Below, in pieces: positions 1 to 47,436 of a stretch of 47,436 nucleotides of DNA. This DNA is from Spirogloea muscicola (Eukaryota > Streptophyta > Zygnematophyceae > Spirogloeales > Spirogloeaceae). Within the stretch, counting starts at the first letter, position 1, and each line of letters opens with the position of its first letter. Under the pieces are notes generated by a model. It was not told the DNA's origin, ran no database searches, and worked only from the letters and a program-made list of their open reading frames with translations. A program made the position numbers and the translations under genes. The stretch is taken from positions 249,329 to 296,764 of the forward strand of contig WELB01000060.1 in the NCBI GenBank assembly GCA_009602725.1, read 5' to 3'.

Positions 1-1
1 C

Positions 2-3215
<3,214 letters not shown>

Positions 3216-3719
3216 GCCCCCAACAAGCGGAAGTGATTTAAGGAGGTGATACAGTAAGTTGGGTGTTGGAACACATCAACTTCTACTTCAGATATCTCAC
3301 AGGTGAGCACAGCCACCAGAAGTACTTTCCTGCTGGATGGGGAGCAGATGACCCTTCCTGACATGACCCGATAGCGGGCATGTTGAGGCAGCCAGGCGAT
3401 GGTGCCTGCTGCGCAGCTCAGCCCAACTGGGCAAAGCGCCGTGCTGGAGACTTTGTTCGCTGCAGAGCCTCTCCCTGCGAGCAGACTCTGCCTCTCGCCT
3501 GCCGCTGGCCCTCTATGCCCGAGCTTGGCCAAGGTGGAGTCAAGACGGTCGTCGAGTGTGCAGAGTCAGTCGTTCCACGCACTCCACGAAGTCGTGACCT
3601 TCGCCCCTCCTCAGGCTCTCAAGCCCGGGCGAGCCAAAGTCGACTAAGCCGCGAAGCGTGGACTTTACCCGTCCTGGGCAGCACGTTGACTCGCCGTCCT
3701 GTGGGCAGTTGACTCTGAC

Positions 3720-3785
3720 TTTGGCGCGAAGGGAGGGGGGGGCCTTACAGCCGGGTAAAACCACAGATTTGCTTTTCCCGCCAAA
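3720..3785 (+). promoter_or_regulatory. Two E2F-like sites upstream of the TXNDC9-like gene
   Basis: TTTGGCGCGAA at 3720-3730 and TTTTCCCGCCAAA at 3773-3785 both match the E2F/DP core TTTSSCGC. They lie in the 675-bp gap between the thiolase stop and the first readable TXNDC9 exon. Paired E2F sites mark cell-cycle-regulated promoters in plants and algae. Function here is inferred from the motif only, and the gene's true start is not visible. Confidence 0.4.
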
Positions 3786-3804
3786 TCCGGCGCGAGTGAC
3801 CGGA

Positions 3805-3888
3805 GGCGGCGGCGGCGGCGGCGGCGGCGGCTTCGGCGGCGTCGTCGGCTTCGGCGGCGGCTTCGGCGGCGTCGTCGGCTTCGGCGTN
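3805..3888. repeat. GGC-rich array with two 30-bp units ending at an ambiguous base N
   Basis: A GGC trinucleotide run (about 3805-3830) passes into a 30-bp-period tandem repeat. The same 26 bases occur at 3831-3856 and 3861-3886. The array stops one base before the only N of the window, at 3888. The coding sequence of the TXNDC9-like gene begins immediately after it. The place is typical of a collapsed or unresolved assembly point. Confidence 0.75.
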
Positions 3889-3890
3889 AC

Positions 3891-3966
3891 TTCTTCGCCG
3901 GCGCCCGCGCCAGCCGCCGCCTCGTCTGCCACTTCTTCCGCGACAACTGGCCCTGCAAGGTCCGCC

Positions 3967-4001
<35 letters not shown>

Positions 4002-4655
4002 TGCTCTGGCTCAGGATTTAGATTGGCATTAGGTCGGATTAGGTCGGATTCAGGTCGGCTGACGACGGCCTTGCCGGCGCCGCCGTGGCCAGGTCGTGGA
4101 CCGGCACCTGAAGGAGCTGGCGGCGCGGCACCTGGAGACGCGCTTCGTGAGGCTGGACGCGGAGAAGAGCCCCTTCCTGGCGGAGCGCCTCCGCATCTTC
4201 ATGCTGCCTACCATCGCCGTCGTCCTCGACGGCAAGGCTGTCGACTACATCGTGAGCCGCCGCCGGCATACGGCCGTGCCACGATGACCCGCTCGCTGTT
4301 GGCGCTGTGGGTCCGCTGATGTAGTCGTGAACACCCTCTGTATGCACCTGGCTGGGCTTTACCGCCGCTAAAAGTATGTTATCAGCCGCAAACTCTTCAG
4401 TGACGGATTATCTGTTGTCTTTGCGACCGATCGCACACTCACGCTTTGTCCTTACGATCGTTTCTCCAGGTGGGTTTCGACGAGCTCGGCGGAAAGGACG
4501 ACTTCGGCACGGAGGTTCTGGAGCGGCGGCTGTGCAAGGCCGGCGCCATCTTCAGCGAGGACGCTTTCGATGTCCACCGGGCGGACCCGGCTCCCTTGGC
4601 CTCGCGCAGCGTGCGGCAGGCAGCGCAGTCGGACAGCAATGAGGACTTTGACTGA
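3891..4655 (+). CDS. TXNDC9: Thioredoxin domain-containing protein 9 homolog, N-terminus missing
   Basis: Phosducin-like/thioredoxin-fold protein; the family (TXNDC9/PLP3) binds the CCT chaperonin and modulates actin and tubulin folding. Exons visible: about 3891-3959 (ends RRLVCHFFRDNWPCK), 4093-4251 and 4470-4655. They are in phase with GT-AG introns. Exon 2 carries VVDRHLKELAARHLETRF and PFLAERLRIFMLPTIAV; exon 3 carries VGFDELGGKDDFGTEVLE and an acidic SDSNEDFD tail. The position of the thioredoxin CxxC holds only NWPCK, as in the family, so no redox activity is expected. The N-terminal coiled-coil part before FFAGARASRRLV was not found. The sequence upstream is a GGC array containing the single N, so an assembly gap or an unrecognised upstream exon is likely. 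A long GCG run (about 3969-4001) lies in the first intron. Confidence 0.85.
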
Positions 4656-6134
4656 TCCTCTGCTGCTTCTTCTCGTCGTCGTTATGATTCCTTCCGCCCA
4701 GCCGTGCGCACTGGCCTTCAACGCATGAGCACAGGCAGGTTATTAATATTGACACGGGTACAGAGGTAGTGTTTCATGGTGCAAAGAACTTTCGAAGCGA
4801 TAGTCCACATCGTAGGTAGCCAGTCGCACTTGCCATCAACGATCTGTGGGAAATGCGAATTGGCCGCTCCAACCCAGTTGCATCAGAATGGGCTGCTGCT
4901 TGAGCTTGCCAAGATCATATCCATCAAATCATTGTTGCCAACAGGCGGTGCCTCTGCGTATGGCGGCCTCGTGAAAATAATGCCAAGCCCTCTTAGAAGA
5001 TCCTTAAGATGTATGATGCTATGATACAAGAGTCAAGGTCATCGACATCTGCTAGCACGTCAAGAGCAAGCCGGCTCCTCTCTAAATAGCAAGCAGTCTG
5101 ATAGTCGCACATCTCAAGGGCAGGATTTGAGGCATAAAGAGACCAGCAATGTAGTGCAGGCGGGCAAGGGAGCACGCTACTGAAGTGGGGAGCATAGGAG
5201 CAAGGAACGCAAAAGCCGTGAGCGGCTTGGAGTACAACAAGAAGTAAGCCATTGTATATGTGCTAACAACTCTCATTGGGACTTCCCCAATGACCTCCTG
5301 TTTCATGCTTCCGACTGGCAAATCATAGCCACCCTCTTCGGAAGAGAGTGACCCTACTCAAGCAACATAAGGATGCACATTCCAGCAATGGCGTTCCCAC
5401 TGAATTCACCTGGCAGCTCGGTATGACTTTATCAAGATGGGCTACACTAGAGGAAAGACAGCAATGGTGACCGGACAAGTGAAGCCGCGAGGCCAGATGG
5501 ACTCATATCCACTGACAATGAGAGTGGACAGTGATCAAGTGCCCCTGCTCAATCCTCAGCATCTGTCTTCTTGCCCAGGATCGCTGTCTCTACGTTCCGC
5601 AGAGTTCGCATTGTGGAGTTCGTCGACCTGCTGGCAACATCGCATGCAGACAGCGGTCTTCTGTCAAGGTTTGACTTAAAGGGCGCGCACTCAGAGTATT
5701 GATTCGCTATTCCTTGCACATGCATCTACCCTTGCCTCTGCAGCCTTGCAACACTGAGGCTAAGTACTACACCGAAAAGGTTCAAGGATCAAGCTGGGGA
5801 AAATGCCAGGCTTACCCCTTACCTGGTACCCCCATGTCGCGGCAACAGCCGTGCAACCTCCACAGAGCCACGTGGTGGGCCAAAGCAGCAACAGAGGAGG
5901 CGCTGCACACGGTGCGTCAAGGTCAATCCCAGAGCAGCACTACATGCAGCAGTGCTGCTCAATACGTTGAGACCACTGGTATAGCTATATTGGACGGGCA
6001 GCAATCGTAAACACAACTCCTTCCTTTCTGTTGAAAGTCCGTAAGTTGTGACAAGCTTGGCAGGGCCTCCACGAGGAAGCTCCACGAAGTGCAGCCACAA
6101 GAGCGATGCAACCAGACCCCTTACCTGGAAGTTT
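4656..6134. other. No convincing gene; gap between TXNDC9 and LRR copy A
   Basis: Both strands were read. Only short unrelated open frames occur. On the minus strand there are pieces that could be 3' exons or 3' UTR of LRR copy A, for example a stretch near 5640-5540 with an acceptor-like CAG followed by an open frame of about 23 codons. None could be joined with confidence. No kinase motifs (VAVK, HRD, DFG) were seen. Confidence 0.5.
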
Positions 6135-9100
6135 TCACTTGAAGCCAAGCTGCATGCCCCGGCAATTGCAGAATATGACTAATTGCTGAGAGAGAAATCT
6201 GGTCCTGAACTGTGACAAGCACTATCAAGGCGCAGGTGCTAACCTTCGTCCTCCTGACACCGCAGATGGCGACCAGCAACACCACTGCAAACACCACAAC
6301 CCCCGCAATAATTGCTGCCATTGGGATGTCTCCAGCAGAAGCTCCGCTTAGCACCAAGGTCGAGCACTTCTGGTCTAGTGGTGGACCGCAGAGCCCACCA
6401 TTGCCTGCAAAGCCTGAGGCAGGCAATGTGGCCAGCGCTGATGGTATCTCTCCTCTAAGGTTGTTGTATGAGACATTGAACCACTCAGTGCCATGCTGGA
6501 GGTTCCATGAAGCTGTTTAAGAACAAAGAAATATTTGAGTCACAATTTAGGAAAAACATCTAACCCCAATTACAGCTGCATGCACAAAGGCTCGAGGGCT
6601 TAGATGCTGCTCTTATGTTACTACCTGCCTTGTTGTTCTTCTTACTTCGAAGTTTCAAGCTATCATGCTTCAGAAGTGACAACGTTGACCAGCAAGAATC
6701 CATTGCAGTGGAGGTCACAACACCTACGACGCTTCTCTGAAGGCATGACTTCGAGATACTCCACCACGATGAACTGCCTGACTAGCCAGAGAAAAGAGCA
6801 GGCAAACTGCTCCAAAGTAGAAGGGTTGACCTGGTATATTGCCCGTCAGCTTGTTGTGCGCTAAATCAAGTGCTTTCAGATTTGGAAGCTCTCCCAAAGC
6901 CTCAGGGATGGCACCAGTCAGCTTGTTGTCATTCAATTGCAGGCCAGTGAGGCGGGTAAGCTTGCCAAGCTCTTCGGGTACCTCACCTGTCAACTGATTC
7001 CTGTCAAGGTATATGTACTCAAGGGAGTCGATGTACCCAAGATTAGAAGGTATGTCACCTGTGCATGCATAAGCACTTGTTATCAGGCCACCATATTCCT
7101 GACTCAATGGAGAAATTCTAGTAACTTGCTCATCATCAGGTGTCCAGCTGTGGAGCTTAGTTCCACATTGCTGCTAGTGCTGCATTTCAGGTCTGGTCAT
7201 AGGCCAGTAGCTACATGTTGGATACATGGGGCCTGGGAAGCATACCTGAAAGCTCGTTGTCAGAGAGCTGGAGGTCAACCAAGCTCTTGAGGCGGCCAAA
7301 TTCTTCAGGTATGCTTCCCGAGAGCTTGTTTGAATAAAGATAGAGCAAGCTCAATTCTGCGCAATTGGCCAACTCCGAAGGAATCGGCCCACTCAAATGG
7401 TTGCTGCCAATCTCAAGCAACCTGAGTGCAGCAATGTTCCCCAGCTCTCGTGGAATGCTTCCTGCCGACAATATACAATTGCCAATATGCATTTGCTTAG
7501 AAGAGTAGAAAAGGAAAGCTGAGTGAAAGTCAGGGGGGACGGACACAAGAGAGACCAGAGTCTGTGCAATTTCAGGATCCAATAGCACAGAAAGGCAGTG
7601 CTGCTATGACACCTGTGAGCTCGTTGACAGATAGATAAAGAGTGTCAAGCTGAGTTAAGCGTCCCAGCGACCGGGGTATTTCACCAGCTATCTGGTTGTA
7701 GCTGAACAGCAGCATGTCAAATTGTCAGAAGGTAGCTTGTATTGCAAGAAGCTCTTACACATGAAAGGAGCAACTAAATCACAGCCTCAGCGGCATTGCA
7801 GATCTGTTATGTGTGCACCTAAGGAACAAGCCAAGCATCAGAATTTTGAAAAGATGTAGCTGATACGTCACAAACACCTTTCCTTCACTAGTGCTTCCTA
7901 TCAGTGGTCAACCTACCTCAGGCGGATATCACTAAGACTCATGCTGTTTCCAAGCTCTGGAGGAAGTTCACCGCTTAAGCTGTTATTGAATAGGAGCAGA
8001 GTGTGGAGCGAGTTGCATCTGGCAAGCTCAGGGGGTATGGTCCCGGAGAGCTGATTGGAGCTGAGGTCCAGAAGATGCAGCGCCCCTAATTTTCCTAGCT
8101 GGTTCAATACAGACAGCCACAAATGACAAGTTGAGTGCTCAGGAATGATGCAGAAAATTCAGGCTTCCAAGATGGCACCTACAAAGAGCTTGATATTGTC
8201 AGTGATCAGCATTGGTTGACTTTGAAGCTGAATCACAGGTCTCAATCCCTGTGTTTCCACAAGTTGAATATGCAGTTTCCTAACATTTCGTAGAATGTGA
8301 TAAGCAGCGCAAACGTGGATCAGAATCAATACTGCAGTAAAACTCTGACAAGCTTACAACTGGGGGTATTGGCCCAGTGAGCCGATTGTTGGCTGCTGAC
8401 AAAATCTCCAGATTGTGTAGATGGCTTAGCTCAAGTGGAATGGACCCAGTCAGAAGATTTCCATCCAAGTGCAAATACTGCAGTCTCATCAGACTACCTA
8501 AGCTTGGTGGTATTTCTCCTCCCAAAAGATTTTGCGTAACTTGGAAGTCTTCAAGATTCTCACACTGACTCAAAGAGCTAGGTATACTACCTGCAGCCAA
8601 AAATGACACACGCATTGTTAGGACTTGCTCGCAGCTGATCAGCACGACTGAACATATTGTAATCGCCACTCCTTACGTATTGCAGTCACTGAGCAGTTGC
8701 CTATCTCAAATTGCCAATCTCACATACCGGTCAGCTGGTTTCCTGCAAGATATAAGACTTTCAGCTGGTTGAGGTTCTCAATATTCTCAGGAATCTCTCC
8801 AGTGAGGTAGTTCATCTGCAACTCTAAGTCCTCCAATTCCACGCATTCAAATAGCTCTGCACAGCCTCAGATGTCCACTAGTCATGCAATGAGCTGCTCC
8901 TCCAAGCAGAGGGCAGGTGTGCAAGGAAAGACGGACTCAGGCAATATTTCTGCGCTTCACTGAAGCAAGGGTCATGACTGGAGTTTATATGCTCCTCACT
9001 CACCGATCGGTATGTTGCCTGTCAGCTGATTTCGCCAGAGGAGGAGGCTTTTCAAATCCTGCAGCTGCCCAAGCTCCACAGGTATCTCTCCCTCCAGATC

Positions 9101-10847
9101 GTTTGTGTCAAGGTCGAGGTGGAGAAGGCTGTGACAATTACCCAACTCGGGAGGGATATAGCCTGATTGGAAGAATCCACAATGCAACCGTGCTTGTTGT
9201 ATGATGGGAAAGTTGCAACAAGTCACATGAGTTTGTAACAAGATCAGACAGGACATGAACAAGTGGCATGGTAATTGAAGCAAATAGAACTTGTCCACCG
9301 TGTAATCAAGGAGAGTGATCTGTACCACTGAGCTGGTTGGTGTGAAGGTAAAGAGCCTTCATTTTATGCAGATCTCCCAGCTCCTTTGGTATTGTCCCTG
9401 TCAGGTTGTTCAGAGATAATTGCAGCTCCTGCTTGCCACAATACAATCAAGATTGTCATCAGCTGCACAACATGCGCCAGGTTGACGCCCAGTGACAACC
9501 GTCAGCAAAGAAGACAAACACCTGGGTGGCGGGATGCCATACAAAATGGCAGTGGCATGCGCCAGCATGATTGCAAAGAGCAACTCAGAGAGCTGTCAGT
9601 ATTGACCTCAAGGTTATGGAGCCGGCCTAGCTCCTTGGGCATATTTCCGACCAAGCTATTGTTCTGTATGAACAAGTAGGTCAACCTCCAAAGGCTTGAC
9701 AATGAGCAGGAATAGTTCCTCCCAGACAACTGTCCCCGAGATAGAGCCTCTTCATGCGCGTACAACCTCCTAGTGAGTCCGGTATTCCCCCTGCTCACAG
9801 GAAAGGTGTGCTTCAGTGCCAGCCCAACCAATGTGTGAAAGATGTATGCTAGACTGATCGCACTGCCACTAAAGTCTTGCAAACCCGCTTCAACTGATAC
9901 TTGGAGAACAAACCAGCAAGGGACACACGAGGAGAAAGAATGGTTGAACTTGCCCTGGAATTTGTTATTCTGGAGTACCAGGTACTGTAATCCGCTGAGG
10001 TGGCCAAAGCTGGCAGGTATTACACCCCCGAGGGAGTTGTTTGCCAGGTTCAGACTCTGCAGTGTAGTAAGCTCCCCAATCCTCGGTGATATGCTGCATA
10101 GACCCAATCAAGATCATGCTAAGAGTGCTTCCGGATGGAACATAGTAAGCAGGCGTTGCAGTGCGCCTCATCAGGAACTAATAGTTTGCCAAAAATGATT
10201 TCGGGTGCAAGCTCTAGGGCAACTTCATGCACACGGACAGTGGGCACTGTACAGTCACAGACCTCCCTTCAAGTTCTGCACTATTGAGGTCAATCTTGAC
10301 GACCTGCCCATGACGATTGCACGTTATGCCAGACCACCTGCCAAATGCCGCGCAGGCGAGGGACCATACTCAGAGGCAAGTGTCCATTGTGGTAACTTAT
10401 TGATGAGCATTCCAGTAGTGCTGTTCTGTATGCATGATGTTCCAGACAGCTCAAGAGCTGCACTTGTGCTAGGTCCAGCACATCCAAAAGCGATCCTCCT
10501 CATTATGTAAATCGTCATATAATTAAGGACGACAACTCACGGAGGTGTGCAGGGGCTCAAAGCCGCCTCTGTCCAGTCATCGAGTAGGCCTGGCGGGCTC
10601 TTCAGGGTCCGCTGCAAGAGCGCACGGGCGGAGGATGGCTGATCAGCCCCCGGCACACGTCCATCAAGACGAGCTTGCAAGTATGGAGGACGCCATACTG
10701 GTAAGCGCCCTGCCCGTTGTTCACCTTGACCTCGAGCAGGGCGACGCCGTCGGGAGTGAGGCTGTGCACGCAGGGCCACAGGGAGCAGCAGCATGCGGCG
10801 GCCAGCAGGATGGCCGCCACCGCACGGAGGCCCCGCGCGGGCCTCAT
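6135..10847 (-). CDS. LRR receptor-like protein, copy A (signal peptide, ~22 LRRs, one TM, no kinase found)
   Basis: Plasma-membrane LRR receptor-like protein of plant type; ligand unknown. Start ATG is at 10847 and is followed by a signal peptide (MRPARGLRAVAAILLAAA). Exons (minus order): 10847-10731, 10611-10541, 10337-10263, 10093-9950, 9694-9607, 9428-9326, 9162-9004, 8856-8728, 8590-8358, 8098-7917, 7701-7613, 7461-7246, 7058-6831, 6512-6244, all in phase. The order is LRRNT cap (TPDGVALLE...GLLDDWTEAALSPCTPP, WSGITCNRHGQ), about 22 LRRs of the xIPxxLGxLxxLxxLxLxxNxLxG type, then FNVSYNNLRGEIPS and GFAGNGGLCGPPLDQKC. A single membrane helix (AAIIAGVVVFAVVLLVAI) ends in GVRRTK. A last exon 6185-6135 with 16 codons plus stop would close the frame, but this tail is tentative. 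One repeat near 9694 is short, so a micro-exon may be missed. The ectodomain is secure; the cytoplasmic end is not. Confidence 0.85.
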
Positions 10848-11033
10848 CGCCGCGCCCGCGGCCGCGCGGCGGCTCTCACGGCCGCCCTCGCATTCGTGCG
10901 GCGCGACGCTTCGGAGATGTCGCGGCCAGACTGCCTCCGGCCGCCCCGGCGACCGGCGAGAGAAGAGGAGAGCTGCTCCTGGCGCGTCTCAGCTCTGCCT
11001 CCGGCGGACGCGGCAGATTCCGCGGCGCGCTGA

Positions 11034-11069
<36 letters not shown>
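11034..11069. repeat. CGG microsatellite upstream of LRR copy A
   Basis: About twelve CGG units lie 190-220 bases 5' of the copy A start codon, on the promoter/5'-UTR side. The corresponding region of copy B lacks this run together with its flanks. Confidence 0.85.
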
Positions 11070-11070
<1 letters not shown>

Positions 11071-11337
11071 GGATCGCAGTAAGCAGGCGCGCCTTTCCCC
11101 GCCGAAAGGATTTGGAGACGGACCGTTGAGCTCGGGAGGCGGACAAATATCTGAGGTATGCCGGATTCTGGACGAGGGCGGCTGGGAGGAGCCGGGAGCT
11201 CGGGGCCACGGAAAGAATTAGCGCCCGCTCGGATTGGCGGTGCCTGCGATCAGCCCGACGGAGAGGGAAGTCCCCATCGGGCGGCCGCTGCTTGCCTCGT
11301 GTCTTGGTTTGACCACCAGCAGAACGACTGTCTCGCT

Positions 11338-11944
11338 GCTTGTTGTTGTTGCCAATATGCTTAATTTAGAGGGTGTGTGAGCAGAAAAGCGCTTCCGGAA
11401 AGAGATGAGGCCCTCTGGGTTTGTGTTTCATTCTTCTGTTCTTTGCTGGGCTGGCTAATCACAGCCATCGCCCTCGACTGAAAGAGTTTTCTTGCCAAAG
11501 CGCGGGTTGCGCATGAAATGCAAGGGAGGCCAACTTAAGCCAACACAATGTTCAGGCAAAACTTAGCACAGAAAAGAAAGACTCTTCCAGCAGAGGGCGA
11601 TGGCTGTGAATTGGCTATTGCAGACTGTTGGGGCCACATCATATGAAGCCCTTTGCTAAGGTGGCGAAGGTGCGACGTTAGCACCCACGAGGAAGTAGAA
11701 CAAATTCGACAGGCTAACTTGGGGGAACAGGAGCACCGCCACGGGAAGGAGGCGGTGGCTGTGACAGGCCAGCCCCAAAAGAGTGGACAAACTCCAAGGA
11801 AGAAGCCCAGTCACATAAAACAGGGCAGACAGCTATGTCCTTTGTCATCTTCGTGCTCTCTCTTGTGTAAGACTTTGTCAGCACTCTTGCAAAACAGCTG
11901 TTTGAATACTGTAAAATGATAGTATTATTAGTAATAAATATGTA
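11338..11944. other. Spacer between the two LRR copies, packed with repeat fragments
   Basis: Homology between the upstream regions of copy A and copy B stops near 11337 (15929 in copy B). The spacer up to about 11944, where copy B homology starts, has no gene. It holds an inverted pair of repeat fragments (11457-11612) and a weaker fragment near 11745-11800 (GGCCAGCCCC followed by GAGTGGACAAA) that resembles the element at 39.4 kb. Confidence 0.6.
11457..11612. repeat. Imperfect inverted repeat made of two interspersed-repeat fragments
   Basis: The left arm 11457-11493 is the reverse complement of the right arm 11574-11612 at roughly 85 percent by eye, with a 17-base exact core GAGGGCGATGGCTGTGA and about 80 bases between arms. 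The same core block appears in direct orientation at 12223-12252 and, diverged, at 39285-39310. The arms are therefore copies of one repeat family in opposite orientation rather than a unique hairpin. Confidence 0.75.
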
Positions 11945-14900
11945 AAGATAGAGCAAGCTCAGTTCTTTACGATTGGCCAACTCTACAGGAGTTGGTTCAC
12001 TTGAATGGTTGCTGCCATTCTCAAGCAAGCTGAGTGCAGCAATGCTCCCTAGCTCCCGTGGAATCCGTCCTGCTAGCATGTTACAATGTTCCTCAATGCA
12101 TCTGCTTAGCTCCCATGTATCGACAGTAGCAAAGGAAAGGTGAGTGAACGTCAGGGGTGAGGGGCACAAGACAGATTGGAGTCTGTTCACTTTCAGGTCC
12201 CAACAGCTCAGAAAAAAGAGGAAGACTCTTCCAGTAGAGGGCGATGGCTGTGTTGGCCAGCCCAGAACATAGGATGAATGAAGTTCGAAGGGGCCAGAAA
12301 AGCGCTGAAGCTCCTCAAGCTGAAGCAACTCAAGTGGCCACACCCAACTTATCCCCTGCTGAGCAGCCGCGTAGAAAAGCACAGCACAGACAAGCAGTGC
12401 TGCTCTGATACCTGTGAGCACGTCAACAGATAGATAGTGAGTGTCAAGGTCAGTCAAGCGTCCCAGCTACAAGGGAATGACACCAGCTATCTTGTTGGTA
12501 ATTGAACAGCAGCATGTCAAACGTTCAGAAGGTAACTTCTTTGCGCGACAAGCTCATTACACGTGAAAGGAGCAACTAAACCACAGCCTCAGCGGCATTG
12601 CAGATCTCTCGTGTGTGCACCTAAGACGAAGTCAAGCATCCATTGATTGAAGTGATGCAGCTGATAGGCTACAAACAGCTTCACTGGTGCTCCCTCTCAG
12701 TGGTCAAATTACTTCTGGGCCGATATCAATAATATTGTTGCTTAAACAAGCTCTGGAGCAAGTTCACCGCTTAAGCTGTTATTAAACAGGAGCAGAGTGC
12801 GCAGCGAGTCGCATTTAGCAAGCTCAGGGGGTATGGTCCCAGAGAGCTGATTGGAGCTGAGGTCCAGAATAGTCAGCCCCCCTAGCTTTGCCAGCTGATG
12901 CGACACAGCCACAAATTACAAGTTAAGTGCTAAGGTATAAAGCAGAGGGCTCGGGCTTCTATGACAGAAAGCTTGATGCTGTCTGGAATCAACGTTGATT
13001 GACTGTGCAGCTGAGCCAAGCCACATCTTCCAATCACTATGATTCTCTCAAGTTAGATTGTCGACTCCAACATTTGTAGATTGTACAAGCAGCGCACTGG
13101 TGGATCAATCGTAAGTACTGCAGTGGCAGTCCGAGAAGCTTACAACTGGGGGTATGGGCCCGGTGAGCTGATTGTTGGCTGCTGACAGAATCTCCAGATT
13201 GTGAAGATTGCTTAGCTCAAGTGGAATGGACCCGTTCAGATGATTTCCATCCAAATGCAAGTACTGCAGTCTCATCAGACCTCCTAGGCTTGGTGGTATT
13301 TCTCCTCCCAAGAGGTTTTGCGAAACTTGGAGATTTTCAAGATTCTCACACTGACTCAAAGAGCTAGGTATACCACCTGCAGCCAGCAGTAAACAACATT
13401 GTTAGGAAATGCTCGAAGATGATCTCAACGTTTAGGCTACATTGTGATCGCTAATCAATATCTATTGCAGTCCCTGAGCAGCCTTACATACCAGTCAGCT
13501 GGTTTCCTGCAAGATATAAGACTCTCAGCTGAGTCAGCTTCTTTATACTCTCAGGAATCTCTCCAGTGAGGTGATTCGTTTGCAACTCCAAGTCCTCCAG
13601 TTCCACGCATTCGAATAGCTCTGCACACCATGCTCACTTGCACTGAGCTGCTCTGCCAAGCAGTGGGCAGGTATGCAAGGAAAGACGAACTTCAGACTCT
13701 CTCTGTACGTTTCAATGAAGCAAGGGTCATGACTGATGTTGCGATGCTCCTCACTGGTCGGTATGCTGCCTGTCAACTGATTTCGGAAGAGAAGGAGGCT
13801 TCTCAGCTTCTGCAGCTGCCCAAGCTCCACAGGTATCTCGCCCTCCAGATCGTTTGTATCAAGGACGAGGTGGAGAAGGCTGTGACAATTACCCAACTCG
13901 GGGGGAATGGGGCCTGATTGAAAGAATCCACAATGCAACCTTGCTTGTCTTATGATGAGAAAGTTGCAACAAGTCACATGCAAACTTTAACAAGATCAGA
14001 CAGGACATGCACAAGTTGCATGGTAATTACAGCGAATAGAACATGTCCACCGTGTAATCAAGGAGCAACTGTGATCTGTACCACTGAGCTGGTTGGTGTG
14101 AAGGTAAAGAGCCTTCATTTCATGCAGATCTCCCAGCTCCTTTGGTATTGTCCCTGTGAGGTTGTTCAGAGATAATTGCAGCTCCTGCTTGCCACAACAC
14201 AATCAAGATTGTCATCAGCTGCACAACATGCGCCAGGTTGACGCCCAGTGACAACCGTCAGCAAAGAAGACAAACACCTGGGTGGCGGGATGCCATACAA
14301 AATGGCAGTGGCATGCGCCAGCATGATTGCAAAGAGCAACTCAGAGAGCTGTCAGTATTGACCTCAAGGTTATGGAGCCGGCCTAGCTCCTTGGGCATAT
14401 TTCCGACCAAGCTATTGTTCTGTATGAACAAGTAGGTCAACCTCCAAAGGCTTGACAATGAGCAGGAATAGTTCCTCCCAGACAACTGTCCCCGAGATAG
14501 AGCCTCTTCATGCGCGTACAACCTCCTAGTGAGTCCGGTATTCCCCCTGCTCACAGGAAAGGTGTGCTTCAGTGCCAGCCCAACCAATGTGTGAAAGATG
14601 TATGCTAGACTGATCGCACTGCCACTAAAGTCTTGCAAACCCGCTTCAACTGATACTTGGAGAACAAACCAGCAAGGGACACACGAGGAGAAAGAATGGT
14701 TGAACTTGCCCTGGAATTTGTTATTCTGGAGTACCAGGTACTGTAATCCGCTGAGGTGGCCAAAGCTGGCAGGTATTACACCCCCGAGGGAGTTGTTTGC
14801 CAGGTTCAGACTCTGCAGTGTAGTAAGCTCCCCAATCCTCGGTGATATGCTGCATAGACCCAATCAAGATCATGCTAAGAGTGCTTCCGGATGGAACATA

Positions 14901-15603
14901 GTAAGCAGGCGTTGCAGTGCGCCTCATCAGGAACTAATAGTTTGCCAAAAATGATTTCGGGTGCAAGCTCTAGGGCAACTTCATGCACACGGACAGTGGG
15001 CACTGTACAGTCACAGACCTCCCTTCAAGTTCTGCACTATTGAGGTCAATCTTGACGACCTGCCCATGACGATTGCACGTTATGCCAGACCACCTGCCAA
15101 ATGCCGCGCAGGCGAGGGACCATACTCAGAGGCAAGTGTCCATTGTGGTAACTTATTGATGAGCATTCCAGTAGTGCTGTTCTGTATGCATGATGTTCCA
15201 GACAGCTCAAGAGCTGCACTTGTGCTAGGTCCAGCACATTCAAAAGCGATCCTCCTCATTATGTAAATCGTCATATAATTAAGGACGACAACTCACGGAG
15301 GTGTGCAGGGGCTCGAAGCCGCCTCTGTCCAGTCATCGAGTAGGCCTGGCGGGCTCTTCAGGGTCCGCTGCAAGAGCGCACGGGCGGAGGATGGCTGATC
15401 AGCCCCCGGCACACGTCCATCAAGACGAGCTTGCAAGTATGGAGGACGCCATACTGGTAAGCGCCCTGCCCGTTGTTCACCTTGACCTCGAGCAGGGCGA
15501 CGCCGTCGGGAGTGAGGCTGTGCACGCAGGGCCACAGGGAGCAGCAGCATGCGGCGGCCAGCAGGATGGCCGCCACCGCACGGAGGCCCCGCGCGGGCCT
15601 CAT
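11945..15603 (-). pseudogene. LRR receptor-like protein, copy B: intact 5' half, broken 3' half
   Basis: Tandem paralog of copy A. Start ATG is at 15603. The first exons map at a constant offset of 4756 bases from copy A (15603-15487, 15367-15297, 15093-15019, 14849-14706, 14450-14363) and carry the same signal peptide, LRRNT cap and first repeats. Further exons are open: about 14184-14082, about 13918-13760, about 13612-13484, and about 13375-13143. In the exon matching copy A 8098-7917 the frame ends early at a TAA (12742-12744), after SGELAPEL. The donor of that exon is also altered. Downstream exons are degenerate: another in-frame stop lies in the next repeat exon near 12475, and LRR consensus residues are lost near 12000-11960. 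The last LRRs, the GLCG cap and the membrane helix are absent. If expressed it would give a secreted truncated ectodomain; otherwise it is a pseudogene. Confidence 0.8.
12211..12380 (+). repeat. Interspersed repeat copy inserted in an intron of LRR copy B
   Basis: Copy A has no counterpart at the matching intron place: its sequence passes directly from ...AGCACAGAAA to GGCAGTGCTGCT. In copy B about 160-170 bases lie between those flanks. The insert begins with AGACTCTTCCAGTAGAGGG (12223 on) and contains GGGCCAGAAAAGCGCTGAAG (12291-12310). The latter 20-mer recurs exactly at 39411-39430. Possible short flanking repeats (AGCWCAGA) were noticed but are not clean. Confidence 0.7.
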
Positions 15604-15775
15604 CGCCGCGCCCGCGGCCGTGCGGCTCTCACGGCCGCCACGGCGACCGGCGAGAGAAGAGGAAAGCTGCTGCTGGCGCGTCTCAGCTCTGCCTCTGGAC
15701 CGGGAGCTCGGGGCCACGGAAAGAATTAGCGCCCGCTCGGATTGGCGGTGCCTGCGATCAGCCCGACGGAGAGGG

Positions 15776-15879
15776 AAGTCCCCATCGAGGATAGGGGCTG
15801 GACAAGCCAGCCCAAAAAAGAATGAACAAAGAACGATAAGGGGGCCAGAGGAAGCCAGAAAGTCCCCATCGGGCGGCCG
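15776..15879. repeat. About 90-bp insertion flanked by a 12-bp direct repeat, upstream of LRR copy B
   Basis: Copy A reads through GGAAGTCCCCATCGGGCGG near 11266-11284. In copy B the block AAGTCCCCATCG is present twice, with roughly 90 bases between that are absent from copy A. The inserted piece includes GACAAGCCAGCCCAAAAAAG and GGGGCCAGAGGAAGCC, resembling the interspersed repeat family of 12211 and 39282. The duplication looks like a target-site duplication. Confidence 0.65.
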
Positions 15880-15929
15880 CTGCTAGCCTCGTGTCTTGGT
15901 TTGACCACCCGCAGAACGACCGTCTCGCT

Positions 15930-16803
15930 TGAGTTCACTTGCCTCGTTTGGACCGTGTGTAAGAAAAGAAGCTCCTTTGGAGTCAAAATGACATTTGTAA
16001 GGCTAGAATTCGCCTCCCTTTCAATTTCATGCGCACCGCGCGCCTTCTCTTTGGAAAGGATGCGGTACTTGTGAAGGAAAAGCCCATTTACATTGTACTC
16101 TCAGCAAACGCTGTTTCGGTTGTCGTGATACTTTGTTCAGCACCCTTGCAGTACGGCTGTACTACCATTCCAGGTCGAAGCACTGTGGCTTGCTCCAGAT
16201 CCTCTAGCTGATACACAAACAGCAAGTCGTGCAAGACGGCTGTATAGAATTTCTGAAGTCCCCACACCACAGCTTGCTCCATGTCCTTTTGCTTGGTGGT
16301 ATTAAGCTATGACTTGCAGAGGGCTTGGCTGCTTCCAGTAAGCGCCAGCTTAGCTGCTGCACAGTCTATGAAATGTTGAAGTAGCTGGCGATTGCCCTTG
16401 GCGGCTTTAGTACAAGAACTCCCACACCCCCGAGGCTGCTAGAGAGTGCTGCTTCATGATGTCCACTTCTGACTTGGCAGACAGGTCTTGCATGTCCTAG
16501 ATCAATAATCAATACCGTTCCATACACTCTCAACCACACCTGCTCACACCTTCTGCTAGCATGACCGGAAATCATACAGACCGTTTCACTTGACTTGCAT
16601 GGGACAGCTTAATGGTTGGAGGCAGGAGCATTGCAAGATCGCAGACCTGTGTATTTTACACTTCTTTAATGTCAAGTCTGCTTGCATTCACCATCTCTTG
16701 TGGAATAGTTGAGAGTGTGCATGACTGAGACAACTCTTTCCTTGGAACTTGATTGAATGGTTTGCTGACGAGGCAAGAACAGCTTGGAATTCAGTAAATG
16801 CTG
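15930..16803. other. No gene seen between LRR copy B upstream region and the PSMA7 stop
   Basis: Apart from the 66-bp interspersed repeat at 15985-16050, no coding or RNA feature could be supported on either strand. Open frames are short and show no family resemblance. It probably holds the PSMA7 3' UTR on the minus strand and distal promoter of LRR copy B. Confidence 0.5.
15985..16050 (+). repeat. 66-bp interspersed repeat, copy 1
   Basis: Runs from AAAATGACATTTGTAAGG to CACCGCGCGCCTTCTCT. It matches 44688-44755 with one substitution and a two-base indel. The other copy forms the right end of a 203-bp insertion with a 13-bp target-site duplication, so this copy is probably the 3' end of the same element. 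No clear duplication was seen here. Confidence 0.8.
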
Positions 16804-18425
16804 TCATTGCTCTGAAGCAGAGGGCCCTTTCTTGGTGGCCTCAGCTGCTGCCTTCTCTTCCTCAATGACCGACACCATGGCCTCCACTTCCTCCTCAGTC
16901 AATATCTTTAGGCCCTGCTCCTTGGTCATTACCGCAACTTCAATTGTCTTCCCACCACTTTCCACAACCTAAATCAACACATGAACAAGTGTGTGTCAAG
17001 CTAGTCAGAATGGGACTAACACACGATACAAGAATGATAACAGTAAGCACACAGCTGTGGGAAACTTCAGTCAATGACATCTGGGCCTTCAGAGAGGTCA
17101 TGGAGAGACGCATGCACGCATAGGGGGGGGATAAAACCACGGGGGTTAAGGGCTACATAGGGGTTAAGGGCTACATCCATGAAAGAATCTGTGTATTAGG
17201 TGGAAATCGTGCACATATGCGTGTCCCCAACGTGGAAGACTACTGCACCTCAAGAAGAGCTCGCACTGCAAGCTTGATGGTCTCCTCTCCAGATGTTTCA
17301 GTATAGTTCTTTTCAAGATACTCCCTGACTGTCTTGGAGTTGCGGCCTGTGGCATTTGCCTTCCAGGCTGAGAATGTGCCAGATGGGTCAGTCTGGTAGA
17401 GCGCAGGCGTATGTGTGTATGGGTCGAAACCGACGATGAGTGTTGATATGCCGAAGGGGCGGACACCACCACTCTGGAAACAGCAGAAGTGAGTTGTGTA
17501 GGAAGGCACTCATCACTGTGAGTACCAAACCTCAACTTAATACCATAGCTGGAGCAATAGATACACCTCCCTTTAGAACTCATCCAGAACTCATCCAGAT
17601 ACGCAGAACCAGCCAAAATAGATATGAGAACCTCACCTGGGTATATTTTTGCTGAACACCAGCTATATACCGTGTGATGTACTCCACTGTGACAGGATCC
17701 TCTACTGTCAGCCTGTGGCTCTGGCACTCAATGCGAGCACGATTGACTAGCACTCGTGCATCAGCTGTCAGCCCAGCAAATGCTAGGCACACGTGCTCGT
17801 CAAGCTTGTGGATCTTGCGCACAGTCCTGCAGGCCATTCAATGAAGGTAGACTCAAGGGGGGCGTCACAAACAAATGTAGCGAGAGTGCAATCGTTCCAA
17901 GTCCTTGTGTCGGCCAGCACACAAATGTAGGCTGCTCTTTACATTCCAGCCCCAAGCGCTAACTCAAAGTTGCTCCAACTTCCAAGTGGCAGGGGCTGAG
18001 GCAGGACCACGCATGGAGAAAATCCGCATAAAGGAAAATCTTGACACGCTAACCGTCATCTGCTTCTCTGAAGACCTGCGCGGTGCCTAGCTGACCTGGA
18101 ATCTTGCAGCTTCACAGTGGACTTCTTCTCCACACCAAGGACGATGTTGTCCACGCCCCTGACTCCCACGGCGGTCGTGCCCTTGCGCACCGCTTCCAGT
18201 GCATACTCTACCTGTGATACAGACCCCTTCGATGGAAACAGAGGTTCTGGAAGCTGGCTACTCGGACAACTGCAAACCCAAGTGCAAGTTCGCCAAAGCT
18301 CGACCTGAAGTTAAGCGTTCGCTTTCAAGAACTCCTCCAAGGCAAGGGTGGTATGAAAGCGGACGCACTTGAAAGAGGTGGCCGTCGGGGGAGAAGACGG
18401 TGATTGCACGGTCGTAGCGAGCCAT
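16804..18425 (-). CDS. PAD1: 20S proteasome alpha-4 subunit (PSMA7/PAD1 type)
   Basis: Structural alpha-ring subunit of the 20S proteasome core in cytosol and nucleus. Five exons in phase: 18425-18369, 18211-18096, 17826-17637, 17473-17249, 16968-16804, giving 250 residues, the usual family length. Start [19 protein letters not shown] carries the alpha-type N-terminal signature, continuing [19 protein letters not shown]. Then follow [68 protein letters not shown] and [18 protein letters not shown]. As expected for an alpha subunit there is no catalytic Thr propeptide. The C-terminus is Glu/Lys-rich ([13 protein letters not shown]) as in PSMA7 orthologs. It is divergent from SERINC with a shared 892-bp upstream region. 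A duplicated 18-bp unit (17142-17176) lies in the last intron. Confidence 0.96.
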
Positions 18426-18755
18426 GCCGAAGCGCCGTCCAGCACGGATGGGGCTCTCGTCACGCGATCATGGGCAGAAGGCGACAACGGCGTCGGCGGC
18501 GGCGGCGGCCGCCAGCACGAAGCCGAGAGCCCGGCGGGCCCTCGCAACGCTGGGCGTCGGCTGGGTCACTTAGGCTGCTGGGCGATCGATTGGCTCCCAC
18601 GCAGCAGACGGCGGCACCGTCAGCCTTCTAAAGGCCACCAGCACCCGCTGCAGCAAAGCTGGGCTTGTCTATGAGGAGCTCGGCTCCACGGCGGCGATGG
18701 CAGCGGCGGCGGCGGCGGCTACTGGCGCGGACAGAATTGGCGACTGCGATGTGCG

Positions 18756-18770
18756 GTTTAGGGTTTAGGG
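18756..18770. promoter_or_regulatory. Telo-box-like element (two TTTAGGG units)
   Basis: GTTTAGGGTTTAGGG at 18756-18770, read on the minus strand as CCCTAAACCCTAAAC, lies about 330 bases upstream of the PSMA7 start. Plant telo-boxes (AAACCCTA) occur in promoters of translation and other housekeeping genes. TTTAGGG is also the common plant telomere unit. It is a motif match only; two units could also be a healed-break remnant. Confidence 0.5.
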
Positions 18771-19206
18771 AATGGAGGGTGGTGGGGTTTTGGGGGGTTC
18801 CTTGGAGGCCTGCTAACTGGGGTGGGGGTGTCTGCGTTAGCGCAGCACCACCGTGACCGGAATGCCCCGTTACCTCACTTGTCCCGTGTTGGGAGGATCG
18901 GCGCCGTCGGATGGAACTACAGCGGTTACCCGGGGCTGCAACCCACCGTACGGACGGCCACGATAAGCCACCATCCCCGGGGCCCGGCTCGGGCCGCGGC
19001 CGGGTGGAAGCTGCCGCAACGGTCGAGTCGGCGATGAGGGGGGCGCTTCGCCGGCCATGGCACACCAAAAGTGAGCCCCCAGATCAAAGGACTGATGTGA
19101 CGGTGGGGAGAGTGGAGACCAGCCCCCTCGCCTGGAGGAGGGAGGGAGGAGGGGGGGGTGAGCCCGCGCCGCGTCCAGACCCGAAGACCAGGCCTCACCA
19201 GTTGCC

Positions 19207-19250
19207 CCGCCGCCGTCGCCGCCGCCGCCGCCGCCGCGCCGCAGCCGCCG
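19207..19250. repeat. CCG-rich microsatellite 5' of SERINC
   Basis: A run of CCG units with small interruptions, ending about 70 bases before the SERINC start codon at 19318, so probably in its 5' UTR or core promoter. Confidence 0.8.
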
Positions 19251-19317
19251 CAGCCGACGCCACCGTCTCTGGCGGAATTCCGTCTGAGGGGCCGTGGCCG
19301 TCGGTCACATCGAGCGG

Positions 19318-22300
19318 ATGCCGCCCTGCGCGGGCTGCGCCGCCGCCTGCACGGAGAGCGCGGTCGCCGGCTGCCTCTGCGCCACATGCAGCTTCGGCGG
19401 CTCTCACCGCCGCGTCTCAAAATGGATATACGCTTCCATCTTTGTCGTCACCTCGGTCGCCGCCTGGCTCATCCGGGACTACAGCCAGCCTGCGCTCAAG
19501 TCTCTGTCAGGTATACTCATTGCCTTCTCCCACCTTGCAGCCTCCTCCCAGAAGGCTTGCTTGTCATGCTGGGAGCAACTCATTCGCGAAGTAACCTGGA
19601 TCTCGCAGCCCTAAAATAACAGATAATTGACATCAATGGCTACTTGAGGGATTTAGGGGTCAGGGCTGAGCACCTGAACAATTCCACGCGTAAAATGCCT
19701 GCTCATAATGCCATAGGCATTGCTGGAGTGGTCGTGAGGTCTGACTGATGAATTGCGTAGTTTCCGAAACATAGCTGGAATTTGATATCAAGCATCCGAG
19801 TGATGAGATTCACCATCAACCATCTTGTCTGTGTAGTGCTGAGGGGCTGCAAGGCTGGCCACGATTGTCTGGGAGCTGAAGGCGTCCTTCGGATCAGCTT
19901 GGGACTATTTGTATCCCACTGCAATGCACTCAAGGCTATGAACATATTTGTGTGTTTAAGTAAGTTGGCACTTTGGCACGGGCTGCTGTTTTCATGTTTT
20001 GGTTAGAGAATGGAGGAATAGTCCAAAATGGAGTTTTGTTATGACATTTGCTTCCTCAAAAAGCTTGGACAAGACGCCATGACCTTGACCATTCCATAAG
20101 GTCTTCTTTGCGGTCATGTGTGCCTCGACTGTGGGAACGAAGAAGACAGATGATTGTCGTGATTGGTGGCATACTGGTTGGTGGCCCTTCAAGCTTATTA
20201 GCTGGTTCCTTCTGGAGTTTCTACCATTCTTCATCCCGTCAGGATTCTTTCAGGCCTACGGTACGTGCACACCACCATACCTGAGCATGGACTTCCTCCC
20301 CTACTTGCAGAACGTATTTCACAAATGCATCGGCTACCAAAGGTAGGTCGATTTCCAGTGTGGCTGTTACGCTTCAGCAGCACAATGAGACTGTTCGGAC
20401 ACCGTAAGGAGCACCTGTTTACTTGCTTCTATTACGTGTGGTGCAGGGGAGCTTGCACGTATTGGAGCAGGGTACATATCAAACAACTATAATACACAAA
20501 CTGTTGGCAGTATCCCTTGTAGTTTTGTATATTGGGATTCCAGCTGCAAATGCCACGACCATTTATGCATCCTACTTCTGCTTTATGTCGTCCTTGTCTC
20601 ATGCGGCATATCCAGGCCTTCTATTTCTATGGTACTCAAAGGACCTGCTTGATGTTGTAGTGGTGTGTACATCCTCTATGTGTTGAGCAGATAAGGTTGT
20701 TCCAAGTAAGCTCCTATATAACAGAGAGTACCCTTGCACGACTGCCACTGTTGTAGTCGAGTGACGTAATCGCTTTCTCTTTTGTGCCAGGATTTTTCTG
20801 ATCATTCAGCTCGTGAGCCTTCTTAGCTTCATCTACGCATGGAACGAGTCTTGGCTCTCCTCTGAGAATGAGAGAAAGTGGTGAGGAGTCCTCTGCTTAG
20901 GCAGCAATCCTCGTACTAAGACTCGCAGTATCATCCTCACAACCTCTCAGAGCTACAACTGTATGCACCTGCAAACAAGCAGACTTCTGCACGGAGACAT
21001 CTTGAGAATGCATATCTTCCTATGACTAATGAACTTGTCATTTGGTTGTGGCCAGCAAAATACCTGTGATTGTAGTGGCAGCGCTGTGCTACCTGCTCAG
21101 CTTCATTGGAATCATTCTAATGTATGTCTACTTCGCCCCTAGAGCGGGTTGCGGCCTTAACATTTTCTTCATAACTTGGACCCTTATTCTCATCATAACG
21201 TACACAGCAATTTCACTGCACCCAAAGGTAGGCAACCTGCCATTACTGTGAGCACGAGCTCAGTGATTATTGCTACATGATTGAGATGCAACATAAGCAT
21301 GGTGCAACATGCCTGACTTCATCCTTGTCGTTACTACATGGCTTTTGATTGATTGTCAAGTCAGTGCCAATGACCTTGCAGGTCAATGCAGGATTGTTGA
21401 CTTCTGGTGTTATATCTGTGTACATTGTGTTTCTCTGCTACTCAGCTATCATGAGGTCAGCCTAACATCCTGCTGAAGCCTATGTACGTGGTACATGCCT
21501 GCAGCCTGCTGAGCGTGTCATGGTCTGAGCATATGGAATAGCTTGCTTACTTACTTCCCGCAGTTTACTTTGTCTGCATGTGAGCATTTCACAATGGAGC
21601 TTTGGCTCGTCTCTCACTGCTGCTGTTGCTGGTCTGACGAATGTACAGCGAGCCTCGCTTGTATACATGCAATACACGGCACAGACAGACAGGGCGGGGA
21701 GACTGGAGCACTATCACTGTAAGACCCTGAACCCGCGAACATGCATCCAACCACATTGAGGGTTTGCATCACTGATGTAAACATGACTCAGCAAAGAAGT
21801 TGGGTGCAATATGCGGGATAAGATTTACTCGTTCTTTCTGCAAGTGAGTAAAGCTTACAGATGACTTGCCATGTTGGTTTCAAACAAACAGAGCTTTGTG
21901 CTGGCAATTTTTGCAATCATACTGGCCACATTTACCACTGGAATCGATTCCCAGTCATTTCATGTAAGTTGTGAATTAGACATGCAGTGCAGTATTATGG
22001 CTCAGTGTCTTTCTCTGTCAGGTAGATGCATGCTGGGTAGGTGCCATGATGCATATTCTGCATTCAGTAGTGCATTATATAGTGCAATATCTACTTTGAA
22101 CGGCGATTGTTAGGGTGCAATACCAAACCTTGACTGCTGCTAAGTTGTGGACAAGCTTGCCAGAAGGAAACACTGTTGCTGATGTTAAGGTGGAACACTG
22201 AAAGCTCCTTCAGGAGGTGGGGGTTTTGCTGCCGTAGTGGTATGCAAATGATCACACAGAAGTCTCCTGGTTGTGCAGCTGACGAAAGATGACACCACGC

Positions 22301-22929
22301 CTGGAGATGGTGATGTACCCTATGGTTACGGGTTCTTCCACTTCGTCTTTGCGATGGGTAGTATGTACATGGCCATGCTCTTCCTTGGGTGGAACCTCCA
22401 CCAAACCCAGGCCAAGTGAGGCAGCAAGCCATGAAGCCCCCCAGATGTGCTATATCCTTAATGTTGCAGCCTGCATGGATGGTATGAATGTTGAAGTTGC
22501 GCCAAATGGAATGCATGGGGCAAAGGCATGGCAGCACTGTAATCCGTTACCTTAGTAAGATGTGGAGATTAGTTCCTTGAAGAATATGGGACTCCTACTC
22601 CCAGTGAGTTTGTTGGACGTCATCAGACTATTGGCATTTGCTGCACACTGAGCACTTTCACATTCCGTGCAGGTGGTCTGTGGACACGGGCTGGGTAAGC
22701 GTGTGGGTCAAGATTGTGAATGAGTGGCTGGCCGCCTTGCTCTACAGTAAGCATCCTCCACTTGATATCCACTTCCATCTCTAGGTCGCCAGCTTCCATG
22801 CCTTTTGAAGGGTCCACACAGCCAGCAACAGCAAGCTCCCTGTTGACACGTTCTTCCATTACCGGCCGTCTTCTTGCAGTTTGGACCATGGTGGCACCCC
22901 TGGTATTCAAGGACAGGGACTTCGGCTGA
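19318..22929 (+). CDS. SERINC: Serine incorporator (SERINC/TMS1 family) membrane protein
   Basis: Multi-pass membrane protein of the SERINC/TDE1 family, linked to lipid transport/scrambling and phosphatidylserine or sphingolipid supply. Twelve exons in phase: 19318-19510, 19837-19910, 20101-20260, 20447-20471, 20791-20880, 21056-21227, 21382-21455, 21649-21718, 21892-21963, 22279-22415, 22673-22746, 22880-22929; 396 residues. Family marks in order: Cys-rich N-terminus (MPPCAGCAAAC...GCLCATCSF), GHDCLGAEGVLRISLG, CRDWWHTGWWPFKLISWF, FFQAYGELARIGAG, LSFIYAWNESWLS, VDTGWVSVWVKIVNEWLAAL and a C-terminal WTMVAPLVFKDRDFG. About ten membrane helices are expected. The join 21963/22279 keeps phase, but a small exon near 22022 cannot be excluded. 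The start is the first ATG in frame and fits the family. Confidence 0.94.
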
Positions 22930-23832
22930 GATGGCTATCTTGGAATAGCTCAACTGCCTATGTCGCAGCTGCACACATTATTGTATAGCAGTGTGCACAA
23001 AGGTGTATAATTTCCCTCTTTAGCAGAGTATTCTTTTATTCTTTCAGCCTCTGCGGCTGATTTACATGCACTGGAACACACAGGAGAGGACTGCATTGTT
23101 TCCGTGACTTCTGAATCAACCATAGCAAGGCTGGCCTCATGCAGGCAAGCCCAGAACACTGATGGTGCAATTAGCTCAGGTCTGAGGACACAACATTTGA
23201 GATACATTTGCTCTCCGGCAAATTTTCCAGCTGCCAGCCTATTGGCAATGACCATTTGATTATTCATTCATTAATCTTCGACTCTGCCGAGTTGCACATG
23301 CTGTCAGAAAGGATGCTCAACGAAAGTTGGTAGCGAGGAGCACAGCTGCTCTAAGCATCTGATCAGCAGTGGCGCTGACATTGTGCCAGAAAAGCGCAGT
23401 GGTGCAAGGCTCACGGCTTGACCATGTCTTCATCGTAGCTGCTGGAAACTGCTAAGATTACTACGCAAGTCAAAGAGGCAGGTGACTCATCTGTCAGAAA
23501 GCCAGCAGGCTGACTGGGGGCTTAAGAAACCCTGCACTCTATGCTGGGGTTCTGTTGGCTGCCATCTCGGTGTTTAATGACGTATGATAGGCGGCCTGCA
23601 GGACAGCATCACCAAGGGCAACCTGTGAGCATGCGCTGCTTACAGAGCTCTGTGCTGGGCTTTCCATCTATAGATTGCATCCTAACGCCTTCAAAGAGAT
23701 CAGATTAGCGGCTCTGCATGACCGACACCCCAAAGAGATTGGGAGCACATGCAGAGCTGCTGCTTATGAGAGACGTGGTTTTGGTGCCTGCCTCTGTAAT
23801 CCACCATTGGCATGTCAGCAGTCAATCGGGGC
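22930..23832. other. Convergent intergenic region, no gene seen
   Basis: Lies between the 3' ends of SERINC (+) and PUS7 (-). A minus-strand open frame of 105 codons (22950-23267) overlaps the SERINC 3' side and has no recognisable features, so it is not called. Presumably it contains both 3' UTRs. Confidence 0.5.
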
Positions 23833-26800
23833 CTAGCCGTAGGTTCGAGCTCTCACAGAAGTGGAGGTTTTGAGGAGCTCGCGGATGGCCATCGTGGCGT
23901 AACATGCTGGCGGCAGCGTAAACGACAGCTGCACTGCAGTCCCTGCATTTGCTTCTCCAGCAGCTGCCTCGGACGCCGGCGGCGCTGCCAATCCAGCTGG
24001 CCGCTCAGGTGAGTCAGAGGCTTCCGCTGCTCCTGGCTGGCCGGCACGTCGAGCATCAAGCTCGGCTGCGCCGGCCTCTCTTTGCTCATCTTGTGCCATC
24101 TCTGGGCCATTGTCCTGCTGGAGGCCAAGGCCAGGCGTAATCATTGTAAGCTCTGGCAAGGCCGGTAACGGCAGACCATTGCCGTGGCTGGCGAGGCTGG
24201 CGAGGTCAGTCTGCGCTAGCGGATCCAGGACGCTGGTGTACTTCATAAGCTTCCTGCACGACACAGTGAGGAACATTACAATGTCCTGAAAGAGGTCGAC
24301 TTAACTCCAAACACACAAGTAGCCAAACCCTGATCAGAGGTGGGCGAGAAGTTGGCAGCACTCGCCATGGCCTGACATGTCATGCAAATGCTGGACGTCC
24401 AGGCCCCTTCAGCTCACACACCAACGGCTGCTTCTCACCAAAACAGGGTCAGAAACCACTCACCATTCAAGGTCTGGGAGCATCTGCAGCACTCGGCGGT
24501 AGTCTCCCTTCAGGTGCTGGACCGAGTAATCTCTGCACATCAGAAATGTTGGACAGATTTGCAGTCAGATGGCCATCTTCAAATGCGTTTTACCTCCAGA
24601 TTGTGAATCTGAAGGTCTTGTGTAGGCCTCATGACCCTCAGCCTCGACTTCAAGCCCAACAGAGCCTTTCCATACAGGGGCTTGCATGAGACCTCCTCGG
24701 ACATGCACTCGCGACTTCTTAACAGGGCATCTCACACATCATATCTTTGCCATGTAGGCGATTGGGAGGAGACATCTCATGAAAGTTAGTGCTAAGCGAG
24801 TATACTTGCACCATAGTCTGGTCAGGCAGTACCCTGAACCATGAAAATGCCTGACAGCGCCTGACTCACTCGACCTTGGACTTTGGTGAGACACTGGCAT
24901 CTATTTACCAAAGGCTACCTAGTAGAGAACGTCCATCTCAAGGTCTTGAACCTTGACCCAAAAGTGGCCCAACAGCAGAGTGCATGGTAGTGCGACGTAC
25001 CGGACATTGTGAGGAGAGTCGGTCAAGCTTACGCCATCCTGATTGCAACAAGTACCCACTTGTCATTGAGGTTAGAATAAGGAGCTCAACTGGTCACCGT
25101 ACATGTATGTATGCATGGACCTGAAGGATACACACCAGAGTCAGAAGGTAGGTGAGGTGTAGTAGGTCACCTTGTTTGCGAGACTCCGGTAGACATCTGC
25201 AACATCATTCGTAGGGAGTACAGTAGCTGCACTGCCAGAATCAAGCACTAGAAAGTTCAATCAGCAGCAACATGGACTATCAAGTGCCACTCTCAAGAAC
25301 CCCTTCCTCAATGCTCCATTCATGCACCGAAAAGGGCCCACAACACCATAGCAGTCCAGCTATCAGCCCGTGAATGCATACAAGCACTCAATTATCATGC
25401 CACCATGTTAGGCAGTGCAACAATGTTGGGCAACATTACCCTGTCAAACAAGAGAGCAGAATGCAGCAAAAGCTGATATAAATCCAAAACCCTGAATCTT
25501 AAATCTAGACACCGCTCTCACATGCATCCACCTTTCCCACTTTGCTCGTCCTAAAAGAGAATTGGATCTCAGGTCTTACCCTGGCAGTGGCAGTACTACA
25601 TCGCTGACTGCAAATTTTCCAGAAGCAGCCTGCTCTGCTGATACAACCTGCAAGTACTCCACCCCACCCCAGGCTGCCATGTCAGAGTAGGACCCATCTT
25701 GATTCAAGACTGGAGCTCTGGCCCTCTGCTTCAGTCAACAGACAATCTCCTAGGGCTCAGATGACCCAGCTATGAAGCTCAGTGCTTGCCTGGATCTTGG
25801 GAAGACTGTCCTTCCATGACTTGTTCTGCACAGGATTTGAGGGTCTGACTCATTTACTGCTATCACAAAATTATCCAGCTCATCAAGCTTGTACGACATG
25901 CTCCATGCACAGGGGAGCACACGATACACAGCCTATGTGCTCAAAATCTCAATGCTGAAGTGTTGTGTTCTTCAAAGCATCCTCTACCAGTATAGCAAGC
26001 AGAGGGGAAAGCTTGACACCTTCTGGCCACCTCCTGTTGCAGCCTCCTCTTCCGCATAAGTCTCGTCCACAACATGATCTGCTATGACCGAGCTCCATGA
26101 GGTTCTACTAAATATATACATGGACGCTTCACCGACTCTTTATCACAAATCGGGTTGTAAATACTAGGTCCCCAGCCTGTACCACTTGCCCTATAGGTCC
26201 ATCAGCCCTTTCTGACTGCAGTCTGCAATCACTGACAGCTGTCTTAAGATGGTTGAAGCTGATGATGCAGAGAGTGTCTTGTACTCATCAAGCCAAAAGG
26301 AGAGAAGAAGCACTGACCTTCTGCATCACCTAATCCTTGGTTTAGAGAATACTGGTCCACATCAAGGTCAGCAATGCCAGCTGAGTCACCTTGAACGAGC
26401 ACCAGATCTCCTTCTACTATGGACTTGCAGCCTGAGAACAAACAAGGGTGCTTATTTCCTGTGCCCGAAATGAAAACGTGTGTACAGCCAAGATAGACCA
26501 ATTTAACAACTGCATGCTGGTGCCAACGCAGTTGCCTAACAACTTACATCCATGCTGATGATGACACTGCCGGAGTCCCACACACACAGCTTGCTGATTC
26601 CAGCAGGTTATGTCATAACGAAACATATTACAATATAACTTGCTCACAGTGTTTTCAGACTTGAATGAAGTGCTTAAAATGGTATCAAATCTATTCAAGC
26701 TCCGAGCAGCCATTCCTCACCATATTTCTGTATCCTATGAGATGCTGCGTGATTCCAAAGATAGCTCTGATAGCTATGCACATACCTGGACGCACAACCG

Positions 26801-29800
26801 CCACACAACCAGCCTTGTGAGTCACAGGAGGAGAACGAATATTGAGAGCCGCAAGATGCACAGATAGCTCTGCAGTGTTGTAAAAGTGTGAAAAATTCAT
26901 ATACTAGTCATGCAAAAGATTGTGTCTTTGTGACCCTTTCTCAACTAACAACGGATGAGATCAAGCTGACTCCTGATTATGGAAAAGGGCTGACATCATC
27001 CTGAGTGTCCTCGGAATGGCTCCCAGGATTTGGACCCAGTTCCCCGGCGTGCGCTGCATGCCCAAGAGCTGTGCAGAGCAGCAGGTGCTCCATTCAGTAT
27101 GGCCAGTGGAAGATCTGGCTGCTTAACACCAGCATACCCATGCTGCAGCACTTGTTTAAGTTGGATGCAAAATTCGTGTAGCGCCCACGACAGGATGCTG
27201 GGTCTCCGTACTTAATATGAGTACAAGAGTGACATGGTTTTCATCTTAGCTGCACCTAAGACTAAGCATGATTTGATTGAGAAAGGGAGGTACCACGGCT
27301 CGTTCAGCAACAAGCTGGCGGGGCATTTGGAGGAGGGTGCCGCTAGCGTCCTTCGTATCAGCATAGTACTGCCGTGCGGCCCGGCTTGCCGAGACCTGTG
27401 TGGCCCAATTGGTCAAGGCAGTGCCCTGGAAGCCGTCTACACAATTCTAAGACTGTCAAGATGCAAGCATGGATGCTGAGTCTCTAGAGCACTGCCACTG
27501 AGATAGAAGGGGCAAAGATCATTGGTCACTACAGTGGCCAACTGGAGCTGTTGATGGTCGCGTCACAGTAAAGTTTTGTTTGTAATGGACAAGCGTTCTG
27601 AACAAGGATATCTCCTTCCCTTGGCTGCAGTATAAGATCAATGGCGCCCTGCCAATCGCCCCTTAACAGCGCGCAACCTATTTGATGTGTCATCACGCTT
27701 CCGCTTCCGAATCGCTGCAGTTGATGTGGAAGCACATACTAAATGATGCACATACTGAACAATGGAGGCATGATGAAGACCATAAACGATGTCAGACCTG
27801 CCTGAGATCCAAGAGGAACAAGTGGCAGTTGTTGAGGCTTGTACCAGTCAACCATGTGAGTCTTGCATTAAAGTACAATGAACATACGAACGGGAATTAC
27901 CACGATCAAAGAGTGATGACCTGCAAACCAAAGTAGTTGATGAAGCCTGTCTTCTTCAGGGTTTCGGCAGCTCTTTCCACTACAGCGTCACTATCAGCTT
28001 CCACGCCCCTATTGCAATCACAGCCCAAGCACATCACGCTCATAGACAGTTCCCTTCATGGACATCCTGACCCAAATGAGAAAGAGAGTGACAATGGAGC
28101 TTGTTGCCTTGTGAGTACCTAAGGGTGATAACGAAATGATTCCCAGCAAGCTGCCCGAGTCGCAAGGGCTCATCCACATACCTGCAGAAAGCATTCAAGG
28201 AAGATGATTATTTGCTCAGTGGCCAGAGCTACAGATACATATGAAGATAGCACTTTGATCAGGCTCGAGCAGCGCTTGACTTGGGCTGACATGTGGGCTT
28301 GGGTAGCATCTACATACTTAAAATTGCCCACTCGAATCCCAAAGAGTCTCTGATTGAGAGCAGCCACTTTCTGCGCTGCTTGTCTGTAGACCGTTACCTG
28401 AGCAGCAGCCATTCATTGTCAGTAAAGCCCTTGGCAGCAGAGCTTCTCTGTTGCGTGCTTGCTTTGGTCTTTATGGTTGATTTCTCATGCATGAAGTCCA
28501 TGTTTATACCCTTAACCCTGGACCCTAGTAAGATTCTTCATTTCAGTGATATCATCAACATGGTACTACTCTGTTTCTGCTGCTTAGATTTGGCAGTTTC
28601 ACCTCATTATTGGCAGGAATTTCTGTAGCTGATTAAGATAGAAGAGAGTGCTGATCAATGTAGATCAAGTTAGAGAACCACAAGCAGGCAGATCGCAGCG
28701 GTCTGACTTGGGCACTGGAAGCTGTACAGATGTTACACTGACCTGTTGCACTGTGACTGCCCTTTTGTCCTTAGTGCCAGCAAAGCCAAAGCTCTTTAGC
28801 TGGAGCAACAGGACAACAAGAGGTGGCAAAATTTCTGTGTCAGCTCGTTTACCAATACAATGCACACAACTATATCAGGATCCTCTCATGACGGGAAAGA
28901 GCTGCTGTTGCAACATGACCTGGAGGCCCAGCATGCGAGCCAGGACTTGGAGAACGTCCTGAGTGTCCTTGTTCTCCTTCAGCAGGTGGAACCTGCACCC
29001 CCAAAGGCCCTCTCTGTCATTAAGAGCACTACTTCTGTCCCATCAGACAATGATCGATCACCACTGCAATGGCTGTGCAAGTCCACGAAAGACATACATG
29101 AGATATTTCTTCCGCTCAGCTGGCCAATCATCCTTGCCCCTCATGTCAAAGGAGGCGTCCTGGTCGCTCCTCAATCTCTTGGGGTCTCGTGGTCTCGGCC
29201 CCGCTCTGTCTCTGCCTTGCTTCCTGCTGTCATGCTTGCTTCTGTCGCGTCGGTCCTCCCCTTGAGCACCGCTGCCTCCTTTCCAAAGTCGCACACGAAT
29301 GCACTTGGTAGCACCACTATGGTCGACAGTGTCCGTCACCAGGTATGGCAGGTTGCGCTTGAAGAAGGTGTGCACCTCCTGCCTCCAGGGCCGAGGTCAC
29401 ACGAGCAACAACAGAACGGATATTTAGATCAACCTCCCATACATACAAACGTGCAGTGTACAAGTTCCGACAGGGGAGGATATAGAAGGATTGGATCAGC
29501 TCTGGCCGATGATGCATGGCACTTGCCTCCTGCATTATCAGTCAAGCTGTCCAACTCCGCCTGTATTATGGGGCAGGATTCCTTTGGTGCGCAAAGCCCA
29601 GACAACGTTCTGAAAGTGACTTCACTGGAACTCATGCTCTACAGCTTCACGAGGAGGTGTACATAAAGGCATCAGCAGAACGTGCTCTTAACGTTGGCTC
29701 CTTGCTATTTATAACGTGCTAAGCTCACCGTGCGGTGGGCCTTGTCCATGTCGGGAGCAAGAATGATGACGTCCAATTGCTCGCCAGCTTCACTGTCCTC

Positions 29801-30660
29801 GTGCTGTAGTGACCCGGCTTCCCACCCCTTGGCCTTGTTGGCAGAGCAAAGGAGCTTCTGCAACTTGGCGGCATCTTCTGGCTGCGTAAGCTCCGAGAAT
29901 GCCTCTATTACCTCTGACTCGTCCAGGCAAGCGGCTTGCTTGGCCTTGCTGGCCGCAGGACCAACGTCATCCTGCAGTAGCAGAGCAATGGCAGGTTCTT
30001 ACACCATCTTCCAACTCCACACCTGAACTTACTCTAAGCCCGTGCTAATACCCTGCACCCTTAAACCTAGCTCCAGAACATATTGCTGGAGCCTGCGATC
30101 CAAAGGTCACAACCTTCGAGGTCGTCGAGCGGCTGATGGCCAGGAAGCAGGCAATGTGCGACGAGGATCGCAAGGATGTCTAGCAGGGCAGAGTGAGGTC
30201 AGTAGCATTGTTGCCGTGCTGCTTGGAGCAGTCACCTCCTCCGACGGGGCGCGCAGGTCGGTGAGGCGCACCACGGCGCCGGACAGAGCCACCTCGTTGA
30301 CGAGGAAGTCGCTGTACCTGCCACCACGACGGCTTCGCTCATGTCACAACCGCTCCTTCGCGAAGCAAGCCGTCGCAGCTGGAGCTTCTGCGGCCGCCTC
30401 GGCCTGCCTATCTGGTGCTACAACCGGCTCGACAAAAGCTGACGGCTCTGGCGCAGCGGCGACGCTGCGGCTGGCAGTGGCGTAGCAGCACGCGCAACGC
30501 CGCAGCGCCGGGTCTCGTTGACTGCCAGCTGCTTGAGGGCGAGGCCGTGCTGCACCAGGTCGGCCATGCTGCGCGGAGCCAACCTCTGCTTGAGGACGCC
30601 GCGGAAGCCGGCGCAGGCGCTGGCGAAGCAGAGGATCCCCACGCCGGTCTCCGCCTCCAT
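23833..30660 (-). CDS. PUS7: Multisubstrate pseudouridine synthase 7 (TruD/PUS7 family)
   Basis: Converts uridine to pseudouridine in tRNA, U2 snRNA and mRNA. Twenty exons chain in phase (minus order): 30660-30584, 30317-30236, 29971-29729, 29378-29098, 28992-28920, 28799-28743, 28397-28318, 28181-28119, 28008-27921, 27714-27604, 27395-27294, 27068-26995, 26785-26721, 26431-26318, 26081-26020, 25647-25580, 25231-25171, 25038-25001, 24532-24464, 24253-23833; 742 residues. Motif I with the catalytic Asp is GFAGTKDKRAVTVQQ (exon 6). Motif II region: TGFINYFGLQ, RFGSGSVMTHQIG. Then YVHSYQSYLWNHAASHRI, IVEGDLVLVQGD, FAVSDVVLPLPG, SVQHLKGDYRRVL and C-terminal LPPACYATMAIRELL. Two insertions stand out: an Arg/Asp/Lys-rich stretch in exon 4 and an Ala/Glu-rich stretch of about 80 residues in the last exon. 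The exon 10/11 join is the least certain. Confidence 0.94.
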
Positions 30661-30824
30661 GGCGCGCCGGCCGTCGCCGCCACCGCTGTCGCCGCGGGCG
30701 GCGCAGCGCGCACGGGCGCGGACAGCTATCTCTTAGCTAAATTTTGGCTAAGGTTCCCCGTCATTCGTCCCTTCGCCCCGCCGCTGCCGCAGTCGACCTG
30801 GAGCCAAGGACTGCCGCCAGCGCA

Positions 30825-30857
30825 GCCGCCGCCGCGCCGCCGCCGCCGCCGCCGCCT
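30825..30857. repeat. CCG-rich microsatellite in the PUS7/BET1 divergent promoter
   Basis: CCG units with one interruption lie between the divergent starts of PUS7 (30660, minus) and BET1-like SNARE (30970, plus), only 310 bases apart. It is probably in the BET1 5' UTR. Confidence 0.8.
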
Positions 30858-30969
30858 GCTCGCCCGCCCCGGCCCGCCGTGCCTGTGCGGGCCTCTCGGC
30901 CTGCCTTGCGGACGCTTCGGCTCGCGCTCAGCCGCGCTGAAGAGGTGCAGCGCCGCCTGCCGCTGTCCA

Positions 30970-32324
30970 ATGAGCGGCATGAAGCGCTTCCCAGACTCGT
31001 CGGCGGGCCCTCGCGGCGGCTCGCGGGCCGCCCTCTTCGATGGCATTGAGGAGGGAGGCATCCGCGCCTCCTCGTCCTCGTACTCGGACGAGATTGCGGA
31101 GCAGGACAACGAGCGGGCCGTCGACGGCCTGCAGGACCGCGTCAATGTCCTCAAGCGAGTGAGCTTACAATGACCACCAGCTCGGGGAGCACATTTCAGG
31201 GACAGGCTCATGAAGCAACAAGCGTTTGTTGCTTTTAGCTGGATGAAGAATGAAAGTGGTCTGCAATAGGGTGTCAATTCAGCATGTCCTAGGCGCTTTA
31301 GCTCCTCTTGGACGTATTTGGCGAGAGCTTTAGCGGCTACTTGATGGACGAATTTGGACATACAAAGAGCGACAGAGGATGAGATAGGATGATAATAGAG
31401 CTTAAGTAGGCAATCACTGTCGCTGCAGCTCAGCATCCACCAGGAGGTGTAGAAAGCCTGTGACAGTCAGGGACATGCAGTTGTGGAGAAGATGCATAAT
31501 TTACGAATATTACATATCAGATCATATCCGTTGATGTAGCAGTCTCTCTTCAGGCAGACTAATAATACCCGTACAGAGCCTTATCTTAGCATTTGACTGT
31601 CATTGTTGAATGTTTTGTGATACTATTGGACTTCCCTCTTGTCAGCATTTCTGATTTGCTCCGCTATCCTGTCTGTATTGCATCGAGCAGCTGACGACAG
31701 ACATTCACGAGGAAGTGCACCAGCACAACCGGCTACTTGACATGATGGTGAGCAAGTAACCGACAGTCACAGCTAGTGGTCGTTCTCAAGTGAATCACAT
31801 GCTGCTCCTACTTCTTCAGGTGACTTTGATCATGTTTTCCTGCTAAAGAGAAGCCATGATATCTGCATGCACCTAATTAGCAACTCGTTGATCAGGGGGA
31901 TGGCATGGATGCAACGCGAGGGATGTTAGCTGGTACAGCTGATCGTTTCTCCAAGGTTGGTGCTACCCTTCCTTCCACCATTGCATGCGCTTTGATGTCA
32001 TCAGGCCAGTATGTTGTGGCTTGCTATATTTAGCATAATATAAGCTGTTCCAAATCACCTGTAGCATATCTATGTTGCTAGAGGAATTGTGCTTTCACTT
32101 CACCCATCATCTGTGCATGCTAGATGCAGCAACCTAATGTCAACAGTGTCTGGTTATGCTTACAAAGCTGCAACTTTAGTGGCTGTGACGGCACAGCGAT
32201 AATTGTTGTCTTGTCTGCACTTGCCATGCAGGTATTTAGCACAAAAAGCAGCAGGAGTCTCTTCACCATCGTTGTGTCCTGTGTGGGATTGGTTCTGTTG
32301 CTATACTTTTTGACCAGAAGTTGA
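30970..32324 (+). CDS. BET1: BET1-like Qc-SNARE
   Basis: Tail-anchored SNARE for ER-Golgi vesicle fusion. Four exons in phase: 30970-31158, 31691-31747, 31896-31955, 32232-32324; 132 residues, close to plant BET11/BS14 and BET1 sizes. The N-terminal part is Ser/Gly-rich (SSSSYSDEIAEQDNERAVDG). The SNARE motif then runs through LQDRVNVLKRLTTDIHEEV, HQHNRLLDMMGDGMDATRGM and LAGTADRFSKVFSTKSSRS. It ends in a single hydrophobic anchor (LFTIVVSCVGLVLLLYFL) and TRS. The central zero-layer position falls in the LLDMMGDGMD region as in Qc SNAREs. It is divergent from PUS7 with a short shared promoter. Confidence 0.94.
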
Positions 32325-33117
32325 GCCTTAGAAACAATCACACAATGTCTTTGAGTACTCATTAGCAACCTGTGCAGGACGCTTTGGCATGATGTAGGCG
32401 CACAAAGTAATCTGCATCGAATCCCTAACTTGCGGGTGAAAATTGGTGGGTTATGTACTACCTCAGCGAGGCATATTCAGGATGCCCTGGTAGTGGAGAG
32501 CAGTCAGGTGCAGATGAGCAGACCTGTGCTGTTGCCTCAATCTGCGAGATCTGTGCACCCCATCGCGTAGTTCCACTTCAGAGTGAAAGTCAACACAAAG
32601 AATGATGGCCCTGGTTGCTCACCAAGGCTCACTTGCACCCAATGGCGGTCGGCCGCTACGGCTGCAGCAGCATGCGGTGCACTGGCGCAGGGAGTTGGCT
32701 CCACCCCTTCCTGGTTTCAGAGGCAAGGACGCAGACTCGCAGCTGCGCTGCCTCCACGAGAAGGCGGCTGCTGCACGTCGCTTTGCAGGCGCACGCTGAC
32801 AGATCGAAGAGAAGAAGCTTCCCCCAGTTCGAAAAGAATCATCCCTTACTTAATAATGGGTCATCAAATCAAGTAATTTGATCCAGCCTGTCGACGCCTT
32901 CTCTGCGGCAGCTACCACCGCAGCCGCCGACGCCGCCGCCGCCGCCGCAATCGCCGCCGCCATCGACGCGCTGCCGTGCGGCGTGGCCCGGCGGGTGTCG
33001 TAGCCGCCGCCCCAGCGTCGGCTACTCCGCGTGCGGTCTCGTGCCTGTGGCGGGAGCAGCCGGCGGGAGGAAATTGCTGTCCTACAGGCGCTGCAGAGAC
33101 GGCCCCCGAGGGAGGCC
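32325..33117. other. Intergenic region with CCG microsatellite, no gene seen
   Basis: Between the BET1 stop and the FYVE-ankyrin start. A CCG-rich run with interruptions (32921-32962) sits about 160 bases before the next start codon, in keeping with a promoter or 5' UTR. Open frames here are GC-rich shadows. Confidence 0.5.
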
Positions 33118-36028
33118 ATGGCGGCCGTGGTAGACCCGCCTCCGTTCCAGGAGGCGCCCGCATGCTCCATCTGCAGCTGCGCGTGGACGACTTTCCGCCG
33201 GCGCGTACGTTGCCTTTCCGCATCTTTCCCTCGTTCCTGATATCATAGCGGCCGGAAGCTGTGATATGCTTCTGGCGTGTTCTTGTGTGCTTCCAAGTCC
33301 TTGCCACTGGTCGAATCTGCTAAGAAGTCCTTGTTCCATCAGGAATTACATAGCACCAGCAGCTGCTAGACAGGTCCCATCGTATGGGCCTCCGAGCCTG
33401 CTCGCAGCTTGTCTCTGCCAATTCTGCAGTCTGCAAAGACGTGCTGGCAGTGGCAATCAGCAGTAAAAGGAACCTGCAGAGCGTCTCATCATCTCATCGT
33501 GTATTCTGCTCACATCCTTGACGTTGTCACAGCACCATTGCCGGAATTGCGGGAAGTCTGTCTGTGCCGACCACTCTACACAGAGCAAGGTACGGCCTGT
33601 CCAACTCAAATGTAGGCTTGTGACTAAGAAACGCACACACCACGCTTGCATGCACTGGAGTAGCTCTGTGGCAACTATAGTCAGAGTATGGCGAGGCCCC
33701 CTGTGGCTGGTAGTACACTGCCCAACCGTAGAGGCACTTTTGTTTCCAAGTTGGAGAAATTGTGAGCATCTTCTCACTTGCTTTGAGGTTCTGTCTTTCT
33801 CAACTCCCCCTTTGCAGCCAATACCCCGTTATGGTCTGAACTTCAACGTGCGAGTCTGTGACACCTGCTATGAAAGCATGAAGTAAGTACATTCCAGGTG
33901 CCACCTGGATTGGCCTGAGGGTTTTAGGGGTCTTCACTAGCTTGTTGACAAGCTGTGAGGAAAGCGGTTAGCAACCTGGACTTCAGCAACCTGGACAGCT
34001 TTCTCATAGTACTCTTGTGGTGCCGTCAACAGCAAGCCAACCCTTCCAACGTCCTCGTCGGCTATGGACAATACACCCGTGCCAGTGCGCGATGGTTCTG
34101 AAAGAGCGTCATCGTCGGCAAGGCAAGGGTCCTCTACAGGGGCAGACTATCATCGAGAAGAAGCCCAGGCTTGTCAGCCTGTGGTCGACTGCACGTGCCA
34201 CATGCCTCTCTGCATATGTGAACCACCAGATGTAAGATGGAGAAGAGCAGTCCATGTGATCAATTGCACGTTACTCTTAAGGCCGTGTGACTTGGTTAGC
34301 AGAGCTGCACCATCGTTGACATTTGCAGTGGACTTTGAATACTTGAATCATAGGATCACAGTATGCTTGACCACATGCGCTAGATGACCCTGGCGGTTTT
34401 GCAGCCACCAAGTGCTCCTGCCTCTGAACAAACCCCTGCTATCCCTTCTTCGAGACGAGTACACAGCTCTCCTGGAAGTATTTATATAAAGAGGGAATCA
34501 GGATCTTCGAATGGGAAACCTTCAGTAAGCAGGTGCCCCCAGCATCTCCATCCGTTGTTCCTTGCAAGGACAATGACATAGCAGTGCAGTAATGCATCCC
34601 AAGGAGTGTTCTCACAGAAGCATTAGGCGACCACACTGTCAACGTAGTAGCAACTAGGAAGACGTGACACTGAGTCAAGCATGGTGCAGGCAAGCGACCT
34701 CAGTGAGTTCCTTGTACAGCTGTCACAAGGAAGTCAAGACATTTTTGTTCTTATGAGTGACAATATTTGACTTCTTCTGTGTTCTATTTTAACTTCTTCT
34801 GTGTTCTATGATAAGGCATGGTCACAGGAAGGTCGATCTTATCTGATTGCCTTATCTAATTGGCTGCTACTGATAGCATCCTGTATGTACCAGCCTATTT
34901 CCCAGGTCCACCGAAATTATTTATACTACGACTACGTCATCTTACGAGCCAACTCCAGAGGTGAGCTCCTCATTCCAATGGGTTCGTTCAGAAGAGAACT
35001 TGCCCTCATGCTTGAGGCTATGAAAGGTTTCTCTCAATATGCACCATGAACGACAACATGTCTGGCATTGTGAAGGTGATTGCATGCTCACCCGTCCGCA
35101 TCCGTCGCAAGAAATGTGCAGGGCCTCCGTGAGGCTGTGAAGGCTGGAGACGTTGCTGCTGTACGGGAGCTGCTTGGAAAGGTGCGTCAAATAGCTATTA
35201 GCTCAGCTTGTGTTTGATCTGAGATTTGAGCATCTGTGATATCTGTCAAAGATGGCTGGCTTGGTGGCTGCTTGAGCTGTGAAGGGTCCTGGGAGAGCCA
35301 ACAGGATAATCTGTGCCTGTTTGCATTTGCAGGGTTTGACCGCTGACTATCAGGACAAGCAGGGGATGACCCTTGCCCATCTTGTGAGCATTATGCATCA
35401 CCATGCTGGCAGCCATTGGGCTGGAAGGGTTTTGCATTATTCAGTTGGCTCTTATGGTTATGTATCGTGCATCACACTGGTTTTATGCGAGGTTGGGCAG
35501 CAGGTGCTGATTTTGCAGTACTGCGCATGACTTTTTAAGAAGAAGCCTGCTTGATGGATGTTCTTCATTCTGAAGTTGTCAGGCTGTGTACACAGGCAGC
35601 CATGTTCAATCACACTGAGGTTGTGATGCTCCTCATGGAGAATGGCGCTTGCATGACAAAGGTCAACAGTCAAGGTGAGTAAGTTACTTAAGACTGCCTA
35701 CCTTGGAGTTGCGTGCGTTTTATTGGCAAGATTGTGCAAGTCGAGGCATGCTTAGCTTGGTGGCATGTGAAGCCAGATAAGTGATTACTGGATGATCTTG
35801 CCTGACTCCGACAACATGCTTCTCTGCAGTGCTGTTGCTTCCATGAGAACATGCCATTGTGTTGTGTCCCATGCACTTCATCTGCTGCTCAAGCTCTTGC
35901 AAGGTGATTCTGACATGCTCTCTGAGGGAGTGCTGTATCGTCGGACAGGGGAGACTCCCATTGATTGTGCACCTGCTACACTAGGCTTGAGAATGAGGCA
36001 GAAGATGGCTTCCATCTCAGCACAATGA
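33118..36028 (+). CDS. FYVE zinc finger plus ankyrin-repeat protein
   Basis: Predicted PtdIns3P-binding endosomal adaptor. Exons placed with confidence: 33118-33204, 33533-33589, 33818-33882, 34033-34231, 34405-34524, 35122-35181, 35333-35383, 35596-35674, 35949-36028. The FYVE finger spans the first three exons: ACSICSCAWTTF, RRRHHCRNCGKSVCADHS, RYGLNFNVRVCDTCYESMK, with all eight zinc-ligand Cys/His expected. The N-terminal WxxD motif is WTTF instead. A Ser/Pro-rich linker holds CTCHMPLCICEPPD. The ankyrin part begins GLREAVKAGDVAAVRELL, then GLTADYQDKQGMTLAHL, AAMFNHTEVVMLLMENGA and ETPIDCA. Between 34524 and 35122 at least one linker exon remains unresolved; 34906-34960 is a candidate but would need a partner exon to keep phase. 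The fusion architecture is known from plant and algal proteins of unknown role. Confidence 0.85.
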
Positions 36029-36202
36029 ATGGACTTCATTCAACATCACCAAGCTACCATGCAGGCAGTAGCCAACTAGAACCCACTTCATGGCTTTAAT
36101 TGCCATTATATGTTCTCTACCACATTATGTAGACTTATTCTTGGCCACACAAGTACATCACATCAATAGGATGCAAGAAGTGGCACTATATTTTGCCATT
36201 TC

Positions 36203-38523
36203 TTAAGGGTGCTTCTCCAACCAAGGCAGCTGTGCTTTGAGGTGTGCGGACTCAGCTGGCAGCGTGACAATGGGTCCTATACTGAGTCGCCAAAAGTCCA
36301 GCAAAAGCGTCACCAACATTGTGGCACCTAGAGAGTTAGTGGCTGCTTGGCTGACGGACCACGGCCGGGCTACATCCTCATCCATCCTGTGCCACAGCCA
36401 TGCCAGTGTCAAGAAGGCGCCAGAAGCATGCCATCGCTACTTCTCTGAGACAGTCTATTTCTTTTGACAGCTGTTTCACAGCGATGTTCTATGCAGCAAA
36501 GCAACAGGAGGATAGAGTTTGGTGCTGCTCACTGAAAGTACATGGGGAAGCTGACAAAGAAGTAGATTGCATAGAACAGTGACCCGACGCGGTACATGGC
36601 TCCCTTGTCTACAAAGGTGTAGTATTGAAACTGCAGGCAGCACTTTAATGAGCTTGCTTGATGTGCAGCTTATGCAAACAGAAAACGACTTGCGACAAAG
36701 ATGATGTGCATGTTTGTAGGTAACGATGTGTGAGCAACACTTGCTAGATGATTAGCTGCGGTCTTGGTTGCTTCATGACAACCAAAGGACAGAGATACTA
36801 GCAGTGAGCTGTGCTAATGATGAAACGCCTTGGTGAGTTTCTTGGGCATAAGCATTTGCTCACATTGGCAATGGTGAACGTCTCCATGAAAGCCATGAAG
36901 TAGCTGAGGGCGAACACCCAGGCAGCCCTGGCTGTCCAGGCCCACAGCCGCGGCCATGAAGCCAGGGCTCTCTGCAACCTCCTTAGTGTAACATTGGACA
37001 CGGTGTGGTAGAAACAAAAGTACGCATGCGTGAGCAGGTACAGAGGGATGGGCACCTGGCTCAGTCACAGCAACGGCAGATATCAGCCAGGTATGATGCA
37101 AGTGTGCAAGGGCGAGCGCTAGCGGTGCAAGTTGTGTTGTTGCGAGCTTACACCATGGGGTTGTTACAGAGCTGAGGGCTTTTTGATGGGTTGATAGGAT
37201 TGTAGTTAGCCCGTCAGTGACAGATAAGGTGGCCTTCGAAAGACCGCTGCTGTATGCTACAATGCTAACATCTGGAGCCAGTACTTGGAGTGCCACGGCC
37301 TGTCACGCTTTCATGGTTGAGAATAGTATTGGCTTCACAACTGTGTGGTGATGGTAGCTGGTTTGGTAAAATCGCAGCTCACGTCATTCAGGCGCCAGGA
37401 AGGGAATGTGTAGGAGGCGCCAAGCAATGTGTAGAAGTAGTGGGTCCACAGGTAGTTGCCAACGAAGCTGAATATAGCTATCCAGACATTGGCCTGATCA
37501 AACACATTACATGATGCCCAGCTTACCGCCACAGACTAAATTTGACGGGAGAGGCAGACTCAAGGATGTAAGAGCGCCATTGCAGATAGACTTGTGGCTG
37601 ATGACTTTATGCACCGTGCTCTTTAGTAATCTGCATCCAACCACCCCTGGTTGCATAGCAGCGCTCGTGGGCTACGTTCTTGCTTTGCAAGCTGCGAGTG
37701 GCTATGCTCACCTTGACCCAGTAGCGTTCATGCCACGGCCGCCCACGATCAGCCTGGACGGGAGAGCGGCCAATGACACAGTGAAGGTGGCCCTGAGACC
37801 ACAGCAAAGGTATGCGCCTGCCCAAAATAGCCAAGGGATATTCGTGGAGTGATTTAGCATCTGGGAGATCAGAAATGCATTAGCATCTTGGAGTTGAGAA
37901 ATCGACTGGTGGACAGACTTGAGGTTGCAGGTGACACACCTTGCCGACAATGAACAGCGGAACGATGAAGCAGGGAAGGCAGGCTGCGAGGCCAACGCAC
38001 ATGTACTCCCACTCCGTGAACCTCTGCACAGCGCAAGATCTTATAAGTCAGCCATGCCGGAAGCATCCAGTGAGCACAACACACTGTCAGCCAAGGACAG
38101 CCTCCTTTGCAAGTGGACTGCATTCCAGCTCACGACCGGGGCGCCAATGGCGGCACTCAAGAGTACCCAAGCCCTGATGCGCCTAAGGTGTCAAAAGCCA
38201 CTCAGCCAATGACCTCGTCTGGCCATGCAATCCGAAGTGTAGATTGTACTCATGCATCCTATATAATAATGCACACTGGCTAGACAGCAACCAGCGGCGC
38301 AGACCTCAAAGAGCTTCAGGGGGACGATGATGCCAAGCGCCCAGGCAATCCACACGGGGCTGTAGGCCAGGAAGAAGAGCTCCGCCCACCGCTTGCTCGG
38401 CGCCTCCGCCAGCCACAGAGCGCCACCACCGTCACCGCCGCCACCCCACCTGCCCTCCTCTGAGACTCGGCGCCCGCAGCCAGGGTCATGACTTGAGAAG
38501 AGGCGACTGGCTGAGACTGACAC
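36203..38523 (-). CDS. CPI1: Cycloeucalenol cycloisomerase (cyclopropyl isomerase)
   Basis: Opens the cyclopropane ring of cycloeucalenol to obtusifoliol in plant-type sterol synthesis; multi-pass ER membrane enzyme. Exons (minus): from about 38523 to 38305, then 38023-37940, 37753-37712, 37493-37383, 37055-36864, 36630-36533, 36386-36203, all joined in phase. Conserved blocks: LWLAEAPSKRWAELFFLAYS, PLKLFERFTEWEYMCVGL, RPWHERYWVKANVWIAIFS, GNYLWTHYFYTLLGASYTF, PLYLLTHAYFCFYHTVSN, FVDKGAMYRVGSLFYAIYFF and LGATMLVTLLLDFWRLSIGP. The start is unresolved. No ATG lies in frame upstream of the first conserved block. A good ATG at about 38489 is in another frame, so an upstream exon, a non-ATG start or a base error in the GGT-rich stretch near 38440 must be considered. 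Confidence 0.9.
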
Positions 38524-38616
38524 CCTGAGGGAATGTATGCTACGTTTCTCAGAAGTGCGAGTCAGGTTCGCTTTTGCGGCGGTGGCATGTAGCCCATGGC
38601 GAACGCAGCTGAGCTG

Positions 38617-38964
38617 CTAATATGGGTCGACAGGGCGACCTCTTTTAACGACGTGTACCAAGATCTCAATGTCCGGAGTCAGTGCCAGGCGGCCTGCGAA
38701 ACTGCGTCCTCCAACTCGCAGCGCCTCAGGGCTTGGCTCCATGAAGCATGCTGAAGCCCACGGTCTACATTGCATGGTGGACATGGCCGGCGAGCTCAGT
38801 GGCCCCGGCGGCAGCTCACCCTGGCCAGCGTCCAGAGGCCTCGCTCCACCATCGTCGTCGCCCTCTGCAATGGGGCCAAGGGCGGCCTTCTTCCTTTCAC
38901 GCATCTGCCGCTCCGCGCTCGGGCTGACCCAGAGGTTGTTGGCAAGAAGGATGCGGGGTTGGAG
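38617..38964 (-). CDS. Unassigned open exon-like segment
   Basis: After an acceptor-like CATTGTAG the minus strand stays open for 116 codons to a TAG at 38617. The translation begins LQPRILLANNLWVSPSAERQ and continues MRERKKAALGPIAEGDDDGG, with a charged, protein-like composition, ending HVVKRGRPVDPY. I do not recognise a family. It lies just upstream of CPI1 on the same strand and could be an upstream exon of that gene, a separate small gene, or chance. A plus-strand 52-codon frame (38596-38754) overlaps it and is equally unrecognised. Confidence 0.2.
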   Translation of the reverse strand, partial: LQPRILLANNLWVSPSAERQMRERKKAALGPIAEGDDDGGARPLDAGQGELPPGPLSSPAMSTMQCRPWASACFMEPSPEALRVGGRSFAGRLALTPDIEILVHVVKRGRPVDPY

Positions 38965-39281
38965 CTACAATGCAAAGGTACTTGGAGGGTTGCTGGAGAC
39001 GCGTTTGGTGGCCGCTTGAGACGTAGAGATTCCTGGCGCAACTCTGTGGTCTGTGAAAAGAGTGTGTTTGAGGAAGGAGAGAGACAGCAGTGACACGCGG
39101 ACAAGGAGAGAGGCTTGGGGAGAGTGGGGAGCGCAACCGAGGGCGGTGCCTGGAGGCGGGGCTGTGACGAAGAAGAGAGTGAGTGCCTGCTCAGTGACTC
39201 CCTAACCGTCTTTCTTCCATCCAGTAGCCCAACTCGGAAAGCATAGCAGCAGCGGAAAGAGAGCGGTACCTCTGTTGACAA

Positions 39282-39490
39282 GAAGACGACTTTTCCGTAG
39301 AGGGCGATGACTTTGATACTGGTGTCAGCCACCAGTCAATTCGGAAGCGCTGTTTCCTTTCGTTCGAGTTTGGCTAGCCCAGGAAGTGAGTGGACAAAAC
39401 ATGATCGAACGGGCCAGAAAAGCGCTGAAGCACAATGTGACTCAGGTGGCCACTGGGTGCTCCAGATGCGCCTGGTGAGCAGCCGCAGGT
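39282..39490 (+). repeat. Longest copy of the interspersed repeat family (SINE-like)
   Basis: Starts AGACGACTTTTCCGTAGAGG, continues with an internal piece absent from other copies (about 39311-39360, containing GTTCGAGTT near a possible pol III B box), then GGCTAGCCCAGGA, GAGTGGACAAAACATGATCG and GGGCCAGAAAAGCGCTGAAG (39411-39430), ending near GAGCAGCCGCAG. It aligns with 12211-12380 and shorter pieces at 11.4-11.8 kb and 15.8 kb. No protein is encoded. It lies between CPI1 and PSTK in a 1.5-kb region with no secure gene. Confidence 0.65.
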
Positions 39491-39513
39491 CAGAGAAACT
39501 AGTCTGCGGTAGC

Positions 39514-39543
39514 GGCTCTAGACGCTAGGTAGCGTCTAGAGCC
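39514..39543. repeat. Perfect 13-bp inverted repeat with 4-base loop
   Basis: GGCTCTAGACGCT, loop AGGT, AGCGTCTAGAGCC. It lies 20-30 bases after the end of the SINE-like repeat at 39282-39490 and about 460 bases upstream of the PSTK start. Confidence 0.9.
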
Positions 39544-40002
39544 ATACAGAGCGGTGCCTGTGTTGCCACCACAAGGTTGGCGACGTCCACTGGCCCACCT
39601 TCCGGTCCCTGCTTCAGCAGCATAGTCGTTCTCCTGCTTCGTTCTGTGGGCCCTTGACAGCCCTCGCCACCTCTCTGAAGAGCCGTCTTTGTTCTGGCGC
39701 CTAGACTTCCAGCCAACGTGCAACGGCAGCCGAGGCCAGGCGGACAGTGCCAGAAGGAGGGAAACACGAGATGCCAGCCATGGCAGACGTGGCAGCGGGC
39801 TCGCAGCTGCCAGCAGTGTGAAAGACTCGCAGAAAAAGCTGTGGTGTTGCTCTAGCACTGGCATGCAGTCCCAGTCAGTCAGTTCTGCAGAGCTGGCCAG
39901 ACTGCTGGGCGCCCAGCTGCAGAGCTGCCGACTCAGAGGCAGCCGCAGTGGCGGCAGCAGCGGCGGCAGCTCCATGAAGTGCGGCGGTCGACGGAGGCAG
40001 TG

Positions 40003-42722
40003 ATGGTGCCACGGGCGGCGGCGTGCCTGGCAGTGCTGATGGGCCTCCCGGCAGCTGGGAAGACCACGCTCGCCCGCGCACTGGCGGCCCTCGCCGCAGG
40101 TGATAGCTGCAAGTGCACGCTCCCTGAATGCATGAGATTTTGCATAACAAATTGCAGCCACGGTTAAGATCTTGGTAGAAGTAACTGCGCCCTCCAGCTT
40201 TCCAGCTCTTGCCGGCTCCGAAGCTAACTGCAACAGTGCTGTGTGCACTGTGGCGTCCTTAGCGTCCCCAGACGGCGTCGGGACACCTGCCACTGCTCTG
40301 AAGGTGGCCGTTATTCACTTTGACGACTTCCGATGCGGTAGCGGCAGCGGTCTCCTCAAGGACTGGCGGGTCAGCACGAGGATGGCTGTGCTCTCAGCCC
40401 ATACAGAACATCTGGAGTCAGCATTTGCTTAGGTGCCATAATACAGGGTGGACACTTAGAATGGCGTTCTGGACTCACGTCAACGTGTACCTTCGCTCTG
40501 CCGTCACGCCAAGTATCTCAGGACTTATTTTTCGTTGAGCTCGTGGAGTGGCGGCATGCTGCAGGAAGCCCGGCACGAGGCCCTGCACCAGGTGGAATTA
40601 CTCCTCCAACACCAGGACGCTGAAGGTGGCCAGCTAGTGACCTGTGGTTGGCAGAAAATGCTCGCAATGATTAGTGTCTTTTGATGCTATGAGATTTTTC
40701 TCTTGTTCGTCACTATCATACGGGCCTCTCCTATATAATGTCTAATCAGACGCATACTGTTGGTGTGCTTTGTTTTCATAGAAAGTGATTATTTGGTGGG
40801 AGCAGCGCACTGATCATGTGCAATTCCATCCTCCATGAGCTATCTGGTCTAGGATTTATGTGAGGTTTCGAATACAGGGGTTTGACTTGGCCCACAGCCT
40901 GCGCTCACGTTGCTGACGCGCTCCCTTGTGGCCGCCAGCGCAGTTGCTGATTATTGTGGATGACACCATGGAGCTACGCAGTGTGCGGCTAAGGGCTTAC
41001 AAGCTTGCCCGCCGCTGTGAGCCCTTGCCTGCTTGAGAACACTGCTTTGTATTATACATTGACCTTATATTGACTTGAAAGACCAACAAGGCTATGAGTC
41101 TTCTTGGAGCTTGTGGTCTATTTCCTAGTGTTCTTAATCCAGTACTCAAGTATCCAGCAACCCAGTAATCCAGTACTCCTGCTGCATTTGCATTACATTA
41201 CTTGCTCAATGCAGGAATGTGCTGTAGTGCAACTGTAATGTGATATCGCAAAGAACTTCACAGACCTGATTCATCGGATGTATGTCCTCTAGATATCAGT
41301 GCTGGGGAGCTCACCTGTGCAGTGACTGCAACTGTGCCCACAGATGGGGCAGCTTTCATAGTAGTCTACATAGCGGCGCCCCTGGCTGTGTCCCAAGCCA
41401 GGAATGAGAGCAGGCCCGCTCAGCAGCGAGTACCAGAGTCCGTCCTGGCCCAAATGGCTGCGAGGCTGGAGCCTCCTGACGGCACAATGCACGCCTCGGA
41501 GCACAGTGCTGTTATTGTCAACGCAAACGGAAATCCTCAGGATCTCAGGTGACACTCATTCCTGCAACTATGAGCTGGCGTGCCGTAGTGCCGTATCTGT
41601 CTGAAGCTAACTACAAGTGCTGAGCCTTGCGCCTTGTATATTGGGGACCACATTTTCAATCTAGACCTTCATGTCCTGCTTATAAGTTGTGTAAATATAA
41701 GGTGATGGCAGAAGCCATCCAGTCATTGATGTACTCAGAGGGCTTTGTTTGACTTGTACACTAAGGGCTGCTGAGAGGCTCTGCAGCCAGCAGGTGTGGG
41801 AGGAGCTGCTGCAGCGGTGGGGCGAGCCGGCGCCAGCCTTGACCTCTCACGATGATTCCACGACACAGGTAAATATGTGACAAACAAGTATGCAGCAACA
41901 CCAGTTTGAAGGTCACTCTGGCGGCCAGCTTGTGGTCAATCTTGAAGCTTTGAAGTACATGTGCAGCATCGCTGGGTCGGTCTGCACTCTTACAATGAAC
42001 ATCGCGGAGATTCTACAAAGAATGTAACGACCTTGGTGTATCTTGTGCAGAATGATCATAAGATCGCAAACAGCGCTCTACACTTGCTTGATCTTCGTAC
42101 AAGGAAGCTTCTGTCTACTTCGTTATCTGCACTTCAAGCACGTGAGAGCTCAAATTCTGCTCACATCCTCCACTAGCAAGAGCCCAGGTTATGATTTGTG
42201 TACAGCTGAAGAGCCGAGAGAGGTGAACCTTAAACCATTGCGCCTCACAGGCTCACTCTTAAAGCAGCGGTGACCCACACATTGTAGACTGTAGACCCTA
42301 GCTTCTGATGAGCACTAACAAATAAATAGGATCAATGCGAGCAGTACTATGTGTCACCGTTGTTTTGTTGGGTCATATATATGCTATTGACCAGCCCCTG
42401 ACATTAAAAGACACCTTTCTTAATGGCCTCTGTAGATTCCGTCAAGCTGTGTATCACGCCGCGGTTGCTGTGATTGCCTGTTCCAGGTGGCGACTACAGG
42501 GAAACTCTTGAAGCTGCTCAGCAATTGAGTGGGGCGCGCAGGGAGCTGCTCTCCAAGGCCAGGGCATTTGCTGCCACCTGCCACACCGAGACAAGTGGGA
42601 GGCTGGAGGTTGAGCAAGGAGCCAGCAGTTCAGCGGGACTTTTGATGGAGTATGTGGAAGCAGAGGTTGCAAGATATGAAGCCCGGTGCTTCCAGGCGCT
42701 AGATAGCCTTCAACAAGATTGA
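40003..42722 (+). CDS. PSTK: L-seryl-tRNA(Sec) kinase
   Basis: Phosphorylates Ser-tRNA(Sec) to Sep-tRNA(Sec), the substrate for SepSecS in eukaryotic selenocysteine synthesis; cytosolic. Eight exons in phase: 40003-40099, 40158-40369, 40565-40625, 40939-41016, 41344-41548, 41766-41868, 42051-42141, 42487-42722; 360 residues, near the animal size. Walker A is GLPAAGKTT (exon 1), then VAVIHFDDF, DWREARHEALHQVELLLQ and a Walker B-like LLIIVDDTMELRSVRLRAYK. The block RRYGAAFIVVYIAAPL is followed by QARNESRPAQQRVPESVLA, RLEPPDGTMHASEHSAVIV and SALHLLDLRTRKLLSTSL. These match PSTK more closely than its paralog KTI12, for example the ARNE...VPES...LEPP...EHS series. Start ATG 40003 sits directly before the P-loop strand. 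The exon 2 acceptor could instead be at 40178 or 40205; all keep phase. Confidence 0.9.
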
Positions 42723-43344
42723 GCTTCCGGAAAGCAACTGTATCTTCACTTTGGCGCGTGTATACAAGCCTGCACTCATTCACACGTTCAAATGAGCTCT
42801 GCGTCCAAGCTTTGTAGCATATGTTGGTCTGAATTTGCGTCTCAAGTATTGATGACAGCTTCTTGTATTGACAGCTATTTTAGTATCTGCCTGTTCAAGT
42901 ATCACAGCCTCTTAAAACCATGCCTGCCACTGGCACTGCATTGTACATATATGCAGATGCACATAGCTTAACTAGCATCAGGCGGCCACATCACTGTGCA
43001 CATGTAGGGACGAGCCAGTCTCCAGGCAACGGCCCTCTTTGCTGCTTCTTAATTGTCTGTGCATGCTACTGTCTCGGTACCATCAAGGTAGAGCAAGAGC
43101 AGATGCTTACTTATGCTCTGCTCTTTGTTGTCAACTATAACGGAAACAATCTAATAATGGTACAAGGGACCAAATTGTTGTAATATTCAGGCTGCTGAAC
43201 GTAGCTTCTGAGTTCTACTCATGCGCGCTCGCTGTGATTTGCCAATCGATAAGGAAGGGTATATGTGGACGCCTTCACCAAGCACATGCCTTTACATGAC
43301 TCTCCTCAAGAACCCTAACGGCAAGCACTGAGCCCAGACTCAGA
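42723..43344. other. Convergent intergenic region, no gene seen
   Basis: Between the 3' ends of PSTK (+) and the Nudix gene (-). AT-richer than its neighbours, with only short open frames; presumably holds both 3' UTRs. Confidence 0.5.
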
Positions 43345-46089
43345 CTAAGCTGAATTAGGAGGTGGAGGTAGAAGGCCTTCTCTGGATGCCATCTCGTAGA
43401 TGGCGCAAGCAGCCAGAACCTTCGAGTCAGCGGAGCTCCGCCAGAGCTGGGGATAAGGCACAAGCCTGACCTGGATCAGCTCGCCGTGGTCTCTCAGGCC
43501 AGTTTTCCTGCCTCGTAACTGCTCTACAATCTGCCACGTGAAGGACAACTGCGTGAGATTGCCGGCATGTACAGCTACTGGCCTGCAACTTCATACATCA
43601 GGCGAGGTTTAGGAGATTGGAGGGCTGATTTTTAGGCTCACACAGAGTCGCAAAGGCTAATTCCTGCTTTTTAACTAAATTACCACAGATTGCCTGAAAA
43701 GTAGGTCCATGATTCTGATCAATACTTCGTAAACAACAACGCTCTGTTCCCAAACTGTTCCCAAACCGTTCCCAAAGTGAAGCTGGTGGACAAAGAGTGT
43801 ACCTCTTTGTCCACTTTTGTGCGGTAAAGAAAGAGGGTGATTTGTTCGTCACTTCCACCCTAAACAACAGGCAACATATTGGCATATCGTCAGGAAATGC
43901 GACAAACAGCACAGTGGGGTGAGAGAGGCCTGTTCTGGTGATTCCATCGCTGAAAGGCATCGAAGTGTTAAGTAGGCAAAGGGTTGAGAATGCCTGCTCC
44001 TCTATAAGACTCCATATGAACTCGTATGTCACATGGCAAGTTCTTTCACTTTCACGCAAGAGATGGACATACTGGAGATGGGTACATCTTCTGACTGGTA
44101 TCAGGGTCAAGTAGTGCTGTCAGATCCACAAGGTCCTCCGCCTTCAAGTGTATCCCAGTTTCCTCCTCAACCTGATAACATACAACAGGTGGTGAGCGCA
44201 CTTCTCTTCATGCTTCAAGGTTGCCAGTGATGAGGCTAATAGAGTTGCCCAGTTGCCAAGAAGGTAGTCTAGCAGCATTGTCATGCATCGTCACTGCATT
44301 GTCACTCCATCATTGTCAATTGGAGGGGCTTCTGCATCTTACCTCTCTAGCTGCTGTTCCTACGAAGTCGCCTTCACCATCATCGAGCATGCCTGCAGGC
44401 AGTTCAAGAATGGCTCTGCCCACTGGTACTCGAGCCTGGCACAGCTCGCCGCGCAGATCACGTGCTGGTACACATCATGAACAATCCATTGAGCAGAGGC
44501 TTCGACCTGCCTACAGCTGTGTCCATCTTCACATCTACTGTTAACTCGAGCATCACGTGCTGGTCGTGCATTAGCCCAGGCTAATGGCTTCCGTGGGGGT
44601 GGTTTGGCTCCTCAGTATAGCTTGTCCGATATGCATGTGCTCACTCGGGGATATTAGTGTTCCCCTTAGCCAGCTCATTACCCAGTTAAAATGACATTTG
44701 TAAGGCTAGAATTGGCCTCCCTTGTTCAATTTCATGCGCACCGCGCGCCTTCTCTCTTAACTCGAGCATAGTGCAAGCACCGAGGTATGATTGGAGCAGC
44801 TTCACTAATTTACAAGAACAAGCCGAGCCACTTTTCAACGATAGGAGAGGCTAAGATAAGGCATGACAAGCTACACCATTGATTCGTCACTCGTATATGT
44901 CAAGCAGTTGTGCACCTGTTCTGTAAGCACCGCATACTGCTCACCCTCGCACTCAAGCAGCATGAGTATCCCCACCGCTCCTCCCCGGGCGAAGACAATG
45001 CCTGGCAGCTGCAGCCAAGTCAAGCAAGGCTAATGCCGCAGCTCTCTTCAAAGCTTCTGCCTGTTATTGCACACGTCATTGTACCAGCTTAAATGTACGA
45101 GCTGGTTCTGTATGGTGTGTGACAAGGGAGTCAAGCAGTACAGGTTGGAGACATGGGAAGTGCTTTATCATCTGATGGCTGCCTCGGTTGCAGGTAGAAG
45201 TACTACAATTAATGCTCGACTGTTGTAAATTGCAGACCTTGCTTTGTGTTCCATTGTCGTAGATGTCCGCTTTGAACTTCACAAAGCCAACACGTTGTCC
45301 AAACATGTCCACGCTCTGGAAAAGGTTGACAAGTCCTTGACGCCGTTGTGTCAGTCGTTTCTCAGGGTGCTCACTCTCTTTGGTGTCCACACATGCAAAT
45401 TGCATGGTGACTAGGAGCTCACGGGCAAGAAGCTTGGCAGCAGGCAGATAGCCGTGACTCAAAGGCGTGAGTGCCTGAAGTTGCTCCTTGCAGTATGACT
45501 GGAGTGAGAGAATGTTCTGAACTAAGGTAAAGTAAATGATCCCAGGCTCGACCACAACATGGTCCACCATGAACTACAATGTCACCAGTGGCCAAAGGGT
45601 GCAGCAACAAAGGCCTTTCGTTGACCTGCACTACCCCACCTGGATTGTGATTTTGCGGAGAGTGCAGCCGAGGTTGAGGATACCGCCAGGGCCACGCAGA
45701 GCCTTCTCCCATTCCTTGAATGGCACCGATGCCAGTGCCTTCCTGACAATATTGACGAACCGCATAAATTACACCTGGAGCTAATGCCACGTCCAGCGAT
45801 GTTGATCTGTTTCATTTGGTCACAAATCTCCATCGTTACGCAGCTTAGCTTTCTGTTGACTGTTGTGGCACACATTTATCTCCTTTGCCTGCAAAGCGTG
45901 ACACAGTTGCTGGGACGTGCATCACGAGCTTGCGGACTTCAGCGTGCTTGATCCTCACTGAAAGGGTCCATGACCTTCTTGAGCCAATGTGCAACCTTAC
46001 TCTATCTCAGCTTCGCTGACGCCAGGCGCCCCGGTGACTTGCACTGGCAGCCCAGCAACGACGGCGTCCTTGGTCAGCCCTTCTGCCAT
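43345..46089 (-). CDS. NUDX14: Nudix hydrolase, ADP-sugar/ADP-ribose pyrophosphatase (NUDX14 type)
   Basis: Hydrolyses ADP-glucose or ADP-ribose to sugar-1-phosphate and AMP; the plant NUDX14 is plastidic and affects starch precursor levels. Exons (minus): 46089-46001, 45742-45640, 45315-45238, 45008-44916, 44435-44343, 44171-44073, 43859-43803, 43530-43345; 265 residues from Met at 46089. Blocks: VDMFGQRVGFVKFKADIY, PGIVFARGGAVGIL, EQARVPVGRAILELPAGMLD, then the Nudix box GMLDDGEGDFVGTAAREV with EEETGI, SDEQITLFLYRTKV, TGLRDHGELIQVRLVPY and ADSKVLAACAIYEMASREGL. The box has one more residue between Glu and Arg-Glu than the canonical GX5EX7REUXEEXGU, as in this subfamily. Upstream of Met the frame stays open about 40 codons with an Arg/Ser/Ala-rich sequence (SVARTVRKPVYRASSASTS), a likely plastid transit peptide. 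A first exon carrying the true start may lie further upstream. Confidence 0.92.
44541..44769. mobile_element. 203-bp non-autonomous insertion with 13-bp target-site duplication
   Basis: TTAACTCGAGCAT occurs exactly at 44541-44553 and 44757-44769. The 203 bases between (44554-44756) form the insert. Its last 68 bases (44688-44755) recur at 15985-16050, and the shared part ends one base before the right duplication. No open frame, terminal inverted repeats or poly-A tail were seen. A 13-bp duplication fits retroposition (SINE-like) better than most DNA transposons. It lies in the NUDX14 intron between exons 44916 and 44435. Confidence 0.8.
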
Positions 46090-46531
46090 AGAGGTCGACG
46101 CGCTGGACGCCCGGTATACTGGCTTCCTGACGGTGCGCGCCACCGAGCGGTTGCCGCTTGCGGCGGGCAGAGAGTTCAGCCTCGCGTTCTGCCACCGCGC
46201 AGGAGGCCACTACTGAGGTCAGCCACCACGGCTTCAGGAGGATGAGGGACGGCTGTCACTGAGGTCACGATGGTGGCGGGAGGCGACGCAAAGGCGACGT
46301 CAGCGCTGTGCCGTCTGGCATTGCGAACGACGGCTTCTGATGCTGCAGCGCTCGGCGGGAGAGAGGCGGCGCAGCGTCCACATCGTCAGTGAGACGAGTG
46401 AGTGGCCTCAAGGGCCGGGGCCTCCGCCGGGCGCGCCTCACCCTGGCGCAGTGGCCCGGGGCTCGGGCGGCCCTGGCGGCCACCAGCTGCGTGGCGTGCA
46501 GTCCCGCCCGGCGCAGGGCCTGCGCCGGCAT

Positions 46532-46576
<45 letters not shown>

Positions 46577-46770
46577 TGGATTTGCTGCTCACTGCCGGAG
46601 GAAGGGGAATGCTGGCAGCCTTGCCACGTGGCGGTACAGCACGAGCTGACGTGGATGCCAGGTCGCCGCCATGTAGGACGGTGCCTGCTGCCACCGTGGC
46701 GTGATCGGAGCGGCGTCTCCGCCCTCGCGGCCGGCTCGCTCGTCGAGGGCCGTTCGGCTGGAAGGGGGCT
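46090..46770. other. GC-rich region upstream of the Nudix gene,with CGG microsatellite
   Basis: Contains the putative transit-peptide coding stretch of the Nudix gene (to about 46213 on the minus strand) and an uninterrupted CGG run (46531-46575, about 14 units). Long open frames occur in several frames on both strands because of GC content, and none is supported. A minus-strand ATG at about 46325 followed by RRLPPPS and a GT could be the missing first exon of the Nudix gene, but this is guesswork. Confidence 0.4.
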
Positions 46771-47400
46771 GTGACGAAGTGTCCAACCCCACAAGGGTAT
46801 CCACGTGTTGCACGAGCGCCATGCTGGGCGCCAGCGTGGCCTTCGTGGGCTGAGCCCCCCCCTTCTTCCGCCGGGACGCGGACGGGACGGGACAGAGCCT
46901 GGCAACGAGACGGGAACGGGACGAGTCGTGGCGGGACTCGTGGAGCCACAGCGTCAGGCTCCTCGCCATCGGCTGACGCCCTGGGCGCACTCCTTCGGGC
47001 TTTGCCACTCCGCCCCACCCCCCTCCCCGGGTCCACCTCAGTGCCCGCTACCGCGCCGTCCCTTTGCGCAGGCCCGCCCCCCTCCCCCTCCTCCGACGAG
47101 TTCGTCCCCTTGGCGGTGGACGTGCACGGGGCTCTTGGGTCCCAGTGGCTTGACCTGTTGGCTAGGCTTGCGCGGCGGGCTGTGTCCCGCAGACGCGGCG
47201 AGCCAGCCGACTTCAACGCCGCGGGCTCGTGGGCTCAGGTATATCGGATGCGCCTCTCTGTATCCCTGCAGCGGTCCATGGCCCACGCTCTGCATCTGCG
47301 AGCTGGCCGTGCTCTCGCTGCGGGCTCTGGCTTTCGTCAGGGTGATAGCTTCCCGGCAGCTAGTCTGTCGGATCTGAGGCTCCTCACTCGTACTTATTGA
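46771..47400 (+). pseudogene. Probable C-terminal relic of a non-LTR retrotransposon ORF
   Basis: The frame is open to a TGA at 47398-47400. The last hundred codons read DEFVPLAVDVHGALGSQWLD, LLARLARRAVSRRRG, SWAQVYRMRLSVSLQRSMAH and LHLRAGRAL. This is the pattern found downstream of reverse transcriptase in algal LINE-type ORF2 proteins: a FVP(L/F)xVDxxG strand, an Arg-rich helix, then SW...YRxRLSVxLQRS. No reverse transcriptase or endonuclease domain lies upstream in the window, and the preceding part is Pro/Gly/Arg low-complexity sequence. It is therefore a fragment at best. Alternatively it could be an exon of an unknown gene continuing past the right edge. Confidence 0.4.
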
Positions 47401-47436
47401 GTGATCCATCCTCCCCCTGTTTTACCATTGCATCCT

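Follow-up and report, generated by a model that had tools for sequence, protein, structure and literature searches.

The window, a stretch of 47,436 nucleotides of Spirogloea muscicola DNA, carries two tandem LRR receptor genes, A and B, whose 5' halves are nearly identical and whose remaining shared sequence is strongly diverged. The mechanism that we infer for this pattern, and that very probably explains it, is ectopic gene conversion that recently overwrote the 5' half of one gene. Self-comparison of the window revealed a single main tandem pair, formed by 7335-11337 and 11943-15929, with both copies oriented alike and spaced by ~4.7 kb; A 9326 corresponds to B 14082, confirming the offset of 4756 in the original prediction. 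Judged from their sequences, A and B are old duplicates of a plant-type LRR receptor gene, with the following coordinates:

6244-10847, minus strand: gene A, LRR receptor-like; 14 exons recognised, chosen manually by splice site and LRR spacing and checked for phase
10725-10847 (E1), 10541-10611 (E2), 10263-10337 (E3), 9954-10093 (E4), 9607-9790 (E5), minus strand: gene A exons 1-5
9326-9428 (E6), 9004-9162 (E7), 8728-8856 (E8), 8358-8590 (E9), 7917-8098 (E10), minus strand: gene A exons 6-10
7613-7701 (E11), 7246-7461 (E12), 6831-7058 (E13), 6244-6512 (E14), minus strand: gene A exons 11-14
11943-15603, minus strand: gene B, tandem copy covering exons 1-11 and a portion of exon 12, from self-comparison and alignment

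The introns of gene A have GT-AG borders throughout, with a GC donor after exon 4 as the sole exception, and exons 6-14 form a single open frame of 536 residues. Exon 14 is the last exon recognised, and the 3' end of the gene beyond it is undefined. The protein matched the Pfam families LRRNT_2 (the cap; E 2.6e-9), LRR_1 (E 2e-59) and LRR_8; it begins with a segment that, by eye, resembles a signal peptide, and exon 14 encodes a hydrophobic segment, also judged by eye, that is putatively transmembrane. Among the 60 listed of 287 distinct sequences matched by exons 6-14, the best solved relatives were the plant LRR kinases GSO1, FLS2 and PEPR1, which share with gene A an LRRNT_2 cap and LRRs of plant type but are kinases, a domain not found for gene A. 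Introns together with LRRs of this type mark the window as eukaryotic, and the LRRs point to the green lineage. HRD-type and APE-type kinase motifs were absent from all six frames of the window, and the only minus-strand match beyond A among the six to a loose DFG pattern (at 3641) was isolated. Of the 24 minus-strand ORFs of at least 45 aa within 3000-6300, 20 gave no Pfam domain. Since neither motif patterns nor Pfam (ORFs of at least 45 aa) revealed a kinase domain belonging to gene A beyond exon 14, A looks like a candidate receptor-like protein (RLP) gene with an undefined 3' end. The only other gene recognised among the ORFs scanned was a plus-strand ORF at 2290-2844 with a Thiolase_C domain (E 1.2e-10).

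Alignment of the two copies divided the shared gene into two parts:

9315-10870, minus strand: near-identical tract in A; starts 23 bases before the ATG and includes the first 11 bases of intron 6
14071-15626, minus strand: near-identical tract in B, as aligned to A 9315-10870
7336-9314, minus strand: old-divergence part of A, 330 of 1918 aligned columns differing from B
11945-14070, minus strand: old-divergence part of B, the same 330 of 1918 columns

Over its 1556 columns, the tract contains six substitutions (A 9365, 9402, 9442, 10484, 10559 and 10865) and no indels, and its longest identical run spans 1041 columns, compared to a maximum of 111 in 300 shuffles. The old-divergence part differs by substitution at 17% of aligned columns and by many indels besides, the rapid 3' loss of similarity that had been described before; for substitutions, the difference between the tract and the rest of the shared gene is highly significant (Fisher P = 3e-81). 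The best change point fell at A 9291 (2-lnL range 9291-9322), adjoining the exon 6 donor (exon 6 end 9326), with a gain of 184.5 lnL against a maximum of 11.7 among 300 shuffles, in which every fifth position was scored. In steps of 100 columns, counting aligned columns only (one step inside the B insert has none), identity ranged between 63.5 and 90% as far as A 9327, then between 97.7 and 100% over 9328 to ~10870. The near-identical block placed at 9445-10860 by the original prediction is therefore real, with few differences and introns included, but it is slightly longer than proposed. A stretch so much more alike between paralogues than the rest, beyond chance, is one mark of a conversion tract.

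A second mark is that introns and exons have been homogenised equally. The tract takes in the whole of introns 1-5 as well as the first 11 bases of intron 6, and within it 2 of 837 intron positions and 3 of 696 exon positions differ, whereas outside it 210 of 1003 intron positions (21%) and 120 of 915 exon positions do. Because the introns are as alike as the exons, selection on the coding sequence cannot explain the identity and was rejected as its cause. By an intron clock, the duplication is ~100 times as old as the tract (roughly 29-850 times, allowing only for counting error in the tract), and a clock based on all sites gives a ratio of about 50 (0.195 to 0.0039). These results bear out the earlier argument that one duplication date cannot account for both halves, and give good support to conversion or an equivalent exchange over the signal peptide, the LRRNT cap and the first repeats. 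The G+C content of A introns 1-5, which lie in the tract (9429-10724), is 0.507, compared to 0.445 for A introns outside it; either GC-biased conversion or a simple 5' gradient could be the cause.

The inner edge of the tract is sharp, and substitutions are concentrated there (3 in 128 columns compared to 3 in 1428, P = 0.009). Furthermore, intron 6, its 11 tract bases included, is less diverged (16/163) than introns 7-11 pooled (194/851; P = 9e-5). Both observations are expected of repeated or graded conversion and suggest more than one conversion event. Across introns 6-11 there is a trend in divergence (P = 0.0075); introns 10 and 11 are less diverged than 8 and 9, so that the rise is not steady, a point against the conversion reading.

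At the other edge, the tract leads into a flank that is also shared:

10871-11337, minus strand: upstream flank of A, blocks matching B 15627-15929, several indels
15627-15929, minus strand: upstream flank of B, reaching the end of homology

From 10870 onwards, a patch of indels lies upstream of the ATG, in which A has 3, 60 and 187 extra bases and B has 84. Four ungapped blocks beyond this point, extracted from local alignments, differ at 6 of 217 columns, a count that leans low since the unalignable parts were omitted; one block runs for 88 bases without a difference. Global alignment of the flank was poorer, with 46-87% identity in four steps over 10928-11327. Divergence of the blocks exceeds that of the tract (P = 0.0015) and is far below that of the introns outside it (P = 3e-13), and homology between the copies ends at 11337/15929. 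Divergence around the tract is therefore old on the intron 6/exon 7 side, while upstream there are only similar blocks split by indels and then the end of homology; this one-sidedness counts against conversion as the explanation, and the higher divergence of the flank than of the tract means that one event alone cannot account for the whole pattern. The similar flank reflects either an older conversion reaching the end of homology or a conserved promoter region.

Several repeats occur in the window. The 84 bases present only in B (15788-15871), the last 12 of which repeat the preceding 12, resemble by eye an insert in B intron 11 (12215-12382). GC-rich trinucleotide-type repeats occur at 3801-4004, 11034-11069, 19207-19260, 30813-30872, 32915-32961 and 46513-46605 and match one another on both strands; of these, 11034-11069 is upstream of gene A, within sequence that B lacks. 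A 72-base repeat, 94% alike and in the same orientation, is found at 15981-16050 and 44684-44755.

Gene B is both truncated and damaged. Its homology to A stops within exon 12, leaving it without the putative transmembrane exon, and while exons 6-9 are open, exon 10 contains a stop, and exon 11 is frameshifted, has lost its acceptor and carries a stop in the LRR frame. Stops, a frameshift, a lost splice site and truncation together mark this copy as a pseudogene. A gene unconstrained ever since its duplication would be expected to give a dN/dS of ~0.5 or more. The value for A versus B over exons 7-9 was 0.24 (bootstrap 0.13-0.39; 174 codons, one gapped codon omitted) and, because it is below this expectation, B was probably functional during much of its existence. 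The insert in B intron 11, absent from A, measures ~170-190 bases, two alignments disagreeing on its size. Part of it (12216-12252) recurs near the pair, at 11572-11608 and, inverted, at 11460-11491, so the insert belongs to a small local repeat family. In a search for a target-site duplication, no word of at least 8 bases from A 7560-7640 occurred twice in B 12151-12420, and the one 7-base word that did had both copies at the same end of the insert; no element was therefore named.

Within the tract, we also found a fault in the reading frame that is common to both copies:

9607-9790, minus strand: exon 5 of A, frame change between its two LRRs, from phases and frames
14363-14546, minus strand: exon 5 of B, same frame change; all 184 bases identical to A

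Exon 5 enters in the frame set by exon 4 and leaves in the frame that fits its second LRR and exon 6. A sequencing error would need to have occurred identically in both copies, and no further lesions were found in A exons 6-14. Because the identical change stands in both copies and inside the tract, the donor most likely carried it already, and conversion would have copied the lesion to the other gene. It may be that splicing around the frame change keeps the frame open. We attempted to identify the donor from lesion counts, A being open over exons 6-14 and B having lesions in exons 10-11, but given that B exons 6-9 are open as well, these counts do not decide the direction, and either copy may have been the donor. 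That the decayed B converted A, importing the frame change into an otherwise undamaged receptor gene, is a tentative reading that we consider less likely than not; if true, a pseudogene would have disabled its neighbour by copying a lesion over it. A literature search for pseudogene-borne frameshifts in plants, too narrow to carry meaning, found none.

One other explanation for the tract is an assembly artefact, which would have put a copy, or the second haplotype, of the 5' half of A in place of that of B. The six differences would be compatible with this, being a number that two haplotypes could show. We consider it improbable, as the tract in B is joined on both sides to B-specific sequence: it continues in register into the diverged intron 6, and at its other end it meets an upstream flank that has its own indels and runs into sequence unlike that of A. 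An artefact would require two in-register false joins in a single copy.

The original prediction had also allowed for unequal exchange. In-register unequal crossing-over near ~A 9315 would yield a hybrid gene and a third copy, which would have to be deleted later, and it would fit the one sharp edge and the similarity up to the end of homology on the other side. Such an event should also have carried the 605-base spacer on the right side of A (11338-11942) over to the right side of B, making plain unequal crossing-over the less likely form of exchange. The spacer is absent there apart from a direct 41-base match of 80% to the B right flank, which scored 31.9 bits, compared to at most 27.4 in 100 of 100 shuffles, and which the first duplication may have left behind long ago; short inverted matches between spacer and flank were found too. 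With an extra copy and an extra deletion needed, we rate this possibility lower still than an artefact. Strong selection holding the 5' half identical, introns included, can be dismissed, given the contrast between introns inside and outside the tract, the frame change in both copies, which hardly speaks for strong coding selection now, and the absence, at the gathering threshold, of any Rfam family from the window, which also led us to reject a structured RNA.

Gene conversion between tandem neighbours explains why introns are homogenised too, why the inner edge is so sharp, why the copy number has not changed and why almost none of the spacer is seen to the right of B. In the sequence of events that we propose, a plant-type LRR receptor gene would have been duplicated in tandem long ago, giving A and B, and much later a break in one copy would have been repaired from the neighbouring copy, replacing ~1.55 kb that begins shortly before the start codon and ends early in intron 6. 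The donor, already bearing the exon 5 frame change, would have passed it to the recipient, and at some time B would have lost its 3' end and gained the stops in exons 10-11.

A close precedent is described for tandem receptor kinases of the OAK/At5g59670 cluster in Arabidopsis thaliana accession Sha, which contain an identical 2.7 kb fragment beginning 13 bp upstream of the start codon, interpreted in that account as most likely a recent gene conversion (PMC3136440). As in the A/B pair, these are tandem LRR-containing receptor genes alike at the DNA level in their 5' half, the tract begins a short way before the start codon (by 13 bp, compared to 23) and ends inside the gene, and truncated neighbours are present. 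The Sha genes, as presented there, differ in being receptor kinases with malectin-like domains, whereas no kinase was found for A/B; their tract is fully identical, whereas ours, at ~1.55 kb, has six substitutions; and the A/B tract, unlike that of Sha as described, holds a common frame change (PMC3136440). A study of conversion in rice multigene families reports that it declines with chromosomal distance, that pseudogenes take part in 56% of conversions in one family class and 21% in the other, and that 69% of tracts are under 100 bases (PMC2277409). The A/B pair agrees with this in that near neighbours are favoured and the partner is often degenerate, and receptor-like kinase families are among those named for conversion, A and B being receptor-like genes; the ~1.55 kb tract, in contrast, is far longer than most in rice (PMC2277409).

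The mechanism of gene conversion is itself well known, and the unusual point here is the reading-frame fault present in both copies. The pair provides a clean example of tandem receptor genes exchanging their 5' halves, and implies that conversion can propagate not only useful changes but also damaging ones.
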